Source: Calothrix sp. PCC 7716 (lineage in GTDB: Bacteria > Cyanobacteriota > Cyanobacteriia > Cyanobacteriales > Nostocaceae). Taken from it: a stretch of 64,000 nucleotides of DNA. Position 1 is the stretch's first letter, and every line of letters begins with the position of its first letter. The stretch lies in NCBI RefSeq assembly GCF_019977735.1, contig NZ_AP025018.1:5026580-5090579 (forward strand), read 5' to 3'. Made by a program: the position numbers and the translations under genes. A model generated the notes under the pieces. The model was not told the origin of the DNA, made no database searches, and saw only the letters and a program-made list of their open reading frames with translations. Positions 1 to 64,000 of the stretch are shown piece after piece.

Positions 1-330
1 TATACTTTAGTACGGTTAACCGAACTTCGCCAAGCGAAAAAACCAGTATTTGTAAATTTTTCCGCTGCTTGGTGCGTAAGTTGTCTCGTCAACGAACAAG
101 TAGCTTTAAATCAACCAGATACAATTGCTGCTTTTAAATCAAAAGGCGTTACTTTACTTAAAGCCGACTGGACAAATCGTAACCCAGAAATTACCAAAGC
201 ATTAGAATCTTTTGGGCGTAGCGGAGTACCATTGTATGTTTTATATTCTGCTACCAACTCCGACAAGCCGATAATTTTACCTCAGTCGCTTTCTGTAAGC
301 GAAGTTGTAAACACCTTGCAAAGAATTTAA
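1..330 (+). CDS. C-terminal thioredoxin domain of a DsbD-like thiol:disulfide interchange protein (5' end outside window)
   Basis: The reading frame is open from base 1 and ends at TAA 328-330, giving 109 residues. The fragment contains a thioredoxin-type active site, WCVSC, after a FVNFSAAWC strand, and a cis-proline-like GVPLYV segment. This is the layout of the C-terminal periplasmic domain of DsbD/CcdA-fused thiol:disulfide interchange proteins. These pass electrons from the membrane domain to periplasmic or lumenal thiols. The membrane part would lie upstream of the window. The gene ends 14 bases before a redoxin lipoprotein on the same strand, so the two may act together in extracytoplasmic thiol chemistry. 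A stand-alone thioredoxin-like protein is the alternative. Confidence 0.8.
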   Translation, partial: YTLVRLTELRQAKKPVFVNFSAAWCVSCLVNEQVALNQPDTIAAFKSKGVTLLKADWTNRNPEITKALESFGRSGVPLYVLYSATNSDKPIILPQSLSVSEVVNTLQRI

Positions 331-344
331 TTAACAAACCAACC

Positions 345-1055
345 ATGAAAACACGTCTACAAAAACTCGACTGGAAAAAGCTAGCTATAGCAGGAATTAC
401 TACACTAGCTATAGCCTCAACAGCAGGTTGCCAAAGTTCTACTAATTCAGCAGATAGCTCGGTGCCACAAACCGCATCAAGTCCTGTTTCACAAAATACT
501 GATACTACTGCTGTTAGAGTAGGCGCCCCTGCACCTGCATTTACAGCAGTAGATAGCAATGGCAAAACACATAACCTTGCTGATTTCAAAGGTAAAACAG
601 TTGTATTAGAATGGACAAACCACGAATGTCCATTTGTGAAAAAGCATTATGAAAGCAATAATATGCAAGCGCTGCAAAAGGAAAAAACTGGTAAAGGAGT
701 GGTTTGGCTATCAGTAATATCCTCGGCGCCTGGACAGCAAGGAAATGTAACTCCACAAAAAGCCAACGAATTAACAAAAACTCGTAATGCAAACCCGACA
801 GCAGTACTTATTGATGCTGATGGTAAAGTTGGTAAATTGTATCAAGCTCGTACAACGCCTCACATGTATGTAATTGATAAAAATGGCGTATTACAATACA
901 CAGGCGCCATTGATGATAATTCTTCAAAAAATCCTCAAGATGCCAAAACAGCCAATAATTATGTGCGTGCTGCTGTAGATAGCGTCCTCAAGGGTGAAGC
1001 AGTAAAAACATCTACAACTCAACCTTACGGTTGTAGCGTCAAATACGCTTCTTAA
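345..1055 (+). CDS. Redoxin (AhpC/TSA-like) lipoprotein
   Basis: The 236-residue protein starts with a basic segment, a hydrophobic helix and a lipobox STAGC (Cys about residue 29), followed by a Ser/Thr-rich linker, so it should be a lipid-anchored exported protein. From about residue 58 a thioredoxin-fold redoxin domain begins (VGAPAPAF, FKGKTVVLEWTNHECPFVKKHY). The single Cys in HECPF is the expected peroxidatic or thiol-active residue, and no CxxC is present. A C-terminal YGCSVKY motif is often seen in this subgroup. It follows the DsbD-like fragment by 14 bases, which supports a role in periplasmic thiol or peroxide metabolism. The substrate cannot be told from sequence. Confidence 0.8.
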   Translation: MKTRLQKLDWKKLAIAGITTLAIASTAGCQSSTNSADSSVPQTASSPVSQNTDTTAVRVGAPAPAFTAVDSNGKTHNLADFKGKTVVLEWTNHECPFVKKHYESNNMQALQKEKTGKGVVWLSVISSAPGQQGNVTPQKANELTKTRNANPTAVLIDADGKVGKLYQARTTPHMYVIDKNGVLQYTGAIDDNSSKNPQDAKTANNYVRAAVDSVLKGEAVKTSTTQPYGCSVKYAS

Positions 1056-1135
1056 TCTCTTTCTCTGCGCTCTCTGTGCCTCTGTGGTAAAAATATTTGA
1101 ATTATCACCACAGAGACACGGAGGACACAGAGAAA
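1056..1135. repeat. Inverted CTCTGTG-type intergenic repeat between convergent genes
   Basis: Two arms (about 1056-1088 and 1107-1135) carry TCTCTGTGCCTCTGTGGT and its approximate complement ACCACAGAGACACGGAGG, separated by an AT-rich spacer. The pair sits between the convergent redoxin and gatC genes and could act as a bidirectional terminator. A related copy occurs near 62990-63013. Confidence 0.6.
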
Positions 1136-1426
1136 TTATTCGGGATTTAAAATTTTTGGAACTTTGAAAAATTCACCTTCTTGAGCAGGCGCCCCATTTA
1201 GAATTGCTTCACGTTCAGGATAAGGTTGTAAGTTATCGGCGCGTGTGACATTACTAACATCAATTGCTCGCGTGGTGGGAAGAACATCGGTAACGTCTAG
1301 TTCGTCTAATTGGTCTACGTATTCTAAAATACTTCCCAATTGCGTAGTAAATTGCTCTTCTTCTTCGGGTGTTAATTCTAAGCGCGCTAAAAAGGCGACT
1401 TTATGTACTAGTTCGCGATCAATCAT
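1136..1426 (-). CDS. gatC: Aspartyl/glutamyl-tRNA(Asn/Gln) amidotransferase subunit C
   Basis: The 96-residue protein matches GatC over its whole length: VHKVAFLARLELTPEEEEQF at the N-terminus, ILEYVDQLDELDVTDVLPTTRA in the middle, and the typical R-DNLQPY...EGEFFKVPKIL ending. GatC stabilises the GatA-GatB heterodimer, which converts Glu-tRNA(Gln) or Asp-tRNA(Asn) to the amidated form in the cytoplasm. The length is normal for the family. The gene is convergent with the redoxin gene and 149 bases downstream of ycf3 on the same strand, with heptamer repeats between them. Confidence 0.95.
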   Translation of the reverse strand: MIDRELVHKVAFLARLELTPEEEEQFTTQLGSILEYVDQLDELDVTDVLPTTRAIDVSNVTRADNLQPYPEREAILNGAPAQEGEFFKVPKILNPE

Positions 1427-1436
1427 GTTTTTAGTT

Positions 1437-1568
1437 ATGAGTAATGAGTGCTGAGTGCTGAGTGCTGAGTGTAAAGTTTTGAATATAGAGTTGTTGAGTT
1501 TTGAATTTTATTTCCTAACTCATACTCCTAACTCCTCTCCGTTCCTCAGCACTCAGCACTCAGCACTT
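1437..1568. repeat. GAGTGCT heptamer repeats in inverted pair
   Basis: Tandem GAGTGCT units occur at about 1437-1471 and their complement AGCACTC at about 1545-1568, making a potential long hairpin between gatC and ycf3. The same heptamer recurs at 17286-17431. These are short tandemly repeated sequences of the kind common in heterocystous cyanobacteria. Confidence 0.75.
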
Positions 1569-1575
1569 TTAACTT

Positions 1576-2097
1576 TTAAAAGAATATGTCAACTTGGGAG
1601 CGTCCGGTAGTCTTGAGCCAATTTTGTGCTTCGATGTAGTTGTTCGGCGCCAAACGAATTGCACGAATCCAATAATCGGTAGCTTGGTCAAATAGCGCTT
1701 CCCCTGCGTCGTTGTCACCTGCTTCCTTGGCTCTTTCACCTTGGAAGTGGTAAATTACGGCGATGTTATTTAATGCTTGAGGCATTCGTGGGTTTAGTTC
1801 GATGGCTTGGTGGTAATATTCCAAAGCCTTATTATGGTCGCCGTTACTTGCGTATATTAACCCCATGTTGTAAAGAACGTAACTACGGTCATTGGGGTCT
1901 TGTTCGAGTTCTAGCGCTTCGTTGTAATAGTCTAAAGCTTCGGCATACTCACCTTCTGCCTGTGCCGACATTCCGTCACGGTAGTAAACGAACGCTTCTT
2001 TGGCTTTTTTGTTCGCTGGCAGTATCTTGAGGATGATGTCCGCCATTACTGTAAAGGATTTATCGATAAAGTTATCGTTTTTCTGGGTTCTTGGCAT
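1576..2097 (-). CDS. ycf3: Photosystem I assembly protein Ycf3 (TPR)
   Basis: The 173-residue protein is Ycf3 end to end: the N-terminal [30 protein letters not shown], then three TPR units (about residues 38-150: [55 protein letters not shown]), and the terminal [15 protein letters not shown]. Ycf3 is a thylakoid-associated chaperone that acts on PsaA/PsaB during PSI assembly. The length is normal and no residues look missing. It lies upstream of gatC and 32 bases downstream of the SRAP gene, on the same strand. Confidence 0.95.
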
Positions 2098-2129
2098 ATA
2101 TTTATCGTAAAGGTAGGTTTAAAACTAGT

Positions 2130-2795
2130 CTATACAGGCGCCACGCACTCAGGTGTATTGTTTTTGGGACTGTTTACGATGGTGCTTACTGGATATGCCG
2201 TCATAGCTTCGGTTGAATAGGGCTGCAATAGTGGTTGTAACATTTTTGGGTCTTGAACTTGCACATCAAGCCACAAATCGTAATCTTCTGGCTTTAATAT
2301 TACTGGCATTCGGTCGTGAATTGGCGCCATTAGAGAATTGGCACTCGTTGTCAAAATTGTACATGTATCAATTTGTTCGCCAACATTATCGTGCCATTGC
2401 TCCCAAAGTCCAGCAAAGCCAAACGGTTGAGAGTCCTGAAGTTGGAAATAATAAGGCTGTTTTTTACCTTCTGTACGCTGCCACTCGTAAAACCCGTCTG
2501 CTACTACCAAACACCGACGTTTTTTAAACGCTGACCGAAATGAGGGTTTCTCCGCGACTGTTTCTGAACGCGCGTTAATAAGCTTTGATGCGATGCTGGG
2601 GTCTTTTGACCACGAAGGTATTAATCCCCACTGTAATAATTGAAACACACGATGATGTTCTGGATGATGCAATACTGTCATTACGGATTGCGTAGGCGCC
2701 ACATTGTATTGTGGCTTGAAATCTGGAATATCTGGAATATTGAAAACTTCAGCCAATTTTTCCTCTAATCGTGTTAAAGTAAATCTTCCACACAT
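2130..2795 (-). CDS. SOS response-associated peptidase (SRAP/YedK family)
   Basis: The 221-residue protein starts MCGRFT, and Cys2 after Met removal is the nucleophile that crosslinks to abasic sites in SRAP proteins. Other family signatures are present: PQYNVAPTQ, WGLIPSW, INARSETVAEKPSFRSAFKKRRCLVVADGFYEW (with the catalytic Glu) and the HDRMPVIL histidine. YedK/HMCES-type proteins form a thiazolidine link with abasic sites in single-stranded DNA and shield them during replication. The length is typical. It is transcribed with ycf3 and gatC, probably by proximity only. Confidence 0.92.
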   Translation of the reverse strand: MCGRFTLTRLEEKLAEVFNIPDIPDFKPQYNVAPTQSVMTVLHHPEHHRVFQLLQWGLIPSWSKDPSIASKLINARSETVAEKPSFRSAFKKRRCLVVADGFYEWQRTEGKKQPYYFQLQDSQPFGFAGLWEQWHDNVGEQIDTCTILTTSANSLMAPIHDRMPVILKPEDYDLWLDVQVQDPKMLQPLLQPYSTEAMTAYPVSTIVNSPKNNTPECVAPV

Positions 2796-2994
2796 AATTT
2801 AAACCTTTAGTACCTTGCTAAAAATCAATTTCGCGCTTCCGAAAATTAAACATTAGTTTATAAGGGAGATTTCTCTCTTTTTTATACCTTCGATAAGGTA
2901 TATATAAAATTTTATCTTAATTAATGGGTGAATCTGATAATATATAGTTTTTTCCTCCTTCTTAAAAATATCAACTTCATCCCAATTTCTTGGC

Positions 2995-3606
2995 ATGGAA
3001 ACTTTGCGTTTGTTCGATTTTTTACCTTCTGGAAATGGTTATAAGATACGGCTTTTACTAACACAACTGGGGATACCTTTTGAGCGCATAAATCTGGATA
3101 TAACCAAGAGTGAGACTAGGAGTCCAGACTTTCTGAGCAAAAATCCAAATGGTAAAATACCTGTGTTAGAAGTTCAACCGGGTCAGTATTTAGCTGAATC
3201 AAATGCTATCTTGATTTACCTTAGTGAGGGTACTGAGTATTTACCATACGACCGTTGGCAACGCGCTCAAGTTTTACAGTGGTTGTTCTTTGAGCAGTTT
3301 AGTCACGAACCTTACATTGCATCACCGAGATTTTGGATTTCTATTCTCAAAACTCACGAGGAACATCAAGCCGAAATCGAAAAACGACACCAGCAGGGTT
3401 ACGCAGCACTACGCTTAATGGAAAATCATTTACAAACGAATAACTTTTTTGTGGGAGGACGTTACTCGATAGCAGATATCAGCTTATTTGCATACACGCA
3501 TGTGGCGCCTGAAGGTGGTTACGATTTAACACCGTTTCCTGCTATCGGTGCCTGGATTGATCGAATTAAAAGCCAACCCGGATACATCGACATTACAGAA
3601 GATTAA
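2995..3606 (+). CDS. Glutathione S-transferase family protein
   Basis: The 203-residue protein has an N-terminal thioredoxin-like half (LRLFDFLPSGNGYKIRLLLTQLGIPFE, then NGKIPVLE with the cis-Pro, and LAESNAILIYLSE as the glutathione gamma-Glu binding motif). It also has an all-helical C-terminal half (from about residue 85) with the conserved NNFFVGGRYSIADISLFAY segment. It is a cytosolic GST-like enzyme, with Ser in the position (PSGN) used by Ser/Cys-type classes. The substrate is unknown. The gene stands alone between divergent and convergent neighbours and is followed by a perfect palindrome that could terminate it. Confidence 0.88.
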   Translation: METLRLFDFLPSGNGYKIRLLLTQLGIPFERINLDITKSETRSPDFLSKNPNGKIPVLEVQPGQYLAESNAILIYLSEGTEYLPYDRWQRAQVLQWLFFEQFSHEPYIASPRFWISILKTHEEHQAEIEKRHQQGYAALRLMENHLQTNNFFVGGRYSIADISLFAYTHVAPEGGYDLTPFPAIGAWIDRIKSQPGYIDITED

Positions 3607-3617
3607 ACACGCAAAAT

Positions 3618-3645
3618 GTAGAGACTAAACATGTTTAGTCTCTAC
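3618..3645. terminator. 28-bp perfect palindrome, GTAGAGAC family
   Basis: A perfect dyad starts GTAGAGACTAAACA and ends with its exact complement, 12 bases after the GST stop. Two more 28-bp perfect palindromes with the same GTAGAGAC ends but different cores lie at 6458-6485 and 59689-59716. The position suggests transcription termination, but no long T tract follows, so this may be a mobile repeat rather than a classical terminator. Confidence 0.55.
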
Positions 3646-3677
3646 TAGCAGGCGCCTGCTAAAACCTAACTAATTTT

Positions 3678-4220
3678 CTAAGGTTCGCTACGACTACCAT
3701 TACCAATTACTGATATTTTATGGCGATATACAAGTTCTCCACCATACCAGCCAGATAACCCTAAAGCTGTAGCGACTATAAGTGAAATAACAAGTCCCCA
3801 AGGCAGTACCGCAGAAACGGGATGATTCCAACGAATTAGCAAGTTAACAAGCGTTAAACTTAAAACGATAACGTTTAGAATTAGGTGTGCCCAACCTGCG
3901 GTGCGCTTGCGAACTCTCTCAATGCGTAAAAAGTCCATTAGTCCGGTAGCAGCAGCGGCAAGTCCACCAACGAAACCACCAACAATTAACCAGTATGCAC
4001 CCAGTGCCCAGAAACTATCGCGATTAAACCAAAAAACTACATCTGCCAATGTAGAGCCAACAAGAAAGGCAACTGGGAACTGAACCAAAATAGGATGAAT
4101 TGGATGTCCAGCTACTGCTACTGTGCTTGGTACACCAGTATCACGAAATTCGCGACTATCGCTCTCAAGAACAGCAGGAATGTTTGGATATGGGGTAGTG
4201 TTTCTTTGTTCGGTTTCCAT
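3678..4220 (-). CDS. DUF2231 integral membrane protein
   Basis: The 180-residue protein has a soluble N-terminus, then GHPIHPILVQFPVAFLVGS, which is the signature of DUF2231, and four predicted membrane segments (about residues 44-66, 75-98, 108-127, 138-160). It ends in LSGWYGGELVYRHKI, also a family hallmark. The function of this family is not established. The gene is convergent with the GST, and an AGAAACC-type repeat lies between it and the next upstream gene. Confidence 0.85.
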   Translation of the reverse strand: METEQRNTTPYPNIPAVLESDSREFRDTGVPSTVAVAGHPIHPILVQFPVAFLVGSTLADVVFWFNRDSFWALGAYWLIVGGFVGGLAAAATGLMDFLRIERVRKRTAGWAHLILNVIVLSLTLVNLLIRWNHPVSAVLPWGLVISLIVATALGLSGWYGGELVYRHKISVIGNGSRSEP

Positions 4221-4251
4221 AGTTGTTTGTATTAATGGTTTGTTGATAACT

Positions 4252-4318
4252 AGAAACCTGGTTTCTACACGAAATTATTGTTTTAATTACGATATATCGA
4301 CAAAGAAACCAGGTTTCT
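4252..4318. repeat. AGAAACC-GGTTTCT inverted repeat pair
   Basis: AGAAACCTGGTTTCT (4252-4266) and its complement AGAAACCAGGTTTCT (4304-4318) flank an AT-rich spacer. Each arm is itself nearly palindromic. The same family occurs at 15567-15647, 20446-20478, 29346-29765 and 58096-58162, always between genes. Confidence 0.8.
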
Positions 4319-4328
4319 TTCGTTTCTT

Positions 4329-5063
4329 TTAGGCTGAAGGAATTTGCTCTACATAAGCTTCAGCAGCAATAATCAATTGACCAACTTCAGGGTATAAACC
4401 TTTAATAGTCAACGTCATACCTTGCAAATCAAAATTATCCAGGTTTAAGATTTCGCTTGTAGCATCAATCAAGGATTGTGTGATTGACGAGCTTTCTTCT
4501 CCTTGTGGATATTCGACGTTTTCTAAATTAATTGTTTTGCCGTTAGCACTAACAGTTGGAACTGCTGAAAATGCAACTAGATGATTTTCATTGTTATCTA
4601 ATTTTACATCGGCTTTTAGTTCAACTCTATTTTGTCCTGGCAAATAAAAGTCAACTTGCTTCAAACTAACTGCTACAGGTTGACCTGATAAGTTAATTGT
4701 TTGGCTTTGCAATTTGCTGCGAATATAATCGGAGTTAAACGCGCAATTAATATCAGCTTCAGTCAAAACAATTTTTGCACTGCCTTGAGTTGGTCTTGTC
4801 AGTTCAACTTTGCCAAATGCAACGCTAAGAGGATTTATAGCAACATTATCAACCTGCATGTGCAATTCTTCCACACGCAGGCTTTTTTGCATTACTAAAC
4901 CTTCACCATCGATTTTGACGCTATCCACTTCCCCTTGTATAAGCTTTAAAGGGTCTGTTTTTACGTTTACATCTAGGTTTTCTACTTTGTCTAATTGGCT
5001 AGTTATACCAATTTCGGCAGCTTTATTCAACGCCTGCTCGCCTAATCCAGGATTGTTAGGCAT
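4329..5063 (-). CDS. DUF2993 (LmeA-like) phospholipid-binding protein
   Basis: The 244-residue protein shows the DUF2993 pattern: GLGEQALNKAAEIGI, then repeated beta-rich segments (LDVNVKTDPLKLIQGEVDSVKIDGEGLV, MQVDNVAINPLSVAFGKVELTRPTQGSAKIVLTEADINCAF). The family includes mycobacterial LmeA, which binds lipids. Cyanobacterial members are uncharacterised and usually occur alone, as here. No signal peptide is evident at the chosen start, so it may be cytoplasmic or peripherally membrane-bound. It is divergent from the hemerythrin gene. Confidence 0.75.
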   Translation of the reverse strand: MPNNPGLGEQALNKAAEIGITSQLDKVENLDVNVKTDPLKLIQGEVDSVKIDGEGLVMQKSLRVEELHMQVDNVAINPLSVAFGKVELTRPTQGSAKIVLTEADINCAFNSDYIRSKLQSQTINLSGQPVAVSLKQVDFYLPGQNRVELKADVKLDNNENHLVAFSAVPTVSANGKTINLENVEYPQGEESSSITQSLIDATSEILNLDNFDLQGMTLTIKGLYPEVGQLIIAAEAYVEQIPSA

Positions 5064-5338
5064 TATTAGTGCAATCTCCCATCTTAACCTTCACTGTCAA
5101 TCTAGAAAATTGCAATGAAATTTTTCTCTATCTATTGGAATAGGAGGTATTCATTTTGGCTCTATCGAAAAGTATAAATCTAGTTTTGACAATTATTTCT
5201 TTATTTATTAATACAATACAAAAAATAAAATCATGCGTTTCTACCTTACGGTTTTAATGGTAATCGCTCAAAAGTCAGATGGAAGCTCTTAATCTGTGTG
5301 GCAACCTTGAAATTAAGGAATTAAACAAAACCTTTTAA

Positions 5339-5344
5339 GAGGAG
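5339..5344 (+). promoter_or_regulatory. Strong ribosome binding site GAGGAG for the hemerythrin gene
   Basis: GAGGAG lies 9 bases before the ATG at 5354. It is one of the clearest Shine-Dalgarno sequences in the window, fixes this start, and suggests the gene is well translated. Confidence 0.8.
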
Positions 5345-5353
5345 AACACACAA

Positions 5354-6406
5354 ATGGTAGCTACATTAGACGATACCAAGCGCTCTGCTATCGGCATGAA
5401 GCTAGCTGATATGAAAGCTGTGCAAGAATTATTAATTCAAAATGAACAGCAATTTTTGCGCGAATCCACTGATTCTGAAATCTCTGAGCGCTTCCAGAAG
5501 ATGCTCGAAGATGACCAAAAGAATCTAGGTGTGCTAGACACTGTTATCGTACAATACGGCGTACAAGCACAACCTGAGCAAACCATCACCAAAATGATTG
5601 AAACGCTTAAGCAGTTGATGCAAGGTTCAGAGTTAAGCTTCTACGAAAAAGTATTCCAACATGAATTGTTGAAGCATCAACAAGTAATGAGTGGTTTGAC
5701 CATTCATAAGGCAGCACAAAAAGTAGGCGCCGATGTGATGATGGCAATTGGACCATTGAACACCATCAACTTTGAAAACCGCGCGCACCAAGAGCAACTC
5801 AAAGGTGTATTAGAAGTACTAGGTGTTCGTGAACTCACCGGACAAGATGCTGACCAAGGTATCTGGGGACGGGTACAAGATGCTATGGCTGCTTTAAGCG
5901 GTGTATTTGGTAGCGCTGTTACCCAAACCACCGATAAGACTGACATGAACATTCAAGACATTATTCGTCTTGACCACAACAAAGTAAATACCTTGTTCAC
6001 TCAGTTATTTGCTAGCAACGACCCTCAAAAAATTCAAGAGTACTTCGGTCAAATCTACAAAGATTTATTAGTACACTCGATTGCAGAAGAAAAAGTTGTA
6101 TATCCCGCAGTACGTCCTTTCTACGGTGAACAAGACACCAAAGAGTTGTATGACGAACAGGCACAATTGAAAGTAGAGCTAGACCAAGCTAAGGCTATGG
6201 ATCCAGCTTCTCCTCAATTCAAAGACAAAATCAAACAGATCATGGATGCAGTTGGCGACCACATTCGTCAAGAAGAAAGCACCATGTTTGCTGCTATTCG
6301 TAACAACTTCAGCACTGAGCAAAGCGAGCAACTAGCTACACAGTTCAAGAGTGTTAAGAGCGAAGAGCAACAAAAGATGGCTAAAGAAGCCGGCATGATG
6401 AAGTAA
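5354..6406 (+). CDS. Hemerythrin HHE domain protein
   Basis: The 350-residue protein has two helical halves. Residues about 1-190 form a helical bundle-like region of unknown role. From about residue 203 a hemerythrin domain follows, with the expected iron ligands: IIRLDHNKVNTLF (H), LLVHSIAEEKVVYPAV (H...E), and VGDHIRQEESTMFAAI (H...E). Such domains bind a non-heme diiron centre and may sense or bind oxygen, NO or iron. Codon choice is noticeably more GC-balanced than its neighbours, and the strong RBS fits high expression. It stands alone, divergent from the LmeA-like gene, with a palindrome after its stop. Confidence 0.85.
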   Translation: MVATLDDTKRSAIGMKLADMKAVQELLIQNEQQFLRESTDSEISERFQKMLEDDQKNLGVLDTVIVQYGVQAQPEQTITKMIETLKQLMQGSELSFYEKVFQHELLKHQQVMSGLTIHKAAQKVGADVMMAIGPLNTINFENRAHQEQLKGVLEVLGVRELTGQDADQGIWGRVQDAMAALSGVFGSAVTQTTDKTDMNIQDIIRLDHNKVNTLFTQLFASNDPQKIQEYFGQIYKDLLVHSIAEEKVVYPAVRPFYGEQDTKELYDEQAQLKVELDQAKAMDPASPQFKDKIKQIMDAVGDHIRQEESTMFAAIRNNFSTEQSEQLATQFKSVKSEEQQKMAKEAGMMK

Positions 6407-6407
6407 T

Positions 6408-6432
6408 CGTAGGGTGGGCACTGCCCACCGTA
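6408..6432. repeat. GGTGGGCACTGCCCACC intergenic repeat
   Basis: A short dyad (GGTGGGCA/TGCCCACC arms) lies right after the hemerythrin stop. Copies lie at 16075-16095 (split by an insertion, see the MITE) and twice at 27523-27572. It can form a hairpin and may serve as a terminator. Confidence 0.6.
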
Positions 6433-6457
6433 CATATTCGATACAATATTAAAATTT

Positions 6458-6485
6458 GTAGAGACGTGATTAATCACGTCTCTAC
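6458..6485. terminator. 28-bp perfect palindrome, GTAGAGAC family
   Basis: A perfect dyad with left arm GTAGAGACGTGATT and exactly complementary right arm lies between the hemerythrin and M20 genes. It is the same length as the palindromes at 3618-3645 and 59689-59716, with a different core. Confidence 0.5.
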
Positions 6486-6532
6486 ATTGTTTTGTAACTA
6501 TCATGGAAAAAAGTATGTAGTTTAATTGAGAT

Positions 6533-7720
6533 ATGTTGACTGATATAAAAGACTTAGCAACAAAGTTGGCGCCTCGCTTAATTGAAATTCGTCGTCACCT
6601 GCATTCGCACCCAGAACTAAGCGGTCAGGAATACCAAACGGCAGCTTTTGTTGCTGGTGTTTTATCTTCGAGTGGTTTACATGTACAAGAAGGTGTAGGT
6701 AAAACTGGTGTAATTGGAGAGTTGCAAGGTACTGGAGAAAGTAATCGCATTTTAGCAATTCGTACTGATATGGATGCACTACCAATTCAGGAACGCACAG
6801 GATTAGATTTTACCTCCCGCGCGTCGGGTGTAATGCACGCTTGTGGTCACGATGTCCACACAACAGTTGGTTTAGGAACAGCGATGATATTGTCGCAGTT
6901 AGCAGAAGAATTACCAGGAAAAGTTCGGTTTTTATTTCAACCTGCTGAGGAAATTGCCCAAGGTGCGAGTTGGATGGTTAAAGATGGGGCAATGAATGAT
7001 GTTACGGCAATACTGGGAATACATGTTTTTCCATCAATACCTGGTGGTTCGGTTGGGTTACGTTACGGCGCCCTAACTGCTGCGGCTGATGATTTAGAGA
7101 TTATTATTGTAGGAGAATCGGGACACGGCGCCCGTCCACACGAAGCAGTCGATGCAATTTGGATAGCTTCGCAGGTAATAACAACACTACAACAAGCGAT
7201 TAGTCGAACCCAAAACCCATTACGTCCCGTAGTATTGAGTATTGGACAAATTAATGGAGGACGGGCGCCGAACGTAATTGCCGATAAAGTAGAATTAAAA
7301 GGAACAGTACGCTCATTACATCCAGAAACACGAGCAAATTTACCAGCTTGGATAGAAACAATTGTAGCCAACGTTTGTGACTCGTATGGCGCCAAATATG
7401 AAGTTAACTATCGTCAAGGAGTTCCCAGTGTCCAAAACGATTATACGTTAACGCAATTACTACAATCAGCAGCCGAAGAAGCATGGGGATGTGAAAGAGT
7501 ACAAGTCCTACCAGAACCAAGCTTAGGCGCCGAAGATTTTTCAGTATATTTAGATTATGCACCTGGTAGCATGTTCCGTCTAGGTGTAGGCTTTAAAGAA
7601 AGACCCACCAACTACCCATTACATCATCCGCAATTTGAAGTAGATGAAAATGCCATAATTACAGGTGTAGTCACAATGGCATATGCTGCATCTAAATTTT
7701 GGAACACAAATGCATCGTAA
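6533..7720 (+). CDS. M20 family metallo-amidohydrolase (hippurate hydrolase/IAA-amino acid hydrolase-like)
   Basis: The 395-residue protein is a complete M20D-type peptidase: RRHLHSHPELSGQEYQTA at the N-terminus, RTDMDALPIQE, and the metal-binding HACGHDVHTT (His, Asp), followed by FQPAEEIAQGA with the catalytic Glu pair. A dimerisation domain (about residues 185-300) follows, and the distal His lies in PLHHPQFEVDE. These cytosolic enzymes remove acyl groups from N-acyl amino acids or related amides using two divalent metals. Six GGCGCC palindromes fall in the gene. The physiological substrate is not deducible. Confidence 0.88.
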   Translation: MLTDIKDLATKLAPRLIEIRRHLHSHPELSGQEYQTAAFVAGVLSSSGLHVQEGVGKTGVIGELQGTGESNRILAIRTDMDALPIQERTGLDFTSRASGVMHACGHDVHTTVGLGTAMILSQLAEELPGKVRFLFQPAEEIAQGASWMVKDGAMNDVTAILGIHVFPSIPGGSVGLRYGALTAAADDLEIIIVGESGHGARPHEAVDAIWIASQVITTLQQAISRTQNPLRPVVLSIGQINGGRAPNVIADKVELKGTVRSLHPETRANLPAWIETIVANVCDSYGAKYEVNYRQGVPSVQNDYTLTQLLQSAAEEAWGCERVQVLPEPSLGAEDFSVYLDYAPGSMFRLGVGFKERPTNYPLHHPQFEVDENAIITGVVTMAYAASKFWNTNAS

Positions 7721-7820
7721 TAAGGACTTCAGTCCTTACCTCACCAACCAAAAAGAAACAAGGTACTAACAATCTTGTGGCACGGGCATCCTTGCCCGCC
7801 CCTTTTAAATAACATTAAAA

Positions 7821-9107
7821 TTAGTGTTTAACTGGAATTTCAATAGTAAATTCTGTACCTTTACCAGGTATAGATTTACAATAAATATTTCCATTATGCT
7901 TTTCCACAACAATTTGATAACTAATAGATAAACCTAACCCTATTTCCTTACCAGCGGATTTAGTTGTAAAAAATGGTTCAAATATTTTTGCTTGTACTTC
8001 TTCGCTTATCCCTAAACCATTATCAGCGAATTTAATTGCTATCCAATTATCAATTACTGTAGTACAAATTTCTATTTTACTAGGTTCTTTAATAATTTCT
8101 TCTAGCGAACGCTGTTGGTTATAATAATTTAAGGCATCAATTGCATTATTTAAAATATTCGTAAATACTTGATTTATCTGCCCTAAGTAGCATTCTACTA
8201 ACGGTAATTGACCATAGTTTTTTATTACTTCGATACTAGGATATTCTAGTTTTGATTTTAAGCGATAGTTAAGAACACTTAATGTGCTATCGATTCCCTC
8301 ATGAATATCAGACAGTTTCATAACTGTTTCATCTATACGAGAAAAAATTCTTGTAGATTTAATAATTTCATGAATACGTTTGGCACCAATATTCATAGAA
8401 TTTATTAATTTTAGCAAATCATATTGAAGAAAATCTATATCAATAGCTTCTAATTCAGCCTGAATACGGGGTGTTGGTATTGGATATTCCTCTTGATAAA
8501 TACGTAGGAGATTTAAAATATTTTGAGTATACTCAGACGCATGAGCCAAATTACCATATATAAAATTTACTGGGTTATTGATTTCATGAGCAATTCCAGA
8601 AATCATTTGTCCTACACTTGATAATTGTTCACTTTGTATTAGCTTAATTTGCATTTGCTTTAAGTTTTTATAAGCAAGGCTTAATTCCGCAAAGTTTTCT
8701 TCCAAAAGAGTATTCTTTTGCTCTAATTTTTCAGCTAATTCATGCAATTTTAAATGCAATCTTACTCGTGATATTACTTCTTCTTGTTGAAAAGGTTTCG
8801 TGATATAATCAACTGCGCCAATTTGAAATCCTTCTACTTTATTTGCTGTATCAGAAAGTGCCGTCATAAAAATTATGGGAATGTTTTGAGTTTGAGAATT
8901 TGCTTTTAATTGACGACAAGTTTCATAACCGTCTATTTCTGGCATCATTATGTCTAATAAAATTAAATCTGGTAAAGCATATTTAACTCGTTCTAAAGCC
9001 ACTCTTCCTGATTTAGCTACCCAAATTTCAAACCCTTCTTGGTCAAGAGCATCAGATAATACACTTAAATTGGCTGGATTGTCGTCAACGAGTAGAATTG
9101 TGTTCAT
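7821..9107 (-). CDS. Receiver-histidine kinase hybrid (two-component)
   Basis: The 428-residue protein begins with a receiver domain (ILLVDDNPANLSVL; phospho-acceptor Asp in LILLDIMMPE, about residue 53; TKPF lysine near 106). A coiled-coil (about 112-160) follows, then a HisKA dimerisation domain with His in GIAHEINNPVNFIYGNL (about residue 174) and an HATPase domain (N box INQVFTNILNNAIDAL, G1 DNGLGI, G2 GKEIGLGLSISYQIV). It has no membrane segment. It sits 20 bases downstream of the PAS kinase on the same strand, so the two are probably co-expressed in a phosphorelay. Confidence 0.92.
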   Translation of the reverse strand: MNTILLVDDNPANLSVLSDALDQEGFEIWVAKSGRVALERVKYALPDLILLDIMMPEIDGYETCRQLKANSQTQNIPIIFMTALSDTANKVEGFQIGAVDYITKPFQQEEVISRVRLHLKLHELAEKLEQKNTLLEENFAELSLAYKNLKQMQIKLIQSEQLSSVGQMISGIAHEINNPVNFIYGNLAHASEYTQNILNLLRIYQEEYPIPTPRIQAELEAIDIDFLQYDLLKLINSMNIGAKRIHEIIKSTRIFSRIDETVMKLSDIHEGIDSTLSVLNYRLKSKLEYPSIEVIKNYGQLPLVECYLGQINQVFTNILNNAIDALNYYNQQRSLEEIIKEPSKIEICTTVIDNWIAIKFADNGLGISEEVQAKIFEPFFTTKSAGKEIGLGLSISYQIVVEKHNGNIYCKSIPGKGTEFTIEIPVKH

Positions 9108-9127
9108 AATATTTTGAAATAACTAAT

Positions 9128-11728
9128 TTATTTACAAGTTTGAATAAGTTCTAAAATTGCTTTATCTTGAAATTCTTTTGCTAGTTGTTGTATTTTTTTA
9201 GCAAAGGGTATATAATTCTTGTCTTTTTGTTCTAGCAATGCTGCTTGTCTGATAATTCCTTTAAAGTTACCAAGCATAGCTAAGTTGTAGAGATTTTCTA
9301 TTTCTGTCGCAGGTGGCACAATTATTTCTGTGTTATCTTGTTTTTGAGATACGATTATTTTTTCTTCATATATCCACGTTAGTTTTAGATGCTTTTGCAA
9401 TGTTTGGAATAAATCAATTGCTTGTATAGGTTTAGGAAGAAAATCATTTCCTCCTACTTCAAAACTACGGTGCCTGTCGGCTTCAAATACGCTTGCTGAT
9501 GACACGATAATTGGAATATTTTTAACATGTGGAAATTTTTCTGATTCGCGCAATTGTTTAATTAAGCCATAACCATCGAGTTTTGGCATCAATAAGTCAG
9601 TAATAATGATATCTGGCTGAGATTCCAAAACTTTGTGTAAACCTTCTTCTCCATTAGTTGCTTCTATCATCTCAAAACCAATGGGACTAAGTAAATTAGC
9701 AATCACTGAGCGATTCTCCCATTTATCATCAACTATAAGTAGTTTAGGTTGGTAATCTTTAATACCAACAATTTGACCATTATCATCAATTTGTGATGTT
9801 TTCACCCATTCCAATGCTTCTGGTAGGTTAACGTCAAACCAGAAAATACTGCCAACACCCAATTCACTTTGAACTTGAATGGTACTACCCATTAGTTCTA
9901 TGATTTTTTGACTAATTGCTAACCCTAAACCTGTTCCCTCAGTTTGTCGGCGCCTTTCAGAAGCTTGCTCAAAGGGTTGAAAAACGATTTGAAGATTTTC
10001 TTGGGCGATTCCAATACCTGTATCGCGAACTTCAAAACGAATTTTTTCTTTAGATGCATAACTGACAGTGAATGTAACACTACCGACATCAGTAAATTTG
10101 ATAGCGTTTGAGAGTAAATTAACTAGTACTTGTCGTAAACGTTTTTCATCACTCTTAACACCAATAGGTAATTCTGAAGCTATTTGATATTGGAATTGAA
10201 TTCCTTTAAGTTCCGCGCGGATGCGACACATTTCTGCAACACCTTGCAAAAATGCGGGAAAATGGAAATCAGTTGGCGTAATTACGACTTTTTGGGCTTC
10301 AATCTTCGATAAATCAAGAATGTCATTGATTAAAGTCAGCAAATGTGAGCCACACTGATAAATAACATCTATTTTAGAGCGTTCATCTTCATGCAAGTTT
10401 TTGGAGCGCTGAAGGATTTGAGCGTACCCAAGAATACCATTGAGCGGAGTTCGCAATTCGTGACTCATGTTAGCTAGAAATTCACTTTTTGCGTAACTTG
10501 CCGCTTCTGCTGCTTCCTTAGCTTTGGCAAGTGCAACTTCAAATTGTTTACGTTCGGTAATATCTCTTGTAACTGCAATCACACCTAAAACATTACCATC
10601 TGCATCACGCCAAGGCGCCTTTGTCGTTAGAAAAATACCATTATTTGCACCATTAGTAACTTCCTCTTCGTAAGTTTCAGCAATACCTGTTCTCATAATC
10701 TGACGGTCTTTCGCCATCATCAGAGACGCGACTTCAGGGGGTAATAATTCAGAATCATCTTTGCCAATAATGTTCTCTATTGGCTTATTAAAAAAGTTTG
10801 CCATATTTAAATTAACAGCAATATGGCGCCCTTTATGGTCTTTAACAACCATTAAACCGGGTGTGTTTTCCAAAATTGAGCGTAGTAAGAGATTATTTTC
10901 GCGCAAAGCATCTTCAGCTTGTTTAGGGTCGTGAATATCCGTACAGGTGCCAATCCATTCTCGAACACTACCATCTTCATTTAAAATAGGAACGGCTCGA
11001 GACAGAAAATAACGATAATTGTTATCTTTTGCTTTTATACGAAACTCTGTTTCATACAAACTTTTGGTTTTGACAGCTTCCATCCATGTCTGAACTGCTT
11101 GTTCACGGTCATGTGGATGTACCCCAGTTAACCAACCAGTTTCCTTATTTTGCACGTTAGGAGTTTCTAAATAATCTTTAGAGACTAATGAAAGGTCATC
11201 TAAAACATTTCCTCGTGCATCTGCTGTCCAGATAACTTGAGATGTTGCGGTAATTAATGATAGATAGCGTTCTTCGCTTTGTTTCAATGCTAACTCTATG
11301 CGCTTACGCTCGCTAATATCAATAATAATGCCACCAATTCCTAGAACAGTGCCATTAGCGACTAAAGGATAATAAGATACTGACCAATAACCTAAAATAC
11401 CAGGTTTTTGAGGTGTTTCTCCAGAAATTTCATAATCATATACTGGCTGTGCTGTATCAAGGATATCTTTAAATAATGGTTCTAACGAAGCCAGTTGTGG
11501 TATTACGTCAAATACAAGCTTTCCAAGATGGTCAGCAACATCTAAACCATTGATTTCTGCTAATGCCTGATTTACATAAACATATCTTAGCTGGCAGTCT
11601 AAAATCATTAGTCCAGCATTCGCACCTCCAAAAAAGGCATTGAAACGAGCGATATCAAGTGATAATGATTCTAAGTTTTTTACCTGTGTGCTGCTACAAG
11701 TATTTACGGATGGGAGTTGCTGACTCAT
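9128..11728 (-). CDS. PAS-PAS-PAS hybrid histidine kinase with C-terminal receiver
   Basis: The 866-residue soluble sensor kinase has three PAS/PAC units at about 25-145, 148-270 and 275-395, each ending in DITERK-like PAC motifs. HisKA follows (FLANMSHELRTPLNGILGYAQIL, phospho-His about 425), then HATPase (NLLSNAIKFTD, DTGIGI, GTGLGLAISQKI) and a receiver domain (LLIVDDKWENRSVI; Asp in IIITDLLMPK; KP in FLPKPIQ) at about 650-775. A helical tail follows with no clear HPt histidine. The signal sensed is unknown. It starts 159 bases downstream of mysC on the same strand and is followed by the receiver-kinase. Read-through from the mycosporine operon is conceivable. Confidence 0.92.
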   Translation of the reverse strand: MSQQLPSVNTCSSTQVKNLESLSLDIARFNAFFGGANAGLMILDCQLRYVYVNQALAEINGLDVADHLGKLVFDVIPQLASLEPLFKDILDTAQPVYDYEISGETPQKPGILGYWSVSYYPLVANGTVLGIGGIIIDISERKRIELALKQSEERYLSLITATSQVIWTADARGNVLDDLSLVSKDYLETPNVQNKETGWLTGVHPHDREQAVQTWMEAVKTKSLYETEFRIKAKDNNYRYFLSRAVPILNEDGSVREWIGTCTDIHDPKQAEDALRENNLLLRSILENTPGLMVVKDHKGRHIAVNLNMANFFNKPIENIIGKDDSELLPPEVASLMMAKDRQIMRTGIAETYEEEVTNGANNGIFLTTKAPWRDADGNVLGVIAVTRDITERKQFEVALAKAKEAAEAASYAKSEFLANMSHELRTPLNGILGYAQILQRSKNLHEDERSKIDVIYQCGSHLLTLINDILDLSKIEAQKVVITPTDFHFPAFLQGVAEMCRIRAELKGIQFQYQIASELPIGVKSDEKRLRQVLVNLLSNAIKFTDVGSVTFTVSYASKEKIRFEVRDTGIGIAQENLQIVFQPFEQASERRRQTEGTGLGLAISQKIIELMGSTIQVQSELGVGSIFWFDVNLPEALEWVKTSQIDDNGQIVGIKDYQPKLLIVDDKWENRSVIANLLSPIGFEMIEATNGEEGLHKVLESQPDIIITDLLMPKLDGYGLIKQLRESEKFPHVKNIPIIVSSASVFEADRHRSFEVGGNDFLPKPIQAIDLFQTLQKHLKLTWIYEEKIIVSQKQDNTEIIVPPATEIENLYNLAMLGNFKGIIRQAALLEQKDKNYIPFAKKIQQLAKEFQDKAILELIQTCK

Positions 11729-11886
11729 GTCATTCCTGAATTCTAGCTTTTTAGGGTTGCTAAATAATTTAATGCCCCATATACAGATAGACTGTATATA
11801 GGGATATATCTATAGTTCCCTGCTAGCTTCAACTAATAACACAAGTCACATATTTTTATTCCTTGGCTAGATACGTGCTTTAAAAA

Positions 11887-13260
11887 CTAGTCTCCACCCA
11901 GTTCAACCAACTTACCAATATTAAAATCAATCCTTATCCAACCTCGATTTTTCTGCAAATTTTGAATTAACAGCAAGAAAATTTGCCAGTGAGGATTCAT
12001 CAAAAACGGTAACGGGTCTTGCCAGGAAAAAATAGCATCTTTACCGCGCGTGATAATTTTGAACCTATAAACAAAATCTGACCAGGAACGAGTATTAAAT
12101 AGACGCCAGACTTCATGGTATGTCCAGTAAGTTGGTTTACTCGTAGATTTTGGTTGAATAGGTTCTGCCAAATTATTTCCTGTACCTAGATATGCATCTG
12201 CGACACCAGGATGGTTATAAAACATCGTGATAGCACTGTGAGTACGGGGATTACATTCAATAGCGTATATATTCCCGTCTTCTGCTTCAATAAAGTCAAA
12301 AGAAACCTGCCCAGTAATACCTAAATCTTTAACAAAACGACTTACCCATTCAAAAATCTTAGGGTTATCAACATTTTCATAGTTGACTTGAAACGCACTA
12401 GACTCACAGCAACAGTGCAATGTAATTACCCCATTACGAGCGGTACTGTGAGTGCAATATTCTTTACCTGGAATAAATTCTTGCATAATCCAGGGTTTTT
12501 CTGAGCTAATAGGTAAACTTCTTACGAATGCTGCGGTTGCTTCGGGAGTATCGCAGGGAAGTTTAGTTAAATCTAACCTACGTACTGAGTCGTAAGGAAT
12601 ACTTTTAAGAATGTATTTACGCTTTTCTTGGGAGAAATCAAAGTTTATAACTTGTTCGGGGTCAGTAATTTTAAAAGACTTAGGAACTGATAGACCAAAA
12701 CTTTGTGCAGTTTGTGCGAATGCGTACTTATCATCAAGCATTTGCGTCATTTCTGCATCGCAATGTATGACTTCACATTGTGCCAGTGCTTTCTTCGCGA
12801 GAGAATCATAGTAGCTCGCAACAGGACTACACACAGGTACATAAACATCGATATTTTCTTTTTCTACGATGTCTACTAATGACTGAATATAACCCTCTGG
12901 GTCTTTTTCAGGCGCCTCAACTGTGTAAAATTTATTTACAGCAGACGAAAAGCGGTGTCCAGTTAACCAATATTTATGCGCTTCTAATAAGATAACTCGA
13001 TGCCCAGCATTATGGAACGAGCGTGCAAGTTGTAATGCTTTGGTCATTTTACCACCGCTAATCAATATATTTTTAGGTTTTTCGGTGGTAACATTTTGAG
13101 GACGCAAACTCTTTAAAAGCAGTGCCACCAAAACAAGCGATGCATTTAATGGTAAAGCAAGCAATAGAAGTGTAAGAGTGCCTAAAGTTTTTAGCGAAGA
13201 AGCGCTAATACCAGGAGCATGTGTTTTTGCAGGTGAGGAAAGCGAAATTGACTGTGCCAT
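11887..13260 (-). CDS. mysC: Mycosporine-glycine synthase (ATP-grasp), MysC
   Basis: The ATP-grasp enzyme activates 4-deoxygadusol and joins it to glycine, giving mycosporine-glycine. It resembles Anabaena/Nostoc MysC over its whole length as I recall it: MAQSISLSSP start, a hydrophobic N-terminal helix (about 28-52), ILISGGKMTKALQLARSFHNAGHRVILLE, VYVPVCSPVASYYDSLAK, DDKYAF, PWIMQEFIPGKEYCTHS, and the metal/ATP site FIEAEDGNIYAIECNPRTHSAITMFY. The C-terminus DFNIGKLVELGGD is also typical. I chose the ATG at 13260 (457 aa). The frame is open to a TTG at 13272, but homologs start at MAQS. It is 8 bases downstream of the mysB stop. Confidence 0.95.
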   Translation of the reverse strand: MAQSISLSSPAKTHAPGISASSLKTLGTLTLLLLALPLNASLVLVALLLKSLRPQNVTTEKPKNILISGGKMTKALQLARSFHNAGHRVILLEAHKYWLTGHRFSSAVNKFYTVEAPEKDPEGYIQSLVDIVEKENIDVYVPVCSPVASYYDSLAKKALAQCEVIHCDAEMTQMLDDKYAFAQTAQSFGLSVPKSFKITDPEQVINFDFSQEKRKYILKSIPYDSVRRLDLTKLPCDTPEATAAFVRSLPISSEKPWIMQEFIPGKEYCTHSTARNGVITLHCCCESSAFQVNYENVDNPKIFEWVSRFVKDLGITGQVSFDFIEAEDGNIYAIECNPRTHSAITMFYNHPGVADAYLGTGNNLAEPIQPKSTSKPTYWTYHEVWRLFNTRSWSDFVYRFKIITRGKDAIFSWQDPLPFLMNPHWQIFLLLIQNLQKNRGWIRIDFNIGKLVELGGD

Positions 13261-13268
13261 GTGTATAA

Positions 13269-14096
13269 TCAAATTCTTCTAATCAAAGTAACGCCATCAC
13301 GCAAAGGTAATATTACTTGCTCCACACGGGAATCATTTGCGACCACTTGATTAAATTCAGTAATTGCTTTACCGTTAACACTACGTTGTTCGTTAGGTAG
13401 ATATACTTGTCCTTGCATTAATGTGTTATCAACACATATCAAACCACCAGGCGCCAGTAAGGTGCTGTCTAATATGGTGTGGAAGTATTCAATATACTCT
13501 TTTTTATCAGCGTCGATGAAAATTAAATCAAACGACTCACCGTTTTGAGCTAACTTACGTAGTGTTTCAAGAGCAGGCGCCACTTCTACACTAATTTTAT
13601 TACCATGAGGGGAATTTTGAAAACAAGCTTGAGCAAAGCTAGCAACGTAAGCATCAACTTCACAGGCCACAAGTTTACCATCATCGGGTAATGCTTCCGC
13701 CATTGCCAACGCCGAATAACCAGTAAACATACCCACTTCAAGAACACGTTTGGCTTTAGTCAAATAAACAAACATTTTCAACGTTTGTCCTTCAACATGT
13801 CCAGATAACATCTCTTGTTCGAGTTGACGAACAGTTTCACCATCAGAAAACCGCTTAGACCAATCTTCAGAACTCGTCTTTTGTGCAAGTGCCGTCAAAC
13901 CCGGAGATTCATTCGTCGTATATTCACCAATATAAGGTTCCAAACCTGCCGCTAAATTATATATCTGCTGTAATGAAGTCAATACCTCTGCGGAAGTATT
14001 TGATGATTGCGCGAGTTGTAAAGTACTTTGCAGCAATTCCACCAAAATACCATGAGGTGTAACAGCTCTCGGTTGATTAATTTGAGTAATAGTCAT
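13269..14096 (-). CDS. mysB: 4-deoxygadusol-forming O-methyltransferase, MysB
   Basis: SAM-dependent class I O-methyltransferase that methylates the DDGS product to 4-deoxygadusol, the core of mycosporines. Visible motifs: VLEVGMFTGYSALAMAEALPDDGKLVACEVD (SAM loop and acidic residue), FDLIFIDADKKEYIEYF (metal/catechol-OMT type motif) and GGLICVDNTLMQGQVY. The frame is open up to 14213, but the ATG at 14096 (MTITQINQP) gives 275 residues, close to known MysB. The upstream extension would run through an intergenic repeat. It lies between mysA and mysC, all on the minus strand. Confidence 0.95.
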   Translation of the reverse strand: MTITQINQPRAVTPHGILVELLQSTLQLAQSSNTSAEVLTSLQQIYNLAAGLEPYIGEYTTNESPGLTALAQKTSSEDWSKRFSDGETVRQLEQEMLSGHVEGQTLKMFVYLTKAKRVLEVGMFTGYSALAMAEALPDDGKLVACEVDAYVASFAQACFQNSPHGNKISVEVAPALETLRKLAQNGESFDLIFIDADKKEYIEYFHTILDSTLLAPGGLICVDNTLMQGQVYLPNEQRSVNGKAITEFNQVVANDSRVEQVILPLRDGVTLIRRI

Positions 14097-14224
14097 GTTT
14101 ATTTTAGATTTTAGATTGTGGATACCGTAGGGGCGGGTTAACCAATATCCTAAAACTGTATGTACCATCTCGTAAACCCGCCCCCGTACAGATATCATGA
14201 TTTTACAAACCACCCCATTAATAT
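14097..14224. repeat. mysA-mysB intergenic region with GGGGCGGGTT inverted repeat
   Basis: The 128-base gap holds GTAGGGGCGGGTT and, about 50 bases on, its near complement AACCCGCCCCCGTAC. This is a hairpin-forming intergenic repeat also seen elsewhere in cyanobacteria. It could attenuate transcription between mysA and mysB. Confidence 0.55.
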
Positions 14225-15454
14225 TTACACCGCAGCCATTTCCACCTCTTCGGTACCAATATAAGCATCAATACCAGCACCAGAACGCGGTAAAGCTGCA
14301 CAAATTTCTTTATGCGCGACAACCGCAGCATCTAGCTCCTCGCGAGTTAAATCATTGACAAAGAAACAAGTTCCAATTGGTTTTGGCATTGCTGCACGTA
14401 ATTTTCCATCACGAGTCTGAGTAATTGACTCAGTAGCATACCAAAGTAAATCACCTTCTAGTAATGGATGGTCAAGTGACAAACCAATACGAGACATTAA
14501 ATCGAGAATACGGTCACGTTCTCCTACAGAAATATAACCACGTCGTTCGGCAATCGTTGCTGATAGAGCCATATCAATATTTACCGCATGACCATGATAT
14601 AAAGGAACGCGCGGCGCCAACTCCAGTGTAGGACTCCAAGTATGACCATAGGCGATTACTCGGTCAAGGTCAATTTCATGCAAATTAGGCGTTTCTAACT
14701 CTAGCATTGTTTTAATCGCTTCGTAATTCACCTTATGAGCGATTTCTTGTAAATGCTCTGAACCATTTACATAACCAAAGTGAGTTTGTAGTAAATCATG
14801 ACCGTACTCGTACAGCAATTCAAAAACTTCAGAATTTGAGACTACGGCAATCTTGACTAGCTCTGCCATTCCGTTACGAACTTGTGCAACAGGCAGAGTT
14901 TTTAAGAACGAAAAGTCAAGAATCACCTTTTGTGGTGCATGATAGGCACCTAAACGGTTCTTTAACTTCTTGTGATTGACTGCTACTTTAATTGCGACAC
15001 CTGCATCAATTAAACCAATAAGCGTTGTTGGAATACGGATATAGTTAGTCTTACGACGATAAGCAGAACAAGCAAAACCCACTACATCAGTAACTAGTCC
15101 ACCACCCACTACCAAAACTGGTTCTTTACGAATCAAACCAAAATCAGCAAACGCATCTACAACCGATTCAAACGTCGCTAGCGTCTTCGCCGGTTCGGTA
15201 ATAGTAACAGGATGTACCGTCAAATCAATGTCATAGTAACGGAAGTAAGCGCGAATTTGCTCTCCATACAAACGGTTAACGTTCGCATCAACCACTGCCA
15301 AACAGCGTCCAAACGGTTGGTAGCTGTCTGCGACTTCAGTATTCTTAATATCAAACGCACCGTTGACATACTCTAGACTGAAGTCTATTTTTTCATATCC
15401 AGTAACGTGAAACGCTTTTTCAGTCGCTGTAAAAGATGCGTGAGGTATACCCAT
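14225..15454 (-). CDS. mysA: 2-demethyl 4-deoxygadusol synthase (DDGS), MysA
   Basis: Sugar-phosphate cyclase of the dehydroquinate synthase superfamily that uses NAD and a divalent metal to convert sedoheptulose 7-phosphate to desmethyl-4-deoxygadusol. It is 409 residues, as in known cyanobacterial MysA. NAD-binding [58 protein letters not shown], and metal ligands in [23 protein letters not shown] and [12 protein letters not shown] are visible. The start ATG at 15454 is preceded by an AAGGA-like RBS. It is the first gene of the mysABC operon. No mysD or mysE follows directly. Confidence 0.95.
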
Positions 15455-16095
15455 ATCTCTCGTCCTTGATTTAATAATTCACAATTGAACAAAATTGAAA
15501 ATACTGTGCTTTTACGTCAGTCACCCGACAACGATTAAAACTCAACAGAACAGAATATAATCATACAGAAACCGGGTTTCGACGCTTTCATTGTCGCAGA
15601 CAAATCGTCACTTTTATCACAGATTTCAATGAAGAAACCCGGTTTCTTTCGGGAGTAAAAATATTAATGTCTTGCTTCTGTTCCTAGTAATACTAAGTAT
15701 GTTTACTGTGGAACCTCTAGCGTAATCACTAGTAAAATCTGTACCGTGGAAAATAGTTTATTTTTATCTCCTAACTTCCACTTGAGATTACAGCCCTGAT
15801 TAATATTCAGTTCGCTGCTTTTAAGCATTCACTTTCGACCTCATTTAGCTAGGAACAGAGAAAATTTGTAGCAAATACTATCGCATTGATCGTTCTTACA
15901 TAAGTAATATCGACCAAATTGGGTGTGAAGTTATTTTTCGCTACTAACTACAAAATTCAGATTAACTCTATTAGGTGACATATTTACCAATCGAAATATT
16001 AGTATTAATTATCGAAAGCAATAAATTAAATAATTATTAAGTATATGTAAAGTATTCCAAAAGTATGATATGGCGTAAGGTGGGCATTGCCCACC
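15455..16095. other. Intergenic region upstream of mysA
   Basis: No gene is evident. It holds an AGAAACC-family inverted repeat pair (15567-15580 and 15634-15647, exact complements), AT-rich sequence that must contain the mysA promoter, and the left half of a GGTGGGCA-type repeat (16077-16095) interrupted by the adjacent MITE-like element. I could not pick a convincing promoter by eye. Confidence 0.6.
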
Positions 16096-16272
16096 TAGCC
16101 CTGTCAAGGTGTACCAATACAGTACTAGATAAAAGCCTTATTCTTACGTTGTACCCCCAACTCTGGAATATAAAATTGAGCGCAAATATTATTTTTTGCT
16201 TTCAAATTTTAATCAGTGAAAGGCTAAAACCCTTATAAATGGTTAGTACCCATGCTCACCTTGACAGGGCTA
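16096..16272. mobile_element. 177-bp MITE-like element with 16-bp perfect terminal inverted repeats
   Basis: The left end TAGCCCTGTCAAGGTG (16096-16111) and right end CACCTTGACAGGGCTA (16257-16272) are exact complements. Direct copies of GCATTGCCCACC flank the element on both sides (16084-16095 and 16273-16284), as a 12-bp target duplication would. The target is a GGTGGGCA-type intergenic repeat. The interior has no ORF, so a transposase would have to act in trans. I cannot assign an IS family from the ends alone. Confidence 0.75.
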
Positions 16273-16299
16273 GCATTGCCCACCCTACCGTGAACATAA

Positions 16300-16908
16300 T
16301 TATTCGCGCCTTTCTGTATTTTCCTCGGTTACTTGCTCGGTTGAACAAACGCTACCACGCGCGCCCCTCTCAATCTTAAATTTTTCGCAATCGCGTTTTT
16401 GAGGACGTTGTAATGACCAACCATAAGGCTTATCACCAGTAACTAAACCGTTAGACAACGTTGTTAAACGAAAGTTGGCGCCTCGCATGTTTACCATCAT
16501 GCTGGTTGAACCTTTAAGGTTTGCACCCTCCAAGTTGGCACCCATCATGCTAGTAAACCTCATATTGGCATTTTCGAGTGATGCTGACTTTAATAAGGCA
16601 CCTGTGAAAGAAGTAGCAGTAAGATTTGTATTACTTAATATAGCACCTTCCAGATTTGCACCAGTTAAGTCGGCACCAGTTAAGTTTGAGCCGCTAAAAT
16701 TGGCGCCTTTGAGGTTGGCATCGCGTAAAATCACCCTAGTTAGATTAGCTCCGCTTAAGTCGGCGCCGCTCAAATCACAGCGAGAACACACACCAGTAGC
16801 TTTAAACTGCTCTAAATCTTGTTGGTTGACTGCTTTGGCTTGTTGAGTTAATCCCAAACAAGCTAGTACCGCTAAAGTAGCAAAAATTGTATGTTGCTTA
16901 TGTGACAT
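16300..16908 (-). CDS. Secreted pentapeptide repeat protein
   Basis: The 202-residue protein has a signal peptide (MSHKQHTIFATLAVLACLGLT...AKA, cleavage near residue 26). About 20 A(D/N)LSG-type pentapeptides follow (about residues 44-155: DLSGADLSGANLTRVILRDA and onward), preceded by a CSRCDL pair of cysteines. It should fold as a right-handed quadrilateral beta helix in the periplasm or thylakoid lumen. The C-terminal tail after residue 165 is charged and contains two further Cys. The role of lumenal pentapeptide proteins is largely unknown. Convergent repeat sequence lies immediately 3'. Confidence 0.85.
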   Translation of the reverse strand: MSHKQHTIFATLAVLACLGLTQQAKAVNQQDLEQFKATGVCSRCDLSGADLSGANLTRVILRDANLKGANFSGSNLTGADLTGANLEGAILSNTNLTATSFTGALLKSASLENANMRFTSMMGANLEGANLKGSTSMMVNMRGANFRLTTLSNGLVTGDKPYGWSLQRPQKRDCEKFKIERGARGSVCSTEQVTEENTERRE

Positions 16909-17434
16909 ATTTTTAGAATTTTACCAATAGTGCGTATAGCCATACTTACATATACGACTTTTTTCGCAAACAATAGGAATAAAGAAAATGTAAAGAAATA
17001 GTAAAATAACTATAAAACATATACTCACACAGGTTGTGTTGGTACAATAAATGTAATCTAACAAACAAAAAGCCTCAGTAACGCTGATACATATTACAGA
17101 TCACGCGCATGTAAACATAAAGAGCCTGTAAATACTCTGTAAAAATACCATAAACTCGCGTATTTGAACCACCGAATATTGGATGTAGAGATTAGAATAG
17201 ACATAACTGCTAATTATACAGAAACTCTATAGTCTAAGCCTTATGTAATCCCCTGGTCAGCTAATGACTGGGGGATAAATATTTATGAGTGCTGAGTGCT
17301 GAGTGCTGAGTAATGAGTGCTGAGTAATGAGTGCTGAGTGCTGAGTAAAATTTTTAATTGCGCTCCTCAACACTTTCCACTCAGCACTCAGCACTTTCCA
17401 CTCAGCACTTTCCACTCAGCACTTTCCACTCTTT
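16909..17434. other. Intergenic region with GAGTGCT heptamer repeats
   Basis: No gene is seen. The part up to 17285 is AT-rich and must hold the promoter of the pentapeptide gene. Heptamer arrays at 17286-17347 (GAGTGCT) and about 17366-17431 (AGCACTT/AGCACTC) are inverted copies that could pair into a long hairpin just after the kinase stop. Confidence 0.65.
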
Positions 17435-19240
17435 TTATTTCCAACCTAAAAGCTTTAACCAAGGAACTACTAAATAATGACTTATAGCTAGATAAAAGCT
17501 GTTGAAAATACCTAGTAAGCTAAAAAAGATAACTTTAGGCGCCAGTTGAGATGCTTCTGTAGAGAGTAGAAAGTTGAATAAGCTAGGTGACAAAATACCA
17601 AGATTAATTAGTAAAGCAAAAGTTAAGGCTGTACCGAAAGCGCTAGTTAGTGCATGAACTATATGATGACTACGTAGTCCTAAACCAAGAGTTAGCAAAG
17701 AAACCGCGATTAATATTAACCCCATTAATCCTTCGGCTGTAACTGAGTAAGCGAAATTCGCATTAGGTACACTAATACTAGCTAATACTACCCATCCTAA
17801 ACCGTAGCCAATAATACTTGTAATTAAAGCGATGAAGTAACGGCGCCTTTGTCCAAATGCACCGCTAATAGTTAGTGCCCATGAAGTTCCTAAGCCAGCA
17901 ACCGCGAATAATATTATTTCTGACCCTGATACATTGCTTGTATTAGTCAACACACCTGGTAGTTGGTTAGCAATATATACAGAAAGTTGTTTTCCCCAGA
18001 TGGTATTATTCGCGAGTAGTAAACCAACGATTGTACCAATACAGGCGCCAATTGCAGCTAGGAGCATTGCCCAAGTAGTACTAAGACAAGCGAGAATAGT
18101 ATTAATAAAAGTCTTGACTGTAAAAAGTACTGTTTGAGAAGTAGCTTGTGCGAATGCAGTAGTTATTTGTACGCTTGTACCTTTTAACCGTTGCCAGAAG
18201 TTAGATAACGGTGATGCGGTGTTATTAACTTGATGAGTAATTTGAGTAAATTTTTTCTGAACGTTTTGCCCAACCTGAGAAAATAATGATAGAGCAGGCG
18301 CCGCTTGAGAAATACTAGCGAGTCTTTTTTGAATAATGGTAGCGGATGCAGGACGAGAGCGGGCATCGTATTTAACCATTTCGTCGAGTAAATCGCCCAA
18401 TTTGGGTTTAACGTCAACTAAATGGCGCCAGCGTAACTCTCCTGTAACAGGGTCTTCTAAATCTGCTGGGTTTTTTCCAGTAAGTAATTCTATCATCGTT
18501 CGGCCAAGCGCATAAAAATCGGCTTGAGGTCCAACTAAGCCACCAGTTAGCTGTTCTGGGGGACTATAACCCGAAGAAAACAACCGCGTTGAGCGACTAG
18601 GAAACCGCAACAATGCCGAACTAACTTGCTTGACTCCACCAAAGTCAATTAACACTAGCTGGTCTCCACGTACTGCCCCACGAGAAAAGGCGCCAGTACG
18701 TAGCATAATATTAGAGGGTTTAATATCACGATGGATAATTTTACGGGAATGCAAGTGATTTAAAATATCAATCGCTTGCAGCAGCCAGTTGAGTACTAAT
18801 ACTTGAGGACAACCTTGTGGGTAGTGCTTTTGAATTTCCTCTAGCGTCAACCCATGAATTTTTTCCATCACCAAACATGGCAGTTTGCGAGGTTTGGGGT
18901 GTGAGAACTCAACTTGAAAATGCCCGCAAATATCAATAATCGGAACTCCAGGGTGTTCAAGATTACATAATATTTCTGCTTCTTGTACAAACAGTTCGAG
19001 TGCTTTAGGTGAATCTTCGATTAAGACTTTTAGAACCTTTTCGGTTTGCGCTATTGTATCCCAAACCGTATAAATTTGGGCAAATCCACCAGAACCTAGG
19101 GTTTGCAATGGCACATAACGTTCAAGTAGCTGTAGATTGGCGCCACAGCTATTGCAAAACTTATTACCCCAAGGTTGCGGATAGGGACGCAAACAATCAG
19201 GATTTATACAATGAATCGCACTCTTGTTTACCTGGGACAC
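17435..19240 (-). CDS. Zinc-ribbon Ser/Thr protein kinase with multi-pass membrane C-terminus
   Basis: The 601-residue protein starts with a four-Cys zinc ribbon (CINPDC...CNSCG, residues about 11-35), followed by a Hanks-type kinase domain (about 43-310). The domain has GSGGFAQIY (P-loop), LKVL lysine, HRDIKPSNIM catalytic loop, IDFGG (DFG), and SSGYSPPEQL/ADFYALG activation segment and helix F motifs. A linker and five to six hydrophobic segments (about 380-595) follow. This is a common cyanobacterial architecture, anchoring the kinase to a membrane. Substrates are unknown. It is divergent from the methyltransferase gene and not obviously part of either metabolite cluster. Confidence 0.92.
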   Translation of the reverse strand: MSQVNKSAIHCINPDCLRPYPQPWGNKFCNSCGANLQLLERYVPLQTLGSGGFAQIYTVWDTIAQTEKVLKVLIEDSPKALELFVQEAEILCNLEHPGVPIIDICGHFQVEFSHPKPRKLPCLVMEKIHGLTLEEIQKHYPQGCPQVLVLNWLLQAIDILNHLHSRKIIHRDIKPSNIMLRTGAFSRGAVRGDQLVLIDFGGVKQVSSALLRFPSRSTRLFSSGYSPPEQLTGGLVGPQADFYALGRTMIELLTGKNPADLEDPVTGELRWRHLVDVKPKLGDLLDEMVKYDARSRPASATIIQKRLASISQAAPALSLFSQVGQNVQKKFTQITHQVNNTASPLSNFWQRLKGTSVQITTAFAQATSQTVLFTVKTFINTILACLSTTWAMLLAAIGACIGTIVGLLLANNTIWGKQLSVYIANQLPGVLTNTSNVSGSEIILFAVAGLGTSWALTISGAFGQRRRYFIALITSIIGYGLGWVVLASISVPNANFAYSVTAEGLMGLILIAVSLLTLGLGLRSHHIVHALTSAFGTALTFALLINLGILSPSLFNFLLSTEASQLAPKVIFFSLLGIFNSFYLAISHYLVVPWLKLLGWK

Positions 19241-19397
19241 AACTGTTTAAGAGACACTAGCTTAGTTGATTGTACTAAACACAGGGTAACGCGAACTGTG
19301 TCTCATTAACTATTGTTAAGCTTTTACAGGTATTGACGAGAAGGCAAAAATAAATAGAAAGTAAATTAATGTAAAATTTTGACGCGGAGAAATAGAT

Positions 19398-20438
19398 TTG
19401 TTAGGGACGAATTCGGCATCAAATAGACTTGCTAAGATGATTTATGGCTATTGGCAAAGCCAGTGTCTTTACATAGCAACAAATTTAGGTATACCTAACC
19501 TGTTACAGTCAGGGGCAATGACTGTGGAAGCTATAGCAGAAAAAACTTCGACAAAAGTAGAAACTCTTTATGTTCTTCTTCGTGCTTTAGCTCATCTAGG
19601 TGTGTTTGCGGAAAAACCTGGGCGTATATTTGCTGCAACAGAACTCTCAGAACTCCTGGTTACAGATGCAGAGCCAAGTTTAGGACATTTTCTGTTACAT
19701 ATTGCAGAACCTAGTATGTGGGATGCCTGGAGAGAATTAGGTGGTGCGCTGAAAACAGGAGAAGTCGCTTTTGAAAGGGCACATGGCAAAAATTTCTACG
19801 AGTTTTTCATGTCGGAAAACCCCGATAGTAAAAATTTGTTCAACAATGCCATGAGCTATTTAACGAATCAAGCAATTGATTCACTGTTTGAGGTTTATGA
19901 CTTCGGTCAATTTGATACAGTTATGGATGTTGGAGGCAATCGAGGTTCACTGATTGCCCATATTGTCAAGAAATTTGGTTGTAAAGGTATACTATTCGAC
20001 CTTCCACATGAAGTTGAGATAGCTCCTGCTTTTCTTGCAAGTCAAGGAATTGACACTGATGCTGTGCAAGTTATTGGTGGAAATGCTTTAGAGGAGTTAC
20101 CAAAAGGTGCTTCGGCAATTGTTATGAAGTATTTCTTGTCTGTATTTAACGTTGAAAACGCGCGTCAAGTCATTACTCGGTGTAGAGAAGCTCTGCCTCC
20201 ACAAGGTAAGGTTATACTTCTACAAACACTTGTTCCACCTCGTGGGGCGCCAGTAGAATATCCAGATGGAACTATCCCAGGTCTTGCCGCAGTTCAAATG
20301 ATGGTGACAAATCCAGGGGGTTATTGGCGCACGGAAGAAGAATATAAGGAGTTGTTTAGTACCAGTGGTTTTCAACTAGAACAAGTGATTCACACAGGAA
20401 CTAGCCTGACAGTGATGGAATTTAGCAAAAAGTCTTGA
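19398..20438 (+). CDS. SAM-dependent O-methyltransferase (acetylserotonin/plant OMT-like)
   Basis: The 346-residue protein has an N-terminal winged-helix dimerisation domain (MIYGYWQSQCLYIATNLGIPNLL, then MTVEAIAEKTSTKVETLYVLLRALAHLGVFAE) and a C-terminal Rossmann domain. Visible Rossmann motifs are FDTVMDVGGNRGSLIAHI (SAM binding), GILFDLPHEVE, and IVMKYFLSVFNVENARQVITRCREALPPQGKVILLQ. The substrate is not predictable. The start is TTG at 19398 with GGAG about 8 bases upstream, since the first internal ATG (19437) would cut into the helical domain. It ends with a strong terminator and is probably the first gene of the NRPS-containing cluster. Confidence 0.85.
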   Translation: MLGTNSASNRLAKMIYGYWQSQCLYIATNLGIPNLLQSGAMTVEAIAEKTSTKVETLYVLLRALAHLGVFAEKPGRIFAATELSELLVTDAEPSLGHFLLHIAEPSMWDAWRELGGALKTGEVAFERAHGKNFYEFFMSENPDSKNLFNNAMSYLTNQAIDSLFEVYDFGQFDTVMDVGGNRGSLIAHIVKKFGCKGILFDLPHEVEIAPAFLASQGIDTDAVQVIGGNALEELPKGASAIVMKYFLSVFNVENARQVITRCREALPPQGKVILLQTLVPPRGAPVEYPDGTIPGLAAVQMMVTNPGGYWRTEEEYKELFSTSGFQLEQVIHTGTSLTVMEFSKKS

Positions 20439-20445
20439 GCATCTT

Positions 20446-20478
20446 ATAAACCCGGTTTCTTTGCGAAACCGGGTTTAT
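20446..20478 (+). terminator. Rho-independent terminator after the O-methyltransferase
   Basis: A perfect 14-bp stem (ATAAACCCGGTTTC, 20446-20459, and its complement at 20465-20478) with a 5-base loop is followed by a T-rich stretch. The stem belongs to the AGAAACC/GGTTTCT repeat family, so an intergenic repeat here doubles as a terminator. Confidence 0.85.
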
Positions 20479-20698
20479 TTTTATCATATTTTTAGATTTT
20501 TGATGATTTTTCTTTTGGAAATCATTAAAAATAGCTATAAATGTAGTTAATTACCTCTGTTGACAGATTTTTTTTTATGTGTTGCACTCGGACAATTGTA
20601 ATAAAATGTAATAATTATGACATTATATATTTGTACGCCTAAAAAAGCGACAAAGTAGCAAGGAATACAAATACATTTGATAATCTAATTGGAAATTA

Positions 20699-21670
20699 AT
20701 GCTCAAGGTTAAATCGAAACTCCCCGGCGAACAACTATTCGCATCACCAACGACCGTAGCACTTGCTTCTTTGTTACTTAGCTTAGTAGCTCTATCTTTC
20801 TCGCCAATTTTGATCCGTTTGAGCGAAGGTGAACTAGGCCCTAACGCTACAATTTTTAATCGCTTTTGGATATCTACTGTCGCTTTTGTGCTGTGGAATC
20901 AATTTACAGCAGCACGCGGGCAACTGTCGGGTAGTCAACCGAATTTACCGCAACGTTACACAATCCGGCAAATCTTGCTCTTGATTGGAGTTGGAGTTGT
21001 AATGTTTGCCACTCTTGCTCTTTGGGCTTGGTCTTTAGCTCACACCAGCGTCGCGAACTCTACCCTTATGCATAATTTGGCGCCACTTTTTACGGTTTGT
21101 GGGGGGTGGTTGATTTGGGGAAAACGCTTTGATAGTAAATTTCTTAGCGGTATGTTCGTAGCAATAATAGGAGCTTGCCTCTTGGCATACCATGATTTTA
21201 CCGAAGCCGCGACTGACAAACTCCAAGGAGATTTGGCGGCAATACTATCAGCCGTTTTTCTTGGCTTATACCCACTTTTAGTAGAGCAACTACGAACTCA
21301 CTTGAGTCCGGTAGTTATTATGACTTGGTGTTCTGCAATTGGCACGGTTTTGCTTTTTCCTATCGTCATACTTACAGAAGGTCAGGTTTTTCCCCATTCG
21401 TTGCATGAATGGATTTACGTAATTTCACTAGCATTGATATGCCAAATACTAGGGCTGGGACTTTACGCATATTCACTCAATTGGTTAACTTCAGGATTTG
21501 TTTCCTTATGCGATTTGTTTGTTCCTGTTCTTAGCACCCAAGAAGCTTGGGTGATTTTTTCGGAAAGTCCTAGCTGGGTTACTTTGGTCAGTTTTGGTGT
21601 AATTTTGGTAGGGGTATGTATAACTTCAACTAGCCAATCTGCTATTAAAACAGAAGCAGAATCAGCCTAG
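20699..21670 (+). CDS. DMT superfamily EamA-type transporter
   Basis: The 323-residue protein has ten predicted membrane helices in two EamA halves (about 18-155 and 170-310), with the usual LSFSPILIRLSEGELGPNATIFNRFW and SVANSTLMHNLAPLFTVCGGWLIWGKRF motifs. EamA proteins export small metabolites or amino acid derivatives across the inner membrane. It is on the same strand as, and 76 bases before, the dioxygenase gene, so it may export the product of this cluster. The start ATG at 20699 overlaps no other gene. The sequence gives no substrate. Confidence 0.85.
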   Translation: MLKVKSKLPGEQLFASPTTVALASLLLSLVALSFSPILIRLSEGELGPNATIFNRFWISTVAFVLWNQFTAARGQLSGSQPNLPQRYTIRQILLLIGVGVVMFATLALWAWSLAHTSVANSTLMHNLAPLFTVCGGWLIWGKRFDSKFLSGMFVAIIGACLLAYHDFTEAATDKLQGDLAAILSAVFLGLYPLLVEQLRTHLSPVVIMTWCSAIGTVLLFPIVILTEGQVFPHSLHEWIYVISLALICQILGLGLYAYSLNWLTSGFVSLCDLFVPVLSTQEAWVIFSESPSWVTLVSFGVILVGVCITSTSQSAIKTEAESA

Positions 21671-21745
21671 TGGAGGTATGGAAATTGGAACGATTAAAGT
21701 TATTATTTTATTAACTGGTGCATTTTTTAGCTTTACAGTATAAAC

Positions 21746-22927
21746 ATGCAAAATCTTCCAATTTCTATCTCGAAAGACGTAAAATTCAGGTTTTTACGAG
21801 ATGACGAAAAAACATACAGCACCTCGGAAAAGGAACTACCTTTGGTAATTGAGCCAGTGCAAGAAAAATCTTTTGCACATCTCTTACGATTACTGGGTGA
21901 AAATGGCGCCGAGTTTAATAAACAGCTAGATAAATACGGTGCCGTTTTGTTTCGAGGATTTGAAGTTGAGGATGGTAATCAATTTCAGAAAGTTTTAGAA
22001 TTATTGAATATTCAGTTAGAGTCAGCTTACCACTTTGGTAGCGCTCATCGTGTACGAATAACTGATAAAGTCTTCACTTCTTCAGAAGCTCCACCAGATA
22101 CCATTATTGCTCCTCACAATGAACTGAATATGGTACCTTGGCGCCCTAATGTGCTTGCTTTCTTTTGTCAAGTACAGCCAGACGTATATGGCGAAACTCC
22201 AATAATAAATACAGAAAAACTATTTAATGAGTTATCTCCGAGTTTACAGCACAAAATTGCCAATTATCCGCAGCGATTTGTGCGATATGTTCCTGAACAT
22301 CTACTAGGATTAGTCTTTGAGGGACTATCGAAAGAGGAAATTACCAAACTTCTTACTGAGCAAGAATTTGATTTTAATTGGGAAGAAGATGGCTCTTTAA
22401 ATTTTGAGTGTTCTTATATTACCTTATTTAGTCATCCAAGAACGAGCCGACTTTGCTTTTGCCTTAGCATTGTTGATTGTTTAGTAAGTAGAGAGTGGTA
22501 TAAAAACATTAGGCAACGGTATCCATTTGGCAAAAGGCTTTATTATAATTGGCTACCAGCTTCGTTGTACAAACAATATCAGCAAAGATTAACAACGGCA
22601 GCGACTGTTGTTGATGGTTCGCAAAAACGAACCAGTACACTTAATGCGTATTTTGTCAATGGTGATAATGAATGTACTACAATAACCGAAGCAGAAGCAA
22701 AAGAATTAGGAAAAGCTGAATGGAAAAATGCAGCCATTTTTCAATGGAAGCAAGGGGATATTCTTCTCATTGATAACCTACAAGTTGCTCATAGTAGACT
22801 CAATACTGCACAGAAGCGAAAGATACTTACAGCTTTTGGAAACATGTGTAACATTCGCAATATGATCAACCCAGCTACTCTTGCTCTAACTTCAGCAAAG
22901 GAATTAGAAGCCAGCAAAAAATTGTAA
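21746..22927 (+). CDS. TauD/TfdA-family Fe(II)/2-oxoglutarate dioxygenase
   Basis: The 393-residue protein has the facial triad HNE (PHNELNMVPWRPNVLAFFCQ; family HxD/E, about residue 130) and a distal His in LLIDNLQVAHSRL (about 351), with GAVLFRGFEVED near the N-terminus as in SyrP/clavaminate synthase-like members. These enzymes hydroxylate or desaturate amino acids, often carrier-bound in NRPS pathways. Its neighbourhood with an NRPS supports a tailoring role. The 3' end overlaps the convergent transporter gene by 53 bases. Hydroxylation of glycine or of an attached group is inference only. Confidence 0.85.
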   Translation: MQNLPISISKDVKFRFLRDDEKTYSTSEKELPLVIEPVQEKSFAHLLRLLGENGAEFNKQLDKYGAVLFRGFEVEDGNQFQKVLELLNIQLESAYHFGSAHRVRITDKVFTSSEAPPDTIIAPHNELNMVPWRPNVLAFFCQVQPDVYGETPIINTEKLFNELSPSLQHKIANYPQRFVRYVPEHLLGLVFEGLSKEEITKLLTEQEFDFNWEEDGSLNFECSYITLFSHPRTSRLCFCLSIVDCLVSREWYKNIRQRYPFGKRLYYNWLPASLYKQYQQRLTTAATVVDGSQKRTSTLNAYFVNGDNECTTITEAEAKELGKAEWKNAAIFQWKQGDILLIDNLQVAHSRLNTAQKRKILTAFGNMCNIRNMINPATLALTSAKELEASKKL

Positions 22928-24098
22928 ATATAGCACTGATGATGACAAGAACGTAAACTGGAGTGCCCCAACCATATAAGTAACCTCCTAAAATGGGGCC
23001 TGGTTGTCTAACTATTTGATACACTGACATTAGTATTGCATAAGTGGCGCCTTCTACCCCAACAGGACAAGACCTTGCTGCAATTTCTAACACACCCAGC
23101 ATGGCTATCATCGAAAAAAATCCAAAAAATACACTAACCAACATAGCGCTTTGTGCATTAGTTATGAACAATAAACCAATTGTAGAGGCCGCTGTAAACC
23201 CAATTGCTAAATTTAACAGCAGTTTTCGCGAAATTCTAAAGGCAAAGATACCAAACATGAAGGCGCCGATACCATTAGACAAAGCTTCAAATGTACCCAA
23301 AATACCTATAAATTGAGAGTCAAAATTCAAAGCATCCTTGTAGTAATAAACAAGGTAATTTACTAGCGTTGGCACAAGAGTAAACTGAAGGCAAGCAATA
23401 AAAGCTATAACAGTAAGAAAACGTCGTGATTTTACTGCCAACCAAACAGCTTTTAAATTATTTTTAACCGGAACAGTGTTAGGCTCCTTTTTTTCACCTG
23501 CAAGTAATATGAAGGTTGCAACTAAACCAATCAATGGTACAATTGCAGTAAATATAAACGCCATCGATAAATTAGAATTTTGAGCAAACCAGCCGCCAAC
23601 AAAATACAGTAGAGCTTGACCAAAACTTAAAGAAGTCCATTGAATTGCCTGTAAGCGAGCAGTATTGTTTAAAATTCGACCCTGAACGACCATTATTTTA
23701 TCTGTCAGTACGTCGCTAAAAGCTATAAAAAAATTAACTAAAATTAAACTAACCGCCAGCACCCAATATGTGTTAACTTGAAATATACCTAACCCGAATA
23801 AGACAGCAAAGGTTAGCGCATAGCAAATAAAAAAGTAGCTTTTGAACTGGTAGCCAAATAATGAAACAGCATCTCCAATCATTCCGTAAATTGGTCTAAC
23901 TAACCAAGGAGAGAAAATTAGACTGCTAAAGGTTGCTAACTGCGCTGGTGAAAGTCCAAGGTTATCTTTGAGATAAATGGTCAGCGGAAGACCGAAAAGT
24001 CCTGGATTACATCCGTAAGTTTGAATTAAGTAAAACAGAACCATGATGCCAATAAGTTGGTGTATTGTCATCGAATCTTGCCTAGTAGTGTTGGACAT
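22875..24098 (-). CDS. Major facilitator/BT1-like transporter
   Basis: The 407-residue protein has about 12 membrane helices. Family features include GLFGLPLTIYLKDNLGLSPAQLATFSSLIFSPWLVRPIYGMIGDAVSLFG, which resembles the folate-biopterin transporter (BT1) branch of the MFS, and a central loop with KKEPNTVPVKN. The start ATG at 24098 is preceded by an AGGTGA RBS. It is divergent from the NRPS (75 bases between starts, so a shared promoter region) and overlaps the dioxygenase gene at its 3' end. The likely role is import or export of the cluster metabolite or a precursor. Confidence 0.82.
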   Translation of the reverse strand: MSNTTRQDSMTIHQLIGIMVLFYLIQTYGCNPGLFGLPLTIYLKDNLGLSPAQLATFSSLIFSPWLVRPIYGMIGDAVSLFGYQFKSYFFICYALTFAVLFGLGIFQVNTYWVLAVSLILVNFFIAFSDVLTDKIMVVQGRILNNTARLQAIQWTSLSFGQALLYFVGGWFAQNSNLSMAFIFTAIVPLIGLVATFILLAGEKKEPNTVPVKNNLKAVWLAVKSRRFLTVIAFIACLQFTLVPTLVNYLVYYYKDALNFDSQFIGILGTFEALSNGIGAFMFGIFAFRISRKLLLNLAIGFTAASTIGLLFITNAQSAMLVSVFFGFFSMIAMLGVLEIAARSCPVGVEGATYAILMSVYQIVRQPGPILGGYLYGWGTPVYVLVIISAIFTIFCWLLIPLLKLEQE

Positions 24099-24172
24099 TA
24101 GTCACCTGAAAAAATAGTTACCTGATTTAATTAAGCCATTAAACTTTATAATATATTAAATTCGTTAGCAGC

Positions 24173-27100
24173 GTGACGCTGAAAGCATCAATTTCTATGT
24201 CTTCTATGTCAAAACTTCAAGCATATTGGGAAAAACATCTATCCGGAGAATTACCTTTACTCGAATTTCCTACTAATTTACCTCGTTCTACTAAAAAATA
24301 TAATTGCGCTTCTTATAAGTTTGTAATCAATAATAAACTAACTGCGTTACTTAAACAACTGGCAAAGAATGAAGGTGTCAGCATTGATAACGCTTTGTTA
24401 GCAGCATTTAAAGTTTTGCTTTATCGTTACACAAGTGAGAAAGAAATTATTGTTGGTTTGCTACTCACTAAGCTTATTTCTAACGTAGTTGTTTCAAAAG
24501 ATTTGATTTCGGAAACGACCTCATTTAAAACCTTTTTGAGCCAAGTTAGTCATACTGTTTCAGAAATAAGCGAGTATCAAGATTATCCCTTTGCTTCATT
24601 GATAAAGCAATTGCAGTCAAAGTCTAGTTCAAGCCATTTACCCATTTGTCAAGCTTTATTTACTTACCAACTTGAACTAGAGTACCAGAAATCACCCCAG
24701 GATAATATACAATTCGATTTATGCTTGGAAGTTATCGAGACTTCTGGTTCACTACTGTGTAACTTTAAATACAACAGTAATTTGTTAGACAAAGTAACAG
24801 TTGCTCAGTTCAGCGAACATTTTCAAAAGCTACTGGAAAGTATTGTATCAAATCCAGAACAAGCAGTAGCTCAGTTATCATTGTTGAGTGAGAGGGAACG
24901 AGACGAAATACTGGTAGAGTGGAACGCAACTAAAAAGGATTATGATTTTACAACTCTTCATCAATTAATAGAGGCACAGGTCGAGCGAACACCAGATGCA
25001 GTAGCGGTTTCATTTGCTTCTAAAGAGCTTACTTACCGTACACTAAACTGCTGTGCAAATCAACTAGCACACTATTTACAAACACTAGGAGTTAAACCAG
25101 GGGTATTAGTTGGTATTTGCGTTGAGCGTTCTTTAGAAATGGTAGTAGGACTTTTGGCTATCCTTAAAGCAGGCGCCGCTTACCTACCTTTAGACCCAGG
25201 TTATCCACAAGAACGTTTAGAATTGATATTATCTGATTCTCAGGCGCCAGTATTGCTGACTGATAATATAAAGTTATTTTGTGATGATAAACATAGAAAA
25301 GTAATTTGTTTGCAAACACACCAAGAACATATTGCTACCTATAGCCAAGAAAATTTGGCGCCATGTGCAACCGCCGAAAATCTGGCATATGTTATTTACA
25401 CCTCTGGTTCAACTGGCAAACCGAAAGGAGTAGAAATTCCTCATCGCGGTGTGGTAAACTTTCTAAAATCGATGCAGCATGAACCTGGAATTACAGCATC
25501 AGATGTACTATTGGCAGTTACTACAGTATCATTTGACATTGCCGCTTTAGAGTTATATTTACCTTTAATTACTGGTGCAAAGGTAGTATTAGCTAGCCGA
25601 GAAATTGCTAGTGATGGTAGGCGCCTGTTAGAGCTAATAAATAGTAGTGGTGCAACGATAATGCAAGCCACACCAGCAAGTTGGCGAATGTTACTCGCAA
25701 CTGGATGGAATGGTTCTGAGCGATTAAAAATTCTTTGTGGTGGTGAAGGTTTAACAAGTGAGTTAGCGCTGCATTTATTAGACAAAGGTAAATCAGTATG
25801 GAATTTATATGGACCGACTGAAACTACTATTTGGTCAACTGTTTGTAAAGTCGAAGCTGATAAATTATCTCATGCTCTAATCCCTATCGGTCGTCCCATT
25901 GCCAACACACAAATTTATATATTAGATGAGCATCTGCAACCAGTACCAATAGGAGTTAGCGGCGAATTATATATAGGTGGTGCAGGAGTTGCGCGTGGTT
26001 ATCTTAACCGTCCTGATTTAACTAGCGAAAGGTTTATTGCTAACCCTTTATTACCAGGTTCGCGTTTTTATAAAACTGGAGACTTAGCTCGTTATCTGCA
26101 TGATGGTACTATTGAATACATTAATAGAATAGACAACCAAGTAAAAATTCGGGGTTTTCGGATTGAACTAGGGGAAATAGAAAACGCTCTATCTGCTCAT
26201 CCAGAAGTGCGAGAAGCAGTTGTGATTACTCGTTGCGAACAATCATCAGAAAAACAAATAGTAGCTTATATTACTACTAATTGCGAACCTACTCCAGGCA
26301 AGTTGCGTGATTTTTTAAGACAAAAGCTACCAGATTACATGATACCCGCAGCTTTTGTGGTATTAGAGGCATTACCTTTAACACCGAGTGGAAAAGTAAA
26401 CCGTCGTGCTTTGCCAAAGCCAACAGCTTCAAGCTTTAGCCAACACGATGAATTTATCGCACCGCGCAATGACACCGAACAGAGACTCGCAAAAGTGTGG
26501 TCAGAGATTTTAAACATTCAACCAATAGGTATTAAAGATAACTTCTTTGAAATTGGTGGAAGTTCTCTTTCAGCAATATTTTTGATAGCAGCGATTAGGC
26601 AGCAGTTTGGTAGGGAATTACCGATTTCAACACTCCTTACAAATCCTACCATTGAAGAGTTTGCTGTACTTCTTAATAGCACAGATACTTTTGATAACTC
26701 CCTCCTAATTCCCATCCAGCCCAAAGGTAACAAGGCGCCATTTTTCTGCGTACATCCCGCAGGTGGTCATGTTATGAGCTACTTGAAGTTAGCACATTAT
26801 TTAAGTAACAACCAACTAAGTAACGACCAACCATTTTATGGCTTACAAGCACAAGGGTTTAATGGAGAAGAACCTTTAACGCGCGTCGAGGATATGGCTC
26901 TTGTATATATTGAAGCTATTCAGAAATTTCAGCCAAATGGGCCATATTATATTGGTGGATGGTCATTTGGAGGAGTTGTGGCATATGAAATGGCGCAGCA
27001 ATTACACAAAATGGGACATGAAGTCTCTTTGTTAGCAATAATAGACTCCTATGTTCCAATTGTCTTAGATAAGAATAAGAAAATTGACGCTCCTTATTTA

Positions 27101-27526
27101 GTTGGCGCCCTTTCGAGGTATTTTGGTGGAATGTTAGGTCAAGATAATTTGGTAAACAGTAATGAAATGAAGCACTTGGATGCTGAGGAACAAATCGACT
27201 ACATCCTTGACAAAGCAGTAGAAGCCAAAATATTACCACCATCAAATCAAAGCCAACAAAACAGACGCATCGTCGATGTATTAGTTGGCACCCTAAAAGC
27301 AACTTATTCGTATATCAAACAGCCATACCCAGGAAAAGTCACTGTATTCAGAGCTAAAGAAAAGCATATTATGGCGCCTGACCCAACTCTCGTATGGGTA
27401 GAATTTTTCTCTATCATGGAGGCAGAAGATATAACAATCATTGATGTTCCTGGTAATCACTACACATGCGTCTTGGAACCTCATGTACAAGTGTTAGCAG
27501 AACGCTTAAAATCACATTTGGCGTAG
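24173..27526 (+). CDS. Single-module NRPS: half C domain, A (glycine code), T, TE
   Basis: The protein has 1117 residues. Residues about 12-235 match only the second half of a condensation domain (LQAYWEKHLSGELPLLEFP, ALLAAFKVLLYRYTSEKEI). The HHxxxDG catalytic motif is absent. The adenylation domain (about 250-745) has YTSGSTGKPKG, NLYGPTET, YKTGDLARY and SGKVNRRALP. Reading the ten specificity positions by hand gives DILQLGLIWK, the published glycine-type code. The carrier site is IGGSSLS (about 795). The thioesterase (about 860-1117) has GWSFGG, IIDS and GNHYT as a likely Ser-Asp-His triad. GTG at 24173 is the longest start, and ATGs at 24197 and 24206 are possible. Codon and GGCGCC use match the neighbours. 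Confidence 0.92.
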   Translation: MTLKASISMSSMSKLQAYWEKHLSGELPLLEFPTNLPRSTKKYNCASYKFVINNKLTALLKQLAKNEGVSIDNALLAAFKVLLYRYTSEKEIIVGLLLTKLISNVVVSKDLISETTSFKTFLSQVSHTVSEISEYQDYPFASLIKQLQSKSSSSHLPICQALFTYQLELEYQKSPQDNIQFDLCLEVIETSGSLLCNFKYNSNLLDKVTVAQFSEHFQKLLESIVSNPEQAVAQLSLLSERERDEILVEWNATKKDYDFTTLHQLIEAQVERTPDAVAVSFASKELTYRTLNCCANQLAHYLQTLGVKPGVLVGICVERSLEMVVGLLAILKAGAAYLPLDPGYPQERLELILSDSQAPVLLTDNIKLFCDDKHRKVICLQTHQEHIATYSQENLAPCATAENLAYVIYTSGSTGKPKGVEIPHRGVVNFLKSMQHEPGITASDVLLAVTTVSFDIAALELYLPLITGAKVVLASREIASDGRRLLELINSSGATIMQATPASWRMLLATGWNGSERLKILCGGEGLTSELALHLLDKGKSVWNLYGPTETTIWSTVCKVEADKLSHALIPIGRPIANTQIYILDEHLQPVPIGVSGELYIGGAGVARGYLNRPDLTSERFIANPLLPGSRFYKTGDLARYLHDGTIEYINRIDNQVKIRGFRIELGEIENALSAHPEVREAVVITRCEQSSEKQIVAYITTNCEPTPGKLRDFLRQKLPDYMIPAAFVVLEALPLTPSGKVNRRALPKPTASSFSQHDEFIAPRNDTEQRLAKVWSEILNIQPIGIKDNFFEIGGSSLSAIFLIAAIRQQFGRELPISTLLTNPTIEEFAVLLNSTDTFDNSLLIPIQPKGNKAPFFCVHPAGGHVMSYLKLAHYLSNNQLSNDQPFYGLQAQGFNGEEPLTRVEDMALVYIEAIQKFQPNGPYYIGGWSFGGVVAYEMAQQLHKMGHEVSLLAIIDSYVPIVLDKNKKIDAPYLVGALSRYFGGMLGQDNLVNSNEMKHLDAEEQIDYILDKAVEAKILPPSNQSQQNRRIVDVLVGTLKATYSYIKQPYPGKVTVFRAKEKHIMAPDPTLVWVEFFSIMEAEDITIIDVPGNHYTCVLEPHVQVLAERLKSHLA

Positions 27527-27572
27527 GGTGGGCACTGCCCTACTATCCCATCGTAGGGTGGGCACTGCCCAC
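27523..27572. repeat. Two GGTGGGCACTGCCC-type repeats between convergent NRPS and ATP-grasp genes
   Basis: Two copies of CGTAGGGTGGGCACTGCCC lie in the 50-base gap between the two stops. The second forms a complete hairpin (GGTGGGCA/TGCCCACC) and could terminate transcription both ways. Confidence 0.6.
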
Positions 27573-27576
27573 CTTA

Positions 27577-29181
27577 CTATCCTTCTTCCCAAGAAATAGG
27601 CAAAGTATATTCTGAAATAGCAGAAAAATCACGATTTTTATTGCTAGTTTCTGCATCCAAAACTTTTGTGACCTTATTATAAATATCTTCAGCTTCTTGC
27701 AGCGAGTCACCAATACTTGTTAACCCCAATTTTCCAAACTGTGACAAACAGCCCATTAAATGGAATACTGTTCCCGTCTCGGTTCCAGAGTCAAAGTGCA
27801 AACGGTGATGGGCAATGATATCCATCAAGTCATTCGGTAATAATCCTTTATAGCGGTCTTTTTGTAGGTTATCGGTAGCAATATAGTATTTCGGGCGCCC
27901 TTGTTGGCTGTAAAATAAACCTGTTGAAAGATTATAACGACCGTTCGTTAGTAATTTTAACGTCATAAATGGGTGAGTTGTACCACCTTTTCGCAAGTTA
28001 ATTTCAATTGCTTGAATATCCCACTCGCCATTTTCTTTTTGGACGGTAATAAAGTCAACACCATAACGCTCTAAGGCGCCTTTTTCTGCTAAATTTTGAC
28101 CAACTTTTAAACCCAACTGCTGTAAGCGCAACCTATATGCTTCATCAGCAGGGAATTCGCAACCTAAGTATATTTGCCCATCGGGTCCACCTAATATTTG
28201 GTCGTGAGTAGATAAAATTTCGACTTCTCCTGTGGGAGTAATGCGTCCTTGTACACTAGGAGAACGTTTGATTTCTCCTTCTACAAAAGCTTCGACGATG
28301 GCGCCAAGTTCTGCAATACGTCCAGAAAAATTATCCCAACTTTCTTGACTTGCTTGGAAGCGCAGTAATAAAAAATTTTCTTTAATTGCTGCAACACGAG
28401 ATGAATGTGTCTCATTTGGTGGCGCCATATGAGATATTGGTCGTAAGTCTAACAAAGCATTACCTTCACCAGAAATACCTTCGTTGAGTTTAACAACCAT
28501 ACGTTGCAGTGTTGGTTGACGCTCCCACAACTGTGCGGCAACTTCCGCTAATTCCGAAACAGTTTTAACCAAAGCGCTTCCATCAGGATGAGGCACATTT
28601 GACTCTGCGAAAATTTGTCTACTACCGCTTTTAGTTCCCCATATCTGTAAATCAGGCGCCGCAGCATATAGAGGTACACCTAACTTTATAGATAATTCAG
28701 CCTCTAAATCGGTAGAATTATAGCACGTCATAAATGACTTGTTTAAACGCAAAGCTTGCCGAATCCGCTCAAGCAAACGGGGACGTTCTAAAATTTTTTG
28801 ACTAAGGGGCTTTTGCGATGAGTCGTAAGTAGATAATAATAACAGACGGTTACGTGCGTGAGAAAAGGGAATTCCTGGCAATAACTGTAAATAATAATCA
28901 ACCACACTCGGATGCAATGGCATTGAAGTCACGTAAACTAAACGTGTCCGAGGATTTCTTAACCTAATTAAAGAGAATAATAATCGTTCTTCATAATGTT
29001 CACAACCTTCAACCTTCATAAGTTCGCGCTGGTCGAGACTTAGGGAGGGAATGACAAGAATATCAGCATCGCTGTTGTCGAATAATTCAATGGTTTTCCA
29101 ACGGTCGCGTAAAGTAGTTTGCAAGTCGCGGAAAGTATCAACCTGCTCTATTACATGCGAACTATTATCAAAGGTTTGCAT
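27577..29181 (-). CDS. PGM1-like ATP-grasp peptide ligase
   Basis: The 534-residue protein has a pre-ATP-grasp N-terminal region (DADILVIPSLSLDQRELMKVEGCEHYEERLLF, VYVTSMPLHPSVVDYYLQLLPGIPFSHARNRL). An ATP-grasp core follows with MVVKLNEGISGEGN (nucleotide binding) and DFITVQKENGEWDIQAIEINLRKGGTTHP (metal and ATP site), and a C-terminal extension of about 100 residues as in PGM1-related ligases of pheganomycin-type pathways. Such enzymes form amide bonds between a carboxylate and an amine using ATP. It is convergent with the NRPS and 50 bases away. It is too long and differently built to be MysD (a D-Ala-D-Ala ligase type of about 350 residues). Confidence 0.82.
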   Translation of the reverse strand: MQTFDNSSHVIEQVDTFRDLQTTLRDRWKTIELFDNSDADILVIPSLSLDQRELMKVEGCEHYEERLLFSLIRLRNPRTRLVYVTSMPLHPSVVDYYLQLLPGIPFSHARNRLLLLSTYDSSQKPLSQKILERPRLLERIRQALRLNKSFMTCYNSTDLEAELSIKLGVPLYAAAPDLQIWGTKSGSRQIFAESNVPHPDGSALVKTVSELAEVAAQLWERQPTLQRMVVKLNEGISGEGNALLDLRPISHMAPPNETHSSRVAAIKENFLLLRFQASQESWDNFSGRIAELGAIVEAFVEGEIKRSPSVQGRITPTGEVEILSTHDQILGGPDGQIYLGCEFPADEAYRLRLQQLGLKVGQNLAEKGALERYGVDFITVQKENGEWDIQAIEINLRKGGTTHPFMTLKLLTNGRYNLSTGLFYSQQGRPKYYIATDNLQKDRYKGLLPNDLMDIIAHHRLHFDSGTETGTVFHLMGCLSQFGKLGLTSIGDSLQEAEDIYNKVTKVLDAETSNKNRDFSAISEYTLPISWEEG

Positions 29182-29520
29182 AGCACTTGTGCCTCACTCA
29201 TATACTCCCAATTAGATGCTCAACACACTCGTTTACCTCGACAAACGCGCGGATGCTTGCTGTGTTTAAGTCACATTATATTAATCTCGAACATTAATGT
29301 GAGGAAAGCAATTACTCTAAAGAAGCACTTTTGCTCAAAAAACCCTAGAAACCAGGTTTCTTTGTCATAACTTGTAATATATACTGCAAACGGGTTAAAT
29401 ATAAACTTTGTCATGCTGAACGAAACGCAGTGCAGTGAAGCATCTTAGAGATTCTAGCCTGCGGCAAATGCTCCGCATTACGCTACGCGACTAATGACAT
29501 TTCTAAACCGTTCTTAGTAT
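29182..29520. other. Intergenic region with dispersed repeats
   Basis: No gene is seen. It holds the promoter side of the ATP-grasp gene, one partial AGAAACCAGG unit (29346-29380) and a TGTCATGCTGAACGAAACGC-type dispersed repeat (about 29411-29450), of the kind that recurs in another form at 62239-62340. Confidence 0.6.
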
Positions 29521-29765
29521 AAACAAAAATTTTGGGGTAGAAACGTAAAAAACCTTAGAAACCAGGTTTCTTTGTCATGACTTGTAATATCAACAAAAAT
29601 TTTGGGGTAGAAACGTAAAAAACCTTAGAAACCAGGTTTCTTTGTCATAACTTGTAATATAAACAAAAATTTTGGGGTAGAAACGTAAAAAACCCTAGAA
29701 ACCAGGTTTCTTTGTCATGACTTGTAATATAAACAAAAATTTTGGGGTAGAAACCTGGTTTCTTG
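29521..29765. repeat. 70-bp tandem repeat array, about 3.5 copies
   Basis: Units start at 29521, 29591, 29661 and 29731, exactly 70 bases apart, each beginning ACAAAAATTTTGGGGTAG and containing AGAAACCAGGTTTCTTTGTC. Copies differ by only a few bases (CTTA/CCTA, ATAA/ATGA). The last unit ends in the complementary AAACCTGGTTTC, so the array closes with an inverted copy. There are no unique spacers. Confidence 0.9.
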
Positions 29766-30094
29766 TATCTCAAGGTTGAGATATTTTGAATTTTTTTATT
29801 ATTTCTTTATATCAGAAGAACGATAAATTAATTTAAAAGAGAGTTTAAATTGTAAACATAAATTTACAAACAGTCCTTGATTACGAAAGGCTTGTGAGTA
29901 AATAGCGTTGTCGGTTATGAAGGTATAATTTTGGGTGTGAGTCAATAAAAGTAATTTTACCTTGATTATTGAATACCAGTAGTAACAAGCAATGCAAATG
30001 GGAACACACACATCTTTATTACCTTGGAGAGAGTAATCAATCCAAGGTTTAGTTTTTAATTGCGGCTGATAGTTAATTAATTTTAAGTTTTGTT
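29766..30094. other. AT-rich intergenic region upstream of the SDR gene
   Basis: I see no credible gene. A 70-codon minus-strand frame (29799-30011) lacks a recognisable protein signature and an RBS. The region should contain the promoter of the SDR gene. Confidence 0.5.
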
Positions 30095-30949
30095 ATGCCA
30101 CAAGAACAATTACAGCCACCACAATCTCAAGAGTTACCAGGTTCTGAAGCGCAAATGACTCCAAAGCCTCAAGCTGATGATTCAAAATATCGGGGTAGTG
30201 GTAAGTTAGAGAATAAAGTTGCATTAATTACAGGCGCCGATAGTGGTATTGGGCGTGCTGTTGCAATAGCATATGCAAAAGAAGGCGCCAACGTAGCAAT
30301 TCTTTACTTAAGCGAACACGAAGATGCCAAAGAGACAAAGCATTTAGTTGAAAAATACGGTGGTCGCGCGATTACAATAGCAGGGGATATTGGTTCAGAA
30401 TCATTTTGCCAGCAAGCAGTTCAGCAAGTTGTAGACGAATTTGGCAAGCTAGATATTTTAGTCAATAACGCTGCCGAACAGCATCCGCAAGAAAGTATAG
30501 AAGATATTACCGAAGAACAATTAGAAAAAACCTTCCGTACAAATATTTTTTCAATGTTCTTCATGACCAAAGCTGCCATGAAGCACTTACACGAAGGTAG
30601 CGCAATTATTAATACCACTTCAGTTACAGCATATAGAGGTAGTCCTGAACTACTTGACTATTCTTCTACCAAAGGCGCCATTGTCGCTTTCACCCGTTCG
30701 CTATCGCAAAACTTAGTAGAAAAAGGCATTCGCGTCAACGGTGTTGCACCAGGGCCAATATGGACACCCTTAATTCCAGCAACATTCTCAGAAGAAAAAG
30801 TAGAAAAATTTGGTAAACAAGTACCAATGCAGCGACCAGGACAACCCGAAGAAGTGGCGCCAAGCTATGTATTTCTAGCTTCAGACGACTCATCTTACAT
30901 AACAGGTCAAGTATTGCATCCAAACGGTGGCGCCGTCATTAATGGATAA
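30095..30949 (+). CDS. SDR family oxidoreductase (YhdG/GSP39-like)
   Basis: The 284-residue classical short-chain dehydrogenase has a polar Gln/Pro-rich N-terminal extension (about 1-38). Motifs: ALITGADSGIGRAVA (NAD(P) binding), DILVNNAA (NNAG-like), catalytic Ser in INTTSVTAYRG, YSSTKGA (Tyr-xxx-Lys), and VAPGPIWTPL. The extension and the overall sequence resemble general stress protein 39 and glucose/ribitol dehydrogenase-type SDRs often induced by stress. The substrate is unknown. Five GGCGCC sites fall in the gene. Confidence 0.9.
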   Translation: MPQEQLQPPQSQELPGSEAQMTPKPQADDSKYRGSGKLENKVALITGADSGIGRAVAIAYAKEGANVAILYLSEHEDAKETKHLVEKYGGRAITIAGDIGSESFCQQAVQQVVDEFGKLDILVNNAAEQHPQESIEDITEEQLEKTFRTNIFSMFFMTKAAMKHLHEGSAIINTTSVTAYRGSPELLDYSSTKGAIVAFTRSLSQNLVEKGIRVNGVAPGPIWTPLIPATFSEEKVEKFGKQVPMQRPGQPEEVAPSYVFLASDDSSYITGQVLHPNGGAVING

Positions 30950-30954
30950 TTTAA

Positions 30955-31035
30955 TCCCCCCAACCCCCCGAACTCGCGGGGGGCTAAAAACCACCTCTTG
31001 TTCCCCCCTTACCAAGGGGGGTTAGGGGGGATTAA
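30955..31035. repeat. C-rich/G-rich inverted intergenic repeat
   Basis: AATCCCCCCAACCCCCCG near 30952 pairs with the GGGGGGTTAGGGGGGATT end near 31035, with inner CCCCCC/GGGGGG arms on each side. It can form a large hairpin after the SDR stop and may act as a terminator. Confidence 0.65.
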
Positions 31036-31118
31036 TATTTCAACCGTAAGAAAGAAGACTCAATAAATATAAATTGTTACTTTAACCAAAGTGGCGAAAT
31101 ATAAATAAGGAAAAAGCT

Positions 31119-31376
31119 ATGGCATCTCTAGAAAAATTACAAGGCACAGAACTAGTAGACTGCGCGCGTGCGAATGCCAAACAAGGAATACAAACCGCAG
31201 CACGACAATGCGGTTATGGCGATAATTTAAACGAGTTTGCCAGAGACTTACGAAAAGCTTGCGAAGAAATGAACTTACAAGTAACAGAACTTAGCGAATT
31301 AATCACCGACCAAGACATGATACTCGAAATCGGCGAAGGTGAAATTGTGGCGCCGGACACAGAAGGTGTATTATAA
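31119..31376 (+). CDS. Small conserved-looking protein of unknown function
   Basis: The protein has 85 residues, is acidic at the C-terminus and mostly helical (ELVDCARANAKQGIQTAARQCGYGDNLNEFARDLRKACEEM, split by a Gly-Tyr-Gly turn), with three Cys. A good AAGGA RBS lies about 9 bases before the ATG. Two GGCGCC or near sites and normal codon use support a real gene. I do not recognise the family. It is convergent with the polysaccharide locus, with a terminator between. Confidence 0.65.
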   Translation: MASLEKLQGTELVDCARANAKQGIQTAARQCGYGDNLNEFARDLRKACEEMNLQVTELSELITDQDMILEIGEGEIVAPDTEGVL

Positions 31377-31391
31377 AAAATTTCTTGTGGA

Positions 31392-31408
31392 GCGGGCATC
31401 CTGCCCGC
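31392..31408. terminator. Hairpin between convergent genes (GCGGGCA stem)
   Basis: GCGGGCA (31392-31398) and TGCCCGC (31402-31408) pair perfectly with a 3-base loop, between the small unknown gene and the end of the exopolysaccharide locus. A related CGGGCATCCTTGCCCG repeat lies near 7784-7800. Confidence 0.65.
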
Positions 31409-31418
31409 CCTTACATTA

Positions 31419-32846
31419 TCAATAAGCCCCAGTCTTATTAAACACAACCCCAACAGTTTTAAACAAAATCTTCAAATCAAGCCAAACAGACCAATTTTCA
31501 ATATAACTGATATCCAATCTTACACCCTCTTCAAAATTATCAATATCCGAACGTCCAGACACTTGCCATAAACCAGTTATACCAGGCAGAACTTCCTGAC
31601 GAATAAAATGCATGGTCTTAAAACGTTCCACATCACGTAACGGAAGTGGACGCGGACCAACAAGACTCATTTCACCAAATACCACATTAAATAACTGTGG
31701 CAACTCATCGAGACTATAGCGACGTAAAAACTTACCAACTTTAGTAATGCGTGGGTCATCTTTAAGTTTAAACAGTACCCCATCTTTAATTTCATTTTTA
31801 GCTTCTAATGCAGCCTGTAACTTTTCTGCATTCGTCACCATAGTTCTGAACTTCCAAATTTTAAACTTTTTACTATGTAACCCCACTCGGTCTTGCTTAA
31901 AGAAAATAGGTCCTGGAGAGTCAAGTTTGATAAGTATAGCAATACTAATGTACAGTGGCGAAAAAGCGATTAATAGTATTGTCGAACAAACCAAATCAAA
32001 AATTCGTTTCAGCCAAAAATCAGTACCAGCAAGAATAGGCGCCGGAATAGTTAGACAAGGAAGGTCACCAAGCATCCAGACTTGAGATTTAGGGTGATAT
32101 AGCTCGCGCTTATTGGGGAGTATACGAATTGTGATGCCAGCAGTGTAGAAGTGCCAGCAAACGTACAAGCGGTCTTTAATAGAACTCCAAGAAACAAAAG
32201 CTTCCACTACACCGAGTTCGCGTAAATACTGTAATGTTTGTTCACGATTAGCTAAATCAAGACAACTCGAATCTGCAACACCTTGAACTATGTAGCAATT
32301 TTCTTTTTCAATTAAATTAACTTGCTCTTGTTGTTCTTGTACATCAGTAATTAGAAAGATGGCGTGACGAACGGCGCCTTGATTACGTAGAAGTTTTGTA
32401 CTGGTATCAAAGACAAAGCGAGAAGCACAAGTAAAAATTACAGATAATAACCAAGAGAGCAAGAAAATCGAGCGCGATACATATACTTCAGGAGCATAAA
32501 GAAAGCCAATAAGTAGCAGCAGAATAGAAGAAAGCGAAATGGCTTTAATAACGCGCGTATAGTTACGACGATTAGTACCCGCTTTGTATAAACCTGAAGT
32601 TACAAAGATAGTAAGACCAACAGTTACATTCAGTAACAGAAAAGATACTTCTTGTGTCCAAGGTGACTGAATTGGAGTCCCGAAATATATTGCTAACCTC
32701 CATGCTAAAGCTAACGATACAGCATCTAAAAGCACTAATGTTATTACCCGAAGTAATCGAACTATGAATCCTCGCTGAATTTGGGCGCCTTTTGCTGACC
32801 TTAAATCTGGTTTTAAACCAATAACCGATAGCGACTTGGATACCAT
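31419..32846 (-). CDS. Polyprenyl-phosphate sugar-1-phosphate transferase (WbaP type)
   Basis: This enzyme starts polysaccharide synthesis by moving a sugar 1-phosphate from a nucleotide sugar to undecaprenyl phosphate. The 475-residue protein has about four N-terminal membrane helices (residues about 25-150), a CoA-binding-like middle, a further membrane helix (about 280-305) and the bacterial sugar transferase domain: LDSPGPIFFKQDRVGLHSKKFKIWKFRTM, RITKVGKFLRRYSLDELPQL, VGPRPLPLRDV and GITGLWQVSGRSDIDNFEEGV. I chose ATG at 32846 over GTG at 32855. It is the last gene of the minus-strand EPS locus. Confidence 0.92.
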   Translation of the reverse strand: MVSKSLSVIGLKPDLRSAKGAQIQRGFIVRLLRVITLVLLDAVSLALAWRLAIYFGTPIQSPWTQEVSFLLLNVTVGLTIFVTSGLYKAGTNRRNYTRVIKAISLSSILLLLIGFLYAPEVYVSRSIFLLSWLLSVIFTCASRFVFDTSTKLLRNQGAVRHAIFLITDVQEQQEQVNLIEKENCYIVQGVADSSCLDLANREQTLQYLRELGVVEAFVSWSSIKDRLYVCWHFYTAGITIRILPNKRELYHPKSQVWMLGDLPCLTIPAPILAGTDFWLKRIFDLVCSTILLIAFSPLYISIAILIKLDSPGPIFFKQDRVGLHSKKFKIWKFRTMVTNAEKLQAALEAKNEIKDGVLFKLKDDPRITKVGKFLRRYSLDELPQLFNVVFGEMSLVGPRPLPLRDVERFKTMHFIRQEVLPGITGLWQVSGRSDIDNFEEGVRLDISYIENWSVWLDLKILFKTVGVVFNKTGAY

Positions 32847-32964
32847 AATTTTCACTATTTATTAGTTTACATGTTCAGTCGAATCTGATCGATTCATCCC
32901 ATTACGCCCGCAGCCAATATTTTCAAGCCAAGTCAGAACACACATTGCCATTACTATTGAGAAC

Positions 32965-33765
32965 TTAATATATCGATGATTTAGAGCGTCTAAAAAGTTT
33001 TGCTGTTTGAGAGCGCATCACGCGGTAGAAAAACAGCGGATTGCCAACCACGTAACGCTCCCACAAACGCTGGGGTTCAGTGAAGAATCGTGTTAACCAT
33101 TCAAGCCCTCGGTTAGTCATCCAACGTGGTCCTCGGTACACAGCGCCTGTATAAAAATCAAGGCAGGCGCCTAATGGTAAAAATACTTTTGCATCAACTC
33201 GTTCTAAATTATTTTGAATCCAACGCTCTTGTACAGGCATCCCAAAGCCTATATACAGTACATCAGGTTTAAATTTATTGATACGTTCGATTACTAATTC
33301 ATTTTCTTCGCCAGACTTGTCAAAATAACCATGATGTGAATCTATTCTAAGATTGGGTGCAACAGCTTTAAGTTTTTTGACAGCTTTGTCAGCTACACCT
33401 GGTTTGCCTGCGAGCAAAAATAGAGAAACATTCGCTTGTTCACACGAAGAAGCTAAATTTTCTATATAGTCGGGACAAGTCATACGATGTGATGAGTTAA
33501 GGCAATGCCCACACATTTTGGCGCCTAGTAGGACACCAAAACCATCGCAGAAAACAACATCAGATTTGTTAATAAAATTTTTATACCAAGGTAGTTGGTA
33601 AGTAAAATTCATTGCCCGTACATTCACATGACTAACAATTGTTTTTTTGTCATGTTTTGCTTCGCAAGTAATGAAGTCAATGAGTTGTTGGACATTAAGT
33701 TTATGAAACTTAGCTCCTAATAGATGCACTTCATTGAAAGCTGGCGGTTTAACAACATCTCTCAT
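32965..33765 (-). CDS. WecG/TagA/CpsF-family glycosyltransferase
   Basis: The 266-residue protein has the GT26 pattern: NVRAMNFTYQLPWYKNFINKSDVVFCDGFGVLLGAKMCG, LFLLAGKPGVADKAVKKL, DVLYIGFGMPVQERWIQNNLERV, and FLPLGACLDFYTGAVYRGPRWMTNRGLEWLTRFFTEPQRLWERYV. Family members transfer ManNAc or other N-acetylated sugars to lipid-linked intermediates at the cytoplasmic face, typically as the second sugar. This fits its place next to the initiating WbaP-type enzyme in the locus. Confidence 0.92.
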   Translation of the reverse strand: MRDVVKPPAFNEVHLLGAKFHKLNVQQLIDFITCEAKHDKKTIVSHVNVRAMNFTYQLPWYKNFINKSDVVFCDGFGVLLGAKMCGHCLNSSHRMTCPDYIENLASSCEQANVSLFLLAGKPGVADKAVKKLKAVAPNLRIDSHHGYFDKSGEENELVIERINKFKPDVLYIGFGMPVQERWIQNNLERVDAKVFLPLGACLDFYTGAVYRGPRWMTNRGLEWLTRFFTEPQRLWERYVVGNPLFFYRVMRSQTAKLFRRSKSSIY

Positions 33766-33827
33766 ATAGATACCTATAAAAATTAATTATTACTCTGAAG
33801 ATAGATATCAACATAAAATCTAGCTTG

Positions 33828-34664
33828 CTACCAAGCACCATATCTATCTGATGAAAGATTTCCAAATTTGCTTCTTAAATAAGATTTGATTCTAAGAGCA
33901 ATAAATGGATCAAAGTATTTGAAAGGTAAAGTAGCAAGCTCTCTTATATACCATTTTTGATAAAAATTTTGATGTTGTGATGCAAGCTGGGGTGATTTTA
34001 TTTTAGCAAATTGATAGCCTACTCGTTTACTTTCATGTATAAGTTGAATTTTGTTACTCAGTTTACTGCTAATTCCATCCATTGAAAAAGAAGCGAGAGG
34101 GAAATCTACCTTAAGAAACTTAGCACCAGAAGTATAAGCTCTAAAAATAAAATCATAATCAGCGGCAATTGAGTAACTTAAATCAAATCCACCTATTTGG
34201 TTATAGAGTTCTCGTTTAACAAAACAACTTGGGTGTGCAACAGTGATTTTAAATAGTAGGTTCTCTAAATTACCTGGTTGAAACGTGCTTAAGAATTTTT
34301 CACCCAGATAATTATTAACAGGAGAATGAATTATTGAAACATCGAGATTTTTTGTGAAAGCTTCTTCAACAACTTTTAAGGCGCCATCATTATACCAATC
34401 ATCAGAATTGATAATGCCTATTATATCACCTGTGGCTATAGAAACTCCTTTATTCATTGCATCATATACCCCTTTGTCCTTTTCTGATATGACGCTAAGT
34501 TCTGGTGAATAGCGGTTAATAATTTCTAAAGTTTTATCAGTAGAACCACCATCAATGATGATATATTCCAGTTCTAAATTATTTTTTTGATTCAAAACGC
34601 TTTGTATGGTTCTTTCAATGGATTTTTCAGCATTGTAAACTGGTGTAATAATTGATATTTTCAT
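33828..34664 (-). CDS. Family 2 glycosyltransferase
   Basis: The 278-residue protein has a GT-A fold: ISIITPVYNAEKSIERTIQSVLNQ, YIIIDGGSTDKTLEII, the GVYDAMNKGVSIATGDIIGIINSDDWY segment with the DD metal-binding motif, and HPSCFVKRELYNQIGGFD as acceptor-side motif. It probably adds one sugar to the lipid-linked repeat unit at the cytoplasmic membrane. It is preceded by a GT4 on the same strand with a 39-base gap. Confidence 0.9.
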   Translation of the reverse strand: MKISIITPVYNAEKSIERTIQSVLNQKNNLELEYIIIDGGSTDKTLEIINRYSPELSVISEKDKGVYDAMNKGVSIATGDIIGIINSDDWYNDGALKVVEEAFTKNLDVSIIHSPVNNYLGEKFLSTFQPGNLENLLFKITVAHPSCFVKRELYNQIGGFDLSYSIAADYDFIFRAYTSGAKFLKVDFPLASFSMDGISSKLSNKIQLIHESKRVGYQFAKIKSPQLASQHQNFYQKWYIRELATLPFKYFDPFIALRIKSYLRSKFGNLSSDRYGAW

Positions 34665-34703
34665 ATTTTGAGAATGATGATTATTTTTTTTATTTAAATT
34701 GTA

Positions 34704-35900
34704 CTAAAATACTGTTAATGCTTGCCGATGATTTTGCCAATCAATAGCAGTTCTATAAATATTAATTAGCATTTCATAATTTTTATCTTGAGAATAACAG
34801 TTATCGTACTGTTTACGAGCTAGTTTACCCCGCCGCTGTAATTCTTCAGCATTTGACCAGGCTTTTTGAACTATTCTTGCTAAATCAATAGCATCCCCTG
34901 GTGTAAAATGCCAACCAGAAAATCCTTCTTTTACAATTTCTGCAGATGCTCCCAAGCGTGCGGCAACTACGGGAGATGCTGTTGCAAAAGCTTCTGTAAT
35001 AGTCATGGGAAATCCTTCATACCATTCTGAAGGAAATACTACGAAACTAGCATCTTTCATTAAATTTAAAACTGTTTCTCGCGGTTGAATCCCAAGATAT
35101 TCAACATTAGGAGGCAAATTACTTTTGAGCAGAATTTCTAAAGGACCTTGACCAACAATTTTTAGAGGAATTGTTTCATCTAATTGATGCCAAGCCTGCA
35201 AAATTGTTTCAATACCCTTGTATTCAACTAATTTGCCAACAAATAATACATATCCAGCTTGATGCTTACCTGGTTGAATTTCTGCACTGACAAAATTAGG
35301 TTTAACTGCAATTCTTTCTGCTGGTAATCCGCCTGCAATAAACTTTTTCCTCGCAAAGCTAGTTAAAGCAATGTAAATATCCACGTCACTTTTGTAGGTT
35401 GAACCTAATCGATTGGTTAGTAAACCTGCTGCTGCAAGTGCAGTTTGCAAACAACTACCACGATAACAGCCATGCTCTACAGCAGGATAAGGAGCTAATT
35501 TACCAATACAGTCTTCGCAAACGCTTCCGTTACGATAAAGGTAACCTCCTGGGCAAATCAGCTTATAGTTATGCAAAGTATGAACGACAGGAACACCTGC
35601 ATCACGACAAGCTGTATAAACGGAAGGTGAAATTAAAGGTACTGTATTATGAACGTGAACAACATCTGGTTGAAATTCTTGTAGCTTTTGTCGGATATGT
35701 TTATAAGAATCATGAGACCAAATAGATTGTAAGCCAATTTTTGTTTTTGTAATAAAATTGATGTTATCAAGCCCAGAATTTTGAATAATCCACTGTTGAA
35801 CTGTATGCCCGTACTGCTTGAGCATGTCATATTCAGCAGCAACTACAACTTCTTCACCACCTGCATGTTGATATGCATTGTGGACTTGGAGAATTTTCAT
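34704..35900 (-). CDS. Family 4 glycosyltransferase
   Basis: The 398-residue GT-B protein has an N-terminal acceptor half (MKILQVHNAYQHAGGEEVV, DVVHVHNTVPLISPSVY, VVHTLHNYKLICPGGYLYRNGSVCEDCIGK) and a C-terminal nucleotide-sugar half (YVLFVGKLVEYKGIETILQA, FVVFPSEWYEGFPMTITEAFATASPVVAARLG with the EX7E motif). The Cys pair in the ICPGG...CEDC loop is common in this subgroup. It likely adds a sugar to the EPS repeat unit. Confidence 0.9.
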   Translation of the reverse strand: MKILQVHNAYQHAGGEEVVVAAEYDMLKQYGHTVQQWIIQNSGLDNINFITKTKIGLQSIWSHDSYKHIRQKLQEFQPDVVHVHNTVPLISPSVYTACRDAGVPVVHTLHNYKLICPGGYLYRNGSVCEDCIGKLAPYPAVEHGCYRGSCLQTALAAAGLLTNRLGSTYKSDVDIYIALTSFARKKFIAGGLPAERIAVKPNFVSAEIQPGKHQAGYVLFVGKLVEYKGIETILQAWHQLDETIPLKIVGQGPLEILLKSNLPPNVEYLGIQPRETVLNLMKDASFVVFPSEWYEGFPMTITEAFATASPVVAARLGASAEIVKEGFSGWHFTPGDAIDLARIVQKAWSNAEELQRRGKLARKQYDNCYSQDKNYEMLINIYRTAIDWQNHRQALTVF

Positions 35901-35961
35901 GACACTATTGCCTATTACAAAACGTTATTGGTGCAAATAATCAAGTAATGCTTAAGTAACT

Positions 35962-37128
35962 CTAGAAATTCAACTGCTTAATAAGCTCCTTTAAATTGTT
36001 AATATTAACTATCATGTCACCTTTACCACGTCTGATTTTATGAACGTAAGGCTGGAAACATTCAACACACCAGTAAGGAAAGCCTAGTATCTTTGATATA
36101 AAATAGTAGTGAGGGCTAATCCAAGGAGTCACTAGTTCAATAATTGTTGGTTTTGTCTGCGAAAATATGATATTGGTAAAACCTGCACCATGAGGACCAA
36201 TGATTATTTCTGCAGATGAAAATACTTTTATCTGTTCTAATAACGACATTTTTTCTAAATTATATATTATAAATCCATAGCTTTTTAAAATATTTATAAC
36301 TTCATCTTCATTAATAACTCGACGACCTGATGCTAACGAACGAGAAATATATACTCTTTTTGAATAAGAATGTTTTTCAGAAATATTAGCATTAATAAAT
36401 AAACGTTGTCTAAGCCAAGATAATGCTGAAGGTGATATCCAATTCCCTGGTTGTCTATATGCTGGAACTACTAATTTTTCTAATGTAATTTTTTTCTGGT
36501 TCCATTGTATGCAATCGTCTAAGTTATAACCTAATAATTTTAAAGACTCTATTTGCCATAAATTGGGATTAGAGTCAATAATTAGAACTGGCTTTTTACC
36601 TGTTTTTTCTTGATAAAGCTCTAGACCTTCTAAACGTGTTAAAGAATCTAAAAACCAGTGGTAATATGTTTTACTCCAGTAGTTTACCAATGAACAAGCT
36701 ATATCTAATTTATACGTTTTTCTTAGCTCAGGTAAATTTTTTATAAGTAAACTTTGTATCGAGATGCCACCTTGAAACCTTGGACTTAGATCACCAACAG
36801 GAGGTAATGTTGTTTCCGTAATAATATTTCCATTTCTATCAAATCCAAGCGCTTTAGCACCTATAAGTTGAGCATCTTCTATTTCAGAAACAAAGGGTTT
36901 ACTAATGTTGTAAGCAGCACTTGACATTGTAATCCCTTGAGGGATTTTTCCTATGCTATTTGGTTCATCTACTGTAACAGATTCTTCTGAACCAAAAAAT
37001 AAAGTTGAATAATGTTCAAAATTATTTGATAACTGCTTATAGTTGATAAGTTCTGAGCCAGTTAGTTTCAAAGCAATAGGCAATATTAGTTCTTCTCGCC
37101 GCTGTTTACTAAGTAAATTTATTAGCAT
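35962..37128 (-). CDS. Glycosyltransferase family 61 (DUF563) protein
   Basis: The 388-residue protein has the DUF563 hallmarks in its second half: YYHWFLDSLTRLEGLELY, KRVYISRSLASGRRVINEDEVINILKSYGFIIYNLEKMSLLEQIKVFSSAEIIIGPHGAGFTNIIFSQ and the terminal VTPWISPHYYFISKILGFPYWCVE. The GPHGAG loop is the nucleotide-sugar site in this family. The N-terminal 100 residues are less conserved. It acts presumably in EPS assembly, and the sugar cannot be assigned. Confidence 0.85.
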   Translation of the reverse strand: MLINLLSKQRREELILPIALKLTGSELINYKQLSNNFEHYSTLFFGSEESVTVDEPNSIGKIPQGITMSSAAYNISKPFVSEIEDAQLIGAKALGFDRNGNIITETTLPPVGDLSPRFQGGISIQSLLIKNLPELRKTYKLDIACSLVNYWSKTYYHWFLDSLTRLEGLELYQEKTGKKPVLIIDSNPNLWQIESLKLLGYNLDDCIQWNQKKITLEKLVVPAYRQPGNWISPSALSWLRQRLFINANISEKHSYSKRVYISRSLASGRRVINEDEVINILKSYGFIIYNLEKMSLLEQIKVFSSAEIIIGPHGAGFTNIIFSQTKPTIIELVTPWISPHYYFISKILGFPYWCVECFQPYVHKIRRGKGDMIVNINNLKELIKQLNF

Positions 37129-37403
37129 TGCTAAACTCCAATTTTGCTTTAAAAATAAATTGATATCAAAAAGTTTAATCTAAATACATGATATATATTT
37201 GATGTTTAACTAAAATTAGAATAGAGCAATCCGCAGTTTATCACTTATTTAAAGATTAGCACCTTTCTCAAACAAACAAATAATTTACATGAACTTTAAA
37301 TTAATTTTATATGTAGTAAGTAATAGCACTTTTTAGGAGAAACTGTGTAACTTACTACATATTTATGACTTCAATATTCTAGGTAATACAAAGCTGTATT
37401 AAT

Positions 37404-38339
37404 TTATTTTTTAATTTTTTGATACTCAAAACTTCGCATTTCCATCATTGGTTGTAACTGTGTCACCTTGCGAAATATGTATATTGCATAACCTCTAAAA
37501 AATTCCAAGTATTCCTTAGCAAGATTACGTTTCCAAAATAGAATTTCAGGGTTGCAGGATGGTACAGTTTCAGTAAACTTTTCCTTGTGGTGTCGAATTT
37601 TGTAACTATCAGGAATAAAATGAGCAGTTAGGGATTTTCGGCTGTATTGCGGATTCAAATTTTCAAATGCACCATGAATAGTGAACGGATGCCACAATAA
37701 AACGTCTCCCTTTTTTAAGGGGCAAGGTTTGAGGTAGTAATCATTGTCTTTTATTAACCGTTGAGTTCGAGCAACAAAGTCTTCATGGTCTGCATACAAT
37801 TTTACACCTGGCGTATTTTCTATGACTTCCCCTCGATGACTTCCTGGTGCCACAAAAAAACAGCCTGAGTCTGGGTGGATGTCTTCTAAAGCAAACCAAG
37901 CTGCAATAAGACGACCAGCAGGCTCAGTATCTAAGTAATAGTGGTCTTGATGCGCTACAGTTCCTGTAGACTTGTCAAAAAACATATTTTGCCAAATTGT
38001 ATGCTTGTCTTTACCAGATAATAGTTTTAGTGCTTCAGACACAGGTGAAGATGTCAAGCACTTTTCCACTGTGCTAGTAAAACTTTTGGCAAGAAGTAGA
38101 TCTTTAGGATTGATTATGGAATGTTCCATAAATCCCTGCCCATTTGTCCGCAGCAACTCACGTTGATTAGTATCTTGAGATCTGAATATATAAAAACGTC
38201 TTTTCTTGAAATGATTATACTGCTTTAAAAAGTGATCAATCAAAGTGTCGTCAAGCAGTTTGCTTACAATTACATAGCCGTTTTGTTCGTAATATTCCTT
38301 GATTTCCTGGGTTTGGTGAATATGAAATTTTGTCAACAT
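37404..38339 (-). CDS. Phytanoyl-CoA dioxygenase (PhyH) family protein
   Basis: The Fe(II)/2-oxoglutarate oxygenase-type protein has 311 residues from the chosen start. It shows YYEQNGYVIVSKLLDDTLI at the N-terminus, AHQDHYYLDTEPAGRLIAAWFALEDIHPDSGCFFVAPGSHRG (HxD motif), and WHPFTIHGAFENLNPQYSRKSLTAHFIP (distal His and the 2-oxoglutarate Arg). PhyH enzymes hydroxylate small molecules or side groups. An ATG six codons upstream (38357) exists, but GGAGA lies 7 bases before the ATG at 38339. It sits inside the EPS locus between GT61 and a GT-A-like gene, so modification of a sugar or its substituent is possible. Confidence 0.85.
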   Translation of the reverse strand: MLTKFHIHQTQEIKEYYEQNGYVIVSKLLDDTLIDHFLKQYNHFKKRRFYIFRSQDTNQRELLRTNGQGFMEHSIINPKDLLLAKSFTSTVEKCLTSSPVSEALKLLSGKDKHTIWQNMFFDKSTGTVAHQDHYYLDTEPAGRLIAAWFALEDIHPDSGCFFVAPGSHRGEVIENTPGVKLYADHEDFVARTQRLIKDNDYYLKPCPLKKGDVLLWHPFTIHGAFENLNPQYSRKSLTAHFIPDSYKIRHHKEKFTETVPSCNPEILFWKRNLAKEYLEFFRGYAIYIFRKVTQLQPMMEMRSFEYQKIKK

Positions 38340-38346
38340 TTTTAAT

Positions 38347-38351
38347 TCTCC
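38347..38351 (-). promoter_or_regulatory. Ribosome binding site GGAGA deciding the PhyH start
   Basis: GGAGA on the minus strand lies 7 bases upstream of the ATG at 38339 and inside the frame of the alternative start at 38357, which has no such site. This favours the shorter protein. Confidence 0.6.
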
Positions 38352-38374
38352 AATCATAGTAGAGTAGCTTTTGT

Positions 38375-39181
38375 TTAACGAAAGTAAAATTTAAGGTCTT
38401 TTAATGCAATTAGCATCTCTCGACTCAAACGGTAAGGACTACCAATACCACGTTTCAGTTTCCAAAAAAGCAATTTATACAGTTTGTATAATAAAGTGTT
38501 TGGCTCTGTGCTAGAACTAACAACGAATTGATGTTTTTTTATATTTCGTAATGTTTCTAACCCCTCATTTCTAACTGTTAATCCTACCTGAGAAGCTGCT
38601 AACCCTATTGTATTTTCATCTTGATGAAGATACCTATAATTAAAACCTCTTAATTGAAGGTATCTAGCTATCCTATCCCATTCTTTGAGAAATTCAATCT
38701 CTTTACCATCTTCTCTTTTTATTACAAATAAATCTGGTGAAATCCAATTTACTTGTTTTATACTAAGACCCAGCTTTGCTATTAATTTTTTTATTACTTC
38801 TAGTTCTTTTGTTCTTGCCTTATTGTTCTCAGCTTCAGCAATATTTAGATACATATCGGGGGTGATTCCTGGTAAAAAAGCTATATTTTCAGGTACTGAA
38901 GCAGTTATTCGTGTATCTGCATCTATAAATATTACAGTGTCAACTATTGATAATGCTTTTTCTATTGCAAATCGCTTATCATTATTGCAAAAAAATATTC
39001 CTTTTTGGGAATGTTTAAAAGCTCTAACATTAGTAAAATTTTTAAATTCATCTGGAAAATCTGTGCATACTACTAAAATAGTGCCAGGAGCATATTTTTC
39101 TAAATCAGCAGCTAGCTTTTTAGCGAAAGAACAGTATTTTCTGCTCATTGCCAGCGTGCAAAAAACAAACTTATTATTCAT
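38375..39181 (-). CDS. GT-A-like glycosyltransferase-type protein of uncertain family
   Basis: The protein has 268 residues from the ATG at 39181. A TTG ten codons upstream is the only support for a longer form. The start KFVFCTLAMSRKYCSFAKKLAADLEKYAPGTILVVCTDFPDEF and the acidic VIFIDADTRITASVPENI (DxD-type metal motif) with WISPDLFVIKREDGKEIEFLKEWDRIARYLQLRGFNYRYLHQDENTIGLAA resemble GT-A nucleotide-sugar enzymes such as GT8-like proteins. It is likely cytoplasmic. Position in the EPS locus supports the assignment, but the exact family is uncertain. Confidence 0.65.
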   Translation of the reverse strand: MNNKFVFCTLAMSRKYCSFAKKLAADLEKYAPGTILVVCTDFPDEFKNFTNVRAFKHSQKGIFFCNNDKRFAIEKALSIVDTVIFIDADTRITASVPENIAFLPGITPDMYLNIAEAENNKARTKELEVIKKLIAKLGLSIKQVNWISPDLFVIKREDGKEIEFLKEWDRIARYLQLRGFNYRYLHQDENTIGLAASQVGLTVRNEGLETLRNIKKHQFVVSSSTEPNTLLYKLYKLLFWKLKRGIGSPYRLSREMLIALKDLKFYFR

Positions 39182-39242
39182 TATACCAAATAGTTTTTTA
39201 GAGTTGATCAATCATAAAACTCAAATAAAGTTATTTTTTATT

Positions 39243-40499
39243 TTAACGTTTTAATCGAGTTAAAATGTCAGTGTAAAGGTATGTATAACGACTTGCCTGT
39301 AATTTTTGAGTAAATTCTTGTTCAACTTTTTCACGAGCGCGCTTGCACAGCTTTGCGTGTCTATCGCTACTCTCTAATATCCACGAAATTCCTTTTGATA
39401 AATCTGCTATATCAAAAGGTTGAGCTAAATAACCATTTTTCAGGTGTTCTATCATATCTGACATTCCGCCAATATCGAACCCAACGCAGGGCACTCCACA
39501 AGCAAGCGCTTCCATTACAGTATTAGGTAAATTATCTTGAACCGAAGGTGCAACAAAAACATCAGATGCAGCATAGACTTGTGCCAAAGAAATATCATCG
39601 CTTAACGAACCTAGATAATGAGTTTTAAAGCCCAAATTACTTGGAATATCAGGCTGTGAAGCACCAATCACGACAAGTTCAATTTTGTCATGCCATTCAG
39701 ATTTACAGAGATTTTGCAAAGCTGGTAAAAGTAAATGAAACCCTTTTCGAGGGGTACTAGTTGCATTGACAGCTCCAAACAAAATTAGTTGCTTATCTTG
39801 AGGTAAATTAAGTAGCGCTCGTACTGTTTGGCGATTGATAGGCTTATAGCGTTGCGTATCGATACCATAGGGAATTACCTCAATTTGTTGCTGTTGAAAT
39901 AAAGAACTGGACCTAGCACATTTAGCCATCCAGGTACTAGGAGCAACAATAGTCAAGTGGAGATTTTTCCAAGCATTGGACTTTCTTTGCCATACCCAAT
40001 GAGATAAATCAAATTTATTGTTACTGCTAAGTTGAGGACATAGACTACAGGATTTAACGTATCGACCACATTCTTCATCATAGTGACATCCTCCTGTAAA
40101 GGCTGACATGTCGTGGAGAGTCCAGACAATAGGCGAATGCAACTTCGCAATTGTTTCAATCCGCAAGTAACTTTCGTTCGTCCAGTGCAGATTAATTAAA
40201 TCTGGGTTCAATCGGTTAACTCTAGGAAGGATTAAGTCTGGCGCCCACTGGGTAGAAAATGGTGTTTGCTTGCGCTGACGATAAAACCGTGGAGGTATAG
40301 CCTCTAATGCGTGTCCTAGCTTGGCAAGACCTTTTTCTAAGCCTGTTTTTGGAGCAATTACATTTTTGTCATCACCAAATTTAGTTTGTACCAATACCTG
40401 AGAATGGACATTAATACCTATAAGGCTTTGATGTAATCTGTAGGCAGAACGAGCGGCACCTCCTGTTATGTCGTAGGTGCTAAGATGTAATATTTTCAT
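39243..40499 (-). CDS. Family 4 glycosyltransferase
   Basis: The 418-residue GT-B enzyme begins MKILHLSTYDITGGAARSAYRLHQSL, a start common in cyanobacterial EPS GT4s. It then shows PDLINLHWTNESYLRIETIAKLHSPIVWTLHDMSAFTGGCHYDEECGRY, and the donor half with ILFGAVNATSTPRKGFHLLLPAL, SDVFVAPSVQDNLPNTVMEALACGVPCVGFDIGGMSDMI (EX7E). It likely adds a sugar to the EPS repeat unit. It is 37 bases downstream of the polymerase gene. Confidence 0.92.
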   Translation of the reverse strand: MKILHLSTYDITGGAARSAYRLHQSLIGINVHSQVLVQTKFGDDKNVIAPKTGLEKGLAKLGHALEAIPPRFYRQRKQTPFSTQWAPDLILPRVNRLNPDLINLHWTNESYLRIETIAKLHSPIVWTLHDMSAFTGGCHYDEECGRYVKSCSLCPQLSSNNKFDLSHWVWQRKSNAWKNLHLTIVAPSTWMAKCARSSSLFQQQQIEVIPYGIDTQRYKPINRQTVRALLNLPQDKQLILFGAVNATSTPRKGFHLLLPALQNLCKSEWHDKIELVVIGASQPDIPSNLGFKTHYLGSLSDDISLAQVYAASDVFVAPSVQDNLPNTVMEALACGVPCVGFDIGGMSDMIEHLKNGYLAQPFDIADLSKGISWILESSDRHAKLCKRAREKVEQEFTQKLQASRYTYLYTDILTRLKR

Positions 40500-40536
40500 A
40501 AATCCCTATTTATATATGTAAAAATAAAAAACTGTT

Positions 40537-41781
40537 TTATGTTTGAAAGTTAGCAATTTTATTACAATTTTTAAATATTCTATTTAGATGAATAGCGCTT
40601 GAGTATGCAGTAGATACATATAATACCCAGAAGAAATTGCGGTAATCAAGAAAACCCATTGAATCAGAATAACTAATGATAATTACTAGTAACAAGAATT
40701 GAAGCATCCAAAAAAATTCTATTTGCTTAGTTAAGCCTAGCAATAAAACAATTCTTATTAAAACCATTAACAGACTAAGTAACGTCAATGATAAGCCTAA
40801 CCAGCCTAATTGCAAAAATGCTTCAATATAACTGCTATGGGAGTTACCACCCCCCTCGCCGACTCCCTCTATCCAGGAAAACCTCAACGCCACACCTAGA
40901 CTCTCAGTTGGGTCAGTCCAAAAACCAGCATACCCATAGCCAAACCAAGGTCTCTCTAGACCCTTATCAATTAAATACTCCCAAAGTGGCGCCCGTCCAG
41001 TAAGATCCATTTGTTTTCCCAATAAATTCACCACTATAAATTCTAAATTAGTGGAAGCAGTTAGAACGATTATTCCACAAATGAAAATGGCACAAATACC
41101 AAGCAGCATTTTTAGCTTATACTCCTGTTTTACAATCTTATAAAAAGGTAAAAGAGGTAGCAATCCTATAAAAATTCCTAAACTGCCTCTCCCTTTAGAA
41201 AGCATTAGAATAACAAATGCAATGCTAGCTCCAATTAATGCACACCAACGATACCTACGTCCATAAAAATGCATATCTAAAAAAAGCATAGCAGCCATGA
41301 CCATTGTCGCAGCTAAAGAATTTTTATAGTTACTTATCCCCCTCCATCCTCCATAAATTCCGTAGGATGGTATTATCAAAGGCACTATTAAATTAATAAC
41401 TGTATATATGCTAAATAACCAAATTAAGAGCCGCATCAGTTCTTTTGGAGTGTAACAAGTAGCTAAATATATACCAAATGCCGTTGAACAAATAAAAGCT
41501 CTGGAATAAGCTAAGGTAATATCAGGATTAGTAGACCACAAACTTGATAATGGAACAGATACTATTAATAGCAACAGAATTAAATCCTTTGTCACAACCC
41601 AACAAAATTGCTTCCAACGCCTTATAACTAGCAAGGGAACAACTAAAAAGCCAAATAATGCCCAAGCTTGAATGACAGGTCTAGGAAGATTTAGTCCTAG
41701 ATAGTAAAAAAACAATAACAAAATAGTTATAGTTTTTAGCTGATGCACTAAACTTTTTCTGATTTTGATTGATAGATACAT
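40537..41781 (-). CDS. O-antigen ligase/polymerase family membrane protein
   Basis: The 414-residue protein has about 11-12 membrane helices and the WaaL/Wzy-type central region: LIDKGLERPWFGYGYAGFWTD (the large periplasmic loop) followed by GGGNSHSSYIEAFLQLGWLGLSLTLL, with the conserved His in NSHSSY. Such proteins polymerise lipid-linked repeats or ligate chains on the periplasmic side. In this locus it is the best candidate for the polymerase. The gene order places it after the three GT2 paralogs. Confidence 0.88.
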   Translation of the reverse strand: MYLSIKIRKSLVHQLKTITILLLFFYYLGLNLPRPVIQAWALFGFLVVPLLVIRRWKQFCWVVTKDLILLLLIVSVPLSSLWSTNPDITLAYSRAFICSTAFGIYLATCYTPKELMRLLIWLFSIYTVINLIVPLIIPSYGIYGGWRGISNYKNSLAATMVMAAMLFLDMHFYGRRYRWCALIGASIAFVILMLSKGRGSLGIFIGLLPLLPFYKIVKQEYKLKMLLGICAIFICGIIVLTASTNLEFIVVNLLGKQMDLTGRAPLWEYLIDKGLERPWFGYGYAGFWTDPTESLGVALRFSWIEGVGEGGGNSHSSYIEAFLQLGWLGLSLTLLSLLMVLIRIVLLLGLTKQIEFFWMLQFLLLVIIISYSDSMGFLDYRNFFWVLYVSTAYSSAIHLNRIFKNCNKIANFQT

Positions 41782-41841
41782 TTTACAAATAATCTTTTTT
41801 TTTGAAAATATGATGATGTAAACATTAACAAAGTAAAAGTA

Positions 41842-42870
41842 TCATCTACCAGATAATATTAACTTTTCTTTCAGTTGGTAAGCGGCTATTTTCAGTAACA
41901 AACGAGATAATTTCATCATTACTAACGATGAATAGCCAAACTTAAGTGCTTCTTTAACTGGAATAATACAAGCTTTTATATCCCCTGTATTAGTGAATAT
42001 TTGATAGCTACTATTAAGCGCCCAAAATGCGTAAGTTTCTCTTGCTCGCTTAGAAATTTTGCTAGCCATTCTTTTTTGAATGTAATTAGGTAAGTATGAT
42101 TGAATAATTTCATCAGCCTTACGCAAATCTTGAAAGAACTTACCAGTACGTATAGAACTTTGAGTGAGAGACCCTAGTGTTGATTGGCGATATACGGCTA
42201 AAGGTTGCACTTCATAAGCTACTGGATAGTTTGTGGCTATCCTGACCCACATTTCCCAATCTTCACCTGTATAGGTAAAGCGGCTATCAAATCCTCCAAG
42301 CTTTTCATAAACATCACGTCGTACCACAATTGATGGTGTTGTGATTCTTTGTTCGGAAGCTATTCGTTCTAACCAGTTACTCAAAACTCCACTTTCAGAT
42401 TGTTCTAAAGGAGAAAAATTATGCCAATATCCATCACTATTCATATAGATTTGACGACAGAAAGCAGCACCAATGCCTGGATATTGAGCAAATAATAGTC
42501 CCATTTTTTTATAAAACCCATTGAGTAGATAGTCATCACCATGTAATATATGAACTATCTTTCCTCGCGCTCTCTGCAAGCAAGTATTAAAGTTTTTGAT
42601 ATAGCGGACGTTTTCTGGTTGACGGTAGAAGTTAACGCGACCGCGTCCTAGCTCTTTAACAACAGCTTCTGGGTCATCTTTTGTGGAATGGTCATCAACT
42701 ACCTCAATCTGCATTACATCCGATCCTGGGTCTTGAGCCAAGACACTTGCAAGAGTCTCACGCAAATAATCAGCACAATTATAAGTTGGTATCATTACCG
42801 ACCACAGCGGACGCATTTCTCCCTCTGAAATTGGCTGAATAGTCGCACGGAAAGATTGTTTGTTGTTCAT
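41842..42870 (-). CDS. Family 2 glycosyltransferase, tandem paralog 3
   Basis: The 342-residue GT-A enzyme carries RPLWSVMIPTYNCADYLRETLASVLAQDPGSDVMQIEVVDDHSTKDDPEAVVKELG, ILHGDDYLLNGFYKKM (DD motif), and TPSIVVRRDVYEKLGGFDSRFTYTGEDWEMWVRIA (ED-W catalytic region). It is the last of three adjacent paralogs (41842-45009) with nearly identical N-terminal blocks and divergent C-terminal tails. Its N-terminal leader (MNNKQSFRATIQPISEGEM) resembles that of the 44002-45009 copy. Confidence 0.9.
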   Translation of the reverse strand: MNNKQSFRATIQPISEGEMRPLWSVMIPTYNCADYLRETLASVLAQDPGSDVMQIEVVDDHSTKDDPEAVVKELGRGRVNFYRQPENVRYIKNFNTCLQRARGKIVHILHGDDYLLNGFYKKMGLLFAQYPGIGAAFCRQIYMNSDGYWHNFSPLEQSESGVLSNWLERIASEQRITTPSIVVRRDVYEKLGGFDSRFTYTGEDWEMWVRIATNYPVAYEVQPLAVYRQSTLGSLTQSSIRTGKFFQDLRKADEIIQSYLPNYIQKRMASKISKRARETYAFWALNSSYQIFTNTGDIKACIIPVKEALKFGYSSLVMMKLSRLLLKIAAYQLKEKLILSGR

Positions 42871-42937
42871 AAATTCAAGTGCGATATGTTAAAGAAAATT
42901 TGATTTAAATTGGAAATAATTCTTAATTAAGGCTAAT

Positions 42938-43981
42938 CTATAATATGTAGTTTTTTGCTGCTATCAAAAGTGTGAATATGCTTTTGATTGAGTTGTGAAC
43001 ATTAGTTTTTATAAATAAAAACAAAAACGATAATAACTCTTTAGTGACTTTGAATGAACAACTACATTTTAGAGATTCTTTAATTTGCGTATTTACTGCA
43101 TTGATACTGCTTTTAGTAAGTAACTGCGGAGCTATATCTCTAATACCATAAATTGCCCAGTTATCTCTTGCCTGTTGAGATAGTTTGCTGGCAGTTTCAA
43201 CTGGTAAATAAGGTTGAATAATTTCTATAATCTTCCGTAAATCTCGTATATTCTGACCCGTACAAGCACAACGTCCAGTTAATGATGATGAATGACAGCG
43301 ATATAATGCTAGTGGCTCCACTTCGTACCATACTGGATAGTGTGCGGCAATTCGTACCCACATCTCCCAGTCCTCAGCGCAGCAATTAATACGAGAGTCG
43401 AATCCCCCCAGTCTTTCATAAACATCGCGTCTAACCACCATTGAAGGTGGTTGTAAGCGATTAATCACAGCAATCTTTTCTAACCAATTATGCAAAACAC
43501 CATTCTCAAGTTGTTCTAACTCTGAAAATCTTAGCCAATGTCCGTTTTCATCCATACTGATATAGCGACAAAAAGCGGCGCCTATTTCCGGACTTTTATC
43601 AAAAGCTTGCTGCACCTTTTGATAAAAGCCATATCGCACTCCATCATCACCGTGTAGTAAATGAACTAATTTCCCACGAGATCGCTGCAAACAAGTATTA
43701 AAATTTTTAATGTAGCCGACATTCTGCGGATGGCGATAGAAACTCACTCGACCTTTCCCAACTTCTCTAACAACAGCTTCAGGGTCATCTTTTGTTGAAC
43801 AGTCATCAACCACCTCAATCTGCATGACTTCTGATCCAGGATATTGTATGAGTAAATTGACAAGCGTTTCGCGTAAATATTTCGCACAGTTATAAGTAGG
43901 AATCATTACTGACCATAAAGGTCTTGATGTTTTGTCTACAACTGGTTGAATAATTTCGCGGTGAAGGTATTGAATGCTCAT
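42938..43981 (-). CDS. Family 2 glycosyltransferase, tandem paralog 2
   Basis: The GT-A enzyme shows SRPLWSVMIPTYNCAKYLRETLVNLLIQYPGSEVMQIEVVDDCSTKDDPEAVVREVG, LLHGDDGVRYGFYQKVQ, and PPSMVVRRDVYERLGGFDSRINCCAEDWEMWVRIA. The frame is open to 44050, but the ATG at 43981 (MSIQYLHREIIQP) gives 347 residues, aligns with the paralogs and avoids overlap with the upstream gene. The longer form would start inside the preceding coding sequence. The C-terminal part, after about residue 250, differs strongly from the two neighbours. Confidence 0.88.
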   Translation of the reverse strand: MSIQYLHREIIQPVVDKTSRPLWSVMIPTYNCAKYLRETLVNLLIQYPGSEVMQIEVVDDCSTKDDPEAVVREVGKGRVSFYRHPQNVGYIKNFNTCLQRSRGKLVHLLHGDDGVRYGFYQKVQQAFDKSPEIGAAFCRYISMDENGHWLRFSELEQLENGVLHNWLEKIAVINRLQPPSMVVRRDVYERLGGFDSRINCCAEDWEMWVRIAAHYPVWYEVEPLALYRCHSSSLTGRCACTGQNIRDLRKIIEIIQPYLPVETASKLSQQARDNWAIYGIRDIAPQLLTKSSINAVNTQIKESLKCSCSFKVTKELLSFLFLFIKTNVHNSIKSIFTLLIAAKNYIL

Positions 43982-44001
43982 AAGTAGTAGCTGAACACTT
44001 A

Positions 44002-45009
44002 TTAAATACAAGAAAATGAAATTGATGTACTTAGTTTTCGCAAAACCCATCGTGTACCACCAAAGACAAAAAGTAGAAATACTTTTGCAAAAAAATAATA
44101 AGAATTGTAAAATTTAAGCAATGCTTTCATTTGTATTATTGCAGGTTTATTTGCTCCACATTCTAATAATAATGATGTATACTTAAAAAGATATATAGCA
44201 TTCTTTTTTCTAGCTTTACTAATTATTTCTTCAGGTAAGTATAATTTAAAAATGTCAATTGCCTTGTATATCTGCCTAACATTATCACCATTATTTAGAC
44301 AAAGCTTAGTAATAGAGCCTGGTCTTTCGCGATATAAAGCTAATGGTTCTACTTCATACCATACTGGGTAGTTAGCAGCAACTCTTGTCCACATTTCCCA
44401 ATCTTCGGTGAAACGCAAGCGTTGATCAAACCCTCCAAGTTTTTCATATACTTCACGCCGTACAACAATTGAAGGTGTTTGAATTATTTGTATAGTAGCA
44501 ATGCGTTCCAGCCAATTGTTTAAAATTCCGCTTTCGAGTTGTTCTAAAGTCGATAAACGAAGCCAATGGCTCTGTTCATCCATAAAAATGTGGCGACAAA
44601 ATGCAGCGCCAATTTCTGGCGCTTTCTCAAAAGCTTGTTGCATATTGCTATAAAATCCATATAGTACGCAATCGTCACCGTGTAGTAAATGAATTATTTT
44701 TCCGCGCGAGAGGTGTAAACCAGTTGCATAATTTTTTGTGTTGCCAACATTTTCTGCTTGTCTGTAAAACTCGACGCGACCTTGACCCAACTCTGTGACA
44801 ACAGCTTGCGGGTCATCTTTGGTTGAATGGTCATCAACCACTAAAATTTGCATCACTTCGGGTCCTGGGTCTTGAGCAAGTACACTAGCTAGCGTTTCTC
44901 TCAAGTATTCCGCACAATTGTACGTAGGAATCACTACTGACCAGAGGGGACGTTTCTCTCCATCTGGAATTGATGCAATTGTCGCGTGGTAACTATCTTG
45001 CTTATCCAT
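44002..45009 (-). CDS. Family 2 glycosyltransferase, tandem paralog 1
   Basis: The 335-residue GT-A enzyme carries KRPLWSVVIPTYNCAEYLRETLASVLAQDPGPEVMQILVVDDHSTKDDPQAVVTELG, LLHGDDCVLYGFYSNMQ and TPSIVVRREVYEKLGGFDQRLRFTEDWEMWTRVA. It is the first transcribed of the three paralogs, directly downstream of the 3' half of the broken GT14 gene. A hydrophobic C-terminal stretch (about 295-330) could touch the membrane. Confidence 0.9.
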   Translation of the reverse strand: MDKQDSYHATIASIPDGEKRPLWSVVIPTYNCAEYLRETLASVLAQDPGPEVMQILVVDDHSTKDDPQAVVTELGQGRVEFYRQAENVGNTKNYATGLHLSRGKIIHLLHGDDCVLYGFYSNMQQAFEKAPEIGAAFCRHIFMDEQSHWLRLSTLEQLESGILNNWLERIATIQIIQTPSIVVRREVYEKLGGFDQRLRFTEDWEMWTRVAANYPVWYEVEPLALYRERPGSITKLCLNNGDNVRQIYKAIDIFKLYLPEEIISKARKKNAIYLFKYTSLLLECGANKPAIIQMKALLKFYNSYYFFAKVFLLFVFGGTRWVLRKLSTSISFSCI

Positions 45010-45029
45010 AAATTATGATATATTGTTTT

Positions 45030-45528
45030 CTAGTATTTTATGACCTGTTGATTACAAAAAATAATTGCATCAAGCATGTCTAAAACTTCTGAGTCTTGCT
45101 CAAACTTTCTTGCAAAGAAAAATTCACCAGTAATTATTTTAGGGTAATCCTCTATAGTTAGAGTTTTTGGGCTACCATTGATACTTGCACATTTCGAGTA
45201 ATCATCATAAATTTTATGATGGCTAAAAAGATTGAATTTACCACTATTGACAAGAATTGTTTGTACTAAAGATTCTTCAGGCAATATCGTTTTTTTGTAA
45301 TACTTCACAAAGTTGGGATTTGTATCAACAAATTCTTTCAGATATTTGACGCATTTTCTTGAGACGAAGTGACGATGATTTCCACCATAGCAAATAAAAT
45401 TTTGATTAAAAGGAGGTTTTTTAGCTGCTACTCCTACTCTTAGCTCATAATTGAAATCTAATTTTAAAGGCAGCGCGTTCCAAATACTTAATGTTCTTAT
45501 TATAAACTTTCTTGTCCATCTAGGAAGG
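45030..45528 (-). pseudogene. 3' half of a transposon-split GT14-type (core-2/I-branching-like) glycosyltransferase
   Basis: Reading the minus strand from the 9-bp target copy gives YYTLPRWTRKF, then RTLSIWNALPLKLDFNYELRVGVAAKK, NFICYGGNHRHFVSRKCVKYLKEF, YYKKTILPEESLVQTILVNSGKFNLF and the terminal ARKFEQDSEVLDMLD. This is the C-terminal half of beta-1,6-N-acetylglucosaminyltransferase-like GT14 proteins (the GGNHRHFVSR and ILPEESLVQTIL motifs are typical). A stop codon at the element boundary (TAG in the element end) blocks translation from the element. Joined to 48740-49179 it makes 939 bases, exactly 313 codons. A downstream GTG (45308) could give only a 92-residue fragment. Confidence 0.9.
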
Positions 45529-45537
45529 GTATAATAC
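45529..45537. repeat. Left copy of the 9-bp target duplication GTATAATAC
   Basis: GTATAATAC directly precedes the left end of the 3.2-kb element. The identical right copy is at 48740-48748. One copy belongs to the original glycosyltransferase codons for Gln-Tyr-Tyr-Thr. Confidence 0.9.
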
Positions 45538-45626
45538 TAGGGTGTTGACTTTGGGCGCCTCGTGATGATATTTCTTCATACAGAATATATGTCGTTTTAT
45601 ACCCAGACTTTGGAAGTTGGTTTCTG

Positions 45627-45857
45627 ATGAATGAATTTAAAAGTCCGGTAAGCCGCTTGGTGCGTTTGTTTAAGCGAAGTCGAGACAATTGGAAAGAAAA
45701 AGCTCTGGATAAGCAAGAGAGACTTAGAGCGCTCGAGATAAAAGTCAGGGATTTGTCGCTTTCGCGAGAAAATTGGAAAAAGCGTGCGATGGAGGCTGAA
45801 AAAGAATTACGCTCAAAAGCAACCCAATCAGTTGATGGGCAAAAAAAGGGGATGTGA
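45627..45857 (+). CDS. Small charged coiled-coil protein of the transposon
   Basis: The protein has 76 residues and is very basic and helical (RLVRLFKRSRDNWKEKALDKQERLRALEIKVRDLSLSRENWKKRAMEAEKEL). Its repeated RDNWKEKA/RENWKKRA motif suggests a short coiled coil. Its stop TGA (45855-45857) overlaps the GTG start of the transposase (45854) in a GTGA arrangement, implying translational coupling. It may be a DNA-binding or multimerisation helper. Transposition accessory function is inferred from location only. I do not know a characterised homolog. Confidence 0.75.
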   Translation: MNEFKSPVSRLVRLFKRSRDNWKEKALDKQERLRALEIKVRDLSLSRENWKKRAMEAEKELRSKATQSVDGQKKGM

Positions 45858-47185
45858 ACAAAGATACGGATATAATTTTAAGTCCTACTGCAGAAAAAGT
45901 TAGAGCTTTAGGACATCATTACTGCATTCAAACGATACAACTCGCAGTGCAAGAAATAATTAATTGTGGAAGTAGTTTACGAGGAGTCGAGAAAATCTTC
46001 GAGTTATATAAAGAATTTACGTCCCTAGAGGCACCAAGTTTTAGCATTATTAGAAAATGGTTAGGGCGAATTGGTTTATATGAATTGAATAGAGAAAAAG
46101 AATATCGAACTGATTGGATTTTTATTGTTGACTTAACAGTAGAACTAGGAACACAAAAATGTTTAGTAGTGTTAGGAGTTACTCAAGAATATTTTGAACA
46201 AAGTGTTTTACCTTTAGAAAAAGGTTTAGCACATCAAGATGTTCAACTTTTAGCAATTGAAATTATGTACTCTACCAAAGGGGAACTAATTGAGCAAAAA
46301 TTAACCGAACTGAGTAATAAAGTTGGTTATCCGTTACAAATAGTATCTGACCACGGCTGCGACCTAGAAAGAGGAATCAGACTCTATAAGCAAAAACACC
46401 CTGATGTCATTTATACTTACGATGTGACTCATGCAATGGCTCTATTTATTAAGTACGAGCTAGAAAGTTCAGATAAATATCAATCTTTTAGAGTTGAGTG
46501 TAATCAGTGCCGTCGAAAACTTCAACAGACAGAATTAGCATTTCTATCTCCTCCATCTCAACGTTCTCTATGTCGTTATTTTAATATTGAGAATTTGATT
46601 GATTGGGCGCAAAATGTTTTAAACTCTCCAATTGAAACTATAATTGAATTGGCGCCAAATATTGAGCCAGCTATCTTAAACGAAAAATTGAAAGAAAAGT
46701 TTGGATGGTTAAATAACTATCAAGATGAAATTTTGATTTGGAATCAAATGGTTACAACTACAAGGAGCTTAGAAACTCAATTAAAAACTTGCGGAATTAA
46801 CCAACAATCTGTAGATACTTTTGAACTAGACGAAGTTTTATTAAATACGAGTCTAAGCTCAGAATTTAGACAAAATATCCTTGAATTTATTACAAGCGAA
46901 AGTAGTCAGATTCCTGAAGGGAAAACTTTGCTGGCAACTTCTGATGTGCTTGAGTCAATTTTTGGTAAATACAAGCAGTTTTCTTCTAAATCTCCTATAA
47001 AACAGATGGGTCAGATGATTTTAAACATTTCTTTATGCACTATGAATCTAACTACTTCAGTGGTAAAGCAAGCATTAGAAACAGTTCGGTATGTTGACCT
47101 TGAAATTTGGTTAAACCAAGTATTTGGACAGTCAATGCTCTCAAAAAGAAGAATTGTATTTTCTGGTTCTAAAGATGATACGTAA
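45854..47185 (+). CDS. Putative DDE-type transposase
   Basis: The protein has 443 residues. The N-terminal region (about 15-80) looks like helix-turn-helix DNA binding (CIQTIQLAVQEIINCGSSLRGVEKIFELYKEF, APSFSIIRKWLGRIGLYEL). A RNase H-like core follows: WIFIVDLTVELGTQKCLVVLGV (Asp93), PLQIVSDHGCDLERGI (Asp166) and LLATSDVLESIFGKYK (Glu367), which is a plausible DDE triad with a long helical insertion between the second and third acids. Similar proteins occur in cyanobacteria, often labelled hypothetical. GTG start at 45854 is coupled to the upstream gene. The flanking inverted repeats and target duplication strongly support transposase function. Confidence 0.8.
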   Translation: MNKDTDIILSPTAEKVRALGHHYCIQTIQLAVQEIINCGSSLRGVEKIFELYKEFTSLEAPSFSIIRKWLGRIGLYELNREKEYRTDWIFIVDLTVELGTQKCLVVLGVTQEYFEQSVLPLEKGLAHQDVQLLAIEIMYSTKGELIEQKLTELSNKVGYPLQIVSDHGCDLERGIRLYKQKHPDVIYTYDVTHAMALFIKYELESSDKYQSFRVECNQCRRKLQQTELAFLSPPSQRSLCRYFNIENLIDWAQNVLNSPIETIIELAPNIEPAILNEKLKEKFGWLNNYQDEILIWNQMVTTTRSLETQLKTCGINQQSVDTFELDEVLLNTSLSSEFRQNILEFITSESSQIPEGKTLLATSDVLESIFGKYKQFSSKSPIKQMGQMILNISLCTMNLTTSVVKQALETVRYVDLEIWLNQVFGQSMLSKRRIVFSGSKDDT

Positions 47186-48739
47186 CCGTAAATATCTAAT
47201 TATTTGAAGACCAAACTTCTTACATTTAATAACTTCTAAATATAAAATACCTAAAACTTTGTTTAGGAGTAGGTTTATCTTTATACCAGCTGGTTATGAA
47301 AGGAATCTATCAAGATATCTATTCTATCAGAAACGATAATTTTGTTTTTGGAAGTTGCTTATGTACAGCTATCATTGGAGTGCTGACGCGGCGCCAGCCG
47401 TCGGCACGTTGAATAACGTGCCCTCCGGTTTTGTGCTGTATTTTTATTGTATTTATATAAATTTTATTGTTTTTAGTTCTTCATATTTATGCATATATTT
47501 CGTCTGCAAAAAAACGGGCACTACTACAAGTAATTATTTCGCATTTAAATGTTTGACTTTTTCAAGTCAAATATAATTTTGCTTTAAACTCTTTATGTTT
47601 CTTGCTGTATAATATTTCTAAAGCTACACAACTTATCATTTTTTTACAAACCTGTTTTTTACTGACTAGTGACCGACAGGGCACTCAAGTCAGTAAAAAA
47701 CAGGTACCGGGTTGGGGTTTGGGGAAGGCACTCCAACGCCTACACGTTTGGGCTTTATGATAATTGTGAAAAACTCTTTATTCTTAATAAGGGAGCAGCG
47801 CCATTTTGTTAAGTGCGAAAAATTTAGGGTATAAATCGTCTCGGAATGGGGTAATTATAGGCGCCAAAATGAGAGATTATTGAGAATTAACCCTTTTTAT
47901 TGCGAATGAAATCCTAATTTAACTTTGGAGCATTGCTCCCCTTAATAAACTCATTTACTGATAACAAAGTTATAGCGTTGTTATCAGAACATAGTATGGC
48001 TATTGTATATATTTTAAATTGTATTGGATTTGTTCCGTATCTATTGGTAGCTATAGTTTTTGACTCATTTTAAGACCTGATGAGTTTCAGCGGGCGCAAA
48101 TAAAAATACGCTCACGTTTAATTCAATTAATAATTCATTATTTAAAGTAGAGTTATGTGGCGCAGCTACCTCTTGGCGCCCGCATGGCTTAAGTTATTTG
48201 TAAGAATAATAAATTTATTCGCGCAACACCACATAATAACTACTTACCTTATATCTTGCACATACATTTTTATATGTAACATTTATTGCCAAATTTTTGA
48301 CTACACCCATACCCGCCTAGGACTAAAAGTCCCTAGGCTAAAAGTAAAAGTCCATTAAAATGGACTGTATATTAAAGTAATATTGAAAACATGCTTTATC
48401 AAAATTAAGAATTAATACGTAGAGGTGCAAGATATGAGCTTCCGACTGGCGCCCCAAACGCACCAGTAAAATATGAAGCTAGCACATTTTTTGAAACCCT
48501 TCCTATATATAGATTTGTTGAATGTGCAAGTTAGAAGTTACCCCAACATATTGAGCCGATACTATTAACCCACTGATTTTTTTGATTTTTTAACCGGGAG
48601 TGATTTTTTATTTTTAGAATCGAAGCGTGCTTTGTAAAGAAATAGTTGGTCGAAAACCTCGCATGTTGAACCCGAGTTACGACGACACAAAAATAGCATG
48701 AAGTTTTTTCGGCTAATTTCCCACAAAGTCAACAGCCTA
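47186..48739. other. 1.55-kb noncoding right portion of the transposon
   Basis: No ORF here has an RBS plus a recognisable protein. AT-rich sequence is interrupted by GC-rich structured patches: a perfect 8-bp stem GGCACGTT/AACGTGCC (47403-47422), TTTGACTT/AAGTCAAA followed by a T-rich tail (about 47551-47580), a 17-bp perfect stem at 47651-47704, CTGATAAC/GTTATCAG (47958-47987), and CCTAGG-ACT/AGT-CCTAGG plus AGTCCA/TGGACT (48316-48366). Four GGCGCC sites are present, as in the host. It could encode a structured RNA or be decayed cargo. Confidence 0.6.
47651..47704 (+). repeat. 17-bp perfect long hairpin in the transposon tail, followed by a G-rich tract
   Basis: CCTGTTTTTTACTGACT (47651-47667) and its exact complement (47688-47704) enclose a 20-base loop that itself pairs AGTG with CACT. 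Directly after it comes CGGGTTGGGGTTTGGGG (about 47708-47724), a run of G tracts that could form a quadruplex. The arrangement looks like a structured RNA or a protein binding site rather than a simple terminator. Confidence 0.75.
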
Positions 48740-49179
48740 GTATAATACTGATTAAAGTAACGATGTAATCCTTCATTTATACTCCAATGACTTTGCTCAG
48801 AAAGAACATTATAAAATTCAATAAAGCCATCATATTCAGTTTTAGATAGGAAACTTTCAGTATCAGAAAGAGATTGTGCAGGATAATCTTGACCTGATAT
48901 ATAAGCTAGCCAATCATAGTTTAAGTTATTACTGTACAGCCAGTTAATACAATTTAAATAAGGCTGTAGTATACTAAAAGATCCTCGCTCTATAGAAAAA
49001 TTGGCTCTTAATAAATATACTCCTGGCAAATCTTGAAGATATCCCATACTGATAGAACTATTTGTAAAGTCATATCCAATCACAACCAAAGAATTAGGAC
49101 TTGATTTTTTAATAGTTCTAACAAGCCTATAAACTTGTTCTGGATTTTTATGAGCTTGAATAAAGTAACAAACTTTCAT
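48740..49179 (-). pseudogene. 5' half of the transposon-split GT14-type glycosyltransferase
   Basis: The first 146 codons are intact: MKVCYFIQAHKNPEQVYRLV, the GT14 strand YDWLAYISGQDYPAQSL, then DGFIEFYNVLSEQSHWSINEGLHRYFNQYYT, where the element interrupts. As the sequence stands, the frame runs on into the element for 57 foreign codons to a stop at 48565. A truncated chimeric 204-residue protein is therefore possible but lacks the C-terminal catalytic half. In intact form it would add a branching N-acetylhexosamine-type residue to the polysaccharide. It lies directly after the wzt-like gene in the operon. Confidence 0.92.
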
Positions 49180-49283
49180 AGTAAACTATTTCAGATAAAT
49201 TGAACTTTAAAAATTTATAATTAGCGTAACCATCGAAAATTTGATACAAATAAATAAATTCAGCATAAAGCTTCAATAGTAAA

Positions 49284-50591
49284 TTAATCCTTTACCATCT
49301 CTAATGCTATTTGCGAAAGTTCAAATTTACAAGTTACGACTCCATCGCCATTAGGTCTCATACCAAGACCATCTGTTTTTAAATTAATTATTTCTAATTC
49401 AAATGCTGATTCAGCATAATCAAATACGCAATTTACTAAAGGGTCTGCAAGCCATAATGCAACTGTGTAAAATCCAGGGTTAAGATATACGTTATTAATC
49501 TTAACTTTGATAATATTATTTCCTTTATTCAAATTAATTACTTCCCCAATCGATAGCGAATCAGCATTAACTAATCTGTTTCCTAATTTGTCACACAATG
49601 AAATTCCTAGGCTACCTACACTTCTTGATGAATCTGAGACAATATCAATCAAAAATTCTAGTGGACCTTCCGAATAAGGCTGAAAATCTGCTAATCGATT
49701 TAGACTGCTGTATTGCGCTTTCTCAAATCTAGCTTCTCCACTGCCAACTCGGCTAACTTGAGATACATCAATCCATTGCCTTGGCGCCGCTTTAAACAAG
49801 TTAGTTGTAAGGTATCGCAATACAATACTGTCAGTATCCCCTTGGGTAATAAATCGACCCCGTTCTAACATTACACATTGCGAACACAATCGTTGAATTG
49901 CATCCATATTGTGACTTACGAATAAAACAGTCCGTCCTTCATCTTGAGATACGTCCTGCATTTTTCCCAAACATTTTTTTTGGAATTGTGCATCTCCTAC
50001 TGCCAGCACTTCATCTACTATCAAAATCTCAGGTTCTAAATGTGCCGCAACAGAAAACGCTAATCGAACGTACATCCCGGATGAATAACGTTTTACGGGT
50101 GTATCTAAAAACTTATCGACTTCAGCAAAAGCAACTATTTCATCAAACTTACGTTTAATTTCTGCTTTGCTCATCCCCAAAATTGCACCATTAAGGAAAA
50201 TGTTTTCTCTACCAGTTAATTCGGGGTGAAAACCTGTACCAACTTCTAATAGACTAGCCACTCGCCCTTTAATAGAAATTTTTCCATCAGTAGGTTCAGT
50301 AATTCGGCTTAAAATTTTCAATAATGTCGATTTTCCTGCTCCATTACGGCCAACAATACCAACGCGCTCGCCTTGCTTAATCTCAAACGAAACATCTTTC
50401 AATGCCCAAAACTCCTCGTGCGTGTCTTTAGAATTGACTTTTTCCGACGATTTGACAAGCTTTGCACCAAATGAGTTTGCTTTATTACTAATTACTTCTC
50501 GCAGTGAATTATATCTAGATTTACCCTCTTGTTGGTGACTTAAAATATATTTCTTACTTAGATTTTCCACTCTAATTATACTTTTTGACAT
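49284..50591 (-). CDS. wzt: Polysaccharide ABC transporter ATPase with Wzt-type C-terminal domain
   Basis: The 435-residue protein has an ATPase domain (about 1-265) with GRNGAGKSTLLK (Walker A), RYSSGMYVRLAFSVA (signature), PEILIVDEVLAVGD (Walker B) and SHNMD (H-loop), and an N-terminal insertion typical of capsule/O-antigen exporters (LREVISNKANSF). The C-terminal beta-rich domain (about 290-430) resembles the Wzt carbohydrate-binding module that recognises the chain end. It pairs with the Wzm-like permease 28 bases upstream. The symbol is by family, not orthology. Confidence 0.92.
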   Translation of the reverse strand: MSKSIIRVENLSKKYILSHQQEGKSRYNSLREVISNKANSFGAKLVKSSEKVNSKDTHEEFWALKDVSFEIKQGERVGIVGRNGAGKSTLLKILSRITEPTDGKISIKGRVASLLEVGTGFHPELTGRENIFLNGAILGMSKAEIKRKFDEIVAFAEVDKFLDTPVKRYSSGMYVRLAFSVAAHLEPEILIVDEVLAVGDAQFQKKCLGKMQDVSQDEGRTVLFVSHNMDAIQRLCSQCVMLERGRFITQGDTDSIVLRYLTTNLFKAAPRQWIDVSQVSRVGSGEARFEKAQYSSLNRLADFQPYSEGPLEFLIDIVSDSSRSVGSLGISLCDKLGNRLVNADSLSIGEVINLNKGNNIIKVKINNVYLNPGFYTVALWLADPLVNCVFDYAESAFELEIINLKTDGLGMRPNGDGVVTCKFELSQIALEMVKD

Positions 50592-50619
50592 CTACCTAAC
50601 TCCTATTTCAAAAACATAT

Positions 50620-51447
50620 CTAAATCACGTCAGCAAATGTACGTTCCATTTTACGAAAATACCAAATACCGCTGGCTAGCAGCAGCAAAACTAACCCGAC
50701 CGATATAGCAAATCCAGGTAAATAAATTTGTGAATCACCACCTAAAATTGCCCAACGGAAACCATCGATAACTCCTACCATTGGATTGAGTGAATATAGT
50801 AGGCGCCACTGTTGTGGAACTAAAGTACTACTGAAACCTACCGGGGATATATACAAACCAAACTGAACTAAAAATGGTACGACATAGCGAAAATCGCGAT
50901 ACTCAACGTTCAAAGCCGCAAGCCATAGTCCCACACCCATTGATGCAGCAAAGGCAATTAAGATAAACAGCGGTAGGGTTAAAATTCTCCAATCTGGTAT
51001 AAAATTGTACCAAGCCATTAACGCTAACAAAATTATACCAGCAATCATAAAGTCTACAAAGCTTACAATGACTGCACTCGTCGGTACAATTAAACGCGGA
51101 AAATAAACTTTAGAAAGTAAGTTGGCGTTATTGATTAAGCTGTTACTGCATTCCGAGAGGGCACCGGAGAAGAACTGCCAAGGTAGCATTGCAGCATAAA
51201 CGAGAATAGGATAAGGCGTATTGCCTTCAGTTGGTAACTTTGCTAGACCGCTAAACACAAAGGTAAACACCACCATTGTAAGGAAAGGACGCAGTAATGC
51301 CCATGCCATACCTATAACTGTTTGTTTATAGCGCACTAAAATATCGCGCCAAGCTAGAAAGTAAAACAGTTCTCGATATTTCCACAGGTCTCTCCAATAT
51401 TGTCTCTCTGCTCTACCTGCCTCAATAACCAGTTCTTTAGTAGTCAT
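50620..51447 (-). CDS. wzm: Polysaccharide ABC transporter permease (Wzm-like)
   Basis: The 275-residue protein has six membrane helices and ABC-2 signatures: YRELFYFLAWRDILVRYKQTVIGMAWALLRPFLTMVVFTFVFSGLAKLP, TPYPILVYAAMLPWQFFSGAL, LNVEYRDFRYVVPFLVQFGLYISPVGF, and NPMVGVIDGFRWAI. It forms the membrane channel of the exporter together with the ATPase encoded next. Its presence points to ABC-dependent polysaccharide export across the inner membrane. Confidence 0.93.
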   Translation of the reverse strand: MTTKELVIEAGRAERQYWRDLWKYRELFYFLAWRDILVRYKQTVIGMAWALLRPFLTMVVFTFVFSGLAKLPTEGNTPYPILVYAAMLPWQFFSGALSECSNSLINNANLLSKVYFPRLIVPTSAVIVSFVDFMIAGIILLALMAWYNFIPDWRILTLPLFILIAFAASMGVGLWLAALNVEYRDFRYVVPFLVQFGLYISPVGFSSTLVPQQWRLLYSLNPMVGVIDGFRWAILGGDSQIYLPGFAISVGLVLLLLASGIWYFRKMERTFADVI

Positions 51448-51549
51448 TTAATTAAGTTACTAAATTTTGCTATTCCCTAAGTGTTCACTCGTTTTAGTTT
51501 TAGTAGGTGCGGTAAAAGCCACCTTACTCTTACTATAGGCACCACCCAT

Positions 51550-53769
51550 TTATGCCCGTTTATTATTCAGAGCTATTCCCTTTTTGAGCGATGAATTTCG
51601 AGTTGCATATTTTTGCTCAATAGAGTCTCGTGTGTAGTAAAAATAGCTATCTGGTTCGCGCTTAATATTGATACCATTAATCACCATGCCCAATACATTT
51701 TGACCAGATTGATTCAAAAATTCCTTAGCGGCTTTGGCACTTGCGTATTCAGTTACTCCTGGGCGAATAACTAGCAAAGTACCGTCAACAAGATTGCTCA
51801 ATACGGCCGCGTCAGCAGTTCCTGATAAAGGAGGAGCATCAAAAATTACAAAATCATACGTGTCTGTAAAGCTATCAACCAACGAAGCCATTCGCTTTGA
51901 GTCCAACAACGCAACAGGATTTGGCGGTACAACTCCAGAAGATAAAACAAATAAATTTGGTATGACTTCCTCTACTGCTGACTCAACCGGAAGTTGGTCA
52001 ACTATGACATTAGAAAGACCAATTGCATTCGTTCGATTCCAAATATGATGCTGGACAGGATACCGCATATCTGCATCTACCAACAAGACACGCCTTCCCA
52101 CTTGTGTCATTGCTAAGGCTAAATTTGCTACTACCTCCGACTTGCCTTCTTTTGCTACAGAACTAGTAACAACAATTGCTTTAATCGGCTGGTCAGAACT
52201 GAGGAACTTTAAGTTAGCTTGTAGCATTTGGTACGCATCAGAGAGCGGAAATTCACTAGCATTAGTAGCCAGTCTGGGCAGCGGATAGTCTGATAAATCT
52301 CTCGAATTGCTATTTTTCGCTCGCGAGTAAACACTTGGTATTACACCGACAAGAGTGTATGGGAATAGTTCTCGCGCTTCTTTTACAGTCTTTAACGAGC
52401 GGTCAAAAATGTCTAAACCAAATGCAGTAATTATGCCAAGTAATGTACCAAGAACGGCACCTCCCCCAATAGCCATTTTTTTACTAGGACTATCTGGACG
52501 TGTAGGTACTAAAGCTCTCGAAACGATACGAGCATTACCAACCTGTTGATTTTCTGCAACATTAACTTCTTGATATTTTGTTAATAAGGTTTCATATGTC
52601 GTTTGCGCTGCTTTTAGTTTACGTTCAAGTTGACGTTGAGTTTGTTCTAACTTTGGCAAAATTTTAACACGTCTTTGGTAATTTAATTTCTCCTGCGAAA
52701 GTTTCGCAATTTTATTCTCAAAAGCAATCCGCTGATTATCAGTTTCAACTTGTTGTTCTATTAACTTTTGCCGCAACTCCCCAATTTGTAAATTTTTAGC
52801 AGGAATTTCTCCATCTACTCCAGAAATATTTTGTGTTCGCTCATTTAATAAGGCTTTAAGCGCAGTTATTTTTTCTTCTAAACTGATTACATTAGGGTGT
52901 TCTGGTGAAAAGCGGCTTTTTTCTAAACTTAACTGACTTTCCATTGTTTGTAGCTGAATCAGTACATCCTGAGTGCCACGTATTGCGCTTAATTCAGACG
53001 ATGTTACTGCTTTTCGCGAATCCACTTCTTGTGTTTGAGTGCGTAGCTTTTGCAACCGCGAACTTACTGCTACTAATTCGGCTTCATTTTTCGTAATTTC
53101 TTCTTCTAACTTTGAAATAACGTTTACTGCATTTGATGCCTCTTGTTGTAATACAACAACATTATTACTTTCTTTAAATGTACGTAAATCCTGTTCAGCT
53201 TGTCGCACTGCTAACTCGCTGTCTGGAAGTTGCTTTGATATAAACTTGCGCGCAGATGCTGCCTCACTTTGATTTTCCTGGATGTTTTTTGATATATAAA
53301 TATCAATAATTCTATTGACTAATTTTGCTGCAAACTCAGGCTCGCCCGCTGTATAAGAAATTTGTAATATATCTGTACCTTTTAATGCCTGCACTTTCAA
53401 ACTACTAGATAAAACATTAGTTGGTAAAGGCTTACCATTTTCATCTTTCAAATTAAGTGCTTTGATTGTTTCTTGTATTACAGGTACAGATGTAACTATT
53501 TTTGCTTGAGTTTCTAATGGATTTCCTTCAATATTTACAGTTTCGAGTCTGCCAATAGTTTCTCCTAACCCCGTAAGTGATGCAGTATTGTTTGTTTTAT
53601 TTATTAAAAGAGTACCTTCAGCCCTATATATTGGTTTTAAAGATAATGCATACATTGACGCGGTAGTCACAATGACTGCAAAAACTCCTAGAGCAGGTAG
53701 CCAACGACGTTGTAAAACCTGCAAGTACTTTTGAAAGTCTATTTCTTCCACGTTTCCTATTGGTTCCAT
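51550..53769 (-). CDS. wzc: Polysaccharide co-polymerase/tyrosine autokinase (Wzc type)
   Basis: The 739-residue protein combines a Wzz-like chain-length domain and a BY-kinase. Membrane helices lie at about 30-48 and 435-455 with a long coiled-coil periplasmic region between them (about 180-405). Kinase motifs: SSVAKEGKSEVVANLALA (Walker A), VLLVDADMRYP (A'), FVIFDAPPL (Walker B). A C-terminal tyrosine cluster (SYFYYTRDSIEQKYA) is the expected autophosphorylation site. Phosphorylation cycles of such kinases control polymerisation and export of EPS. It lies upstream of the Wzm/Wzt genes, with a 102-base gap. Confidence 0.93.
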   Translation of the reverse strand: MEPIGNVEEIDFQKYLQVLQRRWLPALGVFAVIVTTASMYALSLKPIYRAEGTLLINKTNNTASLTGLGETIGRLETVNIEGNPLETQAKIVTSVPVIQETIKALNLKDENGKPLPTNVLSSSLKVQALKGTDILQISYTAGEPEFAAKLVNRIIDIYISKNIQENQSEAASARKFISKQLPDSELAVRQAEQDLRTFKESNNVVVLQQEASNAVNVISKLEEEITKNEAELVAVSSRLQKLRTQTQEVDSRKAVTSSELSAIRGTQDVLIQLQTMESQLSLEKSRFSPEHPNVISLEEKITALKALLNERTQNISGVDGEIPAKNLQIGELRQKLIEQQVETDNQRIAFENKIAKLSQEKLNYQRRVKILPKLEQTQRQLERKLKAAQTTYETLLTKYQEVNVAENQQVGNARIVSRALVPTRPDSPSKKMAIGGGAVLGTLLGIITAFGLDIFDRSLKTVKEARELFPYTLVGVIPSVYSRAKNSNSRDLSDYPLPRLATNASEFPLSDAYQMLQANLKFLSSDQPIKAIVVTSSVAKEGKSEVVANLALAMTQVGRRVLLVDADMRYPVQHHIWNRTNAIGLSNVIVDQLPVESAVEEVIPNLFVLSSGVVPPNPVALLDSKRMASLVDSFTDTYDFVIFDAPPLSGTADAAVLSNLVDGTLLVIRPGVTEYASAKAAKEFLNQSGQNVLGMVINGINIKREPDSYFYYTRDSIEQKYATRNSSLKKGIALNNKRA

Positions 53770-53845
53770 CTTTGCATATATCTCAACTATTTTGTAATTT
53801 TAATGGTGATGTTTTACGACTCCCAGTCAGTAAAATTGTATTTAC

Positions 53846-54298
53846 TCAATTTCTGACCTGGAATTCTTTCCTACTGTCATACCCACTCATCCGTGCGTGT
53901 CTACGTGTAAATTCACCCACAGAGGGATTTCCTTCAGATGGACTTACTCCTATTGCACGTTGCCAGAGTTCAGCAGGCGCCACAGATATTTCATACACAC
54001 GCTCTTTTTTCTGGACATAGTACCACTCAATACTTTGGCATTGGTCGCACCAAAATGCTTCTAGCCATTCGCCGTCCAAACTAACCGCAGTCTGGGATGC
54101 GACCAATATCATAGCTTCCTTTCTGCGAATACCGCGCTGCTGGAGTTGCCCAGGAGTGTCAGCATAAAGGGGATATTTTTGGCTAGCGCTATCGACATAA
54201 CATCCATGTATCGGACAAAATATTGCTCGTCGCTTAGAGCGTTTCCGGTTTCGTTCACATCTTTTCAGCAATTTAAGATACCCCCTACACCAACACAC
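53846..54298 (-). CDS. Conserved cyanobacterial protein of unknown function with Cys pairs
   Basis: The protein has 150 residues and contains two Cys-rich segments, RAIFCPIHGCYVDSASQKYPLYAD and FWCDQCQSIEWYYVQ, which may bind zinc. It ends in NPSVGEFTRRHARMSGYDSRKEF. From memory, similar proteins occur widely in cyanobacteria upstream of exopolysaccharide genes, without an assigned role. It is the first gene of the minus-strand EPS locus, 76 bases before the Wzc gene, and could be regulatory. Confidence 0.75.
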   Translation of the reverse strand: MCWCRGYLKLLKRCERNRKRSKRRAIFCPIHGCYVDSASQKYPLYADTPGQLQQRGIRRKEAMILVASQTAVSLDGEWLEAFWCDQCQSIEWYYVQKKERVYEISVAPAELWQRAIGVSPSEGNPSVGEFTRRHARMSGYDSRKEFQVRN

Positions 54299-55953
54299 AA
54301 CGCGAACTGCTTATTATATTCAGCAGCCATAAATGCCATATGAGTTATACAATTTTATTTTTCAGTAGAATATTATTTTGACGCGAAGAAATGCGAGTAA
54401 CAGTAGTAATTACTGACTCGTAACTTTTACTCCACAAATGTGGATTCATTTATTCACATAATTTACGCCAATAAATAATAGTGTGTGAAGCGATAAAAGT
54501 GATTCTTAATCAACATACATTGATGTATTCATGATGTATTTAAAAATATACACAATAATTCTGTCATTCCACCATCTTCACAAAAAACGACCCTGAAGAA
54601 GGTGTGACCAGAGACCGAGATCAAAATGACCGTCAAAGCCCCATTCGTAACAATTGGTTATTTGATTGCAGCTAGATAGTTAAAACAGGTCTTTCAGTTC
54701 CATCGCAATTATCTTGAGAGCGACTACTCAAAGATAATAACACTGCATACACAACATGTCACAAGCAACTCCTAAAATAGGTAATAAATTTTGCTTGTCT
54801 GTCTAAAGGAATAGATGCCGTACTTATTGGGTGCATATTGATGCCAGAACCTCGTAAATACATTAATAACAAATTTAAAACAGTTTTGTTGCCAGTTTGG
54901 CAGGTTTCTAACATCGACGTAATTTTGCTTAGTTGGTTTCACTGACTTTAAAAACAGTCTTACCTGCTGCAATAACGCTACACAAATAGTTCCCGACTTT
55001 TGAACGGCGCCGATACAAATAGCTCAAGCTGTGAAAAATATGCTTGGTACTTACGACTGATTCATTTTTTAGTCAATCAGGGAATAATGATTAACGTTAG
55101 CAATATACTAACCAAGGTTATCACCATCGACATTCTTAAATTGTTACACACATTACATTAGTTTTTCTATCCTCCATACTAGAACGTCAACTCCTTGTTG
55201 GCAAAACAGCACCCTTAAATATTTAAGAATTCAGTAAGAATAACCAATCATAATTATATAGCAATTGTATACTGCTATGCAAACTAATCGAGGTTATTCA
55301 AAACTTATCTAACTGGTAGTTTCCATAGTATTGCAGCTAAAGTACATAGAAGTTACTATCTACTTGAGAACATTTTTATACAGTTTTATTTAATACATCT
55401 TCAAACGCAATGAATTAATATTTAGTATTTTTATACACATTAATTCCCGTGGAAGAAAATTTGAGATGCTGGTTACTTGAAAACTAGTATTTTTATATTT
55501 ACTTAAGTGTATACACGGCACATCAATATAGTTGCAACACAATTGTGATTTGAATCACAATTATCTAGTGAATAGGTCATTGACAAAATTATTATGTATT
55601 TAACATACATAATATTATTGCTATCAACTTATGCGCGCGGATAACTATAATGTTGCTAATTTATACTATGTTATTACTAGTAGTGACAGTGAAATAATAG
55701 TATCTTTTTTTATATATTTCTTTACATACTCATCAAGAAATACACGCTCTTCTGCTGAGTGTTGCTTGTACGCACAAAATTCCTAACTTTATTCGATAAA
55801 CAACGTATTTTAGCGGCTGTCAGACTTTTTCAGATATAAATTTCTTGTTCAGCCTGAATTTTTCAATCAAGCCTCAACTTTATCAAGACTTTAAAATATA
55901 GTAGCGGTGTCTTTATATTTTCTTTAAAATTGGGTGGGGATGGGACGGGCAAG
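54299..55953. other. Long intergenic region upstream of the EPS locus
   Basis: No convincing gene, tRNA or mobile element is seen in about 1.65 kb of AT-rich sequence. A 66-codon minus-strand frame (54772-54972) lacks recognisable features. Dyads include TCCACAAATGTGGA (54431-54444, 133 bases before the first EPS gene), an 11-bp near-perfect stem CACCATCTTCA/TGAAGAAGGTG (54570-54604) and a CRP-type site (55544-55559). It probably holds the EPS promoter with a long leader. Confidence 0.6.
55544..55559. promoter_or_regulatory. Perfect CRP-family operator TGTGA-N6-TCACA
   Basis: TGTGATTTGAATCACA is an exact TGTGA-N6-TCACA dyad, extended to a 22-base near-palindrome at 55541-55562 (AATTGTGATT/AATCACAATT). 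This matches the consensus of CRP proteins, including cyanobacterial SyCRP1. It lies about 1.25 kb upstream of the first EPS gene, so its target promoter is uncertain. Confidence 0.55.
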
Positions 55954-56060
55954 GATGCCCATCCCACAAGATGATGCCCATCCCACAAGATGATGCCCAT
56001 CCCACAAGATGATGCCCATCCCACAAGATGATGCCCATCCCACAAGAGGATGCCCATCCC
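55954..56060. repeat. 19-bp tandem repeat array (5.6 copies)
   Basis: GATGCCCATCCCACAAGAT repeats every 19 bases from 55954, ending in a partial unit at 56060. It is preceded by GATGGGACGGGCAAG, which pairs with the repeat, so each unit resembles half of the dispersed GGGCAAGGATGCCC hairpin seen also at 62199-62231. The period is not a multiple of three and no coding role is likely. Confidence 0.9.
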
Positions 56061-56091
56061 ACTTTTAGTATCCTATTTAATAAAAGGCGCC

Positions 56092-57327
56092 TTACGACCC
56101 ACTGAATAAAAGTAGGGCTGTTTGGAGTAAGCCGACGACGAACCCTAAAATACCACCTAGACTTACGATGGCTTGTAATTCGTTTTTGACGATTCCTTCG
56201 ATGGCTGCTTCAAGGTCGGCGGGTGATGTGGATTTTACGCGGTCGATGATAACTTGGTCGATGGATAGAATGGGTATTACTTGAGCTACGATTTTTTCTA
56301 AATCTCTTTCTAAATATTTTTCGAGAACTAACGCGAGTTCTTTACTGACGGTTTCGAGCGAAGCGCTTACTACTGGTGAGGTGCCTAAACGGGTAATAAG
56401 TACTGCAGCGATGTTGTCCCAGTCCATTGAGTCGCTTAGTCCTTGTAACAATTCTCCACCACTGGTTTGCAAATAATGGCGAACGCTCTCGCGCGTTGTT
56501 TTGCGTAATTGGCGAACTGTGGCGATAGGGAGATTTTGTAGCGATAGGTCGAGCAAAAATCTTTTAATGCGGTCGTTGACGTTTAAATCTTGAGTGAGTT
56601 CGCGCAAGCGGGTGTTTGTTGCGTCTTTTTCGTCGAGGCAAAAAGTTCTTAAACGGGTTAAGGTGTTTCGTAACCCAAATAAGTTTGCCACCACCCAGTA
56701 AGTACCACTGGTTTTTTCGCGAAAACTCTCATCTATAGTTTGTATCGTGCGGTCGGTTAAAAAATCAACGATTGCCGACCGAATAGTATCGGGGGGTAAA
56801 ACAACTTGCAGCAACCAATCAGCAAGACGTTTAGCTTGTTCGTCGTTAAGCTGAAATTCGAGTAATACTTGGTCGAATATTTGGTTGATTTGCGTCTCTA
56901 AAAAATCTTCGCGACGTGCTAAAGTCTTGAGCAAACGTGGTAAAGACTCCCCGAGTAAGTCACGCAAAATACTCGCTAGAATTTTGGCGCTTTTCTGGTC
57001 TTTATCAAATTTTATTTGTTCGAGTGCTGATTGTAGTAACCAAAGAATGGCGCCCTCAACACGCTCTGTTTGCAAAAGGCGCCGCGCCAAATTTTGCAAT
57101 TCTTGGGGTGTCAACAACGACCCCATTATCGTATCCGAAATATTTTTAGCAAGACGTTCCTGGTTACGGGGTATTAAACCAGGAGTAAACGGGATACGTT
57201 TTCGACCGATATAAAGCGCGCGGTAAGGACGGAATAGCATTTTTATGGCTACATCGTTGGTGAAGTAACCAATAATTCCGCCGAGAACCGGGGGGGACAC
57301 GTAAAGCCAGAGATGAGACCAATCCAA
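56092..57327 (-). CDS. DUF445 family membrane protein
   Basis: The 411-residue protein begins with a membrane helix and the family signature [20 protein letters not shown], then [29 protein letters not shown] long alpha-helical middle (about 75-375) follows, and a C-terminal membrane helix ([18 protein letters not shown]) resumes the pattern. It is anchored at both ends in a membrane, with the helical region on one side. Function is unknown. GC and codon use match the neighbours. It lies downstream of the menG-type gene. Confidence 0.85.
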
Positions 57328-57337
57328 GGGAAATTTA

Positions 57338-57369
57338 GTTAGGAGTTAGGAGTTAGGAGTTAGGAGTTG
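57338..57369. repeat. TTAGGAG heptamer tandem repeat
   Basis: About four units of TTAGGAG lie between the DUF445 start and the quinone methyltransferase stop. This is a short tandemly repeated sequence of the cyanobacterial STRR type. Confidence 0.8.
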
Positions 57370-57370
57370 G

Positions 57371-58060
57371 TTAATATTTATTAACGACTAATACTCCCAT
57401 CATACCGTTTGCAATTGGGTAATGTGTGGAAGAAGCAAAACCAACTTGGCGCGCGATGGCAACTTGTTCGCTACCAATAGGGAAACGGTCTAAGCTGGGA
57501 CTGATATAAGCGTATTCTTCCTTCAATCCCATTTGTGTAGCGGTACTCACGACTAAATTATCTAGATACCATTGCTGAAAAGAGCGCATTATTGGGTTAC
57601 TAGGACGGTGAAAATCTAGTATCGCACACGAGGCGCCTGACTTTAAAACACGATAAATTTCTTGTAAGCAGCGCTTTATATCGCCAACGTTTCGTAGTCC
57701 ATACCCCATTGTCGCAGCATCGAAGAAATTATTCTCAAATGGTAAATTTAAAACATCAGCTTCTATCCAAGTAACTGGGGGTTGCTTATACAAACTTTTT
57801 GTGCGAGATGCTGCTACAGCTAGTAACTCACTTGAAAAATCAACCCCGTATACCTTTCCCGTCCCAATACGACGTGCTAACCTTAACGAGATATCACCAC
57901 TACCGCAGCATAAATCAACACATGTATCACCAGGTTTAGCTTGGCTCCATTTCACCGCCATTTCTTTCCAAACCCGATGCTGCCCAAAACTTAGCTTGTC
58001 GTTGAGTTCGTCATAGACAGGGGCAATGCGGTTAAAAATAGCACGTACTTCTTCGCTCAT
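57371..58060 (-). CDS. menG: Demethylmenaquinone/2-phytyl-1,4-naphthoquinone methyltransferase
   Basis: The 229-residue class I SAM methyltransferase has the UbiE/MenG signatures: VRAIFNRIAPVYDELNDKLSFGQHRVWK at the N-terminus, DTCVDLCCGSGDISLRLARR (SAM loop), ADVLNLPFENNFFDAATMGYGLRNV and CAILDFHRPSNPIMRSFQQWYLDNLV. In cyanobacteria this enzyme methylates the naphthoquinone ring as the last step to phylloquinone, the PSI electron carrier. The length is normal. It acts at the membrane surface. Orthology to MenG rather than a paralog is likely but not proven. Confidence 0.9.
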   Translation of the reverse strand: MSEEVRAIFNRIAPVYDELNDKLSFGQHRVWKEMAVKWSQAKPGDTCVDLCCGSGDISLRLARRIGTGKVYGVDFSSELLAVAASRTKSLYKQPPVTWIEADVLNLPFENNFFDAATMGYGLRNVGDIKRCLQEIYRVLKSGASCAILDFHRPSNPIMRSFQQWYLDNLVVSTATQMGLKEEYAYISPSLDRFPIGSEQVAIARQVGFASSTHYPIANGMMGVLVVNKY

Positions 58061-58095
58061 GAATCAGGCAGAAATATTTATTCTACAAGAATACT

Positions 58096-58162
58096 AGAAA
58101 CCGGGTTTCTTTACTGAATGTCTCGCAATAAAACAACGATTCGGCATAGAAACCCGGTTTCT
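58096..58162. repeat. AGAAACC-GGTTTCT inverted repeat pair
   Basis: AGAAACCGGGTTTCT (58096-58110) and its exact complement (58148-58162) flank a 37-base spacer between the transporter stop and the menG start. The right arm ends directly at the transporter stop codon, so it could terminate that gene. Confidence 0.8.
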
Positions 58163-59140
58163 TTAATGCTTCGCTTCAGGTAACTGAGAAATAAACAGCA
58201 CGACTACTAAAATAAGTCCACCACCTAAAGTCTGAATTAACGAAAGTCTTTCTCCAAGGGCCACATAAGCAGTCGCAACACCAAACAATGGAATAAGCGT
58301 TAGATATAGCGAAGTTACGCTCACACCAGATGTTCGTAGTGCGAGTAAATATAGCCAAAACGCCAAACCTTGTCCGACAATACCTGAAATCATTGCTAGT
58401 AAGACACTTTCAAAATGGAATTGCCCTAAGTTAATAGGGTTTTGACCCATCAACTGCAATATTGTAAGAATTAGTACAAACCAAACCAGTGCAAACGACT
58501 GTTGAAGCGCTACTAAAACTAACGGCGCCACTTTTTTAAGTAAAGGTCGAGCTACAATCGCATATAGTGAAGCGCATACAACCCCAAGCATTACAAGAAA
58601 ATCCCCAGTTAAAGAATCACCTGTAATATTAGTTATACTTGGAGATGCGACCATCCCAACTCCCACACAAGCAATGAGTGCTAGTTTAATAAGTGGTGAA
58701 CTAATTTTTTCTTTGAGTAAAACCGCTGCTAAGGCAATAGTTATAATTGGTTCGCTGACAGAAATTAGTGTCGCATTACTTGCTGTCGTCAAACTTAAGC
58801 CAATAGTTGCAAAAATATATGATAAACCCGGTTCTAAAAAACCGATTAAACTCGCACTCCAAGCAACTGATTTTTTTGGTAACTCAACTTTTTGATATAA
58901 GACAACTGACCACAAAAAAATAATGCTTGATATACCTTGAATTACCAAAATCATTAAAGGTGATAAATCAACAAGCGATTGCTTCGTCATTGGAACCGTT
59001 ACACCGAAGCAAGCAGCACATAACACTGCAAGTCCAACCGCTGGAAATTTTGATAGTTTGGTTGATAATGTCGTTGATATGGGTAAAAGCGTAGCTTCCC
59101 CAAATGAATCTTTCTTTATAGTTTCTACTAGCTGAGTCAT
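58163..59140 (-). CDS. DMT superfamily EamA-type transporter
   Basis: The 325-residue protein has ten predicted helices in two EamA halves (about 33-165 and 180-315). Motifs: CAACFGVTVPMTKQSLVDLSPLMILVIQGISSIIFLWSV, LEPGLSYIFATIGLSLTTASNATLISVSEPIITIALAAVLLKEKI and the duplicated GQGLAFWLYLLALRTSGVSVTSLYLTLIPLFGVATAYVALGERL. It is a likely metabolite or amino-acid exporter in the inner membrane. It is not obviously related to the cluster-associated DMT protein at 20699. The gene stands alone upstream of menG on the same strand. Confidence 0.88.
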   Translation of the reverse strand: MTQLVETIKKDSFGEATLLPISTTLSTKLSKFPAVGLAVLCAACFGVTVPMTKQSLVDLSPLMILVIQGISSIIFLWSVVLYQKVELPKKSVAWSASLIGFLEPGLSYIFATIGLSLTTASNATLISVSEPIITIALAAVLLKEKISSPLIKLALIACVGVGMVASPSITNITGDSLTGDFLVMLGVVCASLYAIVARPLLKKVAPLVLVALQQSFALVWFVLILTILQLMGQNPINLGQFHFESVLLAMISGIVGQGLAFWLYLLALRTSGVSVTSLYLTLIPLFGVATAYVALGERLSLIQTLGGGLILVVVLFISQLPEAKH

Positions 59141-59688
59141 AAAAAATTTTGGTAGTTCGAGACCTTAAGCTAATGGATAACCACACGCTTATTGCAGAAA
59201 ACCAGAGACAATACAAATGATGTCTCTACTTTGTTTCCACTCATTGGAAAGTTTTCTTTGTCTCTTTTTCTTGATGTGAAGCATAGGATATTACCTACGA
59301 CTTCAAAAATTATTGAAACGCTTGCTATTACTACTTATCTAATTTGAAATTCTTTTTTACACAAGTATACTGCTGTACTCTCAATAGCAAGCTTTATTAC
59401 AGCTATCTACCAATAGCTATATATCAGGAATTCCTTCTAAAACATCATCAAAGTTATACATAAAACCGCACCTCGACTACTACTGATATAAAATTCTTTG
59501 GTAGTAGCTTTGTTGTTTGATTACAAGTTTATTTTTTATAGCACTTACAATCACAATACAATAATTAATAACTTTAGTCAAGAAATTTGGTTGAAGAGTA
59601 ACAATCGTTCTATACAAATAGAGCGTTATATATCTAAATGTAGAGGCGTTATAGAATGTATAGATGTAATTAGATACATGCAAATATA
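59141..59688. other. AT-rich intergenic region
   Basis: No credible gene is seen. Short frames at 59480-59719 (minus) and 59498-59689 (plus) are low-complexity shadows. The region should include the promoter of the transporter gene. Confidence 0.5.
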
Positions 59689-59716
59689 GTAGAGACGTTA
59701 CATGTAACGTCTCTAC
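59689..59716. terminator. 28-bp perfect palindrome, GTAGAGAC family
   Basis: A perfect dyad with left arm GTAGAGACGTTACA lies 39 bases after the response regulator stop. It matches the palindromes at 3618-3645 and 6458-6485 in length and ends. Confidence 0.5.
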
Positions 59717-59754
59717 CACACGTGGGGTTTTTACAATAAAGTGTAAACACTATA

Positions 59755-60699
59755 TTAGCAACAGCGAGTAGCAGTAATTGCTATGGCAGCAAGTTGAGCA
59801 GAGCTATGAATAAGTTTGAGTTCGTCTTCACGTAAAGCAAAGGGTTGTTTCCATTGAATCGACAGCACAGCAAGAGTTTGACTACGATAGATAATAGGTA
59901 CTATTAAATGCGCTTTAACGCCATTATCTGAATAGTGTGAAACTGCTGCGAGCTTTTCATCATTACTCACATTTACTGAGACTTGCATTTGCCCAGATGC
60001 TATTGCCTGCGTGGTTAGTGGGTCAAATTTTAGCCAGTTCTCAACTTTTCCAGCAGTCGAGTAACTTCCTTGTATCGGCGCCAGGTTTTGCGCGTCAATC
60101 ATTTGTAAAATACAACCATCGGCGCCAAAACTTTCTCCAAATGACCTTGCAATGGGGTCGAGAATAGAATCAAAGCTTGTAGATAGCTGTGTAACATTGA
60201 CCAAAGAAGTTAGAAGTGCCATCTGGGCATTAGCACGACGTAATTCTTCTGTACGCTGCTTGAGTAAGTCATAAGTTTCTGCCGCACGTTGAACCACTGC
60301 CTTGAGTTCAGTAGGGTCCCACGGTTTGGTGATGTACTTATAAACTTGTCCAGCATTAATAGCTTCTACCAAATCCTCAATATCGGTAAAACCAGTGAGG
60401 ATAATACGAACGGTATCAGGAAATTGAGGTACAGTTTTACTAAGAAACTCAGTTCCCTTCATTTCTGGCATTCGCTGGTCAGAGATAATAACAGCGACTT
60501 CTCCCTCAGCAGCAAGAACCTCAAGCGCGTTGATACCGCTGTCTGCTTTTAAGACATTAAAGTCTCGTCGAAAAGTACGATAGAGCAAATCGAGATTATC
60601 TGGCTCATCGTCAACGACTAAAAGTTTAAGTTTTTTAGGTTTTTCTATCGTCATTAATTGCCTACGGATTTTATCAATTACAGGAATCGGATTATCCAT
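59755..60699 (-). CDS. Receiver-GAF response regulator
   Basis: The 314-residue protein has a receiver domain at about 24-140 (LLVVDDEPDNLDLLYRTF; Asp in VIISDQRMPEMKG; TKPW lysine), a linking coiled coil (about 135-165) and a GAF domain (about 170-310: SFGADGCILQMIDAQNL, AHLIVPIIYRSQTLAVLSIQW). There is no output DNA-binding, cyclase or kinase domain, so it may act by interaction or sense a small ligand. It ends in an unusual Cys-Cys. No cognate kinase is adjacent. Confidence 0.88.
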   Translation of the reverse strand: MDNPIPVIDKIRRQLMTIEKPKKLKLLVVDDEPDNLDLLYRTFRRDFNVLKADSGINALEVLAAEGEVAVIISDQRMPEMKGTEFLSKTVPQFPDTVRIILTGFTDIEDLVEAINAGQVYKYITKPWDPTELKAVVQRAAETYDLLKQRTEELRRANAQMALLTSLVNVTQLSTSFDSILDPIARSFGESFGADGCILQMIDAQNLAPIQGSYSTAGKVENWLKFDPLTTQAIASGQMQVSVNVSNDEKLAAVSHYSDNGVKAHLIVPIIYRSQTLAVLSIQWKQPFALREDELKLIHSSAQLAAIAITATRCC

Positions 60700-61102
60700 A
60701 AGATAATTCCTTTAATTCTTATTGATATTGTGATATTCAATACCAAGCTTAATTTAAAAAAACAAGTATTAACTTGTGGAATATCCTGAATTATTTAATG
60801 TGGGAATCAAACCTTACGTATTTATTTCTAAATGCAGTATCCGTATTTTCAGATTATGCATAAGGAATTACACGCAAACATACTTATGTTATTGAGTATT
60901 TTTTATTTATAACCACAATCATACATGGTCGGCAAGTGTTACATCCCAAATCGCTCTATACTAGCTATGTAACAAATTGTGTAGAAGCAAGCATTAATTT
61001 TCCCGTAGTTACGGAGCATCATAACTATATGTTGCGTAATCAAGAACGAGTTCAGGCGCCTACCGTAGAATATATCTGACTAGTAAAAAGCAAGAGCGTT
61101 CT
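60700..61102. promoter_or_regulatory. Divergent promoter region between the receiver-GAF and raf1 genes
   Basis: The 403 AT-rich bases separate two divergent genes and should hold both promoters. I see no gene and no convincing specific operator in it. Confidence 0.45.
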
Positions 61103-62191
61103 ATGACCTCCCAACCACAAGATACTCAAAACCCCGGCAATATGAGCTCTGAAGAGAAATCTGAGCTATTGCGAAAACTCAGACAGAAACAAGGTAATTG
61201 GGTGGAATGGGGTTCTGCCATTACGCAGTTGCAAAAATCTGGTTACAATCCCCAAACAATTTTTGAAGAAACTGGTTTTGAGCCAGTTCAGCAAAATCAA
61301 GTCACAGTTGGCGCCCAAGTTTATTCGTCTATCGAAAAAGTTGGCGCTTCAGAAGAAGTACTATCCCACTTTAGTCAACGTGCCAGCGATGTACTATACG
61401 AATTTCGCTTACTAACTCAAGAGGAACGTGCTTCTGCGGGAGAACTTGCCTTTAAACACCAACTTGACTGCGACGAAGCCAGAGAAATTGCGCGAGCAAT
61501 CAAAGATTTTTCCCGCTTCCGTAACCCTCCTGAAAATTTTACTGCACACCCAGGTGACGCAGTCGCATATCAATCTTGGAAACTCGCGCGTCAATACACC
61601 GACTTACAAGAACGTTCACGTCTCATTGCAAAAGGACTACGTTTTGCCCACTCACCCCAAGCACGTAAACAAATCGAGCAATTATTAACAGACTTTACAG
61701 TAGTAAAACAACGTCCCGCACCAACTCTACCTTTTTACCGTCTTGAATCAACAAGCGAGTTAGCACGCATTTTACCCGTAGCAGGTGAAATGCCATTAAA
61801 ACCCGAAGACTTAAAAGCTGTACCAATAGTTGAAGAAATAGGCGCCTTTCGCATGGTGCGAGTTTCGGGAGAACAAGCATGGATACCACTACCCGGTTGG
61901 CAAGTAGTACTAGCAATAGAAGACCCTGTAGTTATTTTATCTAGTACTGAAAGACTACCCAACCAAACCGCGAATTCACCATTAGAGCAAGTGGCAGTGG
62001 TTATCGACCGTGCCCAACGTCAGTGGGACGATAATAGCTATTTTGTCATCGATAATAATGGTGAACTAGACTTTCAATGGTTTGAAACGGCGCCGGAAGT
62101 ACCAATATTAGGGAAAATAACGGTTATCGTGCGTGCTAAAAAAGTACTCGACGAGGATTTTAATAAAGACTCCTGGCAAATCGAAGAATAG
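61103..62191 (+). CDS. raf1: RuBisCO accumulation factor 1 (Raf1)
   Basis: The 362-residue protein is Raf1 along its length: LLRKLRQKQGNWVEWGSAITQLQKSGYNPQTIFEETGFEP (N-terminal alpha domain), SQRASDVLYEFRLLTQEERASAGELAF, KDFSRFRNPPENFTAHPGDAVAYQSWKLARQYTDLQERSRLIAKGLRFAHSP, and the C-terminal beta domain from about residue 205 (AWIPLPGWQVVLAIEDPVVI). Raf1 dimers bind folded RbcL dimers and promote assembly of the L8 core in the cytosol. The family and length are as expected. It stands alone. This is one of the clearest cyanobacterial markers in the window. Confidence 0.96.
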   Translation: MTSQPQDTQNPGNMSSEEKSELLRKLRQKQGNWVEWGSAITQLQKSGYNPQTIFEETGFEPVQQNQVTVGAQVYSSIEKVGASEEVLSHFSQRASDVLYEFRLLTQEERASAGELAFKHQLDCDEAREIARAIKDFSRFRNPPENFTAHPGDAVAYQSWKLARQYTDLQERSRLIAKGLRFAHSPQARKQIEQLLTDFTVVKQRPAPTLPFYRLESTSELARILPVAGEMPLKPEDLKAVPIVEEIGAFRMVRVSGEQAWIPLPGWQVVLAIEDPVVILSSTERLPNQTANSPLEQVAVVIDRAQRQWDDNSYFVIDNNGELDFQWFETAPEVPILGKITVIVRAKKVLDEDFNKDSWQIEE

Positions 62192-62198
62192 ATTTGAT

Positions 62199-62231
62199 GA
62201 TGGGACGGGCAAGGATGCCCATCCCACAAGA
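62199..62231. repeat. GGGACGGGCAAGGATGCCCATCCC hairpin repeat
   Basis: GATGGGACGGGCA and TGCCCATC form an imperfect stem 8 bases after the raf1 stop. It is the same element as the one starting the 19-bp array at 55940 and may terminate raf1. Confidence 0.6.
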
Positions 62232-62238
62232 CAATATT

Positions 62239-62306
62239 GTCATGCTGAGGCACGTTAACGTAAACGAAGTTTTCCCGCAGGGTAGTTTTCCCGAAGGGTA
62301 GCATCT
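62239..62306. repeat. 68-bp repeat, left arm of an inverted pair
   Basis: This block begins GTCATGCTGAGG and is an inverted copy of 63096-63163, with a single mismatch by eye (67 of 68 bases). A shorter copy of its ends (GTCATGCTGAGGCACGAAGC) follows at 62314-62339. The pair encloses the small gene at 62383-62631. Confidence 0.9.
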
Positions 62307-62382
62307 AACAACTGTCATGCTGAGGCACGAAGCATCTCAATATCACTCTATTTTAAAATAAACTTGTAACCGTTCTTCGCAT

Positions 62383-62631
62383 ATGCAAAAACAAGACACA
62401 ACTGAAATTAAAAATATCTTGGATTACCTGCCAGAACCTATAAAGCAAGCAATAGAAGAATACTGCAAAGAAACCCAACTTCTCCCTGAATTGGTTATCG
62501 AATTAGCTATTGCCCACTTTTTAGATGTAGACTCTGTGACTTTTGGTGATTGCCAAATTGAGTCACCAGGCGTACTCAGGGAACAGAATAAAATCTTGAA
62601 GATACAGCTAGCAGCTAAAGATGTTAAATAG
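62383..62631 (+). CDS. Small protein of unknown function
   Basis: The protein has 82 residues and is predominantly helical (IKNILDYLPEPIKQAIEEYCKETQLLPELVIELAIAHFLDVDS), with a polar C-terminal coiled stretch (LREQNKILKIQLAAKDVK). There is a reasonable ATG but no strong RBS. I do not recognise the family. The helical N-terminus with a short coiled tail could suit a small DNA-binding or adaptor protein, but that is speculation. It sits between 68-bp inverted repeats. Confidence 0.6.
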   Translation: MQKQDTTEIKNILDYLPEPIKQAIEEYCKETQLLPELVIELAIAHFLDVDSVTFGDCQIESPGVLREQNKILKIQLAAKDVK

Positions 62632-63188
62632 ATATTATTCGTAGCCATCTGTTACATCCGTTTGAATCTGTTGCCAAAAAATTAAGTGTATCCAAGCCTG
62701 AAACCTTACGGTGTAATCCGAAGTTTTTTCGGAAGCTTGAAACTTGTGTAGCGAGTAATATCAAGTTAGTGACGGTAGAAAATTCTCAAATTCATAAAAT
62801 AGTTAAAATCTTTCAAAAGCTACCATAGTATGTATTTAACGCATGGCATATTTTAACGTTATTTTTAATGAAAACAATTGATGTAACTCATCTTTCAGGG
62901 ACTATACGTTAAAACAAATTTGGTTGCGGAAGGTTTGATTCCAGAATTATTGAATAAGTCGAGAATCTGAACTCAAAAACTATTCTCTCTGTGGACTCTG
63001 TGTCTCTGTGGTAAATACTAAAAAGAGTTATAACTTGACTTCTAAACAAGCATTAAAATCTTTTAAGATGCTTCGTTCCTCAGCATGACAAATTGAGATG
63101 CTACCCTTCGGGAAAACTACCCTGCGGGAAAACTTCGTTTACGTTAACGTTCCTCAGCATGACATATAATAGAGTATAGGATAAGTTT
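62632..63188. other. Intergenic region with dispersed repeats
   Basis: No gene is seen. It contains a CTCTGTG-type repeat (about 62988-63014, like 1056-1088), a short GCATGAC-ended repeat (63066-63089) and the right arm of the 68-bp inverted pair (63096-63163). Confidence 0.6.
63096..63163. repeat. 68-bp repeat, right arm of an inverted pair
   Basis: This block is the inverted copy of 62239-62306. It ends CCTCAGCATGAC. The one mismatch is at the base after the TGAGG motif. Confidence 0.9.
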
Positions 63189-64000
63189 TTAATTTCTACA
63201 TCGGTAAAGTTGGTAAGGAATACCAATGCGGTAATATTGCTTCTCATCTTTATTGCAACCCAATTGCGAAGAAACATTTATTTGTTGAGGAAAATCGCGT
63301 TTTCGCAAACCCGAAGCAACAACCCATAAATTTAAAGGCGCCTTCTGGGTTGGTAACTGTGCTAATTTATTTATAACTGCTTGAAAATTAGGTTTTTTAT
63401 CAAAGAAGGCTAAATTGTATGGTGTTAAAGAATTACTTGTGATTTGTTGTAATGCCAACCCAAAGCTTAATCCTAAAGCGACATCTTGATAATCACTGTA
63501 TCCGACCACTACCATTAATGGAACCGAAGGTTCTTGGTTAAAGTTACGCGCGACTAGTTCCGGTTGGAAAGGTTTTTGAAAAACCAAGTTGAAGTTTAAG
63601 AATATACAGCTAACAATACCAACAACTAAAACACTAAGAAACGCTTTACCCCTCCTCAGTAAACTCACAGCGAGTAAAGCGCAAAAGCCAGGATAATATA
63701 CAAAGTTATAACGCGGTACGACGGTAATATCTTTCTGAGTTAAATAAATAATGGCAAAAAATTCTAAGACTACGCAAGCAGTAAAACCCAATAGTGTTAG
63801 GGTAGAAAGTTGAGTGTCGGGATTTTTTATAAGTTGTTTTAACCCTTTTATTGCTTCACGAATAAACCATACTCCGCAAAACAGCATAAAAATAGCACTA
63901 ATAGCAGCGTTGACTATTGGTTGTTGTTCTACAGGAAAGGCAATTAGCATTAATACCCAGTTAATTATAGTTTGGTATAAGGGCGCCACGTGTTGAGGCG
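63189..64000 (-). CDS. C-terminal part of a membrane glycosyltransferase (GT39-like), running off the window
   Basis: The frame is open from the last window base through codons PQHVAPLYQT to a stop at 63189, so the 5' end lies outside. A GTG at 63989 exists inside it but is unlikely to be the start. It has about four membrane helices (near residues 10-50, 70-90, 95-115, 120-140 of the visible part) and then a soluble periplasmic tail (from about 145: VPLMVVVGYSDYQDVALGLSFGLALQQ). The family resembles dolichyl-phosphate-mannose-type glycosyltransferases found in cyanobacteria. The N-terminal catalytic part is not visible here. Confidence 0.75.
   Translation of the reverse strand, partial: PQHVAPLYQTIINWVLMLIAFPVEQQPIVNAAISAIFMLFCGVWFIREAIKGLKQLIKNPDTQLSTLTLLGFTACVVLEFFAIIYLTQKDITVVPRYNFVYYPGFCALLAVSLLRRGKAFLSVLVVGIVSCIFLNFNLVFQKPFQPELVARNFNQEPSVPLMVVVGYSDYQDVALGLSFGLALQQITSNSLTPYNLAFFDKKPNFQAVINKLAQLPTQKAPLNLWVVASGLRKRDFPQQINVSSQLGCNKDEKQYYRIGIPYQLYRCRN

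Follow-up and report, generated by a model that had tools for sequence, protein, structure and literature searches.

A 3.2-kb element in a Calothrix glycosyltransferase gene as a probable copy of an under-described DDE insertion-sequence family

What is the DNA that splits a glycosyltransferase gene in Calothrix sp. PCC 7716, and does the larger protein it carries belong to any transposase family that already has a name? The 64,000-nucleotide stretch analysed, hereafter the window, contains at 45538–48739 an element of 3202 bp with GTATAATAC on either side. Its 16-bp ends, TAGG[G/C]TGTTGACTTTG, agree at 15 of 16 positions (TAGGG at one, TAGGC at the other), and upon removing the element together with one copy of the duplication, an open reading frame of 312 amino acids (939 bases including the stop) is restored. 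The window copy has jumped into this Core-2/I-branching-type glycosyltransferase gene and split it. The features that define the insertion are as follows.

45529–45537, no strand: left copy of the 9-bp target duplication, GTATAATAC
48740–48748, no strand: right copy of the 9-bp target duplication, GTATAATAC
45538–45553, plus strand: left terminal inverted repeat, TAGGGTGTTGACTTTG, supported by the tips of other copies
48724–48739, minus strand: right terminal inverted repeat, TAGGCTGTTGACTTTG
48740–49179, minus strand: N-terminal half of the split Core-2/I-branching-type glycosyltransferase gene
45030–45537, minus strand: C-terminal half of the same gene

A preliminary description of this DNA had proposed a 3.2-kb element with inverted repeats, a 9-bp duplication and an in-frame host gene of 939 bases, all of which is confirmed to the base. 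Its further claim that the boundaries are unambiguous holds for the positions themselves but not for the window copy taken by itself, where the edge can slide by a base or so because flanks and tips have bases in common; the edge is fixed because other copies carry different 9-bp duplications, some of them lacking the final C. An orthologous empty site, which the preliminary description had suggested looking for in related strains, was not found; the closest uninterrupted relative of the split gene shares 53% identity with it.

The flanks of homologs, tested for TAGG ends and 9-bp duplications, show both in several genomes of three phyla, the named hosts being Cyanobacteria, Gammaproteobacteria and Bacteroidota. 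An exact 9-bp duplication is present in 22 of 33 scored copies, in 21 distinct sequences, and a good one is absent from 10, counts that are non-independent in that related copies are among them, and that come from a scoring pattern which itself required TAG at the tip; one locus with a changed right tip (L178) was left out of the 33. The exact-duplication copies include those of a gammaproteobacterium whose protein is 32% identical and of Bacteroidota at 21% identity; by genus, 9-bp duplications are seen in both Thiodictyon copies and in two of six from Persicobacter. Near-identical copies sit at different sites in single genomes (four in G042, three in G068 and four in G338), and the window genome itself holds two near-identical sister copies, to both of which the window copy is ~90% identical. 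A script search for ends found none in L007 and L047, and the fragment matches L042–L044 (in G382, G357 and G091) were left out of the analysis. The exact 16-bp tip occurs in 89 of 192 sampled genomes of the host's family. Among phage records and viral contigs no relative was found; the 16-bp tip is found in 36 stretches of viral contigs, with one match each, which by rough estimate is about chance, and tblastn of 18 proteins against those 36 stretches gave nothing better than E 0.42.

While 3.2 kb is the true length of the window copy, it is not the usual size of the unit, and we reject the whole 3.2 kb as such: the 30 scored copies from outside the window genome measure 1495–1959 bp, and the two sister copies 2599 bp each. 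This surplus follows the transposase gene, and some of its segments match repeats dispersed through the genome.

47186–48690, no strand: extra non-coding DNA, some pieces common to the two sister copies, others matching repeats elsewhere in the genome
48245–48540, no strand: nested repeat bounded by imperfect inverted ends of 22 nt, the interior absent from the sister copies and matching other places in the genome

The same ends as those of the full element are also carried by short repeats of 152–370 bp. Taking these only as pairs with both tips, and leaving out pairs in G388 and G389, we collected 40 (6 in G000 with up to one mismatch, 26 in G338, 5 in G068, at least 2 in G042 and 1 in G387), of which 19 have an exact 9-bp duplication and 23 one matching at 8 or more of 9 positions, as against an exact duplication in 198 of 19477 shuffled pairs; a good duplication is absent from 17. 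Mobilization of these short elements in trans by the transposase of the full element would be consistent with their shared ends. A tally of 45 duplications (22 hand-collected from family copies and the 23 short elements at ≥8/9) displays a target preference of dyad form, like GGYWNWRCC. The base preceding the TAG tip is C in 38 of the 45 and G or A in the other 7, and this C is thus assigned to the target rather than to the element.

Inside the tips lies a second conserved motif, the TCATRCA box, which probably serves as a second binding site for the transposase.

45575–45582, plus strand: subterminal box TTCATACA, 38–45 nt inward of the left tip, a probable second binding site for the transposase
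48695–48702, minus strand: subterminal TTCATGCT, 38–45 nt inward of the right tip, differing from the TCATRCA box by one base and possibly of like role

Counted from the tip, the box starts at 37–40 nt in 48 of 66 full-copy ends and in 53 of 80 short-element ends, and was found at 17–34 or 53–75 nt in none of these 66 and 80 ends. It is absent from all 12 Persicobacter ends, and its exact form from the right end of the window copy.

Which protein, then, would act on these ends? Two reading frames stand at the left of the element.

45627–45857, plus strand: ORF1, 76 aa, coiled-coil-like by eye, the probable N-terminal part of the transposase
45836–47185, plus strand: ORF2, the predicted DDE transposase body with D93, D166, D190-x-x-H193 and E367; open from 45836, with a GTG at 45854 giving 443 aa (45854–47185)
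45841–45848, plus strand: A7G run where ORF1 and ORF2 overlap, the probable site of a −1 frameshift

The small coiled-coil partner of the preliminary description is real and conserved, but is better understood as the transposase's own N-terminal part, split off from the rest, than as a separate protein, a reading that the fusions and the A run in the overlap favor. ORF1 and ORF2 are fused outright in L033, L045 and L047. In 14 of the 15 two-ORF members, ORF1 lies in another frame than ORF2 and overlaps it at a run of A7–A9, the sole exception being L007, in whose overlap no A run of seven was found; these 14 overlaps, among 633 nt, compare with 18 runs of seven or more in 23541 nt elsewhere. 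The full transposase is probably made by slippage on this run, mostly by −1, since three of the 15 members require a +1 shift. One might instead suppose that ORF2 has a translation start of its own, coupled to ORF1 without any frameshift, with ORF1 a separate regulator. In the window the ORF2 GTG overlaps the ORF1 stop (ATGTGA), such that simple translational coupling is conceivable, and some ATG, GTG or TTG can be found upstream of the conserved ORF2 start in 9 of 13 members; we nonetheless regard coupling as unlikely, given that three members are single fused ORFs, that the A run is concentrated in the overlap, and that the other 4 of the 13 have no usual start codon there. The fusions and the A run likewise count against a toxin–antitoxin pair, which we rejected.

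The Asp93–Asp166–Glu367 triad put forward in the preliminary description proves, upon alignment, to be invariant, together with D190 and H193, in 18 members down to 21% identity, and we infer that D93, D166 and E367 of the ORF2 protein would carry out catalysis. That the 443-aa protein should be a mere passenger, with another transposase moving the element, is very improbable in view of these invariant residues, and in the translated elements of 1.5–1.96 kb the only conserved proteins are ORF1 and the 443-aa protein. The predicted RNase H-like fold rests mainly on the order of the motifs, because confidence is low in both structure models (mean pLDDT 41.2 and 56.5) and the fold search with the second returned nothing at E ≤ 0.001. 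In the low-confidence model the order of strands and helices fits such a fold, and Foldseek gives seven matches at E ≤ 0.001, all to HIV-1 integrase with low TM-scores.

Consistent with the preliminary description, which could name no transposase family for the 443-residue protein, the window protein reaches no Pfam or NCBIfam family (NCBIfam E ≤ 10), and across the 18 members Pfam gives weak, scattered matches only (best E 0.015). PDB sequence searches found nothing significant (best E 0.94 and 0.048), and Rfam gave no match. An IS66-like system was rejected, there being no Pfam or NCBIfam match for one. Profile–profile comparison, made with ISKra4, ISL3, IS6, IS256 and a set of unrelated glycosyltransferases, produced no match, a result that is uninformative because the ISKra4–IS256 positive control failed too. 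The N-terminal region of the Persicobacter members does align with the transposase models IS5_2 (E 6.2e-8; at most 32.5 bits, cut-off 140), IS6 (E 7.1e-6; at most 25.9 bits, cut-off 125) and phrog_2262 (E 2e-4), and weaker IS6 matches are seen in L045 and L047; the likeness extends to position 90 of 202 in the IS6 model, but the scores are 16–33 bits against cut-offs of 125–140. To our knowledge, no large insert between the second aspartate (D2) and the glutamate occurs in the IS6 and IS5 families.

Could the family be a divergent branch of the Mutator/IS256 superfamily (p-MULT), as one further prokaryotic Mutator-like group? Like p-MULT elements, which combine DDE and DxxH motifs, 9-bp duplications and a long D2–E interval (PMC3942029), the family has all of these, and the ISMich2 group likewise has a predicted −1 frameshift; with the prokaryotic Mutator-like elements more broadly (IS256, ISH6, ISLre2/TnGBS, ISAzba1/ISMich2/ISKra4) it shares DDE, a C/DxxH after D2, a long interval before E, duplications of 8–9 bp and the organization of an insertion sequence. 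Set against this, none of the 18 members matches a Mutator, IS256 or ISKra4 model (Pfam E ≤ 1, NCBIfam E ≤ 10), the tip begins with T rather than the conserved terminal C, the D2-to-DxxH spacing is 24 in 15 of 18 members (19 in the other three) as opposed to 11–19 in p-MULT, the D2–E spacing is longer at 185–261, and the family adds a coiled-coil-like N-terminus and a GGYWNWRCC-like dyad target. We consider this affiliation possible but doubtful.

That the family should be a prokaryotic relative of the eukaryotic hAT superfamily we hold to be improbable. We know of no established bacterial counterpart of that superfamily. The family's SDxxSN...DxTH...ESxFG presumably resembles hAT motifs, and DUF659, which we take to be hAT-related, is weakly matched in 5 of 18 members (best E 0.037), in two members shown singly across D2 and DxxH; the E-value, however, is not significant, and the unrelated families RhoGEF and GAT match nearly as many members similarly weakly. 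The family shares with Hermes, Ac and Tol2 a C/DxxH, a large insert, subterminal boxes in the element ends and, in some members, YARNG-like tips: TAGGG and TAGTG fit the hAT consensus (T/C)A(A/G)NG (PMC6027215), but TAGGC and TAGCC fall outside it. Whereas hAT elements make 8-bp duplications, possess a C-terminal hAT domain and seem restricted to eukaryotes (PMC4763223), the present hosts are bacterial, the duplications are of 9 bp, and no Pfam hAT-domain or BED match was found among the 18 members.

It is quite possible, if somewhat short of an even chance, that the family already resides in ISfinder, for example as an ungrouped ISNCY or as an ISNpu3-like element that moves Nezha, and that only Pfam, NCBIfam and RefSeq are without it. 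ISNpu3-like elements are proposed, in the available part of one report, as movers of the cyanobacterial MITE Nezha (PMC3049150), and the occurrence of short elements beside a full one would fit such a pairing. Yet, in the literature searched, the papers containing any of six end stretches concern, by title and abstract, no cyanobacterial element, ISNpu3 is named in a single paper, and in 16 plasmid records with a relative the best match never stands under an IS name, being a “hypothetical protein” in 13 and having no gene listed in 3. The short elements resemble both Nezha and the MITEs of Anabaena sp. 90 in being short cyanobacterial elements with inverted repeats, those of Anabaena sp. 90 being of 77–541 bp, elements and for which the available part of the account gives no parent IS (PMC3542288); here, in contrast, the tip is common to parent and short elements, as is the box in the fraction of short-element ends given above. 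A bolder proposal, in which an unnamed deep prokaryotic C/DxxH lineage near the origin of eukaryotic hAT elements is also the missing parent of such parentless cyanobacterial MITEs, strikes us as a long shot.

Judged against Pfam, NCBIfam and plasmid annotation, the best reading is a DDE insertion-sequence family of C/DxxH type that is under-described, a status the preliminary description had already thought possible; the ends and duplications shared across three phyla support it, as does the lack of a Pfam or NCBIfam match for the window protein. We assign a probability of roughly 0.88 to the overall explanation that the window element is a copy of a DDE-type insertion sequence whose family is missed by the annotation examined and whose ORF1 and ORF2 make up one transposase. 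This protein, with a coiled-coil N-terminus, a helix-turn-helix and then an RNase H-like core bearing D93, D166 and E367, would have in its D2–E interval a large, probably helical insert that starts with the active-site DxxH, and would be produced at full length through slippage, mostly −1, on the A7–A9 run. It may bind both ends at the tip, TAGG[GC]TGTTGACT, and at the TCATRCA box, and would join them to the target by cuts 9 bp apart, with GGYWNWRCC-like sites preferred and short elements with the same ends moved in trans; of this scheme, the ends and duplications, the bias in targets, the presence of several copies in a genome, the conserved residues, the subterminal box and the A run are direct observations. 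The pathway might be copy-out/paste-in with circles, which we slightly favor, or cut-and-paste, a guess based on the architecture, with its C/DxxH and insert.

The plasmid annotation examined lets an insertion-sequence family of Cyanobacteria, Gammaproteobacteria and Bacteroidota pass as “hypothetical protein”, and giving it a name would account for broken genes and for the short repeats dispersed across Nostocales genomes. The family is also a candidate parent for the Anabaena sp. 90 MITEs, so far as the available part of their description goes (PMC3542288), and offers another C/DxxH transposase lineage for comparing bacterial with eukaryotic groups.

The boundaries given for the element in the preliminary description, 45538-48739 (3202 bp), were recovered to the base upon recomputation, as were its 9-bp target duplication (GTATAATAC flanks the element on left and right) and the in-frame reconstruction of the split glycosyltransferase gene, which encodes 312 amino acids once the element and one duplication are removed. 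The interrupted gene has a match to PF02485, the Core-2/I-branching enzyme family (E 1.5e-10). Of 60 related genomes searched, 19 (the window's own counted) contain a match to this gene, and because the closest relative other than the gene itself is only 53% identical, no orthologous empty site was seen in this set. The element contains the following features:

45627-45857, + strand: ORF1, 76 amino acids
45854-47185, + strand: ORF2, the transposase body, 443 amino acids from a GTG start
48245-48540: nested repeat with 22-nt imperfect inverted ends and many other matches in the genome

The catalytic triad earlier proposed for ORF2, Asp93 (D1), Asp166 (D2) and Glu367 (E), is invariant across all 18 aligned members of the family, as are D190 and H193 of a DxxH motif. 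D1 and D2 lie 67-73 residues apart and D2 and E 185-261, while the D2-DxxH spacing is 24 residues in 15 members and 19 in three. In a tree of these proteins, the Persicobacter members are set well apart from the others by a long branch, and the positions of Thiodictyon and Gloeothece are unsure. The claim that the protein matches no transposase family also held, in that neither Pfam nor NCBIfam claims it. The Persicobacter members match transposase models over their N-terminal region (IS5_2, best E 6.2e-8; IS6, best E 7.1e-6, the IS6 alignment reaching profile position 90 of 202). IS6 is also matched by two further members, L045 and L047, with E 0.005-0.008; every one of these matches is far below cut-off. 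L048 additionally matches the transposase family phrog_2262 at E 2e-4. Two AlphaFold models were both weak (pLDDT 41.2 and 56.5). In the first, strands and helices follow one another as in an RNase H fold, and all seven fold matches at E <= 0.001 are HIV-1 integrase chains with low TM-scores; the second, covering the first catalytic half only, gave no match at that threshold, with RNase H-like enzymes frequent among its top matches.

A C/DxxH motif together with a helical insert is the mark of a wide group of transposases. Among these, the prokaryotic Mutator-like elements (p-MULT) are characterized, in the account of Guerillot et al. (PMC3942029), by duplications of 8-9 bp, a C at the terminus and a C/DxxH motif located 11-19 residues past D2. 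The window family shares the duplication length with p-MULT as so described, but its ends lack the terminal C, and only the three Persicobacter members have such a spacing. The hAT elements, according to PMC4763223, have duplications of 8 bp and a C-terminal domain, and neither was found in the window family; for the hAT-type Hermes, the ISCth4 paper (PMC7780238) describes the C/DxxH histidine as part of the active site. On this basis the family probably works in the manner of a C/DxxH DDE transposase, and we assign it to no named family. Searches by end sequences and descriptive terms, as judged from listings and with ISfinder and most subscription papers outside their scope, returned no published description.

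In the 15 two-ORF members examined, ORF1 lies upstream of ORF2 in a different frame, the shift being -1 in 12 and +1 in three. An A run of at least seven falls inside the ORF1/ORF2 overlap in 14 of the 15, related and hence non-independent, members (633 nt of overlap), whereas the remaining 23541 nt hold 18 such runs. An ATG, GTG or TTG ahead of the conserved start of ORF2 is present in nine of 13 members and absent in four, and L033, L045 and L047 have a single fused ORF. From these A runs, missing starts and fusions, we read ORF1 and ORF2 as one transposase that would be produced by slippage. ORF1 had been described as a small coiled-coil partner; judged by eye it does appear coiled-coil-like, but the fused members speak against a separate partner. 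In L050, L057 and L041, ORF2 follows an A9 run and is in frame +1, which would fit transcriptional slippage more readily than ribosomal frameshifting by -1.

The flanks of homologs bear out the expectation that TAGG-type tips and 9-bp duplications recur: of 33 full copies scored, 22 are flanked by exact 9-bp duplications, of 21 different sequences, while one matches at 8/9 and ten at 7 or fewer. One of these ten, L034 (genome G068), shows a 9-bp repeat once a doubled 5-bp TAGGC, lying between duplication and left tip, is allowed for; the doubling may have been left by a joined-end intermediate, or may reflect simple slippage. L178, outside the 33 owing to a substitution in its right tip, showed a 9-bp match in a separate measurement. 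Tips are mostly TAGG[GC]TGTTGACT in cyanobacteria, TAGG[AG]TGTTCAAT in Thiodictyon, TAG[GC]CTGTCGAA in Persicobacter and TAGTGTGTTAATT in genome G072; for L007 and L047 the script found no ends. Of the 66 ends of full copies, 48 carry a second box, TCATRCA, beginning 37-40 nt from the tip; in these 66 ends it never occurs at 17-34 or 53-75 nt. None of the 12 Persicobacter ends has it, and it is also missing at one end of each Thiodictyon copy, at one end of L055 and at the right end of the three copies in the window's genome.

Target sites have a form like GGYWNWRCC. Across 45 duplications, 22 of them hand-collected and several from one palindromic-repeat-rich genome and so non-independent, 40 begin with G and 38 end in C, with complementary bases at positions 1/9 in 35, 2/8 in 23, 3/7 in 28 and 4/6 in 16. 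At L039, L163 (G338) and L053 (Persicobacter pPP1), the flanking 9-mers are mutual reverse complements rather than direct repeats, which suggests that these elements entered palindromes, or the space between inverted copies of a different repeat.

The same tips, with at most one mismatch, bound six short elements of 163-168 bp in the window's genome. Among 40 short elements measured in five genomes (152-370 bp), 19 have exact duplications, 23 match at 8/9 or better and 17 are without; a control of shuffled left-right pairs gave 9/9 in 198 of 19477 draws. TCATRCA occurs in 53 of their 80 ends. The exact 16-bp tip is present in 89 of 192 sampled genomes of the host's family, at up to 97 per genome, and the pattern read backwards occurs eight times in all 192 together.

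The window's genome contains two sister copies (L027 and L028), with 99.8% mutual identity over 2603 bp and ~90% identity to the window copy across its first 1.66 kb. Their transposase genes are broken near residue 127, and since the same break is found at different sites they were copied after it, perhaps moving in trans; of the two, only L027 has a 9-bp duplication. The 3.2-kb length of the window copy comes from the non-coding DNA 3' of ORF2 (47186-48690). This DNA has 51 genome matches in pieces, itself and pieces of the sister copies included, and contains nested repeats. Pieces at ~47641-47790, 47941-48248 and from 48538 onward are common to the sister copies, and part of this extra DNA has therefore travelled with the element; the interior of the repeat at 48245-48540 is absent from both. 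The ISL3 transposase domain is matched 19 times in this genome, which points to a considerable IS load.

Of 386 genomes searched from the host's phylum, nine have the protein, the window's own among them, and a search with the 18-member alignment matched 14 of 60 genomes (own included), many matches being fragments. Relatives lie on 16 plasmid records from Nostoc, Calothrix, Gloeothece, Chondrocystis (a fragment), the gammaproteobacterium Thiodictyon and Persicobacter (Bacteroidota). The best match is annotated as a hypothetical protein in 13 and has no listed gene in three, with an IS name under it in none; where a subsequent search did meet a "transposase" label, the labelled gene sits between the two fragments of a disrupted member. 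Three other genomes of the host's phylum carry four, three and four near-identical copies at different sites. The family is mobile, and more than a single insertion.
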